NCBI GenBank assembly: GCA_017459635.1
Contig: JAFUCO010000083.1
Span: 1-56,241, forward strand
DNA: 56,241 nucleotides
Reading direction: 5' to 3'
From: Blautia sp.
Lineage (GTDB): Bacteria > Bacillota > Clostridia > Lachnospirales > Lachnospiraceae
In this document: piece after piece, positions 1 through 56,241 of the stretch
Numbering within the stretch: the stretch's first letter is position 1
Layout of the letters: each line of letters begins with the position of its first letter
Program-made: the position numbers and the translations under genes
Notes under the pieces: model-generated
The model's database searches: none
Told to the model about the DNA's origin: nothing
Seen by the model: only the letters and a program-made list of their open reading frames with translations

Positions 1-2
1 AA

Positions 3-65
3 AAGACTGCTCAGGCTTACCGTGAATACCTTAAGGGCATAATAAAGGATTATAAAAGGACTTGA
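3..65 (+). CDS. C-terminal end of an upstream protein (partial)
   Basis: An open frame enters from the left edge and ends at the TGA at 63-65, five bases before the next ATG. The 20 visible residues are charged and helix-like, with alternating Lys, Arg and Tyr, as in many protein C termini. The tight spacing to the lipoprotein gene would suit an operon. The fragment is too short to identify, and chance openness cannot be excluded. Confidence 0.4.
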   Translation, partial: KTAQAYREYLKGIIKDYKRT

Positions 66-69
66 GTGA

Positions 70-1482
70 ATGAAAAGAAAACTTGCTTTTGCCCTGCTGG
101 GAGTAAGTGTCGGCCTGATGCTTTTATCCTCCTGTGGAAAAAAGAACGAGGCGGCAAAGGCAGCGGCTGAAAGTGAAGAAACTGAAAAGGCCGGAAACGG
201 TGAAGATACCGAGGGGGAATCCGGGGAACAGGGCGAATCAGGGGAGGAAGCCGAGGAACTGGTGGAGCCTGACAGGATAGCGATCCTGCTTCCGGGAAAT
301 TACAGTGACGGGCTTTATTCTGCAGATGTGGATGTCATGAGCAGCGAATTCCGGGAAGCCGGATACCAGACGGTAGTATGCTGGGCAGGCGGAGACAGAG
401 AACTGCAGAGCAGGCAGGTTAGTGAAGCGGTCTCGGACAACACGGTGGCCATGATAATATCTCCTGAGGATCCATATGGGCTTACGGATGCCATAGAGGA
501 AGTACACACTGCAGGTATCCCTGTTTTTGATTATGACGAGCTCATAATGAATACGGATAAGTTGAAGTTTTTTATCACGTTTGACAACAGGGAGGCCGGG
601 CACCAGATGGCAAAGCACCTTGAAGAGGAGCTTTCCCTGGATAAACGCAGTGAGGATGATGAACCGTACCGCATCGGCTATATGATAGATACTCAGAAGG
701 TCAGCGGACTGTTCGCTTTTAACGGGCTGCTGGAAGAACTGCAAAAGTATTATGAGTCAGGAGTGCTGATCCCACTGACAGGGGAGAATTATTACAGTGG
801 ATCAGAGACTGCAGCCATGAATGCATCTGATATCTCGGAAATAACAGGGGCGGTCGCTGAAAAGGAAAGCGGCTCTTTGATGGATATTGTATGTCTGTCA
901 GGTGATGAGCGGCTTGAAGCGGTTATGGAAGCAGCGGGAAGTGTGCCGGAAGATACATCTTCATCCGTGGATGCGGACATGAAAGATGATACAGAAGGCA
1001 GTAAAGGTGTATATATCTTTACCGATGACATAAATGAAAAAACTGCACAGGCTGTTGTTTCAGGTACTGTAAATGCGGCCGTCTTCAGGGACAGGCGGAG
1101 CCTTGCCTCAGAATGCGTAAAAACAGTAACCGCCTGCCTGTCAGACGAGGATCCTGAAGAATTCAATTACGGCGACTATGACAACGGGATAAGAACAGTA
1201 AAAGCCATAACCTGTCCCGTGGAAATAATAGACGACGAAAACTACACCATACTCATCGACAAAGGCTGGATCACGGAAGAAGAGCTGAATCTTAACATAG
1301 AAATCCCGGAAGAATCGACAGAACCAGCCTCAGGTGCCCTGCCGGAAGAAGCTTCAGGTGAATCCGCAGAAGATGCACCGGACGGATCTCGGGGTGAAAA
1401 TTCTGAAGAAACTCCGGAAAGCACAACCGAAGCCAGCCAGAACAGCATATCAACACCAAGACCCGGACCCGACAGGCTTTGA
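70..1482 (+). CDS. Sugar-type substrate-binding lipoprotein (XylF/ChvE-like)
   Basis: Extracytoplasmic solute-binding protein, 470 residues. A basic N terminus and hydrophobic segment end in an LSSC lipobox, so Cys22 should be lipidated and membrane anchored. An acidic, low-complexity linker (about 30-66) leads to a periplasmic-binding-protein type I fold. Its pattern, with an AILLPG start, a GIPVFDYDELI strand and a TFDNREAG segment, resembles xylose/multiple-sugar binders of the XylF/ChvE class. The last 65 residues are a Pro/Ser/Glu-rich tail. No permease or ATPase gene lies downstream, and a terminator follows. It may be a sensor or accessory binder rather than a transport component. The ligand is not predictable. 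The start has an AAAGGAC ribosome site. Confidence 0.8.
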   Translation: MKRKLAFALLGVSVGLMLLSSCGKKNEAAKAAAESEETEKAGNGEDTEGESGEQGESGEEAEELVEPDRIAILLPGNYSDGLYSADVDVMSSEFREAGYQTVVCWAGGDRELQSRQVSEAVSDNTVAMIISPEDPYGLTDAIEEVHTAGIPVFDYDELIMNTDKLKFFITFDNREAGHQMAKHLEEELSLDKRSEDDEPYRIGYMIDTQKVSGLFAFNGLLEELQKYYESGVLIPLTGENYYSGSETAAMNASDISEITGAVAEKESGSLMDIVCLSGDERLEAVMEAAGSVPEDTSSSVDADMKDDTEGSKGVYIFTDDINEKTAQAVVSGTVNAAVFRDRRSLASECVKTVTACLSDEDPEEFNYGDYDNGIRTVKAITCPVEIIDDENYTILIDKGWITEEELNLNIEIPEESTEPASGALPEEASGESAEDAPDGSRGENSEETPESTTEASQNSISTPRPGPDRL

Positions 1483-1490
1483 GTAAAAGA

Positions 1491-1546
1491 AAAACAGGGC
1501 TGTGAAGAAAACTGAGTTGCAAAACCCGATCTTCACAGCCCGTTTT
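1491..1546 (+). terminator. Rho-independent terminator after the binding lipoprotein
   Basis: A 12-bp perfect stem (GGGCTGTGAAGA at 1497-1508 with TCTTCACAGCCC at 1530-1541), flanked by an A run on the left and GTTTTG on the right. It closes the lipoprotein transcription unit. The same GGGCTGTGAA core recurs at 6531 and, with a bulged A, at 43188. Confidence 0.85.
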
Positions 1547-1556
1547 GTCTGCATAT

Positions 1557-1608
1557 GCCGTAATCCCGCCCTTTCGGGATTCATCACCGCCTCGCGAAAG
1601 GATTCCTC
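1557..1608 (+). repeat. Imperfect palindromic intergenic repeat, copy 1
   Basis: An AATCCCGCCC / CGGGATT hairpin is followed by a CCGCCTCGCG segment and GGATTCC. It aligns by eye with the hairpin block at 2584-2636 and with the left part of the element at 49474-49705. It has no coding potential. Confidence 0.55.
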
Positions 1609-1626
1609 ATAACATGCGCGGTTCTC

Positions 1627-1655
1627 TTTACAAATGGGATCATTCACTTTATAAT
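1627..1655 (+). promoter_or_regulatory. Sigma-A promoter for mrp
   Basis: TTTACA (1627-1632), a 17-base spacer and TATAAT (1650-1655). It lies 43 bases upstream of the Mrp start codon, which has an AAGGAG ribosome site. Confidence 0.75.
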
Positions 1656-1698
1656 GCTTAGTTGATGTACTCAAAAAATAAGAAAAGGAGAAAAGATT

Positions 1699-2529
1699 AT
1701 GGCAAAGGAATGCTCAAATACAGGCTGTGACAAATCAAGCTGTGAGGGATGTCCCTCCCGCAATGATCCATCCAGCATGCTTGAGAAGATGAATGCAAAA
1801 TCAGATATAAAAAAGGTGATCGGTATTGTCAGCGGTAAAGGCGGTGTCGGTAAATCCTTCGTTACCGGCTCTATAGCCAACTTACTTGCAAAAAAGGGAT
1901 TTAAGGTCGGTATTCTTGATGCTGACATCACAGGCCCCTCCATACCCAGAATGTACGGTATAACCGGCACCGCAGCCGGAAGTGACGAAGGAATTTATCC
2001 CCGCATCACTAAAAACGCTGTCAAGATAATGTCAGTAAACCTTCTTCTTCCGGAAGAGGATGCTCCTGTTATCTGGCGCGGCCCGATACTTGCCGGGATG
2101 GTTAAGCAGTTCTGGACGGACGTGGTCTGGGGCGAGCTCGACTATCTGCTTGTAGATATGCCTCCGGGAACCGGTGATGTGCCGCTCACTGTTTTCCAGT
2201 CGATCCCGCTTAATGGCATCATCATAGTTACTTCACCGCAGGATCTGGTAAGGCTTATTGTCAGAAAAGCATATAATATGGCACAGATGATGAACATCCC
2301 GGTGCTTGGCATCGTGGAAAACTACAGCTTCGTCAAATGTCCTGACTGCGGGAAGGAGATTCCGGTATTCGGTAAGAGCCATATCACCGAGATAGTTGAG
2401 GACATGGGAATCCCGCTTATCGGGCGCGTACCGGTAGAACCTTCATTTACGGAAAAAACGGATGAAGGGAATTTCCATGAGGTTGACAATCCATATATCG
2501 AAGCGGTATCGGCAGTACTGCCGTTGTGA
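1699..2529 (+). CDS. mrp: Mrp/NBP35-family P-loop iron-sulfur carrier ATPase
   Basis: Soluble ParA/MinD-type ATPase of the Mrp (ApbC/NBP35) family, which carries and transfers [4Fe-4S] clusters to apoproteins. It has 276 residues. The deviant Walker A motif GKGGVGKS is at residues 46-53, DADITGPS follows, and a DMPPGTGD Walker B-type segment lies near 154. A CPDC pair near the C terminus is the conserved cluster ligand of the family. The N terminus has four more cysteines (5, 10, 15, 18), an arrangement seen in NBP35-like and clostridial Mrp proteins. It is monocistronic, with its own promoter and a repeat-filled spacer after it. Client proteins cannot be told from this context. Confidence 0.92.
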   Translation: MAKECSNTGCDKSSCEGCPSRNDPSSMLEKMNAKSDIKKVIGIVSGKGGVGKSFVTGSIANLLAKKGFKVGILDADITGPSIPRMYGITGTAAGSDEGIYPRITKNAVKIMSVNLLLPEEDAPVIWRGPILAGMVKQFWTDVVWGELDYLLVDMPPGTGDVPLTVFQSIPLNGIIIVTSPQDLVRLIVRKAYNMAQMMNIPVLGIVENYSFVKCPDCGKEIPVFGKSHITEIVEDMGIPLIGRVPVEPSFTEKTDEGNFHEVDNPYIEAVSAVLPL

Positions 2530-2537
2530 TACAAGCC

Positions 2538-2638
2538 GTTACTGTTCACGGCCAAACCGCAGGCAGCCGGGCCTTAGGCCCTCCATTCGGAATTACGCCC
2601 TTACGGGCTTCACTGCCGCTTCGCGGCCGGATTCCGGA
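2538..2638 (+). repeat. Truncated MITE-like element after mrp
   Basis: Begins with GTTACTGTTCACGG (2538-2551), identical to the terminal repeat of the element at 49474. It then carries the shared CATTCGGAAT, CGCCCTTACGGGCTTCA and CCGCTTCGCGG hairpin blocks, closing with GGATTCCGG. No right-hand terminal repeat (CCGTGAACAGTAAC) is visible, so this looks like a left-end fragment. Confidence 0.7.
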
Positions 2639-2689
2639 AATAGAGTTGTGACATTAATCATCAGTTTCAGATCAGAGAGGAGCATGTGA

Positions 2690-5600
2690 ATGAGCGGAGT
2701 AAGACGGGTCTATGTTGAAAAAAGACCTGACTATGCGGTGCAGGCAAAGGAACTGAGGCACGAAATTAAAGGATATCTTGGAATTTCAGGCGTTACGGAT
2801 GTGAGAGTACTTATACGCTATGACGCTGAAAACCTGGATGATGAACTGTTTGAGCAGGCCTGCAGAACGGTGTTTTCTGAGCCGCCTGTAGACAACCTGT
2901 ACCTGGAAACCTTTGATATTCCGGAGGGCGCAAGAGTGTTCTCGGCATCATATCTTCCGGGACAGTTTGACCAGAGGGCAGACTCGGCAGTCCAGTGCAT
3001 ACAGCTCCTTAATGAAGAGGCTGCACCTATAATACAGTCAGCAACAACATATGTCATCAGCGGAAATATTACGGATGAAGAATTTGAAGCCATCAAAAAC
3101 CACTGCATAAATCCTGTCGACTCACGTGAGACAGGTCTTGAGAAACCTGAAACTCTTGCTTCTGTTTTCGAAGATCCTGCAGATGTACTGATCTTCGAAG
3201 GCTTTACTTCAATGAGTGAGGAGGAGCTTCGCTCACTGTATGATTCACTGAACCTTGCGATGACTTTCAGTGATTTCACTTATATACGGGATTATTTCCG
3301 CGATGACGAGAAAAGAGACCCGTCAATAACCGAAATACGTGTTCTTGATACTTACTGGTCTGACCACTGCCGGCATACGACCTTCTCTACAGAGCTTACA
3401 GAGGTTTCCTTCGGCGAAGGCGATTATCTTGAGCCGGTAAAGAAAAGCTTTGAGCAGTATTTGAGTGATCGTGAGGTGCTTTATAAAGGACGTGACGACA
3501 AATTCGTGTGCCTTATGGATCTTGCGACCCTTGCGATGAAAAAGCTGAAAGCGGACGGATACCTGAACGATCAGGAAGAATCTGACGAGATAAATGCCTG
3601 CAGCATAATAGTTCCGGTCGATGTGGACGGTAAGGAAGAGGAGTGGCTTGTCAACTTCAAGAATGAGACCCATAACCATCCTACAGAGATAGAACCTTTC
3701 GGCGGTGCCGCAACCTGCCTTGGAGGCGCGATCCGCGATCCGCTTTCCGGACGGACATATGTATACCAGGCAATGAGAGTGACCGGTGCCGCAGATCCTA
3801 CGGTTCCGGTGTCACAGACGCTAAAAGGAAAGCTTCCGCAGAAAAAGATAGTCCGCAGCGCAGCAAAGGGCTACAGTTCATACGGAAACCAGATAGGTCT
3901 TTCTACCGGCTATGTAAAAGAGATATATCATCCCAACTACGTTGCAAAGAGGATGGAGATAGGGGCTGTGCTCGGAGCTTCTCCAAGAAGAGCGGTAATA
4001 AGGGAAACGTCAGATCCGGGGGATGTGATCATACTGCTGGGCGGCAGGACAGGCCGCGACGGCATTGGCGGAGCAACCGGTTCCTCAAAGGTGCATACGG
4101 AGGCATCGATCGAAGTGTGCGGCGCTGAGGTTCAGAAAGGAAATGCCCCGACAGAACGAAAGATCCAGCGTATGTTCCGCCGTGAGGAAGTAAGCCGGCT
4201 GATAAAGAAATGCAACGATTTCGGCGCAGGCGGAGTTTCAGTTGCCATAGGGGAGCTCGCTCCCGGCCTGGAGGTTGATCTTGACAAGGTTCCGCGCAAA
4301 TACGCCGGACTTGACGGTACAGAGATCGCCATATCCGAATCTCAGGAGAGGATGGCTGTGGTCGTAGACCCGAAGGATACAGAAAGCTTCCTTATGTTTG
4401 CCGCAGAGGAAAACCTGGAAGCAGTCCCGGTAGCCGTGGTGACAGAAGAACCAAGGCTTAAGCTGGTCTGGCGGGGAAAAGAGATAGTAAATATTAAACG
4501 CGCCTTCCTTGATACTAACGGCGCGCACCAGGAAACAAAGGCCTTTGTGGAGATCCCTTCACGCGAGGATTGTCCGTTTAACAACAGGCAGGATGTTCCT
4601 GATATTAATCAGAAATGGCTCGAGACTCTTTCTGATCTGAACGTCTGCTCCCAGAAAGGCCTGGTTGAGATGTTTGACAGCTCAATAGGAGCGGCAAGCA
4701 CCCTTATGCCTTATGGCGGAAAGTATCAGCTGACCGAGACTCAGGCTATGGTCGCCAAAATACCGGTCCTTAAGGGGAACACTGAAACCGTGACGATGAT
4801 GAGTTACGGATTTGATCCGTACCTGTCATCCTGGAGTCCTTACCACGGCGCGGCATATGCGGTCACGGAATCTGTTGCCAGGATAGTTGCCTCCGGGGGA
4901 GATCCGCAGAAGATCAGATTCACGTTCCAGGAGTATTTCAGAAGGATGACAGAGGATCCGTCAAGGTGGAGCCAGCCGGTTGCGGCACTTCTGGGAGCCT
5001 ATGCGGCCCAGATGGGCTTCAGGCTGCCTTCGATAGGCGGAAAGGACAGCATGTCCGGAACCTTCAATGATATCGATGTACCGCCAACCCTTGTATCTTT
5101 TGCGGTAGATACCGGCAGGACTTACGAAGTGATAACTCCTGAGCTTAAAAGGCCGGGCAGCTCTCTTGTATGGTTCAGGGCTCCGAGGACTGAATATGAC
5201 CTTCCGGATTATGCGGCGATCATGGATCAGTACATGAAGATCCACAATGATATTAAAGAAGGAAAGATCATTTCAGCATATGCCCTTGACCGGCATGGAA
5301 TCTGCGCAGCCGTGAGCCGCATGGCATTCGGAAACCGGCTTGGAGTTAAGATAGAGCACAACCTTGATCCGAGGGACTTCTTTGCTCCGGGATTCGGAGA
5401 TCTGCTGTTTGAAGTACCGGACGGGAAAGTCTCACAGCTTCAGTTCACATATACGCTTATAGGTGAAGTGACTGAGGATCCGGCATTCAGGTACGGGCAT
5501 CATGTAATACAGCATGAAGAAGCTCTGGCAGCCTGGAAGGGAACACTTGAAAAGGTATTCCGCACCTCTTCCGGAGAAACACAGGAGGAGAAGGATTATC

Positions 5601-6484
5601 TTAAGGAATCAGCCGCGCCGGAAATGAGAGAGGACGGAATATACCTTACAGATAAGATTTATGTGTGCAGCCATAAAAATGCACGCCCGCGTGTGTTCAT
5701 ACCGGTATTTCCGGGTACAAACTGTGAATTTGACAGTACGAGGGCTTTTGAGAAAGCCGGAGCCGAGGTGGATGTAAAGGTGTTCAGAAACCTGACCCCT
5801 TCGGATATAAGAGATTCAGTGGAGATTTTTGAAAAGGCCATCGAAAATGCACAGATGATCATGTTCCCGGGCGGCTTTTCGGCCGGCGATGAACCTGACG
5901 GCTCAGCCAAGTTCTTCGCGACAGTGTTCAGGAACGCTAAAATAAAGGAAGCAGTGCAGAAGCTGCTTGATGAGCGTGACGGACTTGTACTTGGCATCTG
6001 CAACGGCTTCCAGGCACTTATAAAGCTCGGCCTGGTTCCGGGAGGCAGGATATGCGGCCAGGATGAAAATTCTCCTACGCTCACATACAATACCATAGGC
6101 AGGCATGTTTCCAGAATGGTATACACAAAGGTAGTCAGCAACAAATCGCCCTGGCTCCAGAAGGCAGTACCCGGGGCGGTATACTGCAGTCCGGCCTCAC
6201 ACGGCGAGGGAAGGTTCGTGGCACCTGACAGTGTCATTAAAGGCCTGATAGAAAACGGGCAGGTTGCTCTCAGATACGTAAGCCCCGACGGAGAAGTAAG
6301 GCTTAACGACGAGGACTGCAACGTAAACGGCTCCTACTACGCGATAGAAGGCATAACAAGCCCCGATGGCCGCGTCCTCGGCAAAATGGCCCACGCCGAA
6401 AGAAGAGGAGACGGCGTAGCCCTGAACATCTACGGCGAACAAAACCTTGGCATATTCGAATCCGGCGTCAATTACTTCAAATAA
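2690..6484 (+). CDS. purL: Phosphoribosylformylglycinamidine synthase, single-chain with glutaminase domain
   Basis: Fourth step of de novo purine synthesis: FGAR + ATP + glutamine gives FGAM. At 1264 residues this is the long form, with the PurL synthetase and PurQ glutamine amidotransferase in one chain, so no separate purQ or purS is needed. The synthetase part shows the SDHCRHTTF and NFKNETHNHPTEIEPFGGA signatures (about 220-345). The C-terminal part has FPGTNCEFD, the nucleophile Cys1104 in GICNGFQ, and a SHGEGRF segment as in class I glutaminases. The start has an AGAGGAG site 7 bases upstream. It is separate from purC/purB/purA at 38 kb. No purine riboswitch was recognised in the leader. 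Confidence 0.96.
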   Translation: MSGVRRVYVEKRPDYAVQAKELRHEIKGYLGISGVTDVRVLIRYDAENLDDELFEQACRTVFSEPPVDNLYLETFDIPEGARVFSASYLPGQFDQRADSAVQCIQLLNEEAAPIIQSATTYVISGNITDEEFEAIKNHCINPVDSRETGLEKPETLASVFEDPADVLIFEGFTSMSEEELRSLYDSLNLAMTFSDFTYIRDYFRDDEKRDPSITEIRVLDTYWSDHCRHTTFSTELTEVSFGEGDYLEPVKKSFEQYLSDREVLYKGRDDKFVCLMDLATLAMKKLKADGYLNDQEESDEINACSIIVPVDVDGKEEEWLVNFKNETHNHPTEIEPFGGAATCLGGAIRDPLSGRTYVYQAMRVTGAADPTVPVSQTLKGKLPQKKIVRSAAKGYSSYGNQIGLSTGYVKEIYHPNYVAKRMEIGAVLGASPRRAVIRETSDPGDVIILLGGRTGRDGIGGATGSSKVHTEASIEVCGAEVQKGNAPTERKIQRMFRREEVSRLIKKCNDFGAGGVSVAIGELAPGLEVDLDKVPRKYAGLDGTEIAISESQERMAVVVDPKDTESFLMFAAEENLEAVPVAVVTEEPRLKLVWRGKEIVNIKRAFLDTNGAHQETKAFVEIPSREDCPFNNRQDVPDINQKWLETLSDLNVCSQKGLVEMFDSSIGAASTLMPYGGKYQLTETQAMVAKIPVLKGNTETVTMMSYGFDPYLSSWSPYHGAAYAVTESVARIVASGGDPQKIRFTFQEYFRRMTEDPSRWSQPVAALLGAYAAQMGFRLPSIGGKDSMSGTFNDIDVPPTLVSFAVDTGRTYEVITPELKRPGSSLVWFRAPRTEYDLPDYAAIMDQYMKIHNDIKEGKIISAYALDRHGICAAVSRMAFGNRLGVKIEHNLDPRDFFAPGFGDLLFEVPDGKVSQLQFTYTLIGEVTEDPAFRYGHHVIQHEEALAAWKGTLEKVFRTSSGETQEEKDYLKESAAPEMREDGIYLTDKIYVCSHKNARPRVFIPVFPGTNCEFDSTRAFEKAGAEVDVKVFRNLTPSDIRDSVEIFEKAIENAQMIMFPGGFSAGDEPDGSAKFFATVFRNAKIKEAVQKLLDERDGLVLGICNGFQALIKLGLVPGGRICGQDENSPTLTYNTIGRHVSRMVYTKVVSNKSPWLQKAVPGAVYCSPASHGEGRFVAPDSVIKGLIENGQVALRYVSPDGEVRLNDEDCNVNGSYYAIEGITSPDGRVLGKMAHAERRGDGVALNIYGEQNLGIFESGVNYFK

Positions 6485-6486
6485 CT

Positions 6487-6519
6487 ATCCGGCATCCTCA
6501 AAAAAACCTGCCGGACTTA
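6487..6519 (+). terminator. Weak terminator-like hairpin after purL
   Basis: TCCGGCA (6487-6493) pairs with TGCCGGA (6509-6515) three bases after the purL stop. It is followed by CTTAAAA rather than a T run, so termination strength is doubtful. Confidence 0.4.
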
Positions 6520-6533
6520 AAACCCGCATTGGG

Positions 6534-6560
6534 CTGTGAAAAAGCCATACTTTTTCATAG
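6534..6560 (+). other. Hairpin in the purL-carD spacer
   Basis: An 11-bp stem with one G-U pair (6534-6544 with 6550-6560, loop CCATA), preceded by GGG so that it shares the GGGCTGTGAA core with the terminators at 1497 and 43188. The rest of the 298-base spacer is AT-rich and holds only the carD promoter. Confidence 0.5.
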
Positions 6561-6709
6561 AATTCCGGTAAGGAATTTATATGAACAACGTATCGAAAAT
6601 AGTTCACGGATTGTTCATAATATAAGGGATTTCTGCTCAAAAGAATTGAAAATTTGCAGATTAAACATAGACTTTTTTCACAAAGTTGTTCTGAAAGCAA
6701 AAACCGGGG

Positions 6710-6738
6710 TTAAAAAACATCTGAAAATTTGGTATAAT
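6710..6738 (+). promoter_or_regulatory. Promoter for carD
   Basis: TTAAAA (6710-6715), a 17-base spacer and a perfect TATAAT (6733-6738), 44 bases upstream of the CarD start. The -35 box is weak (4 of 6). Confidence 0.65.
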
Positions 6739-6782
6739 TACAGATGTGACTATATGCATCGGAACAGGAAAGGTGTGAAAAA

Positions 6783-7286
6783 ATGTTTTCAACAGGTGAA
6801 TATGTGATTTACGGAAGAGCCGGAATCTGCAGGGTCGAAGGTGTCACGACAATGGACATGGAAGGTGTCCCGAAGGATCGTCTGTACTATGTTCTGATTC
6901 CGGATGGCAAAAAGGATGGTACTATCTACACACCGGTAGACAACATGAAGCAGGTGCTGAGGCCTGTAATGACAAAGCAGGAAGCTGAACAGCTGATAAG
7001 CTCGCTTCCCGAGATCGAGGAGCTCAATATCGAAAATGAAAAGCTCCGGGAAGAAAAGTATAAGGAATGCATCAAAAGCTGCGACGGAACAGAGATGTTC
7101 CGCATCATCAAGACTATCTATACACGCAAGCAGAACAGGATGAAGAACGGTAAGCGTGTAACAGCGGTTGATGAGAGGTATATGAAGCTTGCTGAGGATA
7201 ATCTGTACGCAGAGCTGTCAATGCTGCTGGGTGTGCCGAGGGAAAAAATGGTTTCATATATATCCGAAAGGATCGAAAACCACTGA
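6783..7286 (+). CDS. CarD/CdnL-family RNA polymerase-binding regulator
   Basis: 167 residues. The N terminus (FSTGEYVIYGRAGICRVEG) is the Tudor-like RNAP-interaction domain shared with TRCF, which binds the beta subunit and modulates open-complex stability at promoters. It is followed by a Lys/Glu-rich helical domain (about 60-165) of the type that contacts upstream promoter DNA. Monocistronic, with its own -10 element and a GAAAGG ribosome site. Several CarD paralogues can exist in clostridia, so whether this is the rRNA-type regulator or a specialised one is open. Confidence 0.88.
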   Translation: MFSTGEYVIYGRAGICRVEGVTTMDMEGVPKDRLYYVLIPDGKKDGTIYTPVDNMKQVLRPVMTKQEAEQLISSLPEIEELNIENEKLREEKYKECIKSCDGTEMFRIIKTIYTRKQNRMKNGKRVTAVDERYMKLAEDNLYAELSMLLGVPREKMVSYISERIENH

Positions 7287-7362
7287 CGATTATCTGCTGA
7301 ATAGCGGAAAACCGGATCATGAAAGGCACTCAAAAAAACTTCCGGGTTATTAAAAAAAGTTG

Positions 7363-7391
7363 TTGACATCAGTTTTACAGCGTTGTATAAT
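7363..7391 (+). promoter_or_regulatory. Strong promoter for tRNA-Met
   Basis: Consensus TTGACA (7363-7368), 17-base spacer, consensus TATAAT (7386-7391), about 65 bases upstream of the mature tRNA. A 12 of 12 match to the sigma-A consensus, as expected for a stable RNA gene. Confidence 0.9.
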
Positions 7392-7456
7392 GGCAAGGCA
7401 GGTGCGAAAAAGGAATACTTTTTAAGAGCCTGCCTGCTTTATGAAGCAGTACATTT

Positions 7457-7530
7457 GGCGAGATAGCTCAGCTGGCTAGAGCACACGGTTCATACCCGTG
7501 GTGTCGAGGGTTCAAGTCCCCCTCTCGCTA
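7457..7530 (+). tRNA. tRNA-Met (CAT), elongator type
   Basis: 74 nt cloverleaf: acceptor GGCGAGA/TCTCGCT (first pair G-U), D arm GCTC..GAGC, anticodon stem CACGG/CCGTG around loop TTCATAC (anticodon CAT), and a TTCAAGT T-loop. The first base pair and anticodon stem fit elongator Met. The initiator would have a 1-72 mismatch and three G-C pairs at the loop, and tRNA-Ile2 has a different body. The CCA end is not encoded (CGC follows). The T stem contains one A-C mismatch (GAGGG/CCCCC). Confidence 0.93.
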
Positions 7531-7540
7531 CGCATTGAAC

Positions 7541-7580
7541 CCCGGGACCCTGGATAACATGGGTTCCGGGTTTTTCTTTT
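7541..7580 (+). terminator. Rho-independent terminator after tRNA-Met
   Basis: CCCGGGACCC (7541-7550) pairs with GGGTTCCGGG (7561-7570) with one G-U, 10-base loop, followed by TTTTTCTTTT. Starts 10 bases after the tRNA. Confidence 0.93.
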
Positions 7581-7599
7581 TAGTCTTATATGGATCTGT

Positions 7600-7796
7600 G
7601 ACACTTAAAGCGCGGCATGTAAAGTCTGCCCGGATCATGAAATCCCTTATAAGATCCGGCGGCCTGCGGCCGGGCCTGATAAGATGGGATTCCTGATGGA
7701 GGAAGTTTTCTTAAGCCGGAGGCGGGTTTGCAAAGTCGGGATTTCTAATGAAGAAAGTATTCCCTGGCCGCCTGAGGCTTAGCCGTGAACAGTGAC
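7600..7796 (+). repeat. Palindrome-rich spacer ending in a MITE-type terminal repeat
   Basis: A GC-rich cruciform region (a GGCGGCCTGCGGCCGGGCC core, flanked by AATCCC and GGGATT arms) that ends in CCGTGAACAGTGAC (7783-7796). This matches the right terminal repeat of the 49474-49705 element at 13 of 14 bases. No left end is visible, so it is probably a decayed right-end fragment. No gene is seen between the tRNA terminator and ftsE. Confidence 0.5.
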
Positions 7797-7818
7797 GATT
7801 TTTAGCAAGGAGGATCAA

Positions 7819-8502
7819 ATGATAGATCTTGTAGATGTGACAAAGACATACGGTACAGACAAACCGGCGCTGAGTCATGCTTCGCTTCATATTGACAAGG
7901 GCGAGTTTGTCTTTGTGGTGGGAAGCAGCGGATCGGGCAAATCTACTCTGATCAAGCTTCTCTTAAAGGAGCTTGACGCCACGTCCGGCAGCATCACGGT
8001 GAGCGGTGAACGCCTGGGCGGCATGAAACACAAAAGGATACCTAAATACAGACGCAAGCTTGGAGTGGTGTTCCAGGATTTCCGACTCTTAAAGGACCGG
8101 AATGTATATGAGAACGTTGCCTTCGCCCAGCGGGTGATCGGCAGCCCTTCCAGGGTACTCAAAAAAAGGGTGCCGGAGGTGCTTAAGGAGGTAGGGCTGT
8201 CTGACAAGTATCATTCGATGCCTGATGAGCTCTCGGGAGGAGAACAGCAGCGGGTCGCCCTGGCCCGTGCCCTTGTAAACAGGCCTGACATCCTGCTGGC
8301 TGACGAGCCGACGGGCAACCTTGACCCGCAGACATCGGATGAGATCATGGCGCTTATCGACACCTTTAATGCCAGAGGGACTACCGTCCTGGTGGTCACA
8401 CACAACAAGGAGATCGTAAATGCCATGCGGAAAAGGGTCGTGACCATGAAGGATGGTCTTATTGTGAGCGATGAGAAGGAGGGGATCTATCATGAGGCCT
8501 AG
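7819..8502 (+). CDS. ftsE: Cell-division ATP-binding protein FtsE
   Basis: ABC ATPase of the FtsEX complex. Together with FtsX it transmits cytoplasmic ATP hydrolysis across the membrane to activate peptidoglycan hydrolases at division or elongation sites. 227 residues: Walker [10 protein letters not shown], signature LSGGEQQR, Walker [10 protein letters not shown] and a switch His in VVTHNKE. The ATG at 7819 is preferred over the in-frame start at 7792 because AAGGAGG precedes it and the residues before MIDLVDV are not conserved-looking. It overlaps ftsX by 11 bases, as expected for co-translated partners. Confidence 0.95.
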
Positions 8503-9400
8503 TACGATATGGTATATCCTCAAGCAGGGATTCAAAAACATTAAAAGAAACTGGATGTTCTCCGTAGCTTCAGTGCTTACCATGGCTGCCTGCATCTTCC
8601 TGTTCAGTATTTTCTATTCTATCACGACCAATGTGAACTATATCACCAGGCAGGCTGAGGAGAAGGTCCCGGTCACTGTTTTCTTTGATGAGGGACTTCC
8701 TGAGGAAAGGATACTGGAGATAAGCGATATTATCAGACAGCGGCCTGAAGTGGAGAATATCGTATATGAGAGCGGGGATGAAGCCTGGGAAAAATTTAAA
8801 GAGACCTATTTCGGAGATGACTCTGCCGCGGCTGACGGTTTCCGGGATGACAACCCGCTTGTAAATTCCTCGAACCTTCAGATAAGCCTTAACAATCTTG
8901 AACAGCAGAGCGAGCTGGTTTCATATATCGAAGGAATAGAAGGGGTAAGGAGCATAAACCAGTCGGAGCAGGCTGCCGAGACGCTCGAATCGGTGAGCAA
9001 TGTTGTCTACTATGTGTCTCTTGTGATCATCATTATCCTGCTTCTTATATCGGTATTCCTTATCAGCAACACGGTCTCGGTGGGCATTACGGTGCGCAGC
9101 GAGGAAATCGGGATAATGAAATACATAGGAGCAACGGACAGCTTTGTAAGAGCTCCGTTTGTCCTTGAAGGAATAATCCTTGGAACCATCGGAGCGCTGA
9201 TACCTCTTGGCGCTTTTTACTTCATTTATCATGAGGTCGCCGGATTTATACTGCGGACTTATAATGTGCTGTCACTCAGCATAGACTTTATCTCAGCTCC
9301 GGTGATCTACAGGACGCTGCTGCCGATAGGGGTGGCGCTTGGACTTGGAGTCGGGCTTATCGGAAGCTTTGTAACGATCCGTAAGCACCTGAGGGTATGA
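8492..9400 (+). CDS. ftsX: Cell-division membrane protein FtsX
   Basis: Membrane partner of FtsE, 302 residues. There is a cytoplasmic N terminus ([18 protein letters not shown]), a first transmembrane helix near 22-45, an extracellular domain to about 165, then three helices (about 170-195, 220-250, 275-295) in the FtsX/MacB-type order. The ATG at 8492 sits behind AAGGAGGGG inside the ftsE end; an upstream in-frame start at 8471 is less likely. The gene is followed after one base by a secreted protease, a usual Firmicute neighbour. Confidence 0.94.
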   Translation: MRPSTIWYILKQGFKNIKRNWMFSVASVLTMAACIFLFSIFYSITTNVNYITRQAEEKVPVTVFFDEGLPEERILEISDIIRQRPEVENIVYESGDEAWEKFKETYFGDDSAAADGFRDDNPLVNSSNLQISLNNLEQQSELVSYIEGIEGVRSINQSEQAAETLESVSNVVYYVSLVIIIILLLISVFLISNTVSVGITVRSEEIGIMKYIGATDSFVRAPFVLEGIILGTIGALIPLGAFYFIYHEVAGFILRTYNVLSLSIDFISAPVIYRTLLPIGVALGLGVGLIGSFVTIRKHLRV

Positions 9401-9401
9401 T

Positions 9402-10589
9402 ATGCTTGATAAAGGATTCTGGACAGGTTTTGCCTGCGGTGCGCTATGCGTAGCTGTTGGATCTACAATCGGGATCACCGTGAGGTTCCTGCAGCACGAG
9501 TCAAGGGGATATGTAATGTCAGATCCCGCGCATGAAGCGAGGCTCGAGTCGCTGGAGGACCTGATCGATGAGTATTATCTTGGCGAGACGGATGATGAGA
9601 AGCTGGCTGACGGTATCTACAAAGGGCTGATCTCGGGGCTTGATGACCGCTATTCCTGTTACTATACGGCTGAAGAATACAAGGCTGAGGCGGAGGACTC
9701 GCAGGGTACCTATGAGGGAATAGGCATTATCATGCAGGCACTTTCGGACGGTACGATCCTTGTAGTGGAATGCGTGGAGGGCGGGCCGGGACAGCTGTCC
9801 GGTTTAAAGGATAATGATATAATAATAAAGATGGATGACCGTGATGTCACGGAGATGGAGACCGATGAAGTAGTCGAATACATACGTACCGGCAGCAGCG
9901 GAAGCGTTACGCTCACGATACTGAGAGGCACAGGAGAAGATGCTGAGCAGGTCGAAGTCACTGTGCCTGTCGCGAATGTAGAGCTTCCGTCAGTGTACAC
10001 TGATATACTGGAAGAGAAGACAGGGTATCTGCAGATAACGGAATTCAAGAGTGTCACTTATCATCAGTTCTGCGATGCGCTTGATAAGCTTATTGAAGAC
10101 GGGATCGAGAGACTGGTGATAGATGTCAGGGACAATCCCGGCGGATATGTTGATGTTGTGTGCAATATCCTGCGGCGCATTCTTCCTGAGGGCCTCATTG
10201 TTTATACAGAGGATAAGCATGGGGAGCGCATAGAAGAGTACGGGGACGGTGAGACCCCGCTTTCCATTCCTCTGGCGGTTCTGGTGAACACGGGGTCGGC
10301 CTCGGCATCGGAGATATTCGCAGGAGCCGTAAAGGATTACAGCATTGGTACGATAGTCGGCACGACAACCTACGGTAAAGGGGTTGTGCAGTCTATAAGA
10401 GCATACCCGGACGGGAGCGCTGTGAAGCTTACCACATCGCATTACTTTACCCCAAAAGGGACAGACATTCATGAGATAGGTATAGAGCCTGACATTTTTA
10501 TCGAAAACAACGAGGATAGTGATGAGTATTCTGATGCGCAGCTTCAGAAAGCTCTCGAAGTGCTTGACAATAAGGTGATGGAGGAATGA
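9402..10589 (+). CDS. S41-family carboxy-terminal processing protease with PDZ domain
   Basis: 395 residues. An N-terminal signal anchor (about 5-27) places it outside the membrane. The early region contains LEDLIDEYYLGE and DDRYSCYYT, typical of CtpA/CtpB. A PDZ domain covers about 100-185 (GIGIIMQ, GGPGQLSGLKDNDIIIKMD). The S41 core has GYLQI, DVRDNPGGYVD, the nucleophile Ser in NTGSASASEIF and the general-base Lys in TYGKGVVQ. Start codon one base after the ftsX stop. In Bacillus, ctpB is also next to ftsEX and processes sporulation factors; the substrate here is unknown. Confidence 0.93.
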   Translation: MLDKGFWTGFACGALCVAVGSTIGITVRFLQHESRGYVMSDPAHEARLESLEDLIDEYYLGETDDEKLADGIYKGLISGLDDRYSCYYTAEEYKAEAEDSQGTYEGIGIIMQALSDGTILVVECVEGGPGQLSGLKDNDIIIKMDDRDVTEMETDEVVEYIRTGSSGSVTLTILRGTGEDAEQVEVTVPVANVELPSVYTDILEEKTGYLQITEFKSVTYHQFCDALDKLIEDGIERLVIDVRDNPGGYVDVVCNILRRILPEGLIVYTEDKHGERIEEYGDGETPLSIPLAVLVNTGSASASEIFAGAVKDYSIGTIVGTTTYGKGVVQSIRAYPDGSAVKLTTSHYFTPKGTDIHEIGIEPDIFIENNEDSDEYSDAQLQKALEVLDNKVMEE

Positions 10590-10592
10590 ACA

Positions 10593-11462
10593 ATGGCTGA
10601 ATACGTTATCACGACAGACAATATGGCGGATCTGCCTGACAGCTATTATCAGGAAAACGGGGTAGGATGCACCTACCTTGAATATACCATGGACGGGAAG
10701 AACTACAGGTATCCGGACTTTCTGCCGGTACGCGAGTTTTACAGCCGTGTAAGAGGAGGCTCGATGCCGACAACTGCGCAGGTCAACCCGGAGCAGTCGA
10801 AGATTTTTCTTGAACAATACCTGAAGAAAGGGCTGGACATTGTCCATATCGCTTTTTCCTCCGGGCTCAGCGGCACCTGCAGCAGCGCCAGGATAGCCGC
10901 GGATGAGCTCAGGGAGATGTATCCTGAGCGTGAGATTTACGTGATAGATTCACTGGCGGCATCGCTCGGACAGGGGCTGCTTGTGCATTATGCCGTTCAG
11001 ATGAAAAAAGAAGGCAGGACCGCGGCTGAGACGGCTGAGTGGGTTGAGGCGCATAAGCTGAACCTTGTGCATCTATTTACCGTTGACAGCCTTTTCCACC
11101 TTCACAGAGGCGGCAGGGTTTCAAAGACAACTGCCATCGTCGGCAGCATGCTTTCGATAAAGCCGATCCTTCATGTGGACAATGAAGGACACCTCATCGC
11201 AACCGGAAAGGTGAGAGGCCGGAAGAAATCTATCATAGAGCTTGCGGATGAGATGGAGGAGAAGCTTGGGAGCTATAAATCCTCATGCGATACTATCTTC
11301 ATAAGCCACGGTGATTGTGAAGAAGATGCAAGGATGCTTGCTGATAAGATTAAAGAAAGGCATAAGCTGAACACGGTCCTCATCAATTTCGTAGGCCCCG
11401 TAATCGGTGCGCATTCAGGCCCGGGTACTCTGGCACTGTTTTTCCTCGGTGACCAGAGGTGA
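10593..11462 (+). CDS. DegV-family fatty-acid-binding protein
   Basis: 289 residues of the DegV (FakB-like) family, which binds a fatty acid and presents it to the kinase FakA. The N terminus has TDNMADLPDSYY, followed by PTTAQVNPEQ, the SSGLSGTCSSA loop, and the RGGRVSKTTA and GPVIGAHSGPGTLAL motifs that form the lipid pocket and head-group contacts. It starts 3 bases after the protease stop, so it is probably in the ftsEX transcript. No fakA gene is nearby. Which fatty acid it prefers cannot be inferred. Confidence 0.9.
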   Translation: MAEYVITTDNMADLPDSYYQENGVGCTYLEYTMDGKNYRYPDFLPVREFYSRVRGGSMPTTAQVNPEQSKIFLEQYLKKGLDIVHIAFSSGLSGTCSSARIAADELREMYPEREIYVIDSLAASLGQGLLVHYAVQMKKEGRTAAETAEWVEAHKLNLVHLFTVDSLFHLHRGGRVSKTTAIVGSMLSIKPILHVDNEGHLIATGKVRGRKKSIIELADEMEEKLGSYKSSCDTIFISHGDCEEDARMLADKIKERHKLNTVLINFVGPVIGAHSGPGTLALFFLGDQR

Positions 11463-11602
11463 GGAAAAAACAGTGATTTTTTTCTTGATTCCTACGCCCA
11501 TATGAGTTACACTGTTTATGAATTAAGAGGCAGATGGATCTCATTACCTGAATAATGCATCTGTATCTTGTTTACAATTTAAAAGAAAGGGGAAACAAAT
11601 TT

Positions 11603-12022
11603 ATGGGTCTTGTGAAAGAGTTCAAAGAATTCATTATGCGAGGCAATGTCATGGATATGGCAGTCGGTGTTATCATCGGCGGCGCATTCACGGCGATCGT
11701 CACATCTCTTAATGAGGACATCATCACTCCAATCCTGGGCATCTTCGGGGGGACAGATTTCTCCAATCTTACCCTTAAGCTTGGAAGCGGCGAAAATGCA
11801 CCGGTCTTCGCATATGGTAATTTTATCACAGCGGTCATTAATTTCCTTATCACCGCTCTGGTTCTGTTCCTGCTTCTGAAGGCTGTCAATACAGCTACCA
11901 GCAAGCTTAAGAAACCTGAAGCACCGGCAGCACCGGTCACCAAGATCTGCCCGTACTGCAAGAGCGAGATCCCGAAAGACGCTACAAGATGCCCGCACTG
12001 TACATCAGAGCTTAGAAAATAA
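11603..12022 (+). CDS. mscL: Large-conductance mechanosensitive channel with C-terminal zinc ribbon
   Basis: Homopentameric emergency release channel opened by membrane tension. 139 residues: amphipathic N terminus ([25 protein letters not shown]), TM1 with AFTAIVTSL, a short periplasmic loop and TM2 near 75-97. Instead of the usual short C-terminal helix alone, the chain ends in a two-CxxC zinc-ribbon-like module (CPYCKSEIP and [10 protein letters not shown]). The ATG at 11603 has a GAAAGGGG site; the earlier in-frame start at 11555 has none. A terminator follows. Confidence 0.93.
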
Positions 12023-12036
12023 TGGCATGGCAGAAG

Positions 12037-12079
12037 GAGCTGCAAATACAAATATCATATTTGTATTTGCGGCTCTTTT
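12037..12079 (+). terminator. Terminator after mscL
   Basis: An 18-position stem with one G-T pair (12037-12054 with 12058-12075, loop TCA) followed by TTTT. Fourteen bases after the mscL stop codon. Confidence 0.88.
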
Positions 12080-12085
12080 GCATAG

Positions 12086-12116
12086 AGTAAGACAGAGAAC
12101 CGTCCCCTGTCTTACT
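12086..12116 (-). repeat. REP-like palindrome (GGGACGGTTCT loop), inverse orientation
   Basis: 10-bp arms AGTAAGACAG / CTGTCTTACT around the complement of the GGGACGGTTCT loop. Same unit as at 49554, 52126 and 54914 but on the other strand, with arms co-varied (AGTAAG/CTTACT instead of AATAAG/CTTATT), so pairing is conserved. Confidence 0.85.
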
Positions 12117-12151
12117 TTCACAGCGCTAATGATGAAAGGACAGATTTGATA

Positions 12152-14143
12152 ATGGACAGGTTCATTTTGCATTCAGAATATCAGCCAACGGGTGACCAGC
12201 CGCAGGCTATAGAAGCTCTGGTAAAGGGCTTCCGCGAAGGAAATCAGTGCCAGACACTTCTGGGAGTTACGGGATCCGGCAAGACCTTTACCATGGCAAA
12301 TGTTATACAGGCTCTTAACAAGCCGACGCTGGTGCTGGCGCACAACAAGACCCTGGCAGCCCAGCTGTATGGCGAGTTCAAAGAATTCTTCCCGGAGAAT
12401 GCCGTCGAATATTTTGTTTCCTATTATGATTATTACCAGCCGGAAGCTTATGTACCTTCCACTGACACATACATTGCGAAGGATTCTTCCATAAACGATG
12501 AGATCGACAAGCTCAGGCTGTCGGCCACAGCCGCACTATCAGAGAGGCGGGATGTCATCATTGTATCATCGGTATCCTGCATATATGGCATTGGTTCTCC
12601 TAAGGACTTCCAGGAGATGATGATCTCGCTGCGTCCCGGAATGGAAAAAGACCGGGATCAGGTGATAAGAGAGCTTATAGATATCCAGTACAGCCGGAAT
12701 GAGATGGATTTTAAACGCGGTACTTTCCGTGTACATGGAGACGTTGTCGACATTTTCCCTGCAAACTACTCAGAGAATGCAATACGCGTGGAATTCTTTG
12801 GTGACGAAATAGACCGTATAACCGAGATAGATGTTCTGACAGGCCAGGTGAAGGCAGAACTCTCCCATGCAGGAATCTTCCCTGCTTCACACTATGTGGT
12901 GCCTGCAGAGCAGATAAAGATCGCTGCGGAACAGATAAGTGAGGAACTGAAGGAACAGGTCGATTATTTCAAGGGGGAGGATAAGCTTCTTGAGGCACAG
13001 CGGATCGCCGAGCGCACCAACTTTGACATTGAGATGCTTAAGGAAACAGGCTTCTGCTCCGGCATTGAGAACTATACCAGATACCTTTCCGGCCTCAAGG
13101 CGGGAGAGCCTCCTTATACTCTTATAGACTATTTTAATGACGATTTTCTTCTTATCATCGATGAATCACACAAGACGATCCCGCAGGTGGGGGCAATGTA
13201 TTCCGGAAACCTGAGCCGGAAAAAAACACTGGTGGAATACGGGTTCCGTCTGCCATCGGCGCTTGACAACCGTCCGCTGTCTTTTGATGAGTTTGAGCAG
13301 AAGCTTGACCAGGTGATGTTTGTGTCGGCCACTCCCGGAGAATATGAGGCAGCCAACGAGCTTCTGAGGGCAGAGCAGATCATCCGTCCGACAGGCCTGC
13401 TGGATCCGAAGGTGGATATACGGCCGGTGCAGGGACAGATAGATGACCTGATAAGCGAGATCAACCATGAGACAGATAAGAATAACAAAGTACTTGTGAC
13501 AACGCTGACAAAAAGGATGGCTGAAGACCTTACGGGATATTTGAAGGAAGCGGGCATCAGGGTCAGGTATCTTCATTCTGATATAGACACGCTTGAGAGG
13601 GCAGAGATAATCCGCGACATGCGCCTTGATGTGTTTGATGTGCTGGTAGGCATCAACCTGCTCCGTGAAGGCCTTGATATTCCTGAAATATCCCTTGTAG
13701 CCATACTTGATGCCGACAAGGAAGGCTTCCTGAGGTCCGAGACATCGCTCATCCAGACCATCGGACGTGCTGCCAGAAACAGTGAAGGCCACGTCATCAT
13801 GTATGCAGATGTGATGACGGAATCCATGAAGAAGGCTGTCGACGAGACAAACCGCAGAAGAGAACTGCAGGAGAACTACAATAAGGAACACAACATAACC
13901 CCGACCACCATCAAAAAGGCTGTAAGGGATCTCATAGCGGTTTCAAAAGCAGTTGCCGCAACCGAGGTGAAGCTTTCCAAAGATCCGGAATCCATGGACA
14001 GAAAGGAACTCGAGAAGGTCATCAAGGATGTGGAAAAGCAGATGCGTGCCGCCGCCGCCGACCTGAACTTCGAACAGGCCGCCGAGCTCCGCGACAAAAT
14101 GCTCGAACTTAAAAAACATCTGCAGGAATTAAATGATGCTTAG
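12152..14143 (+). CDS. uvrB: Excinuclease ABC subunit B
   Basis: Damage-verification helicase of nucleotide excision repair; UvrA loads it and UvrC cuts beside it. 663 residues: Walker [11 protein letters not shown], the [10 protein letters not shown] beta-hairpin that clamps DNA, DESH helicase motif II, VSATPG, the IGRAARN motif VI, and a C-terminal UvrC-binding UVR domain ([11 protein letters not shown]). The ATG at 12152 gives the family-typical N terminus [21 protein letters not shown] two codons upstream is nearer the GAAAGGA site and is an alternative start. uvrA is not adjacent in the window. Confidence 0.96.
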
Positions 14144-14276
14144 TAACTGTTCAGAACAGCCCGAAGCACTTGCTGCTGAGGGCGTACGAAAACGTAGTTT
14201 TAGCAGGCAACGGGCGATTTTGCATGCGGAGCATCGCCCGTTGCGTATCTGTTCAGGACGGGTTCTGAACAGATAC
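14143..14276 (+). mobile_element. MITE-like element with 15-bp imperfect terminal inverted repeats after uvrB
   Basis: Left end GTAACTGTTCAGAAC (14143-14157) and right end GTTCTGAACAGATAC (14262-14276) match as inverted repeats at 14 of 15 bases. The first base is the G of the uvrB stop TAG. Inside are two hairpins: an 11-bp stem (14208-14218 with 14233-14243) and a 12-bp stem made of the right end itself (14245-14256 with 14265-14276). No ORF and no evident target duplication. The first 33 bases after the stop recur after grpE. Confidence 0.75.
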
Positions 14277-14330
14277 GATGCTTATTCAAAACCGTAAGTA
14301 CGAGGGACTGTGAAAAAAATAAAAAAGGTG

Positions 14331-14359
14331 TTGACAAATAAAAAGTACAGTGCTATCTT
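14331..14359 (+). promoter_or_regulatory. Promoter of the hrcA-grpE-dnaK-dnaJ operon
   Basis: Consensus TTGACA (14331-14336), 17-base spacer, TATCTT (14354-14359). The CIRCE operator starts 14 bases downstream of the -10, over the probable transcription start, so bound HrcA would block initiation or escape. Confidence 0.85.
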
Positions 14360-14372
14360 AATAGCATAAATG

Positions 14373-14399
14373 TTAGCACTCTTTTAAATTGAGTGCTAA
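14373..14399 (+). promoter_or_regulatory. CIRCE operator (HrcA binding site)
   Basis: Perfect consensus: TTAGCACTC (14373-14381), 9-base spacer, GAGTGCTAA (14391-14399). It lies between the promoter and the hrcA ribosome site, the classic autoregulated arrangement. Confidence 0.98.
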
Positions 14400-14424
14400 C
14401 AAGAAGGAAAGGAGGGGATCAGCC

Positions 14425-15465
14425 GTGAGTTTTCGACTTGATGACCGAAAAAAGAAAATACTGAAAGCTATCATCCGGACATACATGGAAACCGGTGAGC
14501 CGGTTGGATCCCGGACCATTTCCAAATATGCCGACCTGAACGTCAGCTCAGCAACCATCCGTAATGAGATGTCGGACCTTACTGAGATGGGCTATATCAT
14601 CCAGCCGCACACGTCAGCCGGCCGTATCCCCTCTGACAAGGGCTACAGGCTGTACGTTGATGAGCTGATGAAGGAAAAAGAGGATGAGATCGCCGAGCTT
14701 CGTTCACTGATGATCGAGCAGACTGACAAGGTAGACAAGGTGCTTAAAAAGGTAGCAAAAGTGCTTGCCTCAAACACCAATTACGCGGCAATGGTATCGG
14801 TTCCGCAGTACCGCGGCAGCCGTATCAAATTCATCCAGCTTTCAAGAGTCAACACAAGGCAGCTGGTTGCGGTTGTCGTGAATGACAACAACCTGATACG
14901 TAATCAGATCATCGAGCTTGTGGATGATATGGATGATGAGACCATCCTGAAGCTGAACCTGCTGCTGAATACCAATCTGAACGGCGTACCCGTGCAGGAC
15001 ATCAATCTGGGTATGATCGCAAGGCTGAAGGAACAGGCCGGCATGCACAGCAGCGTTGTGGCGACCGTGCTTGACGCTGTTGCGGCGACCATACAGGTCG
15101 ATCAGGAGGATGTCGAGATATACACCTCCGGAGCGACAAACATCTTCAGATATCCCGAGCTTGCCGATAAGGAGAAGGCGAGCGAGCTTATCTCAACCTT
15201 CGAGGAGAAGCAGCAGCTGGCCGATCTTGTCAAGGACAGGATGTCCGATGAGGACAATACAGGCCTGTCGGTGTACATCGGCGAAGAGCTTCCGATCCGT
15301 ACAATGAAGGACTGCAGCGTTGTTACAGCTACATACGAGCTGGGCGAAGGGCTGCGGGGCACTATAGGAATTATCGGACCCAAGCGTATGGATTATGAGA
15401 GCGTTGTCGAGAGCCTGAAGGAACTGAAGTCACAGCTTGATGGTCTGCTGACTAATAAAACATAG
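14425..15465 (+). CDS. hrcA: Heat-inducible transcription repressor HrcA
   Basis: Dimeric repressor of class I heat-shock genes that binds CIRCE, with activity maintained by GroEL. 346 residues: N-terminal winged helix (FRLDDRKKKILKAIIRTYMETGEPVG, then SSATIRNEMSDLTEMGYI) and the inserted and GAF-like dimer domains, including SVPQYRGSRIKFIQL and the C-terminal GTIGIIGPKRMDYE signature. It starts with GTG at 14425 behind AAAGGAGGGG; an in-frame ATG upstream at 14389 overlaps the CIRCE arm and is rejected. First gene of its own regulon. Confidence 0.96.
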   Translation: MSFRLDDRKKKILKAIIRTYMETGEPVGSRTISKYADLNVSSATIRNEMSDLTEMGYIIQPHTSAGRIPSDKGYRLYVDELMKEKEDEIAELRSLMIEQTDKVDKVLKKVAKVLASNTNYAAMVSVPQYRGSRIKFIQLSRVNTRQLVAVVVNDNNLIRNQIIELVDDMDDETILKLNLLLNTNLNGVPVQDINLGMIARLKEQAGMHSSVVATVLDAVAATIQVDQEDVEIYTSGATNIFRYPELADKEKASELISTFEEKQQLADLVKDRMSDEDNTGLSVYIGEELPIRTMKDCSVVTATYELGEGLRGTIGIIGPKRMDYESVVESLKELKSQLDGLLTNKT

Positions 15466-15522
15466 CGCTGTGCCGGACAGGCCGGTTTCAGCTTACTATG
15501 GAAGAAAGGTGGGTATGCTTTC

Positions 15523-16269
15523 GTGGCAGATTTAGATATCAATAAAACAGATGACATGCAGACGGATGCAGAGGAGATAAAGATCGAAGGCTCTGATAAT
15601 ACCAAAGAGGAAGAGATAAAGGTCGAAGGCTCTGATGACACCGCTGAAGAAGAGATAAAGATAGAAGAAACTCCCGATCCTGATCCGCATGAAAAGGCTG
15701 AGGATGAAGAGGAAGGCGCATCTTCTGAAGAAGAGACAGATGACAGCTCTGAAGATTCAGACGACACCGGTTGCGCGGATGAAAATGAAACAGAGGAGGC
15801 CGGGAAAACCTCAATGTTCGGCAGAAGGAAAAGGGAGACGGAAAAGTTCCAGAAGCAGATAGAAGAGCTGACGGATCTTCTGAAAAGAAACAGGGCAGAG
15901 TTTGAAAATTTCCGTAAAAGGACAGATAAGGAAAAAGCCAGCATGTATATCATCGGGGCAAGGGATATAGTTGAAAAGATCCTGCCGGTGGTGGACAGCT
16001 TTGAAAGGGGCCTCGCCCAGGCACCCGAGGATGACGCATTCGCAGAAGGCATGAAGCTTGTGTATAAGCAGCTCATGACAGCACTGACAGACCTTGGAGT
16101 GGCACCCATAGAAGCAGTAGGTAAAGAATTTGATCCTGATTTCCACAATGCGGTAATGCATGTGGAGGATGAAAACTATGGAGAAAATATTGTGGTCGAG
16201 GAATTCCAGAAGGGTTATACCTACAAGGATTTCGTGGTAAGACACAGTATGGTTAAAGTAGCGAACTAA
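15523..16269 (+). CDS. grpE: DnaK nucleotide-exchange factor GrpE
   Basis: Releases ADP from DnaK. 248 residues, longer than usual because the first 90 or so are a very acidic, repetitive tail with three imperfect copies of an EEIKIEG-type heptad (near 17-23, 30-36 and 43-49). The conserved part begins about residue 100, with a long coiled coil (KFQKQIEELTDLLKRNRAEFENFRKRTDKEK) and ends in the beta domain (IEAVGKEFDPDFHNAVMH, YTYKDFVVRHSMVKVAN). Start is GTG with AAAGGTGGG upstream. Confidence 0.95.
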   Translation: MADLDINKTDDMQTDAEEIKIEGSDNTKEEEIKVEGSDDTAEEEIKIEETPDPDPHEKAEDEEEGASSEEETDDSSEDSDDTGCADENETEEAGKTSMFGRRKRETEKFQKQIEELTDLLKRNRAEFENFRKRTDKEKASMYIIGARDIVEKILPVVDSFERGLAQAPEDDAFAEGMKLVYKQLMTALTDLGVAPIEAVGKEFDPDFHNAVMHVEDENYGENIVVEEFQKGYTYKDFVVRHSMVKVAN

Positions 16270-16302
16270 TAACTGTTCAGAACAGTCCGAAGCACCTGCT
16301 GC
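16269..16302 (+). repeat. Left-end fragment of the MITE-like element after grpE
   Basis: Bases 16270-16302 match 14144-14176 (directly after the uvrB stop) at 31 of 33 positions, and here too the copy starts immediately after a stop codon. No right terminal repeat is found before dnaK. The remaining 170 bases of spacer contain no gene; a GCGGAT/ATCCGC hairpin (16447-16463) sits just upstream of the dnaK AGGAGG site. Confidence 0.75.
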
Positions 16303-16476
16303 CGTGTGCCGGCGGTACACGTCTGGCAGCGACCGGAGCGCGGACCCGTACGAACATGAGACAGACAGCTTTAAGCGGCAGAAAATACAGACGGGTGGAA
16401 GGAAAGCCGCACAATAAAAGACACCCGGGATTTATCTAAACATACAGCGGATATGACATCCGCACAGGAGGAATGA

Positions 16477-18378
<1,902 letters not shown>

Positions 18379-18536
18379 AAAACCGGAACAGGCTGCAGAC
18401 AGGCATGAATAACACACCGGGTAAGAATTCAGGCCGGTACGAACAGGAGACCGGTACAGGAAGCAGACCGGTATGAATATCGGATCAGTTTAAGCAGCAT
18501 ATCAGAATAGATAATACAGCAGCAGATTGCTGGCAT

Positions 18537-18580
18537 GCACAATATGTTCACAGTACGAAAAGTACTGTGAACAATTGTGC
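18537..18580 (+). promoter_or_regulatory. 19-bp hairpin between dnaK and dnaJ
   Basis: GCACAAT, a bulged A and TGTTCACAGTAC (18537-18556) pair perfectly with GTACTGTGAACA and ATTGTGC (18562-18580) around a 5-base loop. It is not followed by a T run, so it is not a standard terminator. It could be an mRNA processing or stability element that lowers dnaJ relative to dnaK. The spacer before it (18379-18480) holds degenerate CCGGTA and ACAGG repeats. Confidence 0.8.
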
Positions 18581-18632
18581 GTAAAGAGATAATTGACTTT
18601 TTTAAACTTAAAGACAGGCGGGATTTGTTCTT

Positions 18633-19796
18633 ATGGCAGATAAAAGAGATTACTATGAGGTACTGGGTGTCAGCAAGGATGCCGACGAGGCCCAGCTGAA
18701 GAGCGCCTATAGGAAGCTGGCCAAGAAATACCATCCGGACGTTAACCCGGGCAATGCGGAGGCTGAGGCAAAATTCAAGGAGGCAACAGAGGCTTACGGA
18801 ATACTCAGCGATCCGGATAAAAGAAGGCAGTATGACCAGTTTGGACACGCGGCATTTGAGAACGGCGGCGCTGGCGGCGGCTATGGCGGCTTCGACTTTA
18901 CAGGTGCTGATTTCAGCGACATTTTCGGAGATCTGTTCGGGGGAATGTTCGGGGGCGGAAGCCGTACGCGTCAGGCAAACCAGCCGATGCGGGGTGCAAG
19001 CCTGCGGGCAAGGATCAACATCACCTTTGAGGAAGCCGTTTTCGGCTGCGAGAAGGAGCTGGAGATTACCCTTAAGGATCCGTGCGTGACCTGCGGCGGT
19101 ACCGGGGCTAAGCCAGGGACATCTCCCGTCACCTGTACAAAGTGCGGCGGGCGCGGCCAGATAGAGTATACACAGCAGTCGTTGTTCGGAATGGTCAGGA
19201 ATGTATCTGTCTGTCCGGAATGCGGCGGCTCCGGCAAGGTGATAAAGGAAAAATGTACCGCCTGCCGCGGAACAGGCTACACTTCATCAAGGAAGAAGAT
19301 CCAGGTATCAGTACCTGCCGGTATAGATAACGGACAGAGCATCCGCATACGTGATAAGGGTGAACCCGGCATCAACGGCGGGCCGAGAGGCGACCTGCTG
19401 GTTGAGGTCAATGTCGGAAGGCATCCTATCTTCCAACGCCAGGATATGGACATATATTCAACTGCTCCGCTTACATTCGCCCAGGCAGCGCTTGGCGGGG
19501 ATATTCTGATAAACACTGTTGACGGAGATGTCTCATATCATGTAAAGCCGGGCACACAGACCGACACACGTATCAGGCTGAAAGGAAAAGGTGTTCCTTC
19601 ACTTCGGAACAAGGATATCCGGGGCGACCATTACGTTACACTGGTCGTTCAGGTTCCGACGAACCTTACGGCAGCGGCAAGGGATGCGCTGGAGCGCTTT
19701 GACGCAGCCTGCGGAAACCGTCCGCCCAAACCCGAACCGGGTGAGAAGAAGAAAAAAAGCTTCCGTGAGAAACTGAAGGAGACTTTTGAAGACTAA
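18633..19796 (+). CDS. dnaJ: Co-chaperone DnaJ (type I Hsp40)
   Basis: Stimulates DnaK ATP hydrolysis and delivers substrates. 387 residues: J domain with the HPD triad (KYHPDVNPG), a Gly/Phe-rich linker (about 75-110), four CxxCxGxG zinc repeats ([24 protein letters not shown] and CTACRGTG) between about 150 and 215, then the substrate-binding C-terminal domains. The ribosome site is weak (GGCGGG at a long distance), which with the upstream hairpin may hold DnaJ below DnaK levels. Confidence 0.97.
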
Positions 19797-19910
19797 GAAG
19801 ACGGCGTATGCCGGCGCGGCATAGTTAAGTATAGTTTAGCTGCCGGTGAAGGACAGGTGCCTGACGCACTTAAGTGCGGGGCATGCGCGGAATCCGGATC
19901 AGATTACAGA

Positions 19911-19969
19911 ACGGGCTTGTGAAAAGACGGGATTTGATCCCGGTCTTTTTCGCGACCCGTTTTTCTTTT
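19911..19969 (+). terminator. Terminator after the heat-shock operon
   Basis: Nested hairpin: outer ACGGG (19911-19915) with CCCGT (19956-19960), and an inner stem of AAAAGA and GGGAT with ATCCC and TCTTTT, followed by TTTTCTTTT. It separates dnaJ from the prmA promoter five bases downstream. Confidence 0.8.
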
Positions 19970-19973
19970 GATG

Positions 19974-20002
19974 TTGACTTTCATCGGGGTTGTAAATATA
20001 AT
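19974..20002 (+). promoter_or_regulatory. Promoter for the prmA-rsmE-nifS-thiI operon
   Basis: TTGACT (19974-19979), 17-base spacer, TATAAT (19997-20002). It leaves a leader of about 150 bases before prmA. The leader holds a 13-base fragment (20107-20119) of the GTTCAGAACAG repeat family but no recognised riboswitch. The 361-base dnaJ-prmA gap otherwise contains only the terminator just upstream. Confidence 0.85.
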
Positions 20003-20157
20003 AGCAGTGGTCAGAAGCAGGAACACTGCGGCATAAGGCGGAGCGCAGCACGCTGCCGGACGGGCAGCCCGGAAAAGCATATTTTAAGTGTAACGGCTCA
20101 GAACACGTTCAGAACAGTCATGCTTCAGGCTATTTAGTATCGGGAGAAGAGTAATAT

Positions 20158-21111
20158 ATGAGATGGACAAGGCTTACGATAAATACGAGAACTGAAGCAG
20201 AGGATGTTATCATTGCTTTCCTTTCCGAGGCCGGAATCGAGGGTGCTGAGATACAGGACAATCTGCCTCTTACGGAAGAAGAAAAAGCGCAGATGTTTGT
20301 TGATATCCTTCCGGAGGGGCCGGCAGATGACGGAAGAGCACGCATAAGTTATTACTTTGAGGAAGGCGCGGATATGGAAAGCCTGAAAAGGCAGATGCAG
20401 GGAGTGCTTGAAGATGTCAGAGAATTTATGGACATCGGTGAGGGCACTATCGAGGAATCCGTGACCGAGGATGCGGACTGGGTGAACAACTGGAAGCAGT
20501 ATTTCCATCAGTTCTATATAGACGATATTCTGGTGATCCCGTCCTGGGAGGAGAAAAAGCCTGAGGATGAGGGGAAAATGACCCTGCATATTGACCCGGG
20601 CACGGCGTTCGGCACCGGAATGCATGAGACGACACAGCTTGTGATAAGGATGCTTAAGAAGTATATGACAGAAGGCGCTGAGATACTTGACGTGGGAACC
20701 GGGAGCGGGATACTTGCAATACTTTCACTGATGCTTGGCGCAGGGCATGTACTTGGAACCGACCTTGATCCCTGTGCCGTGAATGCAGTCAGTGAGAACA
20801 AAGCCGCAAACAATATACCGGATGCTGACTTTGACCTTATCATAGGCAACATTATCGATGATCCGGAGGTGCAGAGATCCGCCGGTAAAGACAGATATGA
20901 TATCGTGACAGCCAATATCCTTGCAGGAGTCCTTGTTCCGCTTACACCGGTGATAGTTCCGTGCATGAAGGAAGGCGGGATCTATATCTGCTCCGGAATA
21001 CTTGAAAGCAAGGAGCAGGAGGTATCCTGCGCCATAGAGAAGGCGGGACTGTCCATAATGGAAGTAACACATCAGGGTGAGTGGGTCTGCATTGCAGCAC
21101 GCAAGGCATGA
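20158..21111 (+). CDS. prmA: Ribosomal protein L11 methyltransferase
   Basis: SAM-dependent trimethylation of ribosomal protein L11. 317 residues: N-terminal substrate-recognition domain (MRWTRLTINTRTEAEDVI), linker with the WVNNWKQYFHQFYI segment, PGTAFGTGMHETTQL, SAM motif I DVGTGSGILAI, and the ANILAGVLVPLTP motif. In Bacillus the orthologue also follows dnaJ, but here a terminator and new promoter separate it from the heat-shock genes. The last codons are duplicated into the downstream spacer. Confidence 0.95.
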   Translation: MRWTRLTINTRTEAEDVIIAFLSEAGIEGAEIQDNLPLTEEEKAQMFVDILPEGPADDGRARISYYFEEGADMESLKRQMQGVLEDVREFMDIGEGTIEESVTEDADWVNNWKQYFHQFYIDDILVIPSWEEKKPEDEGKMTLHIDPGTAFGTGMHETTQLVIRMLKKYMTEGAEILDVGTGSGILAILSLMLGAGHVLGTDLDPCAVNAVSENKAANNIPDADFDLIIGNIIDDPEVQRSAGKDRYDIVTANILAGVLVPLTPVIVPCMKEGGIYICSGILESKEQEVSCAIEKAGLSIMEVTHQGEWVCIAARKA

Positions 21112-21166
21112 GAGACTGCGGTAGTGGGTCTGTACTTACGGATCGCAGGGCATAAGAGACTGCGGC
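21081..21166 (+). repeat. Tandem duplication of the prmA 3' end (period 44)
   Basis: The last 31 coding bases of prmA plus ten bases of spacer (21081-21121) recur imperfectly at 21125-21166. GTGGGTCTG and AGAGACTGCGG are identical in both, and GCATGAGAG becomes GCATAAGAG, so the stop codon itself is copied (TGA to TAA). Confidence 0.8.
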
Positions 21167-21202
21167 TTACAGCGGCAGTCCCGGTTTATAACGGAGGATG
21201 AG

Positions 21203-21949
21203 ATGCAGCGCTTTTTTGCGGAACCTCAAAATATAGATGAAGTAACCCACCGTATCGTGATCACGGGAGAGGATGTTAACCATATAAGGAACGTCCTTCG
21301 GATGAAGCCTGGAGATGAGCTCTGGGTGAGCGACGGACAGAAGTATGAATATCACTGTACGATTTCCGGGATACAGCCTGAAAAAGTGGAACTCAAAATA
21401 CTTTACCGCCAGGAGCCGGACTATGAACTGCCTTCAAAGATATGGCTGTTTCAGGGACTTGCCAAGGGCGAGAAGATGGACCTGATCATACAGAAGGCTG
21501 TAGAACTTGGCGCGTACGCGGTGGTTCCGGTAAGCATGAAAAGATGCGTCATGAAGCTTGAGAAAAGCCGCGTCCTAAAAAAGACAGAGAGATGGCAGCA
21601 GATAGCAGAAGGGGCGGCTAAGCAGTCCCGGAGGATGCTGGTTCCGAAGGTATATCCCGCAGTTTCATTCCAGGAAGCGGTAAAAATGGGGCAGGAGCTG
21701 GACATCATGCTTGCTCCGTATGAACTGGCCCGTGGGATGGAAGAAACAAGAAAGATAATAGAAGAAATACGCCCGGGGCAGTCGGTAGGGATCTATATAG
21801 GACCGGAGGGCGGATTCGATGAGAGCGAGATAGATATGCTGCTCTCGGAAGGAGCCAGGGCTGTCACGCTTGGACACAGGATACTCCGTACCGAGACAGC
21901 CGGAATGACGGTACTTTCAGTACTCATGTTTTATCTTGAAGGAAGATAA
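21203..21949 (+). CDS. rsmE: 16S rRNA m3U1498 methyltransferase
   Basis: SPOUT-class methyltransferase for U1498 of 16S rRNA. 248 residues: N-terminal PUA-like domain (MQRFFAEPQNIDE, NHIRNVLRMKPGDEL) and a knotted C-terminal domain with GLAKGEKMDLIIQKAVELG, IYIGPEGGFDESEI and the HRILRTETAG knot motif. Good CGGAGG site. Gene order prmA-rsmE is as in Bacillus. Confidence 0.95.
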   Translation: MQRFFAEPQNIDEVTHRIVITGEDVNHIRNVLRMKPGDELWVSDGQKYEYHCTISGIQPEKVELKILYRQEPDYELPSKIWLFQGLAKGEKMDLIIQKAVELGAYAVVPVSMKRCVMKLEKSRVLKKTERWQQIAEGAAKQSRRMLVPKVYPAVSFQEAVKMGQELDIMLAPYELARGMEETRKIIEEIRPGQSVGIYIGPEGGFDESEIDMLLSEGARAVTLGHRILRTETAGMTVLSVLMFYLEGR

Positions 21950-21991
21950 AGCTTCCGGCAGGCCGGACCTGAACTTATTGAAGGAAGATAA
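21936..21991 (+). repeat. Duplicated rsmE gene end (period 42)
   Basis: TTGAAGGAAGATAA ends rsmE (21936-21949, including its TAA) and recurs exactly at 21978-21991, where its GAAGGA supplies the ribosome site for nifS. Confidence 0.75.
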
Positions 21992-21996
21992 GATTA

Positions 21997-23151
21997 ATGG
22001 AAGTATATTTTGACAATTCAGCTACAACCAGATGTTATGAGAGTGTAAGGGATATAGTTATAAGAACAATGATGGAGGATTACGGAAATCCTTCATCGAT
22101 GCATCTTAAAGGCATCGAGGCTGAACACTATGTGACTGATGCGGCCCGCACCATTGCATCGCTCCTGAAGGCACAGCCGAAGGAGATAATATACACATCC
22201 GGCGGCACAGAGTCGGACAACCTTGCGCTTTACGGCGCGGCAGAAGCATACAAGAGGGCCGGAAAGCATATCATTACAACACGCGTTGAGCACCCCGCGG
22301 TAATGAACCCGGCTGCATTTCTGGAAAAGCAGGGCTTTGAGGTAACTTATCTTCCCGTTGACAGCTGCGGTGTGGTACATCCTGAAACGGTCGCGGAAGC
22401 GCTCAGGGAGGATACCATACTGGTATCGGTCATGTATGTAAACAATGAAACAGGTTCGGTCATGCCGGTTGAAGAAACAGCCCGCGTGGTTCATGAAAAA
22501 AGCCCTAAGGCGGTCTTTCATGTGGACGCAGTCCAGGCTTTCGGAAAGTACCGGATATTCCCGGCGAAAACCGGAATAGACCTGATGTCTGTAAGCGGGC
22601 ATAAGATACACGGCCCCAAGGGCACAGGCTTCCTCTACATCAGGGACGGCGTACGTGTGGTACCTCAGATGCTCGGAGGAGGACAGCAGAACGGCATGCG
22701 TTCGGGAACAGACAATGTTCCGGGAATTGCCGGCCTTGCCTGCGCCGCGGAGCAGATATACAGGGACCTTGATGCCTCATGTGAACGGATGTATGCAATA
22801 AAGGAGCGGCTGGCGGAAGGGCTGGCCGGACTCGGCGGAGTACATATAAACGGCTGCGCGCTTCGCGATGCGGCCCCGCATATCATGAGCGTCACATTCG
22901 AAGGCATAAGAAGCGAAGTCCTTCTTCATGCCCTTGAGGAAAAGGGTATATACATTTCAGCAGGCTCAGCCTGTTCCAGCCACAAGAGAAAGCCCAGCGC
23001 GGTATTATCAGCTATGGGGCTTCCGAAAGCACATATTGAAAGCACGGTGCGCATAAGCCTGTGCGAGGAGAACACACTTCAGGAAGCGGACTATTTCCTG
23101 GAAGTCATAAATGAAACAGTTCCGCTTCTCAGACGTTTTACAAGAAGATAA
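21997..23151 (+). CDS. Cysteine desulfurase (NifS/NifZ-type) partnered with ThiI
   Basis: PLP enzyme that takes sulfur from cysteine and passes it as persulfide. 384 residues: YFDNSATT start, TSGGTESDNLAL, HVDAVQAFGK, the PLP lysine in SGHKIHGPKG, and the catalytic loop Cys in SAGSACSSHKRKPS. It lies 17 bases upstream of thiI. In Bacillus the equivalent NifZ is dedicated to ThiI for tRNA 4-thiouridine, and the same role is inferred here. It is not beside an IscU/SufU scaffold, which argues against general Fe-S assembly. Confidence 0.93.
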   Translation: MEVYFDNSATTRCYESVRDIVIRTMMEDYGNPSSMHLKGIEAEHYVTDAARTIASLLKAQPKEIIYTSGGTESDNLALYGAAEAYKRAGKHIITTRVEHPAVMNPAAFLEKQGFEVTYLPVDSCGVVHPETVAEALREDTILVSVMYVNNETGSVMPVEETARVVHEKSPKAVFHVDAVQAFGKYRIFPAKTGIDLMSVSGHKIHGPKGTGFLYIRDGVRVVPQMLGGGQQNGMRSGTDNVPGIAGLACAAEQIYRDLDASCERMYAIKERLAEGLAGLGGVHINGCALRDAAPHIMSVTFEGIRSEVLLHALEEKGIYISAGSACSSHKRKPSAVLSAMGLPKAHIESTVRISLCEENTLQEADYFLEVINETVPLLRRFTRR

Positions 23152-23168
23152 AAACGGAGTATGATAGA

Positions 23169-24350
23169 ATGATTTTTCACGCATTACTGATAAAATACGC
23201 GGAGATAGCGATAAAGGGAAAGAACAGGTATATCTTTGAGGATGCCCTGGTAAGCCAGATAAAGCGTTCGCTCAAAGCTGTGAGCGGTGACTTTAAAGTA
23301 GAAAAGGAATCAGGACGCATATATGTGCACTGCCCGGAGGAGTATGACTATGATGAGACCATAGCCGCACTCACAAAGGTGTTCGGTATAGTTGAGATAT
23401 GTCCGGTGATGATATTCGACGACAATGGAATCGGTGCTATGGGTGATGACGTGATCTCCTATATGCAGCAGGTGCATCCGGGGTACAGCGGAACCTTCAA
23501 GATCTTTACACGCAGGGCTAAAAAGAGCTTTCCAAAGACTTCAATGGAAGTGAGCTCCGAAGTTGGAGGCAGGATACTTGAAGCCATGCCTGACGCATCG
23601 GTCGATGTACATGAGCCGGAGCTCCAGATCCACATAGAGATCCGTGAGAGGATATATGTTTATTCACTGTCCATAAAAGGTCCGGGCGGCATGCCGTCAG
23701 GAACAGGCGGGAGAGCGATGCTGCTGCTTTCAGGTGGTATAGACAGCCCGGTTGCGGGTTACCTGATGGCAAAGCGCGGAGTGGTGCTCGACGCAGTGTA
23801 TTTTCATGCTCCGCCCTATACCAGTGAAAGGGCTAAGCAGAAGGTGATCGACCTTGCCCGTATAGTCTCGGAATATTCCGGCCCCATTCGTCTGCATGTG
23901 GTTAATTTTACTGATATCCAGCTGTATATATATGAAAAATGCCCTCATGACGAGCTTACCATTATAATGCGAAGGTATATGATGAGGATAGCCGAGCATT
24001 TCGCTGAGAAATGTCATGATCTTGGCCTTGTTACAGGTGAGAGCATCGGCCAGGTGGCAAGCCAGACGATGCGCAGCCTTGCAGCTACCAATGATGTGTG
24101 CACGATGCCGGTGTATCGCCCGGTGATAGCCTTCGACAAACAGGAAATAGTGGAGATCGCCCGGAAGATAAAGACCTTTGACACATCCATACTTCCGTAT
24201 GAGGACTGCTGCACTATATTTGTCGCAAAGCATCCAGTGACGCAGCCGCAGATAAAGACAATGCGTATATCCGAGAAAAAGCTGTCCGAAAAGATAGATG
24301 AGCTTATGCAGAAAGCGCTTGAAACTACAGAAGTGATAGAGATAGGCTGA
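23169..24350 (+). CDS. thiI: tRNA 4-thiouridine synthase ThiI (short form)
   Basis: Adenylates and thiolates U8 of tRNA, and may feed sulfur to thiamine synthesis. 393 residues: ferredoxin-like domain (FHALLIKYAEIAIKGKNR), THUMP domain (about 60-170) and the PP-loop ATPase motif SGGIDSPVAGYLMAKRG. It lacks the C-terminal rhodanese domain of the enterobacterial enzyme, as usual in Gram-positives, where sulfur comes directly from the adjacent desulfurase. Start ATG 23169 with an ACGGAG site. Confidence 0.96.
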   Translation: MIFHALLIKYAEIAIKGKNRYIFEDALVSQIKRSLKAVSGDFKVEKESGRIYVHCPEEYDYDETIAALTKVFGIVEICPVMIFDDNGIGAMGDDVISYMQQVHPGYSGTFKIFTRRAKKSFPKTSMEVSSEVGGRILEAMPDASVDVHEPELQIHIEIRERIYVYSLSIKGPGGMPSGTGGRAMLLLSGGIDSPVAGYLMAKRGVVLDAVYFHAPPYTSERAKQKVIDLARIVSEYSGPIRLHVVNFTDIQLYIYEKCPHDELTIIMRRYMMRIAEHFAEKCHDLGLVTGESIGQVASQTMRSLAATNDVCTMPVYRPVIAFDKQEIVEIARKIKTFDTSILPYEDCCTIFVAKHPVTQPQIKTMRISEKKLSEKIDELMQKALETTEVIEIG

Positions 24351-24372
24351 TTTATTATTTTTCAAAAGCAGA

Positions 24373-24409
24373 AAAAAATAAATGCGGCCCGTAAAAAAGG
24401 GCCGCATTT
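24373..24409 (-). terminator. Terminator of the HPr-like gene (minus strand)
   Basis: An 11-bp stem (24380-24390 with 24399-24409) with an A run on its left, which is a T7 tract on the minus strand. On the plus strand only TTTAAA follows, so it mainly ends the minus-strand gene but may also help stop thiI transcripts. Confidence 0.85.
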
Positions 24410-24421
24410 AAATACCCGCAC

Positions 24422-24658
24422 TCATTCGACAATGTACTTGCCGATAACATCCAGTACGTTCTGGAGATCAGCTCCGTCTGCATGAATATTAAGATCTATT
24501 GACTTTGAAAGATCCAGGCTGAAGATACCCATGATTGATTTTGCATCGATCACATAGCGGCCCGAAACCAGATCGAAATCGCAGTCGAATCTGCTTATCT
24601 CGTTGACAAACGCCTTGACTTTATCGATAGAGTTTAATGAGATCTTTACTGTCTTCAT
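24422..24658 (-). CDS. HPr-like protein lacking the phosphorylatable histidine
   Basis: 78 residues with the HPr (PTS phosphocarrier) fold pattern. The C-terminal two thirds match well: the SGRYVIDAKSIMGIFSLDLS segment corresponds to the HPr strand and Ser46 helix. The N-terminal active-site region is different: where HPr has a GLHARPA-type loop, this protein has LNSIDKVKAFVNEISRF, with no His. It therefore cannot carry out normal PEP phosphotransfer. Ser46-like regulation is conceivable. It has an AAGGAGG site and its own terminator, and is the only minus-strand gene in this 20-kb stretch. No PTS gene is nearby. Confidence 0.75.
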   Translation of the reverse strand: MKTVKISLNSIDKVKAFVNEISRFDCDFDLVSGRYVIDAKSIMGIFSLDLSKSIDLNIHADGADLQNVLDVIGKYIVE

Positions 24659-24767
24659 TTTAAATTCCTCCTTGTTTTTGGTGTTCGTGCTTATAATACT
24701 TGGATGGAGAGGAAAAGTCAAGAAAATAAATATAAACTTTGTAAATACGGAAGGATTTATTAACAAC

Positions 24768-26102
24768 ATGTCAGAAAGACATCTGAAGGCCTGTGTTCAC
24801 AATCTGGGATGCAAGGTGAACAGCTATGAATCGCAGGCCATGGTACAGCTGCTGCAGGACGCGGGATACGAGATAGTGCCCTTTGAACCCGGTGCGGATA
24901 TTTATATTATAAATACCTGTACGGTCACCAATATTGCTGACAGGAAGTCCCGGCAGATGCTTCACCGGGCAAGGAAGATGAATCCAGGAGCGGTAGTGGC
25001 AGCCGCAGGCTGTTATGCCCAGACCGGGACCGAAACACTGCTTGAGGACGGTACGGTCGATCTTATAATAGGGAACAACCGCAAACAGAATATTGTGGAG
25101 GACCTGTCGAGGTTTCTGGAAAACCGTACTGCTTCGCGTGACGTTATAGAGATAGGAAAGACAAAAGAGTACGAGCGCCTTGGCATCAACAGCGCATCCG
25201 AGAGAGTGAGGGCTTTTGTCAAGGTTCAGGACGGATGCAACCAGTTCTGTTCATACTGTATAATACCTTATGCAAGAGGCCGCGTCCGCAGCCGGAGGAC
25301 TGACGATGCACTTGATGAGATCCGTTCCCTTGCATCGGCAGGCTACCAGGAGATAATTCTCACTGGAATTCATCTTAGTTCTTACGGCATTGACCTTGGA
25401 GAAGATGAGAATCTTCTAAACCTCATAAGATCGGCATCTGCAATTCCAGGTATACGCAGGATACGTCTGGGGTCTCTTGAACCCGGGATAATCACCGATG
25501 AATTTGCGGAGGCACTGTCAGGAATACCGGAGGTCTGCCCGCATTTCCATCTTTCACTGCAGAGCGGCTGTGACCGCACACTTGCCCGCATGAACCGCAG
25601 GTACACAACAGCTGAATTCCGTGAGAAATGTGAGATCCTCAGGCACTGGTTTGACAACCCCGCTCTTACTACAGATATTATTACCGGCTTCCCGGGAGAA
25701 ACGGAAGAGGATTTTAAAGAATCCTTCCGCTTTGTAGAGAAGATCAGGTTTTTTGAGACGCATGTTTTTCCATATTCAAGAAGAGAGGGCACCAGGGCCG
25801 ACAGGATGGACGGGCAGCTTCCGGAGCGCATAAAAAAAGAGCGCAGCGCCAGGCTCCTTGCCCTGAATAAGATAAGGCAGAAAGAATACGCCGCGCTTTT
25901 TGCAGGCAGGACACTGGAAGTACTTTTTGAAGAGAAAGAAATGATGGGAGGAAAGCCGTACCTGAAAGGACATACCCGTGAATATCTGACTGTCTGCGCA
26001 GAAGAAACGAAAGAAGCGGCTCCCGGAAGCATGGTTCTTGTTAAGACAGAACTGCCGTCTGAAGATTTGCATTGTAATTTGAACGGAATTATTATACAAT
26101 AA
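24768..26102 (+). CDS. mtaB: tRNA t6A37 methylthiotransferase MtaB
   Basis: Radical-SAM enzyme that converts t6A37 to ms2t6A37 in tRNA. 444 residues: N-terminal UPF0004 domain with its cluster cysteines ([22 protein letters not shown]), the radical-SAM CNQFCSYC motif with IIPYARGR, and a C-terminal TRAM domain. The ATG at 24768 gives the expected N terminus; the longer reading frame overlaps the divergent HPr-like gene. The orthologue (yqeV) is the last gene of the Bacillus dnaK operon, so the order hrcA...prmA-rsmE...mtaB is preserved with insertions. Confidence 0.95.
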
Positions 26103-26223
26103 AAATAATGTGCTGAGGCACTTAAGGGAGGATAAAGACTGTGGGTACACCGTCAGGAAACCATACAGGTGTGCTGCATCAGGATACCCGCAGGAAAAAA
26201 CAAAAAGAAAGGAAGTGAAAACA

Positions 26224-26499
26224 GTGGGAGAAACAATTCTCGGAAATACTCAGTTTTTTACCACCAGACCGGAGCAGGAGATGGAGGTCAGGGAGGTACT
26301 TGACTATGTGTACAATGCTATGGAAGAAAAAGGATACAATCCGGTAAACCAGATAGTCGGTTATATTATGTCGGGTGATCCTACCTATATTACAAGCCAT
26401 AAAGGCGCCCGCAGCATGATCATGAAGGTGGAACGTGATGAACTCGTAGAAGAGCTGCTGCAGGAGTATATCAGGAGCCGTGACCATAAAGATGCGTAG
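26224..26499 (+). CDS. ireB: IreB-family regulatory phosphoprotein (UPF0297)
   Basis: 91-residue cytosolic protein. The N terminus [10 protein letters not shown] is the region where enterococcal IreB is phosphorylated on Thr by the kinase IreK, and the body ([39 protein letters not shown]) is diagnostic. In Enterococcus it restrains intrinsic cephalosporin resistance; its role here is inferred only. GTG at 26224 is preferred; a GTG three codons upstream sits too close to the AAAGGA site. Its end overlaps ruvX, as in Bacillus yrzL-yrrK. Confidence 0.92.
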
Positions 26500-26953
26500 G
26501 ATAATAGGACTGGACTATGGCTCCAGAACGGTAGGCGTGGCGGTAAGCGATCCGCTTGGGATAACCGCCCAACCGGTTGAAACGATCTGGCGGAAACAGG
26601 AAAACCACCTGCGCAGCACACTTCGCCGCCTTGAAGAGCTGGCTGCTTCCTATGATGCCGGAACTATCGTGCTTGGACTTCCACTCAATATGGATGGATC
26701 ACAGGGCGAGCGCGCGCTCCTTACAAAGGAATTTAAAGAGCAGGTGGAAAAAAGGCTGCCGGACATTCCGGTGATACTCTGGGATGAGCGCCTCACAACG
26801 CTGCAGGCGGGACAGGCGCTTATCGAGGGCGGAGTTAGAAGAGAGATGCGCAAACAGTATCTCGACAGCATGGCAGCCGTTCTTATACTGCAGAATTATC
26901 TTGACTGCAGCAAACTGAATAATGAAAATCATGGCAATGAAGATCATGAATAA
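26480..26953 (+). CDS. ruvX: RuvX/YqgF-family putative Holliday junction resolvase
   Basis: RNase H-like fold nuclease, 157 residues from the GTG at 26480, or 153 from the ATG at 26492. Motifs: [21 protein letters not shown] (catalytic Asp), [18 protein letters not shown] and [13 protein letters not shown]. Family members resolve recombination intermediates and in E. coli act in 16S rRNA 5'-end processing. The last residues ([11 protein letters not shown]) are encoded by the first units of a degenerate tandem repeat that continues past the stop, so the C terminus is probably not conserved. Confidence 0.92.
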
Positions 26954-27018
26954 TGATGAAGATCATGAGCAATAAAGATCAAGAATATTAAGATCGTAAA
27001 TAATGAAGATCAGGAGCA
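26922..27018 (+). repeat. Degenerate minisatellite across the ruvX stop codon
   Basis: Six imperfect units of 15-19 bases, consensus AATGAAGATCATGAAT, at 26922, 26937, 26953, 26972, 26988 and 27003. The ruvX stop TAA (26951-26953) spans a unit junction, and the downstream units repeat TAA or TGA-like triplets. Confidence 0.8.
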
Positions 27019-27030
27019 GGGAAGACAATA

Positions 27031-27285
27031 ATGGAAAAGATCACTTTTATTACAGATGAAGGCGAGGCAGCAGAATTTTACGTAGAAGAGCAGACCACCA
27101 TCGGAGGTATTTCGTACCTTCTTGTTTCTGATTCCCTTGACGATGAAGCATCCGCGTACATAATGAAGGATGTATCGCCTGAGGGCAGCTCCGATGGCTG
27201 CTATGAGATGGTCGAAGACGATGCCGAGCTCGAAGCGGTATCCCGAGTCTTCCGGGAGATGATGGATGATACTTTACTGATCTGA
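27031..27285 (+). CDS. DUF1292-domain protein (YrzB-like)
   Basis: 84-residue acidic cytosolic protein: EKITFITDEGEAAEFYVEEQTTIGGISYLLVSD and a C-terminal VSRVFREMMDD. This matches the DUF1292 family (Bacillus YrzB), which is conserved downstream of ruvX in many Firmicutes. No biochemical role is known to me. Ribosome site AGGGAAG. Context with ireB and ruvX supports the call. Confidence 0.88.
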   Translation: MEKITFITDEGEAAEFYVEEQTTIGGISYLLVSDSLDDEASAYIMKDVSPEGSSDGCYEMVEDDAELEAVSRVFREMMDDTLLI

Positions 27286-27302
27286 TACATGGAGGTAATT
27301 GT

Positions 27303-29429
27303 TTGTCAGAAAACAGAAAATACAGGATTTCAAAGAAGAAGAAAAACGGCAGTTATAAGGGCCGCCAGACGGCGGCTGTAAAATATACAGGTTCTAAAAC
27401 AACATCACAGAAAAACAGCGTGCTGTCTTTGACAGGGCGTAATGATATATTAAAGAGAGAATTCAGAAGCACTTACACGGAAACAGCAGCCTCTGAACGG
27501 AGAAAAGCCGGGAAGGCAGCGCCTGATACAACAAGAAAAGGAACCAGGAGCGCTGTGCCTGAGATGACAAGAAAAGGCAGCAGAAGCACTGCGCCTGAGA
27601 CTGCAAGAAAAGGCAGCAGAAGCACTGCTGCTGAGATGACAAGGAAAGCCGGCAGAAATACCGCTCCTGAGACACCTAAGACAACCGTAAGATCTTTTTT
27701 ACAGCCGTCTAAGGAACTGTCTAAGAAGAACAGCGCGCTTCAGGCCGTTTCACCGTCAGCAAAGAAAGGACAGAAAGGAACTTCAAAGCTCAGGATAATC
27801 CCGCTTGGCGGCCTTGAGCAGATTGGCATGAACATAACCGCCTTTGAGTATGAGGACAGTATCGTGGTGGTTGACTGCGGCCTGTCATTCCCTGAGGATG
27901 ATATGCTCGGCATCGACCTTGTGATACCGGACGTAACGTATCTGAAGGAGAATATCTCAAAGGTAAAAGGCTTCGTGATAACCCATGGACATGAGGACCA
28001 TATAGGCGCCCTTCCATATATACTGAGGGACATAAACGTGCCTATATATTCTACCAGGCTTACTCTTGCGCTGATAGAGAACAAGCTCAAAGAGCATGAC
28101 ATGGTCAAAACCACAAAGCTTAAGGAAGTAAGGCACGGCCAGGTGATAAACCTGGGCTGCTTCGCGATAGAATTCATAAAGACCAATCACAGTATACAGG
28201 ACGCCTCTGCGCTGGCAATCTACTCCCCGGTGGGAATAGTAGTGCATACCGGCGACTTCAAGGTGGATTACACCCCTGTATTCGGTGATGCGATTGATCT
28301 GCAGCGCTTTGCCGAGATAGGAAAGAAAGGCGTGCTGGCGCTTATGTGTGACAGCACAAATGCCGAGAGACCAGGCTTTACCATGTCCGAGCGGACTGTA
28401 GGCAAGGTCTTTGACAACCTTTTCAACGAACATAAAAATTCAAGAATAATAATAGCAACCTTTGCATCGAATGTTGACAGGGTACAGCAGATAATAAACA
28501 CAGCATACCGGTTTGGAAGAAAGGTGGCGCTCGAAGGCCGCAGCATGGTCAATGTAATAACCACTGCAGCTGAGCTGGGCTATCTTCGCGTCCCGGACCA
28601 GACACTTATCGAGATAGACCAGGTGAAGAACTATCCTGATGAGCAGGTCGTACTGATAACGACCGGAAGCCAGGGCGAATCAATGGCAGCGCTTTCCCGT
28701 ATGGCCGCCAGCATTCACCGCAAGATCACGATCAAACCGAATGACACCATTATATTCAGCTCGAATCCGATCCCGGGAAATGAGAAAGCCGTATCAAAGG
28801 TCATCAACGAACTGACAATGAAAGGTGCCAAGGTAGTATTCCAGGACGCCCATGTATCCGGACACGCATGTCAGGAGGAGATCAAGCTTATCTATTCTCT
28901 TGTCAGACCGAAATATGCGATACCTGTACATGGTGAATACCGCCACCTGACCGCCCAGAGCCATGTTGTGGAGGACCTTGGAATACCTAAGGAGAACATT
29001 TTCATTCTTGCCTCCGGGAATGTGCTTGAGCTTTCTGACCAGTCGGCATGCGTAACCGGTTCCGTTAAAACAGGCGCGATACTGGTTGACGGCCTTGGAG
29101 TCGGCGATGTCGGAAATGTGGTCCTGAAGGACCGCCAGAAGCTTGCCGAGGACGGAATCATAATAGTAGTAATGACGCTCCAGAGGCACACCAATATTGT
29201 GCTTTCAGGTCCGGATATCGTTTCAAGGGGCTTTGTCTATGTGAAAGAGTCCGAGGATCTTATGGAGCATGCAAGAGAAGCGGTGGAAGAGGCGATGGAC
29301 CGCTGCACCGATAAGGGAATATCGGACTGGAGCCGGATCAAGACAGAAGTGAAGGACAGCCTTTCAAGCTATGTATGGAAGCGCACAACACGCAGCCCGA
29401 TGATCCTTCCGATCATTATGGAGGCCTGA
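27303..29429 (+). CDS. rnj: Ribonuclease J with repeat-bearing basic N-terminal extension
   Basis: Metallo-beta-lactamase/beta-CASP RNase acting as endonuclease and 5' exonuclease in mRNA decay and rRNA maturation. 708 residues against about 550-560 for typical RNase J. The catalytic part starts near residue 162 (KLRIIPLGGLEQIGMN), with the metal motif THGHEDHIGALPY, NHSIQDASA, HTGDFKVD and the beta-CASP segment PVHGEYRHL. The first 160 residues are Lys/Arg/Ser/Thr-rich and contain five 12-residue repeats (65-124); this tail may bind RNA. Start is TTG at 27303 behind GGAGGT. ylbF follows after 2 bases. Confidence 0.94.
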   Translation: MSENRKYRISKKKKNGSYKGRQTAAVKYTGSKTTSQKNSVLSLTGRNDILKREFRSTYTETAASERRKAGKAAPDTTRKGTRSAVPEMTRKGSRSTAPETARKGSRSTAAEMTRKAGRNTAPETPKTTVRSFLQPSKELSKKNSALQAVSPSAKKGQKGTSKLRIIPLGGLEQIGMNITAFEYEDSIVVVDCGLSFPEDDMLGIDLVIPDVTYLKENISKVKGFVITHGHEDHIGALPYILRDINVPIYSTRLTLALIENKLKEHDMVKTTKLKEVRHGQVINLGCFAIEFIKTNHSIQDASALAIYSPVGIVVHTGDFKVDYTPVFGDAIDLQRFAEIGKKGVLALMCDSTNAERPGFTMSERTVGKVFDNLFNEHKNSRIIIATFASNVDRVQQIINTAYRFGRKVALEGRSMVNVITTAAELGYLRVPDQTLIEIDQVKNYPDEQVVLITTGSQGESMAALSRMAASIHRKITIKPNDTIIFSSNPIPGNEKAVSKVINELTMKGAKVVFQDAHVSGHACQEEIKLIYSLVRPKYAIPVHGEYRHLTAQSHVVEDLGIPKENIFILASGNVLELSDQSACVTGSVKTGAILVDGLGVGDVGNVVLKDRQKLAEDGIIIVVMTLQRHTNIVLSGPDIVSRGFVYVKESEDLMEHAREAVEEAMDRCTDKGISDWSRIKTEVKDSLSSYVWKRTTRSPMILPIIMEA
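27495..27674 (+). repeat. 36-bp coding tandem repeat in rnj (five units)
   Basis: Five 12-codon units starting at residues 65, 77, 89, 101 and 113, with consensus TRKGSRSTAPET. The central three are most alike at both DNA and protein level, while the outer two have drifted, which points to recent expansion from the middle. Confidence 0.88.
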
Positions 29430-29431
29430 AG

Positions 29432-29767
29432 ATGAACCGAGTAGAGGAACTTACGGCAGAACTGGTTTCTGCCATAAGGGACAGCGAGATGTATAATGAG
29501 TTTATACAGCAGCAGGAAAAACTGATGGCTCAGCCCGAACTGCTTTCACGGGTAAACCATTACAGGGCTGACAATTTCAGCATGCAGCAGGATGTGAACC
29601 GGGATCATTTCACTCTGGTAGACCAGGTTTCACAGGAACTCTCGGAGCTTCGCAAAATCCCCGAGGTCAATGCATATCTTGATTCTGAACTCGCGCTGTG
29701 CCGTGAGGTACAGAAGATATGCAGGACACTGATCGAAGGGATCGAAATGGGAATACCCGAAATTTGA
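29432..29767 (+). CDS. YlbF/YmcA-family regulator
   Basis: 111-residue all-helical protein (MNRVEELTAELVSAIRDSEMYNEF, RADNFSMQQDVN, LVDQVSQELSELRKIPEVNAYLDSE) of the Com_YlbF family. In Bacillus, YlbF, YmcA and YaaT form the Y-complex that guides RNase Y. Here the gene follows RNase J by 2 bases, suggesting a link with RNA decay, though this paralogue could act differently. The ATG at 29432 is chosen; an upstream frame overlaps rnj. Confidence 0.82.
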   Translation: MNRVEELTAELVSAIRDSEMYNEFIQQQEKLMAQPELLSRVNHYRADNFSMQQDVNRDHFTLVDQVSQELSELRKIPEVNAYLDSELALCREVQKICRTLIEGIEMGIPEI

Positions 29768-29801
29768 CCGGCGCATTAGAAAGCGCAAGATGGGAGCAAA
29801 T

Positions 29802-30206
29802 ATGAGTAATGTAAGGGATAAGGCAGGAAAGATCGGCCTGTTTCTTGCAGGCAGCATATTTCATATCGCGGTTCTGGCGTTTGCCGTGGTTCTGCTGTTC
29901 TGGCTTGGAAAAACTGCCTATGAATTTGGATACGAGGTATTCATTGATCAACCGATGAGCCCCGATAACGGCAAAGAAGTCACTGTGATCATAGATGAGG
30001 GAAGCTCAGTCCTGGAGATCGGCAAAGTGCTTGAGAGCAAGGGACTTATAAAAAATCCCTATGTTTTCGTTGTGCAGGAAAGGATATCCAACTATCACGG
30101 CAAGATACTGCCCGGGCGTCATGACCTGAGCACTGCATATACGCCCAGCTGGATAATAGCCAAGCTGGCGGGTGAAGAGGACCAGGAAGGAACAGACGAC
30201 ACATGA
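29802..30206 (+). CDS. Short MltG/YceG N-terminal-like membrane protein
   Basis: 134 residues: one transmembrane helix (about 12-38), then a LysM-like region (EVTVIIDEGSSVLEIGKVLESKGLI, GRHDLSTAYTPSWIIAKL) that matches the first part of endolytic transglycosylase MltG (YceG). The catalytic domain with its active-site Glu is absent, so it is unlikely to cleave glycan. Bacillus has full-length yrrL (MltG) at this spot between yrzB and yrrM. A frameshifted remainder is not visible; trmR starts overlapping the stop by 4 bases, so the short form looks fixed. ATG 29802 has a GGGAG site. Confidence 0.75.
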   Translation: MSNVRDKAGKIGLFLAGSIFHIAVLAFAVVLLFWLGKTAYEFGYEVFIDQPMSPDNGKEVTVIIDEGSSVLEIGKVLESKGLIKNPYVFVVQERISNYHGKILPGRHDLSTAYTPSWIIAKLAGEEDQEGTDDT

Positions 30207-30874
30207 TCGTGGATGAAAGGATGAGCTGTTTCATACAGTCGCTGGATACGGGCAATGCCCCGTATCTCGAGGATATTTACCGGGAAGCCGTAAAAGACGG
30301 AGTCCCGGTCATCCGTCGTGAAACACAGATGTTCCTGCGCACCTTCCTGGGGATGATGCGCCCGGAAAGGATACTCGAGGTGGGCACTGCGGTCGGATTC
30401 TCCACCCTTCTGTTCTGCGAGTACTCATCGCCGGGATCGCATATAACTACTATTGAGAATTATGAGCCGCGCATCAGCCGGGCGGTCCGGAACTTTAAAA
30501 TCTCCGGAAAGGAAGAGCAGATAACACTGCTCTGCGGTGATGCGTCGGACATCCTTGGCACGCTTAAAGGCTCATTCGACCTGATATTCATGGATGCCGC
30601 AAAGGCCCAGTATGTAACCTGGTTGCCTGATGTACTGCGCCTTCTCACGGATGGAGGAGTGCTGCTTTCGGATAATGTGCTTCAGGAAGGCGACATCATC
30701 GAATCACATTTCCTGGTCGAAAGACGTCAGCGCACCATATACAAACGGATGAGGGAATACCTTTTTAAGATCACTCATGATCCGCTTCTTACAACGACGG
30801 TACTGCCGGTTGGCGATGGCCTGTCGATAAGCGTAAAAAGAGTTCAGGACTTAACGAAGCAGCGGAACAGATGA
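30203..30874 (+). CDS. trmR: O-methyltransferase, TrmR-like (tRNA 5-hydroxyuridine methyltransferase)
   Basis: 223-residue class I SAM methyltransferase of the caffeoyl-CoA O-methyltransferase-like family: ILEVGTAVGFSTLLFCEY (SAM motif I), TTIENYEPRI, DLIFMDAAKAQY (metal and substrate Asp) and LLSDNVLQEG. In Bacillus yrrM (trmR) methylates ho5U34 to mo5U in tRNA, and lies next to the U32 genes that make ho5U. The same pair is present here, which supports that function over a small-molecule role. Overlaps the previous gene by 4 bases. Confidence 0.85.
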   Translation: MIVDERMSCFIQSLDTGNAPYLEDIYREAVKDGVPVIRRETQMFLRTFLGMMRPERILEVGTAVGFSTLLFCEYSSPGSHITTIENYEPRISRAVRNFKISGKEEQITLLCGDASDILGTLKGSFDLIFMDAAKAQYVTWLPDVLRLLTDGGVLLSDNVLQEGDIIESHFLVERRQRTIYKRMREYLFKITHDPLLTTTVLPVGDGLSISVKRVQDLTKQRNR

Positions 30875-30957
30875 CTGCAGAAGCAGATTCAGATGACCGC
30901 AGAGTCAGAAGCGGATGATCGCAAAAGCGGAACCGGTTGAATGCAAAAACGGAACAG
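30859..30957 (+). repeat. Degenerate tandem repeat across the trmR stop codon
   Basis: Units of 20-23 bases starting at 30871, 30891, 30914 and 30936, each built like GATGACCGCA plus AAGCGGAACAG. The trmR stop TGA (30872-30874) is in the first unit and a TGA is retained in each later one. Confidence 0.7.
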
Positions 30958-30980
30958 ACTGACAGTTGAAGGATAATAAT

Positions 30981-32201
30981 ATGAAAAAACCGGAGCTTCT
31001 TGTACCCGCAGGGAGCCTGGAGGTTTTGAGGATCGCGGTAATATACGGAGCAGATGCCGTATATATAGGCGGCGAAGCCTTCGGACTCAGGGCAAAAGCA
31101 CACAATTTTGATAAAGAGGAAATGAAGGAGGGCATCTGCTTTGCGCATGAGCATGGAGTAAAGGTCCATGTGACGGTGAATATTTTCGCCCACAACAGGG
31201 ATCTTGCCGGAGTCCGCGAATATCTGAAAGAGCTTAAGGAGCTTAGGCCCGACGCACTGATAATCGCCGACCCGGCCATATTTATGATGGCGCGGGAAAT
31301 ATGCCCTGAGATCGATATACATATAAGCACCCAGTCAAACAACACCAATTACGGAACCTTTATGTTCTGGTACGGCCTTGGAGCAAAAAGAGTAGTAACA
31401 GCCCGTGAACTGTCACTTGAAGAGATACGCGGGATCCGCGCGAACGTCCCGGACGATCTGGAGATCGAGACATTCATACACGGCGCCATGTGCATCTCAT
31501 ATTCAGGAAGGTGCCTTCTGAGCAATTACCTTACCGGACGCGATGCAAATCAGGGCGAGTGCACTCATCCCTGCCGCTGGAAATACTCGGTTGTTGAGGA
31601 GACAAGGCCGGGTGAGTACATGCCGGTATATGAAAATGAGAGGGGAACCTACATTTTCAACTCAAAGGACCTGTGCATGATCGGGCATCTTGATGATCTC
31701 GTGCAGGCCGGCGTGGACAGCATGAAGATAGAGGGGCGCATGAAGACAGCCCTGTATGTCGCGACGGTAGCCAGAACATACAGAAAGGCCCTTGATGATC
31801 TGGCACGGGATCCTGAAATCTACCACAGCAATATGGACTGGTACAACGAGCAGATCGCAAGCTGCACCTACCGCCGCTTTACCACCGGCTTTTTCTATGG
31901 TAAGCCGGATGAAAACAGCCAGATCTATGACAGCAATACCTACATCACTGAGTATACATATCTTGGCTATGCCGAGGAGATCACTGATGACGGCCTGGTA
32001 CGCATAACCCAGCGGAACAAATTCGTGACGGGTGAGATGATCGAAGTCATGAAGCCCGACGGCCGTAACCTGGAAACTGTGGTAGAAGGCATCTATGATG
32101 AGAACGGTAATGAGGTTCCGAGTGCCCCGCATCCCAAACAGACATTGTACGTCCGGCTGAATGCTGAAGTATCTGTTTATGACATTTTAAGACGCCGATG
32201 A
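30981..32201 (+). CDS. U32-family protein, probable tRNA hydroxylation protein (TrhP-like)
   Basis: 406 residues of the U32 peptidase-like family: ELLVPAGSLEVLRIAVIYGADAVYIGG, HVTVNIFAHNRDL, ISTQSNNTNY, the FIHGAMCISYSGRCLLSNY signature with family cysteines, and ECTHPCRWKY. Proteins of this group (Bacillus YrrN/YrrO, E. coli TrhP) are needed for 5-hydroxyuridine at tRNA position 34; despite the name, protease activity is doubtful. The adjacency to TrmR supports this role. Only one U32 gene is here, where Bacillus has two. The ATG at 30981 has a GAAGGA site. Confidence 0.86.
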   Translation: MKKPELLVPAGSLEVLRIAVIYGADAVYIGGEAFGLRAKAHNFDKEEMKEGICFAHEHGVKVHVTVNIFAHNRDLAGVREYLKELKELRPDALIIADPAIFMMAREICPEIDIHISTQSNNTNYGTFMFWYGLGAKRVVTARELSLEEIRGIRANVPDDLEIETFIHGAMCISYSGRCLLSNYLTGRDANQGECTHPCRWKYSVVEETRPGEYMPVYENERGTYIFNSKDLCMIGHLDDLVQAGVDSMKIEGRMKTALYVATVARTYRKALDDLARDPEIYHSNMDWYNEQIASCTYRRFTTGFFYGKPDENSQIYDSNTYITEYTYLGYAEEITDDGLVRITQRNKFVTGEMIEVMKPDGRNLETVVEGIYDENGNEVPSAPHPKQTLYVRLNAEVSVYDILRRR

Positions 32202-32317
32202 TCATAAGGACCTGATAAGGCGCTTATCGTACCTGTGACTTAGGGAAGACGGCAGCAAAGCTTTAAGTGCAGCCGGCAGCCGGTATGCGCCGGATTTGAA
32301 GAAAAAGGTGGTTTAAA

Positions 32318-35300
32318 GTGAAGACCAGAATCGACCAGCTTCTAAAAGGAGAATTTGATTACTCCCTTCCGGAGCTTCTGTTTTCGGAGGAGAAGATATA
32401 TGTGAGCATCACCCCCGGGGATACATACCAGGGGGAAGTCTATCTTGGCGCGGAAGACGGCCGGAAGATCAGAGGCAGCGTCACTTCTTCAAACAGGAGG
32501 CTTGTACCTGCTTTTTCAGAGCTGTCCGGGACAACGGTAAGGCTGCCTTTCGGCGTGGACGGCATCGGCATGAAGCACGGTGAGAAGATAAACGAATGGT
32601 TATGCTTCACAACCAGCATCGGCGAATACCGGCTTCCGGTCATCATCGAGGCAAAGAAGGATACCGCCGGTACATCCGCAGGGGAAATAAGGACTCCGGA
32701 AGAACTTGCAATCCTTGCTTCCGACAACTTCAGAGAAGCGTACAGAGTGTTCACCTCTCCTGCAATGAACACGATTCTGTCAAAATGCAGCGGACACCAG
32801 CTGTCCGTTTATGAGGGGATCGCCGTACCGCCGGTCACTCTTCAGAGCCTGGAGGAATACCTGTGCGCGTTAAAGCTCAAGGAAAAGGTATCATTCAGGG
32901 TCTCTGATGATAAGAAGGAGATCACCGGGATAAAGGAATCCATGTCGGATTTCCTCCGGATAACACGAAGCGGATGGGGACATCTGAGGCTTGAGATAGA
33001 AGCGGCAGGTGACTTTATATCTCTTGAAAAGCGTGTGCTGACGGATGAGGATTTTATCGGAAGCACATGCATTCTGAACTTTGTAATTCATGCCGGCCGT
33101 CTTGGAAACGGCAATAATTTCGGAAGGATAAGCATCAGCAGTCCTTACGAAAAGAAGGAGACAGCCGTTATAGCGTCCAGAAGGGCGGCCTCTGTCACTT
33201 CACAGAACTCTGATGTCAGGATGGCCGAGAAAAAACGCCGTCTTGACCTTGCGGAGGATTATCTGGATTACAGAACAGGAAGGACAGAGAAATCAGCCTG
33301 GATAGTAAGCGGCCACTATGAACTGAACCGCCTTAAGGAGACCGGCTGCGAATATCCTGAATATCTCCTGCTTGAAGCTTTCATGCTGCTGGAGGAGGAT
33401 AAACCTCAGAAAGCCTCCGAAGTTCTCGCCCGGTTCCGGGATAAGTCCTATGCCAAAGAGGACATGGAGATGGCAGGCGTTTATCTGTACCTCTGTGTAC
33501 GCGCAGGCCTTTACAAGGATAAGGCTGCAGCCATCAGCAGGATCAGCAGCTTCTTTCATCAGAAGGGCGACAGCCTGTGGCTCTGCCTGGTCCTTATAAA
33601 TTTTGATCCGGATTACATCTCATCGCCTTCAAAGGCGCTGGTTCTTCTTGAAGACCTGTTTGACTGCGGCGTCCGTAGTCCCTTCATGTATCTGGCAGCG
33701 CTTGTACGTCTGCGCAGGGATGAAAGTCTTCTTCGTCATATGAACAGGTTCTGGACCCAGGTCTTTCTGTTCGGGGCGAAGCGCGGTTATCTGACAGAAG
33801 AACTTGCAATGCGTTTTTCATATCTGTGCAGGTACGAAAAACAATATGCAGAGTGCCTTTACAGAGCGCTTGTAAAAGCATATGAAAGCCACGGACTGGA
33901 TGATACACTTGAAGCCATATGCCGTTACATAATGCTGGACAATCCGCGGAAGAAAGAGTACTTCAGATGGTACAGCCTGGCGGTTGAAAAAGGCATCAGG
34001 CTTACAAGACTTTACGAGTATTACATGGAAACACTGGATACATCGTACAGGCGGCCATTGCCGCGCCCTGTCCTGATGTATTTTAATTATAACAACAACA
34101 GCCTTTTTGAGAGCCGCAAGGCCTGGCTGTACGCGGTCGTAACCGAAAACCGGGAAGCCGACCCGGAAAGCTTTGAATCATACAGGGGGATCATTGAAGA
34201 ATTTGCCAGAGCCCGGCTTAAAGAAGGCAAAATAAACGAGGATCTGGCGATCCTGTACAGACATTTTATAACAGCGCCGGAGGATTCGCAGGAAGCTGAA
34301 GCACTTTCCGATATAGCCTTCTGCAGGCGTGCATACTGCGATTCAAAGGAGATACGCTCCATAGTCGTGAAGCACAGGCAGCTCAGGCAGGAGACGGTCT
34401 ATCCGGTAGTGCGCGGGGAAGCCTATCCAAGGATTTATACTCCCGATGCAGCCATTATATTTGTCGACTCACGCCAGAGAAGATTTGCATCGACGGTAGA
34501 GCATACCATCAAGCCCCTGCTCGACGAAAAACTGTACGTCAGGCAAAGCCTTGACAAGGGGGCGCAGGATCCCGGACTGCTCCTGTCCTTCTGTGAGGGC
34601 AACGCTGTCCGGGCCGGAAACTTAAGATTTTTCAAAGAGGCGGCAGCTTCGCCTTCCTTTACCACGGAATACAAGGATGAGATAAGGCACAGGATACTTG
34701 AATTCTATCGTACGGACATACGCGGAGAGAGCATGGAGCTGAATATCGATGATACAGAGCTTCGTGAATATGCCATGGCGGACAGGAAGGGACTCCTTGA
34801 AGTCCTGACCATGCGCGGTATGTATGAAGAAGCCTTCCGCATTATCGAAGAATTCGGAACCGAGGATATCGATCCGTCCGCCCTTCTTCTCATCACCAGG
34901 AGAATGATCAGAAGGTACGATATGGAGGAGGACGACGAGCTGGTCGCCCTTGCCACTGAGGTCTATAACAACGGTACCTATGATGAGACGATACTTCAGT
35001 ATCTGATGGAGCACCGGAACGGACCTGTGGATGAGCTGATAAAGATCCTTAAAAGCGCCCGGGGATTTGACATGGAGACCTACGCCTTCGAGGAGAAGCT
35101 CCTCGGGATTCTCATGCTGACCCAGGACTACCGGAAAGAGGGCGAGGCTATCCTTGAGCACTACAGCAATTCCTCCGGCAAAGAGAGAGTGATCGGTGCT
35201 TACCTGACCCAGGCATCCTACGGATACGTTGTCAGGGATTACAATATATCGGCGTTTGAGCGGACCGTGCTGGAAAGGGCCTGGCGGAGAAAATGGCCAG

Positions 35301-35875
35301 TAGACAGGATCTGCCGTATCGCGCTTTTCAAGGCAATAGTACGGGAGAAGGATCCAAAAGGGCGCTATGCAGCCATGAAAAAGGAACTGCTTGCCGAGTG
35401 CCAGGACTACGGATACGTCTTTTCATTCTTCCAGAGGCTTCCGGATTCAATGCTGAGCCTTTACCAGCTTGACGACAAAACGATAGTGGAATGCCATGCA
35501 GATCCGGAGGCCAGTGTGACATTGCATTACAGGATAGAGACGGGGCTCCTGAAGGAGCCGTCATGGCGGGAAAAACCGGTTTCTGACATGTATGAAGGAG
35601 TGTTCACTGCCATGTTTACACTGTTTTATGGCGATACCCTGAAATACTTCTTCGAGATAGAAAAGGACGGCAGATCAAAAAAGACAGCCGAACGGACGAT
35701 ACGGATGAACCAGCCCGAGGGAATACCTGGAAGCAGGTATCAGCTTATCAATCATCTGCTTTCCTGCCACAGGCTGGGAAGGGATAAGGAAGCCCAGGAG
35801 GGCCTCAGGCAGTACCTGAGGCAGCAGCAGTTCGTTGAAGATATGTTCGTCCCGGAAGAAAAAAGATACGGGTAA
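32318..35875 (+). CDS. DUF5717-family large cytosolic scaffold-like protein
   Basis: 1185 residues with no signal peptide or transmembrane segment. Residues 1-110 look beta-rich and Ig-like (EKIYVSITPGDTYQGEVYL, RLPFGVDGIGMKHGE, GEYRLPVII). A second beta domain follows to about 290. Residues 300-1010 are helical and suggest TPR/HAT-type repeats (YLLLEAFMLLEEDKPQKASEVL, EEAFRIIEEFG). The C terminus (about 1045-1185) returns to beta strands, then a helical end. GTG start with an AAAGGTGG site. It is first in a tight operon with DUF5716 and a TPR-like gene (spacers 11 and 4 bases). No function known to me. Confidence 0.78.
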   Translation: MKTRIDQLLKGEFDYSLPELLFSEEKIYVSITPGDTYQGEVYLGAEDGRKIRGSVTSSNRRLVPAFSELSGTTVRLPFGVDGIGMKHGEKINEWLCFTTSIGEYRLPVIIEAKKDTAGTSAGEIRTPEELAILASDNFREAYRVFTSPAMNTILSKCSGHQLSVYEGIAVPPVTLQSLEEYLCALKLKEKVSFRVSDDKKEITGIKESMSDFLRITRSGWGHLRLEIEAAGDFISLEKRVLTDEDFIGSTCILNFVIHAGRLGNGNNFGRISISSPYEKKETAVIASRRAASVTSQNSDVRMAEKKRRLDLAEDYLDYRTGRTEKSAWIVSGHYELNRLKETGCEYPEYLLLEAFMLLEEDKPQKASEVLARFRDKSYAKEDMEMAGVYLYLCVRAGLYKDKAAAISRISSFFHQKGDSLWLCLVLINFDPDYISSPSKALVLLEDLFDCGVRSPFMYLAALVRLRRDESLLRHMNRFWTQVFLFGAKRGYLTEELAMRFSYLCRYEKQYAECLYRALVKAYESHGLDDTLEAICRYIMLDNPRKKEYFRWYSLAVEKGIRLTRLYEYYMETLDTSYRRPLPRPVLMYFNYNNNSLFESRKAWLYAVVTENREADPESFESYRGIIEEFARARLKEGKINEDLAILYRHFITAPEDSQEAEALSDIAFCRRAYCDSKEIRSIVVKHRQLRQETVYPVVRGEAYPRIYTPDAAIIFVDSRQRRFASTVEHTIKPLLDEKLYVRQSLDKGAQDPGLLLSFCEGNAVRAGNLRFFKEAAASPSFTTEYKDEIRHRILEFYRTDIRGESMELNIDDTELREYAMADRKGLLEVLTMRGMYEEAFRIIEEFGTEDIDPSALLLITRRMIRRYDMEEDDELVALATEVYNNGTYDETILQYLMEHRNGPVDELIKILKSARGFDMETYAFEEKLLGILMLTQDYRKEGEAILEHYSNSSGKERVIGAYLTQASYGYVVRDYNISAFERTVLERAWRRKWPVDRICRIALFKAIVREKDPKGRYAAMKKELLAECQDYGYVFSFFQRLPDSMLSLYQLDDKTIVECHADPEASVTLHYRIETGLLKEPSWREKPVSDMYEGVFTAMFTLFYGDTLKYFFEIEKDGRSKKTAERTIRMNQPEGIPGSRYQLINHLLSCHRLGRDKEAQEGLRQYLRQQQFVEDMFVPEEKRYG

Positions 35876-35886
35876 AGGGAAAAAAG

Positions 35887-37134
35887 ATGAACGAAATAAG
35901 AAATCTGCTTATCGGCATCGATTTTGGAAAAGAGAATACGCAGGTCTGCTACTATGACCGTAAAGCGGAAGAGCCTTTATCCCTGTCACTTAAGGCCGGT
36001 GAGACCATGTACGAAGTGCCCACCAGTCTTTTAAAGCGAAGCGAGAGCAGCGGATATTCGCTCACTTCTAAAGAAGAGATCGATGCGCTCGAAGAAAGCA
36101 GCAGCCTTATAAGAAATCTTTATGATATAACCGGGCGGGCAGAGCCGGTGCGCCTTTCCGGGGAGGATAAACAGCCCTGGGAGCTGACAGCCGGTTTTCT
36201 GCAGGGAATACTGCGGTATCTTGGAGTCAGTGATATCGTGCGCAGCATCTCAGCTCTTGCGATAGCAGCAGAAGAACTCACTCCGGAGAGGGTGGGAAAT
36301 CTGAAAAAAGCAGCCTCATCCCTCGGATTTGATGAGAGCGCGGTATACCTTCTGGATTATGATGAATGCTTTTTCTACCATGTGATGACGCAGAAAAAGG
36401 AGATTCCTGCAAGGAACACAGCATGGTACAGCTTCAGCGGAAACACATGCTGCTTCCGTAAAATGATCCTGACTACAACAAAAAGGCCGGTACGTGTCAG
36501 CATTGGGGAAGCAGAGGAGATATCCCTTCCGGAGGAGCCTGAAAAAAGGGATGAGGCCTTCGCAATATTCGTCCAGAAAACCCTGGGACAGGAGATATAC
36601 TCCAGCATCCAGATCACCGGTGAAGGCTTTGACAGGGCCTGGGCAGTGCATTCAACGCGCATCCTCTGCTTCGGCAAACGTAAAGTGTACTACGGCAACA
36701 ACCTGTATGCCAGAGGCGCCTGCGCGATGCTGAAAGAGAAGCTTGAGAACCATGCCCTGAAGAACTATCTTTTTGAAAGCAGGTATCTTGTAAAAAGCGA
36801 AGTCGGGATGCACATGCGTGTGATGGGCGCAAATGCCTACTACACAATGATACGCAGCGGGAGCAACTGGTATGAATGCAAATGCAGCTGCGAGATACTT
36901 CTTGACGATGTAAATGAACTTGTTTTCGAAGTAACGATGGAGAATGAAGCTGACATAAGGCGGATAGCCATGAAGCTTCCGGGCCTGCCGGACAGGCCGC
37001 CAAAGGCCTCAAGGCTCAGGCTTGACCTTGAGTATATTTCACGAGAAAAATGCAGGATCCTGGTCACGGACCTTGGATTCGGCGAGATGTTCCCGTCGAG
37101 CGGCCTTACCTGGACCGAGACGGTGGAGTGGTAG
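35887..37134 (+). CDS. DUF5716-family actin/Hsp70-like protein with degenerate ATP site
   Basis: 415 residues. The N terminus LLIGIDFGKENTQVCYYD has the actin/Hsp70 phosphate-1 signature (compare Dna[14 protein letters not shown]). A ConnectI-like VYLLDYDECFFYHVM is near 155-170. The phosphate-2 position (WYSFSGNTC, near 180) lacks the usual DxGxGT acid. An adenosine-like motif appears near 243-284 (ITGEGFDRAW, then YYGNNLYARGACAML, like GGSTRVP...ALGA). The C-terminal 130 residues form a beta-rich domain unlike Hsp70. It may be a nucleotide-binding but weakly hydrolysing ATPase, or a pseudo-ATPase. Sits between the DUF5717 scaffold and a TPR-like gene. Confidence 0.72.
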   Translation: MNEIRNLLIGIDFGKENTQVCYYDRKAEEPLSLSLKAGETMYEVPTSLLKRSESSGYSLTSKEEIDALEESSSLIRNLYDITGRAEPVRLSGEDKQPWELTAGFLQGILRYLGVSDIVRSISALAIAAEELTPERVGNLKKAASSLGFDESAVYLLDYDECFFYHVMTQKKEIPARNTAWYSFSGNTCCFRKMILTTTKRPVRVSIGEAEEISLPEEPEKRDEAFAIFVQKTLGQEIYSSIQITGEGFDRAWAVHSTRILCFGKRKVYYGNNLYARGACAMLKEKLENHALKNYLFESRYLVKSEVGMHMRVMGANAYYTMIRSGSNWYECKCSCEILLDDVNELVFEVTMENEADIRRIAMKLPGLPDRPPKASRLRLDLEYISREKCRILVTDLGFGEMFPSSGLTWTETVEW

Positions 37135-37138
37135 TAAT

Positions 37139-37942
37139 ATGGGTGATTATATTCTTTGCCAGACCAGGAGGGCGGAAAAGCCCTTTTATCTGCAGCCGGT
37201 CAGGCTGAACATTTATTCTGTTGAAGAGCTGTGCTATTTCCTGGTAAACGACCTTTATCTTGTTGACAGCAGCGTGTTCTGCGAAGGCCTGGCCGAATGG
37301 CTTGAGAATGAGGCCGGGCTTTCAAAGCTTGCGGTGCGGCTGAGGCCTAAGCTCAGCAGATACACGGACATACAGGAGCTTATCTATCCGGTCCTTAAGG
37401 AGATCAATTATCTGACCTACGACGAGATGAAAAAATTCAGCGCCGCCATCCAGGTTTATCACAACGAATCGGCCTGCATGCGTGAGCGCAAAAAAGGCGA
37501 CAGCCTGGCCCGGAACGGTATCCTCGCGGATGCCATCCAGGTATATCAGGACCTGATCCACAGGATAGAGAAGGCTGAGCCCGGCCGGGAGATACCGGAG
37601 TCTGATTTTTCACTCATTCCGGTCCTTTATCACAATCTGGGGTGCGCGTTTTCCCGGCTTTTCCAGATGGAAAAAGCCGCCGAATGCTTCTGGGAGGCAT
37701 ACAGATGGACCGGCAGCAATGAAGATCTGTGCACCTACATGCTGGCCTACCGGAGCATAAAAACACCTCTTGAATACCAGAGCAGGCTTGCCGAACTGGG
37801 GGTTGAGGAGGAAGTCAGAAAAGAGATAAATGACCGCCTGGATGACTTCAGACGCAGGCCGGAGAGGCAGGTATATATACAGGATATAGATGAAATACTG
37901 ACAAAACTTACAGAAGAATATCACCGCAGTACCGGTTCATAA
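37139..37942 (+). CDS. TPR-like helical protein, third gene of the DUF5717/5716 module
   Basis: 267 residues, cytosolic, mostly helical. An N-terminal segment (YILCQTRRAEKPFYLQPVRLNIYSVEELCYFL) precedes helices with TPR-like spacing: KKGDSLARNGILADAIQVYQDLI near 120-142 and PVLYHNLGCAFSRLFQMEKAAECFWEAY near 160-190. A charged C terminus follows (DDFRRRPERQVYIQDIDEILTKLTEEY). The start at 37139 is 4 bases after the DUF5716 stop with GGTGGAG upstream. I do not recognise a named family; an adaptor role is inferred only from position and fold. Confidence 0.7.
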   Translation: MGDYILCQTRRAEKPFYLQPVRLNIYSVEELCYFLVNDLYLVDSSVFCEGLAEWLENEAGLSKLAVRLRPKLSRYTDIQELIYPVLKEINYLTYDEMKKFSAAIQVYHNESACMRERKKGDSLARNGILADAIQVYQDLIHRIEKAEPGREIPESDFSLIPVLYHNLGCAFSRLFQMEKAAECFWEAYRWTGSNEDLCTYMLAYRSIKTPLEYQSRLAELGVEEEVRKEINDRLDDFRRRPERQVYIQDIDEILTKLTEEYHRSTGS

Positions 37943-37955
37943 GCACCTTTTACAA

Positions 37956-37984
37956 TTGCTTTTCGGCCGATGGTGGTATATAAT
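37956..37984 (+). promoter_or_regulatory. Probable promoter for purC
   Basis: TTGCTT (37956-37961), 17-base spacer, TATAAT (37979-37984), about 100 bases before purC. The -35 box is poor. No guanine riboswitch or PurBox was recognised in the leader. Confidence 0.55.
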
Positions 37985-38082
37985 ATCTTTCGTTTGTAAT
38001 GATGAAAGCAGCGGGATGCGTGAAAGACCGCGCCCATGATGCACAGGCCGCACGGACTGTAACGAAAGGATCAGGTGTTTAA

Positions 38083-38787
38083 ATGGAAAAAAGAGAGCAG
38101 CTGTATGAAGGTAAGGCAAAAAAGGTTTATGCCACTGATGATCCGGATGTCGTAATCGTAAGCTACAAGGATGACGCCACCGCGTTCAACGGGGTCAAAA
38201 AAGGCACTATCCAGGGAAAAGGCGTGATCAACAACCGCATGACAAATCTTGTCTTCAGGAAATTTGAAGCTGCCGGTATCCCGACCCATTTTATAGAAGA
38301 ACTGAATGACAGGGAGACAGCCGTAAAAAAGGTTGAGATCGTTCCGCTTGAAGTGATCATACGTAATGTCGCTGCAGGAAGTTTTTCAAAGAGAATGGGA
38401 GTTGAAGAAGGAACAGCGCTTTTATGCCCGATCCTCGAGTTCAGCTACAAAAATGACGATCTTGGAGATCCGTTCATCAATGATGACTATGCACTTGCTC
38501 TGGGCCTTGCGACTAAGGAAGAAATAGACAAGATCAGGGAATACACTCTTAAGATCAACGAAATAATGAAGGAATACTTCCTCGGAGCAGGAATGAAGCT
38601 GATCGATTTCAAGATCGAATTCGGCAGATACAAAGGCGATATCATCCTTGCGGATGAGGTCTCACCGGACACCTGCCGTCTGTGGGATGTAAACACAAAT
38701 GAGAAGCTCGATAAGGACCGTTTCCGCCGTGACCTTGGAAACGTAGAAGAAGCTTACAACGAAGTGTTCCACCGCCTGGGACTTTGA
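38083..38787 (+). CDS. purC: SAICAR synthetase
   Basis: Phosphoribosylaminoimidazole-succinocarboxamide synthase: CAIR + aspartate + ATP to SAICAR. 234 residues, normal length. Motifs: [70 protein letters not shown], and [14 protein letters not shown]. Followed after 34 bases by purB, the next step of the pathway. Confidence 0.97.
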
Positions 38788-38791
38788 TCAA

Positions 38792-38824
38792 AGGAGAGAA
38801 ACGCGCCTGAAAAGCGCGAAAATG
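38792..38824 (+). promoter_or_regulatory. Hairpin between ribosome site and start codon of purB
   Basis: AGGAG (38792-38796) lies 25 bases before the ATG at 38822, too far for normal initiation, but CGCGC/GCGCG (38802-38806 with 38814-38818) folds out 17 bases and brings the spacing to 8. This looks like a structure-bridged ribosome site. Confidence 0.6.
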
Positions 38825-40264
38825 ATAAATATGAGTACAGACAGATATGTAAGCCCGCTCTCCGAGCGGTATGCAAGCAGGGAGATGCAGTATATCTTTT
38901 CGCCCGACATGAAGTTCCGCACCTGGCGAAGGCTGTGGATAGCTCTTGCCGAGACAGAGAAGGAGCTGGGACTTCCCATCACGGATGAACAGATAGCCGA
39001 GATGAAGGAACATGCCGAGGATATCAACTATGAGGAAGCCAAAGCGCGTGAAAAGGTTGTGCGGCACGATGTGATGTCGCACGTATATGCATACGGGCTG
39101 CAGTGCCCGAAGGCAAAAGGCATCATCCACCTTGGCGCGACCTCGTGCTATGTGGGTGACAATACCGACATCATCGTTATGCGCGAAGCGCTCCTGCTTG
39201 TCCGCAAAAAGCTGGTGAACGTCATAGCTTCACTTGCCTCATTTGCGGATAAATACAAGGCACAGCCTACGCTTGCCTTTACTCATTTCCAGCCGGCACA
39301 GCCGACTACAGTGGGCAAAAGGGCCGCTCTCTGGATCCAGGAATTCATGATGGATCTGGAGGACCTTGAGTATGTTCTTGGAACACTTAAGCTGCTCGGC
39401 TCCAAAGGCACCACCGGCACACAGGCAAGCTTTCTGGAGCTTTTCGAGGGGGATCAGGAGACCATCGACAGGATAGATCCGATGATCGCCGAAAAAATGG
39501 GCTTTGATAAATGTGTGGCCGTTTCAGGACAGACCTATTCAAGGAAGACTGATACAAGAGTTCTTAACATCCTTGCCGGGATTGCTGCAAGCGCCCACAA
39601 GATGTCTAATGATATAAGGCTGCTGCAGCACCTGAAGGAAGTGGAAGAGCCCTTCGAAAAAAGCCAGATAGGCTCTTCCGCCATGGCATATAAAAGGAAC
39701 CCCATGAGGAGCGAGCGTATTGCGTCGTTGTCACGGTTCGTCATGGTGGATGCGCTTAACCCGGCGATCACATCTGCATCGCAGTGGTTTGAACGCACCC
39801 TGGACGACTCCGCCAATAAGCGTCTCAGCATTCCTGAAGGCTTCCTTGCAGTGGACGGCATACTTGACCTGTGTCTGAACGTGACAGAAGGCCTGGTGGT
39901 CTATCCAAAGGTTTTACACAGCCATCTTATGGCGGAGCTTCCGTTCATGGCTACTGAAAACATTATGATGGATGCGGTAAAGGAAGGCGGCGACAGGCAG
40001 GAGCTTCACGAAAGAATACGGGAGATGTCAATGGAGGCCGGAAGGAACGTCAAGGAAAACGGGCTTCCAAACAATCTGCTTGATCTGATAGCCGGGGACA
40101 GCGCCTTCAATCTTACGAAAGAACAGCTTGAGGCAGCGATGGATCCGGCACGCTATACAGGAAGGGCAAAGGAACAGACGGAGGCCTTCTTAAGTGGAGA
40201 AGTCAGGGAAGTACTTGATTCACATAAGGAGCTTCTGGGACTGCATGCCGAGATTTCTGTATGA
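38822..40264 (+). CDS. purB: Adenylosuccinate lyase
   Basis: Cleaves SAICAR to AICAR and adenylosuccinate to AMP, with release of fumarate. 480 residues from 38822, or 477 from the ATG at 38831, which gives the MSTDRYVSPL N terminus I would expect. Fumarase/aspartase superfamily signatures: HLGATSCYVGDNTD, THFQPAQPTTVGKR (catalytic His), and the flexible loop SSAMAYKRNPMRSER (catalytic Ser). Together with purC and purA it covers the aspartate-dependent purine steps. Confidence 0.96.
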   Translation: MINMSTDRYVSPLSERYASREMQYIFSPDMKFRTWRRLWIALAETEKELGLPITDEQIAEMKEHAEDINYEEAKAREKVVRHDVMSHVYAYGLQCPKAKGIIHLGATSCYVGDNTDIIVMREALLLVRKKLVNVIASLASFADKYKAQPTLAFTHFQPAQPTTVGKRAALWIQEFMMDLEDLEYVLGTLKLLGSKGTTGTQASFLELFEGDQETIDRIDPMIAEKMGFDKCVAVSGQTYSRKTDTRVLNILAGIAASAHKMSNDIRLLQHLKEVEEPFEKSQIGSSAMAYKRNPMRSERIASLSRFVMVDALNPAITSASQWFERTLDDSANKRLSIPEGFLAVDGILDLCLNVTEGLVVYPKVLHSHLMAELPFMATENIMMDAVKEGGDRQELHERIREMSMEAGRNVKENGLPNNLLDLIAGDSAFNLTKEQLEAAMDPARYTGRAKEQTEAFLSGEVREVLDSHKELLGLHAEISV

Positions 40265-40324
40265 CATTACGCGTATAAATGATCATACAACGTATGAATA
40301 TCTGTACCGCATACAAATGATCAT
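40257..40324 (+). repeat. Duplicated purB gene end (period about 38)
   Basis: GCGTATAAATGATCAT (40271-40286) recurs as GCATACAAATGATCAT (40309-40324), each preceded by a TGTATGA/CGTATGA block; the first of these contains the purB stop TGA. The 111-base purB-purA spacer is mostly this repeat plus a TATAAT-like box at 40352-40357. Confidence 0.65.
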
Positions 40325-40375
40325 TCTTCACATGATCAATCATATCGTGTATATAATAAGCGAGGTGTAATAAAA

Positions 40376-41650
40376 ATGGTTAAGGCTGTTGTCGGAGCCA
40401 ACTGGGGTGACGAAGGAAAGGGTAAGATTACAGACATGCTGGCACAGGAAGCCGATATTATCGTGCGCTTCCAGGGCGGGGCAAACGCGGGTCATACCAT
40501 CGTCAACGATTATGGCAAGTTTGCACTGCATACACTGCCGTCGGGCGTTTTTTACAGCCACACAACAAGCATTATCGGTAATGGAGTGGCACTCAACATT
40601 CCGGTGTTTTTTAAAGAATACAATGATATAGTGAGCCGCGGGGTTCCGGCACCAAAGATCCTCATCTCCGACAGGGCGCAGATAGTAATGCCCTATCATA
40701 TCCTGTTTGACCAGTATGAGGAAGAGAGGCTTGCGGGGAAATCCTTCGGATCGACAAAATCGGGCATAGCCCCGTTTTACTCGGACAAATTTGCCAAGAT
40801 CGGTTTTCAGGTGAGTGAGCTGTTTGACACAGATCACCTTAAGGACAAGCTGAAAAGAGTGATCGAGACCAAGAACGTACTTCTTGAGCATCTGTATCAC
40901 AAACCTCTGCTTGACTCCGACGAACTCCTGGAAGAAATGCTTCGTTATCGTGATATGGTTTCTCCATATGTGTGCGACGTATCATCCTTCCTGTGGCAGG
41001 CGATAAAGGACGGAAAGGATATCCTTCTTGAGGGACAGCTTGGCTCTCTTAAGGATCCGGATCACGGAATATATCCGATGGTCACTTCCTCGTCAACACT
41101 GGCGGCGTACGGAGCCATTGGCGCCGGGCTTCCGCCGTACGAAATAAAGAAGATCATAACCGTATGCAAGGCCTATTCAAGCGCCGTAGGTGCAGGAGCA
41201 TTTGTATCCGAGATCTTCGGGGATGAGGCGGACGAGCTCAGAAGGCGCGGCGGCGACGGCGGCGAGTACGGCGCAACCACCGGCAGGCCCAGGCGTATGG
41301 GATGGTTTGACTGCGTGGCCTCAAAGTACGGCTGCCGGATACAGGGAACCACCGATGTTGCCTTCACAGTCCTCGATGTGCTCGGGTATCTGGATGAGAT
41401 ACCGGTCTGCGTTGGATATGAGATAGACGGAAAAGTTACAACGGACTTCCCGACAACCAGCCTGCTTGAGAAAGCGAAGCCGGTGCTTAAGGTCCTGCCG
41501 GGATGGAAAACTGACATCCGCGGCATACGAAGTTATGCCGACCTTCCGGAAAACTGCAGGAATTACATTGAGTTTATCGAAGAGCAGATCGGCTTCCCGA
41601 TCACCATGGTTAGCAACGGACCGGGCAGAAACGATATCATATACAGATAA
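40376..41650 (+). CDS. purA: Adenylosuccinate synthetase
   Basis: IMP + aspartate + GTP to adenylosuccinate, the first step to AMP. 424 residues. N-terminal GANWGDEGKGKITD GTP-binding loop, GGANAGHT with the catalytic His, GTTDVAFTVLDVLGYLDEIPVCVGYE and the GxxGGEYGATTGRPRRMGWFD segment. GAGGTG ribosome site. It follows purB, whose second reaction uses its product. Confidence 0.96.
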   Translation: MVKAVVGANWGDEGKGKITDMLAQEADIIVRFQGGANAGHTIVNDYGKFALHTLPSGVFYSHTTSIIGNGVALNIPVFFKEYNDIVSRGVPAPKILISDRAQIVMPYHILFDQYEEERLAGKSFGSTKSGIAPFYSDKFAKIGFQVSELFDTDHLKDKLKRVIETKNVLLEHLYHKPLLDSDELLEEMLRYRDMVSPYVCDVSSFLWQAIKDGKDILLEGQLGSLKDPDHGIYPMVTSSSTLAAYGAIGAGLPPYEIKKIITVCKAYSSAVGAGAFVSEIFGDEADELRRRGGDGGEYGATTGRPRRMGWFDCVASKYGCRIQGTTDVAFTVLDVLGYLDEIPVCVGYEIDGKVTTDFPTTSLLEKAKPVLKVLPGWKTDIRGIRSYADLPENCRNYIEFIEEQIGFPITMVSNGPGRNDIIYR

Positions 41651-41685
41651 TAAAGCAGCTTCATAATGATTTTGGTAAACTGATT

Positions 41686-42498
41686 ATGGAAAAGATGAAA
41701 AGGATCCTGGCTGTTATAGGTATCGCTGCTGTTCTTGCCGCTGCCTGTCTTCCGATGATTTTTGCAGGAGGAACAGGAGAGGGATCGGCAGGACGCTTTA
41801 TCGGGGCAGCAGCGGCAGCCGTGTTTATTCCGATCCTGGTATATATATGTATGATGGCTGTGAGAGTGTTCGGGCCTGGAAAGAACAGGACAGGCCAGGT
41901 TAAAAACGTAATATTTGACATAGGAAACGTCCTCATGAAATTCGGCTGGGAGGATTACCTGGACGGCTACGGCTTCCCGGAGGAAAAAAGGGAACGCCTG
42001 GCCGATGCGATCTTCAGAAATTCTCTCTGGAACGAGAGAGACCGTGGAAGCATGACGGAGGAAGAGTACAGAAAAGCCTTCGTAGCAGCCGCACCGGAAT
42101 ATGAACAGGATGTAATAGAGATTATAGAAAGATCTCCTGAATGCATCCATCTGTTCCCGTACAGCGCGACATGGCTTCAGTATCTTAAGGAACGCGGGTT
42201 CAATACCTTTATCCTGTCCAATTACAGCGCCTACATGCTTGAGCACACACGGAAGGATATGGCGTTTCTGAAGTTTGCCGATGGGGCGGTGTTCTCCTGT
42301 GAAGAAAAAATGATAAAACCTGAAGAGGATATCTACAGGACCCTGCTTTCAAGGTACGGCCTGAAGCCTGAGGAGTGTGTTTTTATAGACGACAGAAAGG
42401 ACAATGTGGATACCGCATTGCGGCTTGGAATGAAAGGCATTGTATTTAAGGGCTTTAAAGAAGCGGCAGCAAAGCTTGAGGAGCTCGGTGTAAAATAA
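41686..42498 (+). CDS. HAD-family hydrolase with N-terminal membrane anchor
   Basis: 270 residues. The first 65 hold two hydrophobic helices (about 5-27 and 37-62), so the enzyme is probably membrane tethered with the catalytic part inside. The HAD core starts near 74: NVIFDIGNVLMKFGW (motif I; the usual DxD is DIG, with Asp and a Gly in place of the second Asp, as in several GMP/AMP-type subfamily IA members), FILSNYS (motif II), Lys in KMIKPEEDIY (motif III) and FIDDRKDNV (motif IV). Substrate unknown. No clear ribosome site; ATG 41695 is an alternative. Confidence 0.8.
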   Translation: MEKMKRILAVIGIAAVLAAACLPMIFAGGTGEGSAGRFIGAAAAAVFIPILVYICMMAVRVFGPGKNRTGQVKNVIFDIGNVLMKFGWEDYLDGYGFPEEKRERLADAIFRNSLWNERDRGSMTEEEYRKAFVAAAPEYEQDVIEIIERSPECIHLFPYSATWLQYLKERGFNTFILSNYSAYMLEHTRKDMAFLKFADGAVFSCEEKMIKPEEDIYRTLLSRYGLKPEECVFIDDRKDNVDTALRLGMKGIVFKGFKEAAAKLEELGVK

Positions 42499-42622
42499 TG
42501 ATGCATCCTCCGGCAGACGCTTTTATAGAGTGCCGGGACGTGCCTGCAAACCTGAGCGCATCCGGGCACAGATACGAACGTTTTACGAAATAACACGACA
42601 GACAGATTGAAGGGAAATATAA

Positions 42623-43132
42623 ATGAGCGATAAGACATTACTGGAACAGTGGAGAGAAATTGGATATAACCAGAACGCAGACAGGAAAGAACTGGAAAAA
42701 CTGTGGGAAAAGTATTTTGAGATAGAAAAAGGCATATATGCACAGCTTCTCGAGAATCCGGATGAGGAAGTAAAGGGCACAGTAAAGGAACTGGCAGAGA
42801 AGTACGGACAGACCGTCCTTACCATGGCAGGATTTCTCGACGGAATCAATGACAGCCTCAAAACCCCTAACCCTATCGAAACCATGGATGAGGATACAGA
42901 GGTTTCTCTTGCCTTCGACAAGGAGCTTCTTTATAAGAACATGGTGGAAGCCGGCGCGGAATGGCTCTACAAGCTGCCGCAGTGGGACAGCATCTTCACG
43001 GAAGAAAAGAGAACCGAGCTGTACAGGGAACAGAAAAAGTCACATACGATCGTTAAACCGCACAAAATAGGCCGCAATGATCCGTGCCCCTGCGGAAGCG
43101 GCAAGAAGTATAAATACTGCTGCGGAAGATAA
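42623..43132 (+). CDS. SEC-C zinc-motif protein
   Basis: 169-residue soluble protein. A charged helical body ([44 protein letters not shown]) ends in a SEC-C zinc-binding motif ([21 protein letters not shown]) like the one at the SecA C terminus. Such stand-alone proteins may bind SecB-like or ribosomal partners, but no specific function can be assigned. Ribosome site GAAGGG. Last gene before a convergent terminator. Confidence 0.85.
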
Positions 43133-43187
43133 AGGGCACCTTCAAGGCACAATGCCGGGAATAGGGGTCATTTGACGTGCTTATCAT

Positions 43188-43240
43188 GGGACTGTGAAGA
43201 AAAAGGGCCGGAAGCCTCAACTTCACAGCCCTTTGATTTT
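43188..43240 (+). terminator. Terminator between the SEC-C gene and aroE
   Basis: CTGTGAAG (43192-43199) pairs with CTTCACAG (43221-43228), extended by GGG/CCC with a bulged A, then TTTGATTTT. An A run in the loop and downstream AT-rich DNA suit use from either strand. Same stem sequence as the terminator at 1497. Confidence 0.75.
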
Positions 43241-43348
43241 ATTATAATTAAAGAAAAAGCTTCCGGCGGATACCGGGGAATCCCCCGCATAGCCGGACTG
43301 AGGGCAGCAAACCGGTTAACGGCTGCACAGCAGGTAATATAAAGCGTA

Positions 43349-44239
43349 TCACTGCCGGCCAAAGTACTTTGCCCTGATGATATCGACCGGCATGTCTCTG
43401 CCCGTAAAAAGGCGGAACGCTTCAGCCCCCTGATAGAGCAGCATGTACATTCCGTTGAAGGTTTTGCACCCTGCGCCTTCAGCTTCGCGAAGAAGCCTTG
43501 TCCTCATCGGGTGATAAATGACATCAGCCACGGTAAGATGTGAATCAAACAAGGAAGTGTCTTCAATAATGGACTCATCCTCATGAGGCGACATTCCGAC
43601 CGAGGTAGCGTTGATGAGCAGTGAACTCCTCTGCAGCGAGCTTTTAAGCTCAGCCTTGTCAGCATTATCAAAAACATTGACACGGCAGCCTGTTTTTGAA
43701 GAGATAAGCTTTGCGGTCCGCTGAGTGCGCCCGTAAAACCTGCTCTGAGGACGGACAAAAATGTTCAGCTCGGATATACCGTCAATCGCAGCCTGAACAG
43801 AGATGGCCGAAGCGGCGCCGCCTCCTCCCATAAGTGTAAAGACAGAGCCGGGCACTGTGATGCCGGCGTCACGCACAGACTGCATGAATCCGATACCGTC
43901 CGTGTTGTATCCCGAAAGCATGCCGTTCTCGTTGACCACGGTATTGACGGCTCCGATAAGTTCGGCAGACAGTGACAGCCTGTCAAGAAGCGGTATTATA
44001 CAGGTCTTGTTCGGCATTGTAAGGTTAAAGCCTGCTATGCCGCACTCCTTAAGTCCGCTGACAGCGCGTTCCAGTGATCCCTCGCCCACCTCAAAACAAA
44101 GATATACATAATCAAGGCCGAGGATGCGGAAGGACTCATTATGCATAAGAGGAGAAATACTGTGCCTTACAGGAGAACCCAGAAGCCCTGTCAGGCGGGT
44201 GCTTCCGGTGATGCGGCAGCCTGAATCTGATATGTCCAT
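43349..44239 (-). CDS. aroE: Shikimate dehydrogenase
   Basis: NADPH-dependent reduction of 3-dehydroshikimate to shikimate. 296 residues on the minus strand. LLGSPVRHSISPLMHN shikimate-binding segment, the catalytic Lys in NLTMPNKTCIIPLLD, NTVVNENGMLSGYNTDGIGF, the GGGGAASAIS dinucleotide-binding loop, NATSVGMSP, and MLLYQGAEAFRLFTG at the end. ATG at 44239 with a GGGAGG site. Divergent from aroD, with 114 bases between. Confidence 0.96.
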   Translation of the reverse strand: MDISDSGCRITGSTRLTGLLGSPVRHSISPLMHNESFRILGLDYVYLCFEVGEGSLERAVSGLKECGIAGFNLTMPNKTCIIPLLDRLSLSAELIGAVNTVVNENGMLSGYNTDGIGFMQSVRDAGITVPGSVFTLMGGGGAASAISVQAAIDGISELNIFVRPQSRFYGRTQRTAKLISSKTGCRVNVFDNADKAELKSSLQRSSLLINATSVGMSPHEDESIIEDTSLFDSHLTVADVIYHPMRTRLLREAEGAGCKTFNGMYMLLYQGAEAFRLFTGRDMPVDIIRAKYFGRQ

Positions 44240-44353
44240 ATAAAAAACCTCCCTTCGGGCATATAAAAAAACCTGCAGCTGCTAAGAAAGCACTATGCAG
44301 TTAAAGATTTACCTGAGTATTATAGCATGTATTAAGCAAGAAAGGAATCCTTT

Positions 44354-45124
44354 ATGACTAAGCCATTATACGTACGAAATATCCCTTTAGGAGATGAGAT
44401 GCCGCAGATATGTGTTCCGCTTACCGGAAACACCATCTCGGAGATCACCAGCCAGGCTGAAAGGGCGGCAGCTGCCGGAGCAGATCTGATCGAATGGCGG
44501 ATGGACCTGTGGAAGGAGCCCTGCTCCGAGGATTCCCTGGAAGAAGCCCTGTTTAAGATTGCGGGAGCCGCACCGGAAACACCCCTTATCTTCACAATAA
44601 GGACAAAGGAAGAAGGAGGCAGCTTTGAAAACGTCGGCGACGAATATGAAAGGCTGAACCAGATAGCGGCAGGAAGCGGCAGGGCAGACATGATAGATGT
44701 TGAGTACTTAAGGGATCCTGAAACGATGAAGCCGCTGATACAGAAGCTAAAGTCACTTGGAGTCTGCACCATAGCCTCCACACATGATTTTGACAAGACA
44801 GATGATGAAGAGACCCTGCTGTCAAAATACCGCATGATGGACGAATCCGGCGCTGATGTGCTTAAGATGGCCGTGATGCCGCATGGCGACTCCGATACGC
44901 AGAGACTTATCGAATGCACGCGCATAGCTTCATCAGAGATAACGGAAAAGCCGGTGATAGCGATGGCCATGGGAAGTGAGGGAACCAGAAGCCGCATCGA
45001 GGGAGAGACCTTCGGCTCATGCGTGACCTTCGGAACCCTGGATCAGGCCTCCGCCCCCGGACAGCTGCCGGTGGCAGAACTCAGAGAAAAGATAGAAGAA
45101 GTACACAGGCACTTTTCTTTATGA
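44354..45124 (+). CDS. aroD: 3-dehydroquinate dehydratase, type I
   Basis: Schiff-base enzyme converting 3-dehydroquinate to 3-dehydroshikimate, the substrate of AroE. 256 residues: ICVPLTGNTISE, DLIEWRMDLW, the catalytic His in STHDFDKT, the Schiff-base Lys in VLKMAVMP, and the closing loop GSEGTRSRI...SAPGQLPV. Divergent from aroE across a short spacer, which implies joint regulation. GAAAGGA ribosome site. Confidence 0.96.
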   Translation: MTKPLYVRNIPLGDEMPQICVPLTGNTISEITSQAERAAAAGADLIEWRMDLWKEPCSEDSLEEALFKIAGAAPETPLIFTIRTKEEGGSFENVGDEYERLNQIAAGSGRADMIDVEYLRDPETMKPLIQKLKSLGVCTIASTHDFDKTDDEETLLSKYRMMDESGADVLKMAVMPHGDSDTQRLIECTRIASSEITEKPVIAMAMGSEGTRSRIEGETFGSCVTFGTLDQASAPGQLPVAELREKIEEVHRHFSL

Positions 45125-45135
45125 TAAAGCTCTGT

Positions 45136-45332
45136 TATAATAGATAAGAAGGACTCTGTCTGCACGCCAGGACAGATATTGAAGGGTCAAAAACTGTTTT
45201 GCGGCAGTTCCTGATGCGCTGTAACTGCAAAGATGACAGCACTGGTTTAGCAGAAAGGCAGCCCGGCGCAGTTTTCGGTTATAACCGAAGTTATTGATGC
45301 AGATTGTTGACGGATATATGGGAGGAGAGAAA
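45136..45332 (+). promoter_or_regulatory. Promoter and structured leader of the HD-GYP gene
   Basis: TATAAT (45136-45141) with no good -35 box, then about 190 bases to the start. The leader contains CTGTC/GACAG, GCAGTT/AACTGC and the palindrome CGGTTATAACCG. I could not match it to a c-di-GMP or other riboswitch, so the structure is unassigned. Confidence 0.4.
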
Positions 45333-47477
45333 ATGGGAAACTCATATCTGTCAGATGATAATAATACATCAGGCGTAAGAAAAGTAGTGCCTATCATATT
45401 GTTTCTGGCTGCCGGCCTGGTAATAAACCTGTTTTTTTCGCAGCTTGCGATCAAGTTCAGTATCCCGCTTTATCTGGACAATGTCGGAACACTGCTTGGA
45501 GCCACGCTCGGAGGGTTCGTTCCCGGAGCAGTTATAGGATATCTGACAAACGTCATTAACGGTATCAAGAGCATAGATACGCTGTATTACGGCGGGATCA
45601 GCATACTGATAGCAGTACTTGGAACCGTCTTTTACCAGAGAAAATGGTTCAAAAGCTTCTGGAAGACGGTTCTTGCTGTCATTCTGTTCGCGCTTGTTGG
45701 CGGCGGCCTTGGCTCCATATTGACCTGGGCTCTTTACGGCCAGGGCTTTGGAGAGGGCATTTCCGCTCCGCTCGCTCACAAAATATATGATTCCGGAGTG
45801 GGAAGCATTTTCTGGTCACAGATGGCAGCAGATATTATTATTGACATAGCCGACAAGGCGATAGTCACGGCAATAACACTTCTGATACTTAAGATCATAC
45901 CGAAAAGCTTCAAGGAAAAGTTCGAATTTTCAGTGTGGTATCAGAGGCCGCTTACCAGAGCCGAGAGAAAAGCTGCAAGGAAGACCAAATCAAGGAGCAT
46001 GTCTCTCCGCTATAAGATCATGCTGGTCTTCTCAATCGCGATGATCATAATCGCCTTTGTAACAGGAACGATAAGTTATACCCTGTTCAACCAGGCAAAC
46101 ATAGACGGCGAAAGCAAGATGGGTTCAGGGGTTGCCACGGTAGTGAGGCGTATGCTTGACCCGAACCGCATTGATGAATACCTGCTGGTAGGCGAGGATG
46201 CGGTGGATTATGCCATAGTCGAAAAAAACATAGAGCATGTCCTTCACAGCTCTCCTGAAATCGAGTATATATATGTGTACCAGATACGTGAAGACGGCTG
46301 CCACGTGGTATTCGACCTGGACACTGAGGATACGCCGGGAATGAATCCTGGTGAGGTAGTAGAGTTCGAGGAAGGCTTCGAATACGTTCTTCCGGATCTT
46401 CTCGCAGGCAAGGAGATAGATCCCATTATATCCAATGATACCTACGGATGGCTTCTCACAATTTACCAGCCGGTATATGATTCGGCCGGGAACTGCAAGT
46501 GTTATGTCGGAGTAGACATTTCTATGGCGCATATCATCGAAGGTGAACGTGTTTTCATCGTAAAGGTGATCGCTCTTTTTGCCGGATTTTTCATGCTCCT
46601 GCTGCTGGTCGGCCTCTGGCTTGTGGAGTACAGTCTGATAATGCCGCTCAACACAATGGCCCTTGCAGCGAATTCCTTTGCCTTCGATGATGAAGCCTCA
46701 CAGGAGGAGGGACTTGAGAAGCTCGAGAGTCTTGACATAAAGACCGGAGACGAGCTTGAAAACCTTTACAGGGCTTTCTCCAAGACATCCGAGGACATGA
46801 TGAGCTACGTGGATGATGTCCAGGAGAAGAACGAGACAATATCAAGAATGCAGAACAACCTGATAATGGTCCTCGCGGATATAGTAGAGAGCCGTGATTC
46901 GTTCACCGGCAACCATGTTAAGCATACGGCGGCATATTCCAGGATAATAATGAACCAGCTTCGAAAGGAAGGCATTTATACCGACCAGCTTACCGATGAT
47001 TTCGTGGAGAACGTGGAACACTCCGCGCCGCTTCATGACATAGGAAAGATAACTATCCCGGATGCGATACTTAACAAGCCGGGGCGGCTTACTGAAGAAG
47101 AATTTGAAAAGATGAAGACGCACTCTATGGCCGGCAAAGAGATAATATCGCATGCCAGTGATGCTGTAGCAGAGTCGACGTACCTTGACGAGGCGGAAAA
47201 CCTTGCAGCCTACCATCACGAAAAATGGAACGGCACCGGATATCCCACCGGCCTTTCAGGGGAGGACATCCCCCTCTCGGCCCGTATCATGGCAGTTGCG
47301 GATGTGTTTGACGCTCTCGTATCAAAACGAAGCTACAAAGAGGGCTTCCCGATAGAAAAAGCCCTCGCGATAATACGTGAAGGCAGCGGGTCTCACTTCG
47401 ACCCCAATATTGCCACAGCTTTTCTGCACGCAGAAGATGAAGTCAGGGCTATTGCAGAACAGCAGAAAAACGGCTGA
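45333..47477 (+). CDS. Membrane HD-GYP phosphodiesterase with ECF-S-like N-terminal domain
   Basis: 714 residues. Residues 1-210 hold five or six helices resembling an ECF-transporter substrate component (SIPLYLDNVGTLLGATLGGFVPGAVIGYLTN). A helix near 230-255, an extracytoplasmic Cache-like sensor (about 258-415), a second helix (about 420-446) and a HAMP-like linker follow. The C terminus is a full HD-GYP domain with the metal HD pair in HSAPLHDIGK and the HHEKWNGTGYPTGLSGEDIPL signature, expected to hydrolyse c-di-GMP. The ATG at 45333 has GGAGGAG five bases upstream. Ligand and partner cyclases unknown. Confidence 0.88.
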   Translation: MGNSYLSDDNNTSGVRKVVPIILFLAAGLVINLFFSQLAIKFSIPLYLDNVGTLLGATLGGFVPGAVIGYLTNVINGIKSIDTLYYGGISILIAVLGTVFYQRKWFKSFWKTVLAVILFALVGGGLGSILTWALYGQGFGEGISAPLAHKIYDSGVGSIFWSQMAADIIIDIADKAIVTAITLLILKIIPKSFKEKFEFSVWYQRPLTRAERKAARKTKSRSMSLRYKIMLVFSIAMIIIAFVTGTISYTLFNQANIDGESKMGSGVATVVRRMLDPNRIDEYLLVGEDAVDYAIVEKNIEHVLHSSPEIEYIYVYQIREDGCHVVFDLDTEDTPGMNPGEVVEFEEGFEYVLPDLLAGKEIDPIISNDTYGWLLTIYQPVYDSAGNCKCYVGVDISMAHIIEGERVFIVKVIALFAGFFMLLLLVGLWLVEYSLIMPLNTMALAANSFAFDDEASQEEGLEKLESLDIKTGDELENLYRAFSKTSEDMMSYVDDVQEKNETISRMQNNLIMVLADIVESRDSFTGNHVKHTAAYSRIIMNQLRKEGIYTDQLTDDFVENVEHSAPLHDIGKITIPDAILNKPGRLTEEEFEKMKTHSMAGKEIISHASDAVAESTYLDEAENLAAYHHEKWNGTGYPTGLSGEDIPLSARIMAVADVFDALVSKRSYKEGFPIEKALAIIREGSGSHFDPNIATAFLHAEDEVRAIAEQQKNG

Positions 47478-47513
47478 AGCGGAGAGCATAGAACTACTGT
47501 GAACAGCTGAAGC
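47472..47513 (+). repeat. Duplicated gene end after the HD-GYP gene (period 33)
   Basis: GGCTGAAGC (47472-47480, containing the stop TGA) recurs as AGCTGAAGC (47505-47513), and CAGCTG appears again at about 47527. A short and weak example of the gene-end duplications seen elsewhere. Confidence 0.45.
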
Positions 47514-47578
47514 ACTCATGAAACACAGCTGTACTGCAGTATCTAATCTTATAAATAACTAGAGGAGCTGATGTAAGG

Positions 47579-49474
47579 ATGGATAAGAATTCAATCTTCG
47601 CCAGACGCAAAGAGATAAAGAAAAAAAGCCATCAGGTAGTCAGGAAACACTATATAAGGCTTTTTTTTCTTACCCTGGCGCTTTTCCTTCTGGGCAACGA
47701 GCTTACCCTTTCAAGAGGTACAATGGGCGACAGCTATGGAGAACTTGTACAGTTTGTCAGTACAGCCGGAAGCTTCACCTCAGACAGGATAACTTCCGGA
47801 AAGAAGGCATCTGAGGAGGCTGCAGCTGCAGAATCAGCTGGTACCGATGATCCTGGAAGTCTTCTCGATAACGGCAGCGTCTGGGATGACATAATAAACG
47901 GAAATATCGAAAGAGGGGAAGAAAGAGCAAAAGAGCAGCAGGAACAGCTGAAAGCCGGAGATGAACAGAACAAAGCTCTGGGACACACAAACGGGCTTCT
48001 TGCCGGCATCGTTAACGGTGTATCCTCGGGCACGATCATATCCAAGCTTGCGCAGACTGCTTATTCCATCTTCCACTCAAGCGGAGCAGTGGCAGTCCTG
48101 TTTATTGTATTCAGCATGCTGTTCTATCTGCTGTTTTATATATTCATACAGAACATTTACTCAGCGGCAATAAGGCGGGTCTATCTTGAAGCACGTGTGT
48201 ATGACAAGGTCTCCTTTACAGATGTTTTTTACTTTGTCTATGTGCGTCAGTGGATACATGCCTCTATAGTAATGTTTGTGACGACCGTCTACAACATCCT
48301 GTGGGGATTCACTATCATAGGCGGCGCTGTAAAAATGTTCTCCTACTGGGCAGTTCCGTACATAATGGCGGAGAATCCTTCCATCAAAACAAAGGACGCC
48401 ATCACGCTCTCCAGAAAAATGATGGATGGCCACAAGATAGAACTTCTGAAAATGAACATAACCCTGCTCGGATGGACGCTGCTCGGCTTTATCACTTTCG
48501 GCATAACAGACATTCTGTACGGTTTGCCATACAAGCTTGCCTGCGGCACAGAATTCTATGCGGAAGTGAGGGAGCTGGCCAAGAAAAACAAGGTTGAGGG
48601 AGTCGAACTGCTGGATGACAAGTACCTGTACAAAAAAGCAGACAGGATCCTGCTGTACGAGACCTATTTCGATGTGGTTGATGAGATAACCCTGCTGCAC
48701 GAAGGACGAATGGTACTCAGCAGAGCAAAGAAGATAGCGGCAGATTGGTTTGGTATCTGGCTGGGGACCCTTGAAGAGAAGAGAAAATACGAGGATCAGG
48801 AAGCCCGCATCCTGGCGATAGAAAACCACAAGCTGAGCATGGAAGGAAAAACATATCCGCTATGGCTCAACAAGCGTTGGCCCAAGAAAGAGCTTGAAAA
48901 GAAGGAGACATTCTCATTCCTCCGTGTCTATTCAATATGGACGCTGTTTCTTCTGTTCATAAGCTTCTCGTTCATAGGCTGGCTATGGGAAGTGGCACTG
49001 CATTATATGCAGACAGGAGAGCTTGCAAACCGTGGAACAATGTTCGGCCCGTGGCTTCCGATATATGGCAGCGGCGGAGTTGTAGTACTGCTTCTGTGCA
49101 GCAGGTTCCGCAAGAATATAGTGGCTGAATTTTTTACATCAGTTATTCTGTGCGGTATAATCGAATATACCGCGGCCTGGTATCTGGAGATGAAATTCAA
49201 CACCAGATGGTGGTCCTACGACGGCTATTTCCTGAACCTCCATGGCCGTATATGTGCCGAAGGCCTGCTTATATTCGGCATAGGATGCTGCCTGGTGGTC
49301 TACACCATAGCCCCGTTCTTTGATTACCTGCTGTCTAAACTCAAGAACAGGATACTAATACCGATATGTATCGCCCTTGCCGTCCTGTTCAGCGCCGACC
49401 TTGTATTCGCAAGCATCCACCCGAACATGGCCAAGGGAGCAGTCGAAGAAACCCGGAACGGTAGTGACGGGTAG
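47579..49474 (+). CDS. DUF975 / CmpB-type fused membrane protein
   Basis: 631 residues. The N-terminal half is DUF975-like: a basic start (ARRKEIKKKSHQVVRKHYIRLF), helix, an extracytoplasmic acidic insert (about 75-140), then helices with KDAITLSRKMMDGHKIELLKMNITLLGWTLLG and PYKLACGTEFYAEVREL. The C-terminal half (about 440-625) is the putative ABC-transporter permease family CmpB (PF06541 type): FSFIGWLWEVALHYM, NRGTMFGPWLPIYGSGG and WYLEMKFNTRWWSYDGYFLNLHGRIC. I infer a fusion of two normally separate families. No ATPase partner is adjacent. The final stop TAG shares its G with the downstream element. Confidence 0.8.
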   Translation: MDKNSIFARRKEIKKKSHQVVRKHYIRLFFLTLALFLLGNELTLSRGTMGDSYGELVQFVSTAGSFTSDRITSGKKASEEAAAAESAGTDDPGSLLDNGSVWDDIINGNIERGEERAKEQQEQLKAGDEQNKALGHTNGLLAGIVNGVSSGTIISKLAQTAYSIFHSSGAVAVLFIVFSMLFYLLFYIFIQNIYSAAIRRVYLEARVYDKVSFTDVFYFVYVRQWIHASIVMFVTTVYNILWGFTIIGGAVKMFSYWAVPYIMAENPSIKTKDAITLSRKMMDGHKIELLKMNITLLGWTLLGFITFGITDILYGLPYKLACGTEFYAEVRELAKKNKVEGVELLDDKYLYKKADRILLYETYFDVVDEITLLHEGRMVLSRAKKIAADWFGIWLGTLEEKRKYEDQEARILAIENHKLSMEGKTYPLWLNKRWPKKELEKKETFSFLRVYSIWTLFLLFISFSFIGWLWEVALHYMQTGELANRGTMFGPWLPIYGSGGVVVLLLCSRFRKNIVAEFFTSVILCGIIEYTAAWYLEMKFNTRWWSYDGYFLNLHGRICAEGLLIFGIGCCLVVYTIAPFFDYLLSKLKNRILIPICIALAVLFSADLVFASIHPNMAKGAVEETRNGSDG

Positions 49475-49705
49475 TTACTGTTCACGGCCCAGCCGCAAGC
49501 GGCTGGGTCTGAGCCCTACATTCGGAATCTCGCCCTTGCGGGCTTCATCGCAAAATAAGACAGGGGACGGTTCTCTGTCTTATTATGAGGAATCCAGCCG
49601 TTTAATGCTGGACCGAGAATAGCCAATTTGACTCACAGGCTCCCTGGTGAGACAGAAAAGAACGTGTAAAACAGCGTTCTTAGATAAGTAACCGTGAACA
49701 GTAAC
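49474..49705 (+). mobile_element. 232-bp MITE-like element with 14-bp perfect terminal inverted repeats
   Basis: GTTACTGTTCACGG (49474-49487) and CCGTGAACAGTAAC (49692-49705) are exact inverted repeats. Inside are GC-rich hairpins (GCCGCAAGCGGC, CGCCCTTGCGGGC) shared with 2538-2638, and a complete REP-like palindrome (49554-49584) in the place of the inner hairpin of the other copies. No ORF. No clear target duplication. The first base is the G of the upstream TAG stop. This fills the 303-base gap before ylxM. Confidence 0.85.
49554..49584 (+). repeat. REP-like palindrome nested in the MITE-like element
   Basis: AATAAGACAG (49554-49563), loop GGGACGGTTCT, CTGTCTTATT (49575-49584). Identical over all 31 bases to the copy at 52126. 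Confidence 0.92.
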
Positions 49706-49711
49706 AAATAC

Positions 49712-49750
49712 CGGTCTGTCAAGAAAAAATACTTGACAGACCGCTTTTTA
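49712..49750 (+). terminator. Terminator overlapping the ylxM promoter
   Basis: A 12-bp perfect stem (CGGTCTGTCAAG 49712-49723 with CTTGACAGACCG 49732-49743), an A-rich loop, then CTTTTTA. The right arm contains the TTGACA -35 box of the next promoter. Confidence 0.85.
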
Positions 49751-49761
49751 TAGTATAATAT
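49733..49761 (+). promoter_or_regulatory. Promoter of the ylxM-ffh operon
   Basis: TTGACA (49733-49738), then TATAAT at 49754-49759 (15-base spacer) or TAATAT at 49756-49761 (17). The start codon at 49778 is very close, so the leader would be under 15 bases. Confidence 0.65.
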
Positions 49762-49777
49762 ACCTAAGGTGATTCTG

Positions 49778-50101
49778 ATGGAGAAAATAGTCAAACAGAC
49801 TCTTTTATATGATTTTTACGGTGAACTTCTTACAATCAGGCAGCGTCAGGTATACGAAAGTGTGGTGCTTGAGGACTGCTCGCTCAGTGAAGTAGCCGAA
49901 GAACTATCCATCAGTCGTCAGGGAGTTCACGACATGATCAGGAGGTGCAACCAGGCACTTGAAGATTATGAACAGAAGCTTCATCTGGTTGAACGGTTTG
50001 TCGAACTGCGCGGCAAAGTTAAAAAGATAAGCGTTCTGGCCGATGAGGCGGGCATTCCCGAGATCACCGCGATCTGCAGCGAGGTTTTGGAGGAACTTTA
50101 A
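49778..50101 (+). CDS. ylxM: YlxM-family helix-turn-helix protein
   Basis: 107 residues, UPF0122 family. A sigma-factor region 4-like HTH: LLTIRQRQVYESVVLEDCSLSEVAEELSISRQGVHDMIRRCNQALEDYE, then a C-terminal helix. It is always next to ffh in Firmicutes and in streptococci acts as an accessory component of the signal recognition particle pathway. ATG 49778 is preferred to the GTG at 49769, which is inside the AAGGTG ribosome site. ffh follows after 3 bases. Confidence 0.92.
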   Translation: MEKIVKQTLLYDFYGELLTIRQRQVYESVVLEDCSLSEVAEELSISRQGVHDMIRRCNQALEDYEQKLHLVERFVELRGKVKKISVLADEAGIPEITAICSEVLEEL

Positions 50102-50104
50102 TAT

Positions 50105-51451
50105 ATGGCATTTGAAAGTCTGACAGACAAACTACAGAATGTTTTCAAAAAGCTGCGAAGCAAAGGCCTGCTTACCGAGGCCGATGTAAAAACAGCATTA
50201 AAAGAAGTCAAGATGGCCCTCCTCGAAGCGGATGTCAACTTCAAGGTTGTCAAACAGTTTACCAAATCCGTCCAGGAGCGGGCAGTCGGCCAGGATGTAA
50301 TGAACGGGCTGAACCCTGGGCAGATGGTCATCAAGATAGTCAATGAGGAACTGGTAAGCCTGATGGGCAGCGAGACTACCGAGCTGCCGATAAAGCCGGG
50401 CAATGAAATGACGGTCATCATGATGGCCGGTCTTCAGGGTGCCGGCAAGACCACAACGGCAGCCAAGCTCGCCGGACAGCTCAAATCAAAGGGCAAGCGT
50501 CCGCTGCTGGTCGCCTGTGACGTTTACAGGCCCGCCGCTATCACACAGCTGCAGGTCAACGGAGAAAAGCAGGGCGTACCGGTCTTTTCAATGGGAGATA
50601 AGCAGAAGCCTGTTGACATAGCAAAAGCTGCGATAGAGCATGCAAAAGCAAATCAGCAGAACGTGGTAATGATCGATACAGCCGGTCGTCTTCACATCGA
50701 TGAGGACATGATGCAGGAACTCTGCGATATCAAAGAAGCGGTTTCAGTCGATTTTACTCTGCTTGTTGTAGATGCCATGACCGGTCAGGATGCGGTAAAC
50801 GTAGCAACTACCTTTACCGAAAAGGTCGGCATTGACGGCGTCATCCTAACCAAGATGGACGGCGATACCAGAGGCGGCGCGGCACTCTCAATAAAAGCCG
50901 TTACAGGAAAGCCTATACTGTACGTCGGCATGGGCGAAAAGCTTTCCGACCTGGAACAGTTCTATCCTGACAGGATGGCTTCAAGGATACTCGGCATGGG
51001 CGATGTCATGAGCCTCATCGAAAAGGTTGAGGCATCAGTTGACCGTGAAAAAGCCGAGCAGATGCAGAAAAAGCTGAAAAAGATGGACTTTGATTTCAAT
51101 GACTATCTTGACAGCATGGAACAGATGAACAACATGGGCGGCATAGGCAGCATCCTGAGCATGCTTCCGGGAGTCGGCAGCAAGATGAAGGACCTGGAGG
51201 GCATGATCGATGAAAAGGCGATGGACCGTACCAAGGCGATTATCCTCAGCATGACCCCTAAGGAGCGCAGCAACCCGTCCATCCTCAACCAGTCCCGCAA
51301 GAACCGCATTGCCAGAGGCGCCGGTGTTGATGTTATCGAAGTAAACCGGCTGGTAAAGCAGTTTGAGCAGAGCAAGAAGATGATGAAGCAGATGCCCGGC
51401 ATGATGGGCGGCAAAGGCGGCCTGCGAGGCGGCTTCAAGCTTCCGTTTTAA
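50105..51451 (+). CDS. ffh: Signal recognition particle protein Ffh (SRP54)
   Basis: GTPase that binds signal sequences and SRP RNA for co-translational targeting. 448 residues: N domain, G domain with AGLQGAGKTTTAAKLA (G1), DVYRPAAITQL, DTAGRL (G3), TKMDGDTRGG (G4), and a Met-rich M domain with the SKKMMKQMPGMMGGKGG tail. SRP RNA and ftsY are not seen in the window. Operon with ylxM and rpsP. Confidence 0.97.
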   Translation: MAFESLTDKLQNVFKKLRSKGLLTEADVKTALKEVKMALLEADVNFKVVKQFTKSVQERAVGQDVMNGLNPGQMVIKIVNEELVSLMGSETTELPIKPGNEMTVIMMAGLQGAGKTTTAAKLAGQLKSKGKRPLLVACDVYRPAAITQLQVNGEKQGVPVFSMGDKQKPVDIAKAAIEHAKANQQNVVMIDTAGRLHIDEDMMQELCDIKEAVSVDFTLLVVDAMTGQDAVNVATTFTEKVGIDGVILTKMDGDTRGGAALSIKAVTGKPILYVGMGEKLSDLEQFYPDRMASRILGMGDVMSLIEKVEASVDREKAEQMQKKLKKMDFDFNDYLDSMEQMNNMGGIGSILSMLPGVGSKMKDLEGMIDEKAMDRTKAIILSMTPKERSNPSILNQSRKNRIARGAGVDVIEVNRLVKQFEQSKKMMKQMPGMMGGKGGLRGGFKLPF

Positions 51452-51605
51452 GTTTCATTCAGGTATTCAGCACTAAGGAACGGCAGCAAGGTCACATGCG
51501 CATACAGCGTATGATGCATGATGATCAATGAACGGTTTCTGAGATCAGGTGCTTTGAATAGATAAAAACAAATCATTTAAATCATTTAATTGGAGGAAAA
51601 ACAAA

Positions 51606-51851
51606 ATGGCAGTAAAGATCAGACTTAGAAGAATGGGTAAGAAGAAAGCACCTTTCTACAGGATAGTTGTAGCGGATTCCCGCAACAAACGTGACGGAAG
51701 ATGCATCGAGGAAATCGGCCTTTACGACCCGAACAACGACCCCAGCACATACAGGGTTGATGAAGAAGCAGCTAAGAAGTGGCTTGCTGCAGGAGCACAG
51801 CCGACGGAAGTCGTTGCAAAAATCTTCAAACTGGCCGGTATTCAGAAATGA
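51606..51851 (+). CDS. rpsP: 30S ribosomal protein S16
   Basis: 81 residues, standard length: [50 protein letters not shown]. Strong TGGAGGAAAA ribosome site. The 154 bases before it carry no recognised S16 leader element. Usual ffh-rpsP-khpA-rimM-trmD order. Confidence 0.97.
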
Positions 51852-51889
51852 TTCTATATCCGGAAGGATACAGACCAGGGAGGTAAGCC

Positions 51890-52117
51890 ATGAAAAATCT
51901 GGTTGAAGTAATTGCAAAATCTCTTGTTGATAATCCGGATGCGGTGGTTGTGACTGAGACTGAAAAAGAGGATTGTATCGTAGTAGAACTGAAGGTCGAT
52001 CCTGCCGACATGGGCAAGGTAATAGGACGGCAGGGCAGGATTGCGAAGGCAATCAGGTCTGTAGTCAAAGCAGCATCCTCAAAAAGCAGCAAAAAAGTAA
52101 TCGTAGATATTATGTAA
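51890..52117 (+). CDS. khpA: KH-domain RNA-binding protein KhpA
   Basis: 75 residues, a single KH domain with the GxxG loop in GKVIGRQGRIAKAIRSVV. In streptococci KhpA dimerises with KhpB/EloR to regulate cell elongation through RNA binding. It lies between rpsP and rimM as in other Firmicutes. AGGGAGG ribosome site. Confidence 0.95.
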   Translation: MKNLVEVIAKSLVDNPDAVVVTETEKEDCIVVELKVDPADMGKVIGRQGRIAKAIRSVVKAASSKSSKKVIVDIM

Positions 52118-52125
52118 TGAACACA

Positions 52126-52156
52126 AATAAGACAGGGGACGGTTCTCTGTCTTATT
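52126..52156 (+). repeat. REP-like palindrome after khpA
   Basis: AATAAGACAG, loop GGGACGGTTCT, CTGTCTTATT; identical to the 49554 copy. It starts 8 bases after the khpA stop and splits an otherwise compact ribosomal operon. The remaining 176 bases to rimM are AT-rich with an ACTATCTGA direct repeat and no gene. Confidence 0.92.
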
Positions 52157-52332
52157 TTTCATTCAGGAGTTTCGGATTTGTGATATCGGATGGTTTATTG
52201 GCAGTTCTACAGTTTTTTTTAAAACTATCTGAGGGTTATTGGAAATCAATTATGATATCTCAGTTGTCCGCATTTTTTGCACTATCTGAATGTAATTAGA
52301 ACCGGTTATTGTGTTGATTCTGAGGTAAGAAT

Positions 52333-52842
52333 ATGGAAGACTTCTTAAAAGTAGGTACGATCACTACTACACATGGAGTACATGGTGAAGTGAAAGTTTA
52401 TCCGACGACCGATTCGCCGGAAAGATTTCTGGAGCTTGAACGTGTTTTTGCTGTAACGGGACAAGGGCGGGAACAGCTCACAATACAGAATGTCAAGTTC
52501 TTCAAAAACATGGTGATCCTGAAATTTAAAGAATTTGACAATATAAACGACATCATAAAGTACAAAGGTGCCGACCTGGTGATCCCGCGCGAAGAAGGCG
52601 CAGGGCTTATGGAGGATGAGTATTATATTGCTGACCTTATAGGTATGGATGTATTCCTTGAAGACGGAACGGCTTATGGCACTCTCATCGATGTGATGGA
52701 AACAGGAGCCAATGATGTCTATATAGTAAAACGAAGTGACGGAAAGGAGATCCTTCTTCCGGCTATCCATGACTGCATAAAAGAAGTAAACCCGGAGAAC
52801 GGACGGATGACTGTTCATCTTATGAAAGGACTGGACGCATGA
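52333..52842 (+). CDS. rimM: Ribosome maturation factor RimM
   Basis: Binds S19 and assists 30S head assembly. 169 residues: N-terminal beta barrel (KVGTITTTHGVHGEVKVYPTTDSPERF) and PRC-barrel domain (YYIADLIGMDVFLEDG, VMETGANDVYIVKRSDGKEILLPAI). GAGGTAAG ribosome site. Its stop overlaps trmD by 4 bases. Confidence 0.96.
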   Translation: MEDFLKVGTITTTHGVHGEVKVYPTTDSPERFLELERVFAVTGQGREQLTIQNVKFFKNMVILKFKEFDNINDIIKYKGADLVIPREEGAGLMEDEYYIADLIGMDVFLEDGTAYGTLIDVMETGANDVYIVKRSDGKEILLPAIHDCIKEVNPENGRMTVHLMKGLDA

Positions 52843-53705
52843 ATTTCCATGTACTGACATTGTTTCCTGAGATGATAGAAAACGGAATGGCAACGAGCAT
52901 AACCGGACGGGCGATCGAAAAAGGGGCCATATCCATAGAGGCCATAAACATCAGGAATTTTGCGTTTAACAAGCATCAGTCGGTGGACGACTATCCTTAC
53001 GGGGGCGGTGCAGGTATGCTCATGCAGGCGGAACCTGTTTATCTTGCCTGGGAAGCTGCAGTCGCAGGAATAAGAGAGAGGCGTTCCCACACAGCCACAG
53101 GAGAGGTGCATTCTGGTGCTGGTGAAATCATAGGGGAAATGTCTCCCGGTATTGTCATAAAAGAAAAGAATCAGGTAATCGCAGGAGAAATGCCTCCTTG
53201 CACAATCTACCTCACGCCTCAGGGAAAAACCTTCAGCCAGGAACAGGCTCGGGAATTTGCTCAGTCAGAAGACCTTATCCTGCTCTGCGGACATTATGAA
53301 GGCATAGATGAGAGAGTGCTCGAAGAGATAGTGACAGATTATGTTTCTATCGGTGACTATGTGCTTACAGGCGGAGAGCTTGCAGCGATGGTAGTGATGG
53401 ATGCGGTTTCCCGCATGGTTCCCGGTGTACTTGGGAATGACGAATCCGCCGGTACAGAGTCCTTCAGTGCAGGGCTTCTTGAATATCCCCAGTACTCGAG
53501 GCCACAGGTATGGCACGGCAGGGAGGTGCCGGAAGTGCTGATGTCCGGACACCACGCAAATGTAGACGCCTGGCGCCGCGAGCAATCCATAATACGAACA
53601 GTACAGCGCCGCCCTGACCTTTTAAAAACAGCCGATCTCAGCAACAAAGAATGGAACTTCGTGCGTCAGCTGAAAAAACAGATAAAGGAAGAAAAAAACG
53701 AATGA
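52839..53705 (+). CDS. trmD: tRNA m1G37 methyltransferase TrmD with an internal insertion
   Basis: SPOUT methyltransferase that protects reading frame by methylating G37. 288 residues against about 240-250 usual. Motifs are intact: [60 protein letters not shown] and the knot region. An extra segment of about 38 residues (82-119, nt 53082-53195) lies between [13 protein letters not shown] and IYLTPQG, Gly/Glu-rich with two GEM-containing copies ([17 protein letters not shown]). The insertion is in frame and close to the SAM pocket, on a surface loop. Overlaps queA by 4 bases (ATGA). Confidence 0.94.
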
Positions 53706-54727
53706 AGACTTCTGATTTTTACTATGATCTTCCAAAGGAATTGATAGCGCAGGATCCCCTGCAGGACAGAAGTGCGTCGCGCCTTATGCATCTGTCAATT
53801 ACAGATGGAAGCATAAAACACGGAAAATTTACAGATATCCTGACATATCTGAACAAAGGGGACTGCCTTGTAATAAATGACACTAAGGTGATACCCGCCA
53901 GGCTGTACGGAAACAGAGAAAAGACCGGAGGCGTCGTAGAGATCCTTCTTTTAAAAAGAATGGATAACGACATATGGGAATGCCTGGTAAAACCGGGTAA
54001 AAAAGCCAGAACCGGCGACAGGATAGTTTTCGGGGACGGCATCCTGAAGGGTGAGATCACTGAAGTCCTGGAAGACGGAAACCGTCATATTCATTTCGAA
54101 TATGACGGTATTTTCGAGGAAATCCTGGACAGCCTTGGCGAGATGCCTCTTCCTCCATATATAACCCACAAACTGCAGGACAAAAACCGTTACCAGACAG
54201 TCTACGCAGTACATGAAGGCTCCGCCGCCGCTCCTACCGCAGGCCTCCACTTTACAAAAGAACTGCTGAAGCAGGTGGAAGAAAAAGGCGTGAACATAGC
54301 TCACGTGACACTCCACGTAGGTCTTGGAACCTTCCGCCCAGTAAAAGTAGATGACGTAGAGAACCACCACATGCACTCCGAATACTACGTGGTTGAAAAA
54401 GAAGCCGCCGACCTGATAAATAACACTAAAAGAAACGGCAGCCGTATAATAGCAGTTGGAACAACAAGCTGCAGGACCCTCGAATCCGCCGCAGACGAAG
54501 ATGGCACAATAAAAGCAGGAAGCGGCTGGACAGACATATTCATCTATCCCGGTTACCGCTTCAAAGCAATAGACGCCCTGATAACAAACTTCCACCTACC
54601 CGAATCGACCCTCCTTATGCTTGTAAGCGCCCTCGCCGGCAAAGAAAACATAATGAACGCATATAAGGAGGCAGTCAAAGAAAAGTATCGGTTCTTCTCA
54701 TTCGGAGACGCAATGATCATAGAATAG
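53702..54727 (+). CDS. queA: S-adenosylmethionine:tRNA ribosyltransferase-isomerase
   Basis: Penultimate step of queuosine synthesis: transfers the ribosyl group of SAM to preQ1 on tRNA. 341 residues: [89 protein letters not shown] and [12 protein letters not shown] at 53702 lies in the ATGA overlap with trmD, so translation is coupled. rplS normally follows trmD; it is not in the window. No tgt follows. Confidence 0.96.
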
Positions 54728-54732
54728 AATAA

Positions 54733-54780
54733 GGGGATGTGAAAAAAGTCTTTTTCTCCACCCCGTACCCCTCTTCTTTT
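54733..54780 (+). terminator. Terminator after queA
   Basis: GGGG, TG and GAAAAA (54733-54746) pair with TTTTTC, CA and CCCC (54751-54764) with small mismatches. The T-rich CTCTTCTTTTTTATTT that follows would aid release. Confidence 0.6.
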
Positions 54781-54833
54781 TTATTTGCAGCATTTTCTCC
54801 AACCGAAGAAGGAAGGCAACCGAAACTAAAACC

Positions 54834-54883
54834 GTGGGGAGGAAACGCTCTCAGAGTTGCGAAGCCCGACGTTTCCTCCCCAC
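54834..54883 (+). other. 14-bp perfect hairpin downstream of queA
   Basis: GTGGGGAGGAAACG (54834-54847) pairs exactly with CGTTTCCTCCCCAC (54870-54883), loop 22 bases. Not followed by a T run. The sequence around it has no coding potential. This and the queA terminator, the REP palindromes and the transposase remnant account for 54728-55142. Confidence 0.8.
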
Positions 54884-54913
54884 ACCCCTCCTTCCCCGGG
54901 CACGCTCTTTTTT

Positions 54914-54938
54914 AAGACAGGGGACGGTTCTCTGTCTT
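54914..54938 (+). repeat. REP-like palindrome
   Basis: AAGACAG, loop GGGACGGTTCT, CTGTCTT: the core of the unit at 49554, with the left outer arm changed to TTT. Confidence 0.9.
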
Positions 54939-54966
54939 ATTTTTACCGATGGACAGTAATAAATAA

Positions 54967-55006
54967 GGGACGAATCTCCGTGCCAAAAAACACAGAGATT
55001 CGTCCC
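54967..55006 (+). repeat. Diverged palindrome with GGGACG ends
   Basis: GGGACGAATCTC (54967-54978) and GAGATTCGTCCC (54995-55006) form a 12-bp perfect stem. The GGGACG core sits in the arm rather than in the loop, so the relation to the REP-like family is uncertain. Confidence 0.65.
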
Positions 55007-55017
55007 GTTATAATTTA

Positions 55018-55085
55018 GAGTCGACAGGGACAGAGTCGACAGGGACGGTTCTCGTTGAGTCGACAGGGACGGTTCTCGTTGACTC
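55018..55085 (+). repeat. Three head-to-tail REP units upstream of the transposase remnant
   Basis: Partial unit GAGTCGACAGGGACA (55018-55032), a longer one at 55033-55056, and a complete palindrome at 55057-55085 with GAGTCGAC/GTTGACTC arms around AGGGACGGTTCTC. All share the GGGACGGTTCTC core with the other copies but have a different stem. Confidence 0.88.
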
Positions 55086-55142
55086 CTTTTCCTGTTTCTG
55101 ATATAACTTCGGTTATATACTGATGTGAGTGGAGACGGTGCT

Positions 55143-55909
55143 ATGCCGAGACAGGCCAGGAAACTCAGCGAATCCGGGTATATGCATCTGATCGTTCGGG
55201 CGTAGGAAGGCAAATCATGTTTGAGAAAGCGGCGGATCATAAGCGGTTTCTATCCTCGCTGGAGCAGTTTTGCGGGGAAACAGAGGTCAAAATCTGTGCT
55301 TACTGCCTGATGGAAAACCATGTTCACCTGCTGGTCTGCGACCCGAAGAGCCATACGCCATTGATGATGAAAAAGCTGGACGTGAGTTATTCCCTATGTT
55401 TCAATCGATAATATGACCGGAGCGGATACCTGCTGCAGGACCGTTACAAGAGCGAAGCCATTGAGAATAACGCATACCTGCCGGTGACGTTCCGGTACAT
55501 TTTGAATAATCCGCACAAGGCAGGAATTTGCGAAGCGCGGAATTATCCGTGAAGCAGCTATGCCAATTACGACCGGCCTCCCGCTTTCATGGAGCTTTCG
55601 CTGGTGCGCAGCCTGCTTGATGGCCAGGCGCAGTATGAGGCGTTCATAAACGCCGTCAACGAGGATCTATGCATGGAATACGACGGGCCACGACACGACG
55701 ATTCGTGGGCGCTGGATGTGATTCGCAAGCGTCTGGGCGTGAACAGCGGGACAGCCTTGCAGGGATATGAGAGAAGGGAACGCAATGGGGCGTTGCGCAA
55801 GCTGAAAGGCGAAGGGTTGACGGTGTGGCAGATTGAGCGCTTGACCGGAATTAACAGAAATTTAGTCCAAAGACATGAAAAAGGAGTCAATGAGAACCGT
55901 CCCGGTTGA
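55143..55909 (+). pseudogene. Broken REP-associated (IS200-like, HUH) transposase
   Basis: Reads as a RAYT/TnpA-REP protein once three defects are ignored. MPRQARKLSESGYMHLIVR is followed by loss of one G in a G run near 55200 (frame then resumes as GVGRQIMFEKA). A TAA interrupts at 55409-55411 and a TGA at 55550-55552, where the family has the Trp of YPWSSY. Present are the HUH motif ENHVHLLV (55316 on), SGYLLQDRYKSEAI, a YILNNPHKAGI segment with the candidate catalytic Tyr, and a C-terminal HTH (LTVWQIERLTGINRNLVQ). A UUCG-loop hairpin (55101-55118) precedes it. The frame ends inside the right REP palindrome. Confidence 0.88.
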
Positions 55910-55912
55910 CTC
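55884..55912 (-). repeat. REP palindrome at the right end of the transposase remnant
   Basis: GAGTCAAT and GGTTGACTC arms around the complement of GGGACGGTTCTC. Inverted relative to the left copies, so the gene is bracketed by oppositely oriented palindromes. Confidence 0.88.
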
Positions 55913-55997
55913 CCATAGGAAGTAGCAGTACGTATACTTTTTTGTTTGGAGGCAGAGGAAAGAGTATAGAGGAGAAGCGGGAGCTCGTTATTAGATT

Positions 55998-56021
55998 AAT
56001 AAGACAGTTCTCTGTCTTATT
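55998..56021 (+). repeat. REP-like palindrome with shortened loop
   Basis: Both 10-base arms (AATAAGACAG and CTGTCTTATT) are intact but the loop is only TTCT; the GGGACGG core is missing. Confidence 0.85.
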
Positions 56022-56052
56022 TTAGTTGTCGAAATAAGTCGAACGATTTTTG

Positions 56053-56081
56053 TTGTTAGGTTTTGGACTCTGGGGTATAAT
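56053..56081 (+). promoter_or_regulatory. Promoter for the last gene
   Basis: TTGTTA (56053-56058), 17-base spacer, TATAAT (56076-56081), about 100 bases upstream of the start at 56180. Confidence 0.65.
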
Positions 56082-56179
56082 AACAACAGATGAAAGCAAA
56101 TTCCGGAACAGCAATCTTCATCTATTCTGAAAATCTAATTTCTTATCTTAAAAAAACATTTCTAAGGAAGGTATCTGCT

Positions 56180-56241
56180 ATGACAAATCTGAAAAAATAC
56201 TATCCCATGCTGCGCACAAAGGAGCAGGTTCGGGAATCCAT
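56180..56241 (+). CDS. N-terminal fragment of an unidentified protein
   Basis: Only 20 codons before the window ends (MTNLKKYYPMLRTKEQVRES). AAGGAAGG ribosome site and an upstream promoter support a real start. The opening KKYYPMLRTKEQV resembles the start of PD-(D/E)XK (Rpn-like) transposase-family nucleases of Lachnospiraceae as I remember them, but the fragment is too short to assign. Confidence 0.55.
   Translation, partial: MTNLKKYYPMLRTKEQVRES

Follow-up and report, generated by a model that had tools for sequence, protein, structure and literature searches.

In Hsp70 chaperones such as DnaK, lobe IIB is the part that closes over the nucleotide and is gripped by GrpE. Ssz1 of the yeast ribosome-associated complex (RAC) exemplifies a dead Hsp70: its SBD-beta binds nascent chains and it is seated on a ribosome-bound J-protein. 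Degenerate Hsp70s also occur elsewhere. CnuD of Type III CoCoNuT systems has a degenerate Hsp70 NBD and SBD together with HEAT-like repeats, and Ig-like parts are found in the same systems, as set out in part of PMC11090510. According to a portion of PMC7159879, GAP1-N2 GTPase neighbourhoods of actinobacteria and firmicutes contain HSP70, GrpE and TPR repeats, sometimes with a second HSP70 that is minus the peptide-binding domain.

The window considered here, a 56,241-nucleotide stretch of DNA from a Blautia species, carries three ORFs on the same strand with spacers of only 11 and 4 bases (Table 1). In gene order they encode a DUF5717 protein, a DUF5716 protein and a TPR-like protein by Pfam, the TPR call being below cut-off. 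An initial annotation, made from the sequence alone, had described these three tightly packed genes correctly as to size and spacing, and its claim that no membrane helix is present is borne out by hydropathy, no 19-residue Kyte–Doolittle window in any of the three proteins exceeding 1.31. Of 37 genomes sampled from this genus, counting the window's own, 36 contain PF18980. All three genes run in the window order on one strand at 26 of 30 loci from the genus; at the remaining four, the ORF pick left one or two genes uncalled, which is not proof of absence.

Table 1. Features of the three-gene module (positions in the window; residue numbers are those of each protein)
Feature	Position	Strand	Remarks
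DUF5717 gene	32318..35875	+	1185 aa, GTG start; fusion of ancestral PapD/ASH-like and alpha-solenoid genes
First PapD/ASH-like beta-sandwich	32369..32659	+	DUF5717 residues about 18-114
Second PapD/ASH/MSP-like beta-sandwich	32888..33196	+	DUF5717 residues about 191-293
Alpha-solenoid	33209..35407	+	DUF5717 residues about 298-1030; small beta domain inserted at 669-733
DUF5716 gene	35887..37134	+	415 aa; predicted catalytically dead Hsp70-B orthologue, without lobe IIB and lid
Phosphate-1 motif IGIDFGKENTQV	35911..35946	+	residues 9-20; Asp retained, both Hsp70-motif Thr replaced
Phosphate-2 position WYSFSGNT	36424..36447	+	residues 180-187; Asp194 equivalent lost; lobe IIB deletion site follows
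Adenosine motif ITGEGF	36613..36630	+	residues 243-248; Glu in place of second Gly
SBD-beta remnant	36763..37131	+	residues about 293-415, without helical lid; from profile-profile alignment to Hsp70-B/Hsp70-C
TPR-like gene	37139..37942	+	267 aa counted from the ATG at 37139 (the mechanical ORF opens upstream, at 37022); shortened orthologue of the 380-400 aa ancestral TPR protein

Other families of this order carry orthologues of these proteins in a seven- or eight-gene cluster with the same relative gene order: a PapD/ASH-like protein, an alpha-solenoid protein, Hsp70-A, a large protein with a GrpE domain at its end, Hsp70-B, Hsp70-C, Hsp70-D with a VWA domain and a TPR protein. The run solenoid-A-GrpE-B-C-D-TPR lies on a single strand in 30 of the 75 loci outside Lachnospiraceae (family f1) and in 10 families; D and TPR are each split in two pieces in one of the 30 (L039), and many of the 75 loci without the full order end at contig ends, others being dispersed. 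Lachnospiraceae retain solenoid-B-TPR, in the relative order of the full cluster, in 25 of 27 loci. The Lachnospiraceae locus no longer contains Hsp70-A, Hsp70-C, Hsp70-D or the GrpE-domain gene; the first two genes of the cluster have fused, and B is without lobe IIB. Judged on sequence and gene order, the window module is a reduced descendant of this dedicated Hsp70 cluster.

The solenoid tree tracks the families, its 15 label changes being the minimum possible. A separate reduction, to sandwich-solenoid-B, is found in G051 (family f16). The Hsp70-B of G051 keeps a IIB segment (134 aa) with the canonical GrpE as the sole GrpE found, and so loss of GrpE and loss of IIB are not strictly tied. 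One locus considered as an unfused intermediate, L147 (G447, family f8), was rejected: the gene is cut by a contig end and falls inside f1 in the tree, which makes transfer, misassignment or contamination likely, and its Hsp70-B is counted among the 28 reduced proteins discussed below. The order provides a natural series, comprising the full cluster, the dispersed cluster and two separate reductions, for an Hsp70 system stripped of its ATPases. No description of the module was found in print, and the Pfam descriptions of DUF5717 and DUF5716 give no function and no link to Hsp70-B, GrpE or PapD/ASH-like domains. With descent from the Hsp70 cluster, these two function-unknown families gain a definite ancestry.

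The first protein is covered over nearly all its length by the Pfam models PF18984 and PF18983 (DUF5717_N, 778 bits; DUF5717, 292 bits). It matches the ancestral solenoid profile at 1.5e-80 and the ancestral beta-domain profile at 2.7e-29, and profile–profile comparison with the ancestral solenoid gives a probability of 100 and an E of 3.5e-69 over 854 columns. By these profile matches DUF5717 is a fusion of the first two genes of the ancestral cluster. Sandwich and solenoid parts are joined in one protein in four families, and hence belong together; one Lachnospiraceae locus (L148, genome G382) has a solenoid gene of 853 aa in which no sandwich part was found, through either loss or misreading. 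The top structural matches to the sandwiches include PapD-like, HYDIN and MSP domains (rmsd 2.1-3.8), without sequence support; equally good scores go to Ig-like modules from glycosidases, from a peptidase and from an S-layer protein. The solenoid bears a weak likeness to scaffolds such as Naa15 and that of the Ski complex.

For the DUF5716 protein, Pfam reports DUF5716_C at 289 bits, the PF18980 match running from residue 124 onward. Taken by itself it has no HSP70 match in Pfam and no Hsp70 match among PDB sequences, so the link to Hsp70 runs via the ancestral orthologue, Hsp70-B; a PDB-sequence match from the direct profile search (E 0.71) was dismissed as chance. Profile–profile comparison aligns DUF5716 with Hsp70-B over 404 columns (E 2.4e-30), and the Hsp70-B profile matches BiP/DnaK at 3.5e-22 in an alignment running through SBD-beta. 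In the tree, DUF5716 is nested with Hsp70-B and groups with that of family f4 (support 100/98). An actin/Hsp70 core is predicted: by title, 49 of the 50 listed solved matches to the predicted fold are of Hsp70/Hsp110 type, Ssz1 included, and no actin-like filament protein is among these 50, re-examined from Foldseek's best. Model quality is intermediate (mean pLDDT 63, with residues 271-332 below 50) and only four of the 50 listed rows reach the C-terminus, at rmsd 15-23, so the assignment of SBD-beta leans on sequence more than on structure. In profile–profile alignment the DUF5716 C-terminus pairs with Hsp70-B and Hsp70-C up to their C-terminal end, which overturns the earlier view that this domain is not Hsp70-like. 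With a homologous NBD and SBD-beta the protein belongs to the Hsp70 superfamily and, by profile, tree and predicted fold, is the Hsp70-B of the ancestral cluster.

Most hydrolytic residues are missing from Hsp70-B in every lineage aligned, outside Lachnospiraceae too. The counts that follow, in E. coli DnaK numbering, come from one MAFFT alignment of divergent proteins (45 Hsp70-B from outside Lachnospiraceae and 28 reduced ones), which omits ORFs of <370 or <400 aa, according to group, and any Hsp70-B missed by the local profile, such as that of G281, where Pfam did pick up DUF5716. The catalytic Lys70 is present in 0/45 and 0/28, compared with 8/8 for Hsp70-C as control; Asp201 in 0/45 (Arg in 38) and 1/28; and the second adenosine Gly in 38/45 and 0/28. 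The reduced proteins have Thr11 in 0/28, Glu171 in 1/28 and Thr199 in 4/28, each of which is 8/8 in the Hsp70-C control, and Thr12 in 0/28. The phosphate-1 Asp is kept in 27/28 and Asp194 in 16/28, and residues of this kind may allow residual nucleotide binding in some reduced-B lineages. The segment between phosphate-2 and adenosine motifs is 112-149 aa long in the 45, 140 in DnaK and 57-74 in all 28 reduced proteins, the missing part mapping to lobe IIB. From linker to end the reduced proteins have 120-139 aa versus 271 in DnaK; their C-terminus lines up with the end of SBD-beta, and the helical lid is absent. By catalytic and phosphate residues, lobe IIB and lid alike, reduced B is not an Hsp70 chaperone ATPase. 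In the window protein the phosphate-1 signature, the adenosine-like motif and a phosphate-2 segment (SFSGNT) without its acidic residue had all been noticed beforehand and are found in place (Table 1). Descent from the four-Hsp70 cluster combined with loss of the ATPase cycle is, on this evidence, very probable indeed.

DnaK and its GrpE share ancestry with the cluster, in which Hsp70-A, Hsp70-C and Hsp70-D have intact phosphate motifs in the examples examined. DUF5716 differs from DnaK in what it has lost, and the cluster differs in that its GrpE domain forms the C-terminal part of a larger protein, mostly 560-645 aa, and in that Pfam finds no J-domain in the cluster proteins scanned or in the three window proteins. 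The ancestral gene 4 product is a GrpE member both by Pfam (37-55 bits against a cut-off of 25.8 in 3/3 scanned) and by reciprocal recognition, its profile finding the GrpE of 4ani (1.4e-4) and short GrpE proteins of canonical length. This second, in-cluster GrpE domain is present in 9/9 cluster genomes; 24 of 26 Lachnospiraceae genomes have a single GrpE over the cut-off. Among the matches listed, at least nine of these 26 genomes show a further Hsp70 match, apart from DnaK and those of MreB length. The three classified (two from G000, one from G459) are not Hsp70-A, C or D, scoring 57-237 with the corresponding profiles where full-length members reach at least 731; a 563-aa protein at L138 scores 193 and is probably not a member either. 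The loss of Hsp70-A, C and D thus refers to the locus, genome-wide classification covering only these three extra matches.

The third protein matches the local TPR profile at 2.2e-13, and its N-terminal segment is shared in alignment with the ancestral orthologue. Its best Pfam TPR score (20.3 bits) does not reach the curated cut-off of 27.8, but the ancestral orthologues in L040 and L044 are well over it, and the protein is therefore TPR-like by descent, as first labelled.

Overall, these features are best read, with moderate confidence, as a complex of an ATP-independent pseudo-Hsp70, the PapD/ASH-solenoid scaffold that carries it and a TPR adaptor, an arrangement resembling that of Ssz1. 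The resemblance is limited to anatomy. Ssz1 has been solved with ATP and magnesium bound (4gni, by title), whereas DUF5716 is without lobe IIB and several nucleotide contacts, and the partner of Ssz1 is a J-domain protein, whereas the putative partner of DUF5716 is the sandwich-solenoid protein. In such a complex the DUF5717 solenoid would carry the pseudo-Hsp70, the TPR protein would link it to a partner, and the retained SBD-beta would loosely bind a client or a partner's tail without a nucleotide cycle. A substrate might then be held or passed on, perhaps to canonical DnaK, as Ssz1 does in the yeast RAC; for this holding or hand-over role the chances seem somewhat less than even. More tentatively still, the module could be an Hsp70 machine that has dispensed with ATP, in which dead B serves on the scaffold as a peptide-binding or docking unit fixed in one state; if so, a major family of gut bacteria would have a second principle of chaperone action.

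The same ancestry could instead have led to a purely structural platform, with the pseudo-Hsp70 as a rigid element in a solenoid scaffold for ribosome docking or complex assembly and an SBD-beta that has no clients; this too is a tentative but serious possibility. The Ig-like sandwiches and the long solenoid, with its distant resemblance to Naa15 and Ski scaffolds, are in keeping with it, as is the fact that sandwich, solenoid and B form the common core of both reductions (f1 and G051). Against it, conservation is somewhat higher in SBD-beta than in the NBD lobes, a difference that does not separate a structural from a peptide-binding role: mean identity to the commonest residue among the 28 reduced proteins is 0.51 in SBD-beta (18/123 positions at >=80%), 0.47 in IA/IB (13/172) and 0.40 in IIA (4/60), with the stretch from adenosine motif to linker above SBD-beta at 0.57 (14/51).

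The initial annotation had favoured a nucleotide-gated assembly, in which ATP-bound DUF5716 would switch the complex from one state to another and might form filaments. The predicted actin/Hsp70 core and the nearly universal phosphate-1 Asp agree with this, but Lys70, Thr11, Thr12 and the second adenosine Gly are absent from every reduced protein, the window DUF5716 has no phosphate-2 Asp and the lobe IIB segment is short in 28/28. Because Hsp70-B is without catalytic residues and lobe IIB was lost in Lachnospiraceae, the nucleotide-gated reading is unlikely. The features observed in that annotation thus stand, the C-terminal domain excepted, and its interpretation is supported in part. A formerly wide-open role is replaced by testable questions: whether DUF5716 binds nucleotide, what occupies SBD-beta and what the four-Hsp70 cluster is for.

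It is very unlikely that the module serves in conflict or phage defence as a system containing a degenerate Hsp70, like CnuD or the GAP1-N2 neighbourhoods. Such systems also join Hsp70-like parts with GrpE, TPR, HEAT or Ig-like ones, to judge from parts of their descriptions (PMC7159879, PMC11090510), and a degenerate Hsp70 NBD/SBD is common to CnuD and DUF5716. Of seven proteins scanned from the ancestral cluster, four match PADLOC models weakly, at 20-35 bits, Hsp70-A, C and D to PDC-M61B and TPR to PDC-M71B, both models being without description. However, among the cluster proteins scanned Pfam recognises neither an effector nor a nuclease or GTPase; the McrB-like GTPase, McrC and nuclease of CoCoNuT, and any GTPase or GAP1-N2 protein, go unrecognised in both cluster and module. 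None of the three window proteins has a match in PADLOC (at E 0.001) or PHROGs, and inheritance follows families, unlike that of mobile defence genes. The window neighbourhood also appears to be a housekeeping one, judged partly by gene names. Least credible of all is a decaying remnant left without selected function once the ATPases were lost, for although many residues and lobe IIB have gone and identity between genera is low, DUF5716 persists in 36 of the 37 genomes of the genus, the listed PF18980 and PF18983 matches have no internal stop, gene order is preserved in 25 of 27 Lachnospiraceae loci and 49 positions are identical in >=80% of the 28 divergent reduced proteins.

NCBIfam and PHROGs scans gave nothing useful, and no relative of DUF5717 was found on the viral contigs scanned. 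In draws that held few genomes of cluster-bearing families, the solenoid profile matches 12 of 291 genomes of the class (10 Lachnospiraceae and two weak, partial matches), and the GrpE-domain profile matches 10 of 299 genomes of the phylum, by its C-terminal third only and in frames of 184-268 aa. No HrcA (CIRCE) site was found ahead of the window module, a point against the chaperone reading. An exact CIRCE element precedes hrcA at 14373, and the sole other window site within five mismatches, at 33015, is inside DUF5717. Two places in 2.0 Mb of other loci come within four mismatches, L098:1763 and L051:18146; the second lies upstream of a module, at a distance of about 3.2 kb, and neither is counted as a site.

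The module consists of three packed genes separated by 11 and 4 bases (Table). Their coordinates and lengths in the initial annotation are confirmed, and so is its claim that they encode no membrane helix, as no hydrophobic stretch resembling one was found in any of the three proteins.

Genes of the window and of the cluster found in other families of the order
Feature	Location	Orientation	Size and matches
hrcA-grpE-dnaK-dnaJ operon, canonical	window 14373-19796	module's strand; ~12.5 kb upstream of module	
DUF5717 gene	window 32318-35875	co-directional with next two	1185 aa; Pfam
DUF5716 gene	window 35887-37134	co-directional with the other two	415 aa; Pfam
Third gene, TPR-like	window 37139-37942	co-directional with previous two	267 aa; TPR matches sub-threshold (Pfam)
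Sandwich gene	ancestral cluster		~385-434 aa; N-terminal third of DUF5717_N
Solenoid gene	ancestral cluster		~900 aa; remainder of DUF5717
Hsp70-A	ancestral cluster		~559 aa
GrpE-domain gene	ancestral cluster		mostly 560-645 aa; GrpE domain at C-terminus
Hsp70-B, degenerate	ancestral cluster		~520 aa; both DUF5716_C and HSP70
Hsp70-C	ancestral cluster		~546 aa
Hsp70-D	ancestral cluster		~691 aa; VWA domain
TPR protein	ancestral cluster		~387 aa

A larger recurring gene set surrounds DUF5716-like genes in other families of the order. The window's own family (f1) is identified as Lachnospiraceae through named relatives. Scored with profiles from at most seven seeds per gene, 30 of 75 loci outside the Lachnospiraceae, in 10 families, carry solenoid, Hsp70-A, GrpE, Hsp70-B, Hsp70-C, Hsp70-D and TPR genes collinearly on one strand, and many loci without the full cluster run into contig ends. 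One family (f5) often has the sandwich and solenoid genes without the remaining cluster genes; in genome G040 these lie at two further places. The C-terminal GrpE domain of the cluster protein scores 37-55 bits (Pfam cut-off 25.8) in 3/3 proteins scanned. The module's gene order, as initially read, recurs across the Lachnospiraceae: solenoid, Hsp70-B and TPR genes follow one another at 25 of 27 loci, a count that speaks of order and not of frequency because loci were chosen for holding DUF5716 or DUF5717. One exceptional locus has DUF5716 by Pfam and the other is without a called TPR gene. The window's proteins, left out of the seeds, match the ancestral profiles for the solenoid (1.5e-80), sandwiches (2.7e-29), Hsp70-B (1.2e-25) and TPR protein (2.2e-13). 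At the level of sequence, this ancestry, the collinear reduction and the loss of catalytic residues and of nucleotide-binding-domain lobe IIB are established.

Two observations concern the cluster itself. In families f22 and f4 the TPR end of the cluster is followed by a gene of ~360-390 aa (L118:3443-4603, L144:3947-5035, L089:1525-2628, L039:5099-6238), without a Pfam family above cut-off and possibly a ninth cluster gene. The VWA domain of Hsp70-D is C-terminal (L040:7787-9862 and orthologues), its metal-site motif being DTTGSM (DxTxS) in the four examples listed; DxSxS was found in 0/40 proteins in the stretch searched.

DUF5716_C occurs in 36/37 same-genus genomes, that of the window among them, in 11/24 sampled genomes from other families of the order and in 4/249 of a phylum-wide draw, all four from the window's family and again including its own genome; the DUF5717 C-terminal model occurs in 93/196 genomes of the order. 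Among the genomes listed with the module, G447 is the only one of f8 (L147); it has a Lachnospiraceae-type solenoid nested inside the Lachnospiraceae, probably reflecting transfer, misassignment or contamination.

The sandwich and solenoid genes are fused at 26/27 Lachnospiraceae loci, 4/8 loci of f24 and one each in f12 and f19. The predicted DUF5717 model (mean pLDDT 71, pTM 0.37) has two beta-sandwiches split by a helical stretch and followed by a long alpha-solenoid that includes small beta domains. Matches of the sandwiches at rmsd 2.1-3.8 are to PapD-like chaperones and to MSP and HYDIN domains, other Ig-like modules matching equally well; the pair matches axonemal central-apparatus proteins and CEP192 at rmsd 13 and more, and matches to the solenoid are weak.

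The checked catalytic and phosphate-contacting residues, tallied from one alignment with numbers that we take as E. coli DnaK positions, are kept in the Hsp70-C control (8/8), bar Asn13 (7/8) and the two residues following Glu171 (0/8). Among 45 distinct Hsp70-B proteins outside the Lachnospiraceae, Lys70, Thr12, Thr199 and Asp201 are each absent (0/45), position 201 being Arg in 38, and Thr11 is present in eight; Asp8 (41/45), Asp194 (42/45) and the adenosine glycines (43/45, 38/45) are mostly retained. The 28 distinct reduced proteins lack Lys70 and the second adenosine glycine throughout (0/28) and keep Thr199 in four, Asp8 in 27 and Asp194 in 16, the window's DUF5716 being without Asp194. 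Three f22 loci (L143, L144, L145) have an Hsp70-B of 412-415 aa with motifs almost gone, with the genes of Hsp70-A, C and D and of the GrpE-domain protein still adjoining it, so that Hsp70-B can degenerate without loss of the other cluster genes.

From phosphate-2 to the adenosine motif there are 112-149 aa in the 45 Hsp70-B proteins and 140 in the window's DnaK, against 57-74 in 28/28 reduced proteins, the other segments being of similar length in most. The missing residues map to lobe IIB, the part that closes over the nucleotide and that GrpE holds. In 9/9 genomes with a full or partial cluster there is a second GrpE domain, inside the cluster, and a single GrpE exceeds the cut-off in 24/26 Lachnospiraceae genomes, the exceptions being G459 and the window's genome, where the second GrpE is encoded alongside a J-domain protein and an accessory Hsp70. 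The exchange-factor gene is gone from the Lachnospiraceae locus, as is lobe IIB. The two losses are not strictly linked, since G051, a separate reduction, has one GrpE in the genome yet keeps IIB, and since the f22 proteins lost most motifs beside other Hsp70 genes and a GrpE-domain gene.

The window's genome also carries, apart from the module, an accessory system on contig C3 (L177:5191-9070) of a GrpE-like protein, an Hsp70 of 575 aa and a J-domain protein that also matches TPR and SEC-C. On contig C45 (L178:174-4491), a protein of 827 aa begins with an Hsp70 domain and continues into a long C-terminus, in which no Pfam match exceeded the cut-off; the protein next to it, of 565 aa, scores weakly with the TPR profile.

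The most likely reading is a complex built on DUF5717 as platform. In it DUF5716 would act as a pseudo-Hsp70 independent of nucleotide, its substrate-binding beta domain holding a client or the tail of a partner, and the TPR-like protein would serve as adaptor. Almost as probable is a role purely as scaffold; the set retained in the Lachnospiraceae and, separately, in G051 includes sandwich, solenoid and Hsp70-B. The nucleotide-gated assembly initially proposed is unlikely, given the missing Lys70 and second adenosine glycine and the shortened IIB segment.

By analogy, the nearest working model for the pseudo-Hsp70 complex is Ssz1, which within RAC binds nascent chains via a rudimentary substrate-binding domain although it is unable to go through the canonical Hsp70 cycle (PMC7083937). 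The HSP70-GrpE theme of GAP1-N2 neighbourhoods (PMC7159879) and the degenerate Hsp70 CnuD of CoCoNuT systems (PMC11090510) are comparable but of different design. A literature search by titles, abstract starts and some passages found no published account of DUF5717/DUF5716 function or of the cluster.

Upstream of the module in the window lie a U32-family and an O-methyltransferase gene (Pfam) and others that we take to be rnjA, ylbF and mltG; downstream are presumably purC, purB and purA. Among 29 reduced loci (the window and 28 related), at least 15 have a purB relative nearby and at least seven a U32 relative (the window, L001-L004 and two same-genus loci), both lower bounds because locus stretches differ in length. 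The hrcA operon has an exact CIRCE element at 14373; as this overlaps the TTG codon listed as the hrcA start (14389), the real start is probably further downstream.
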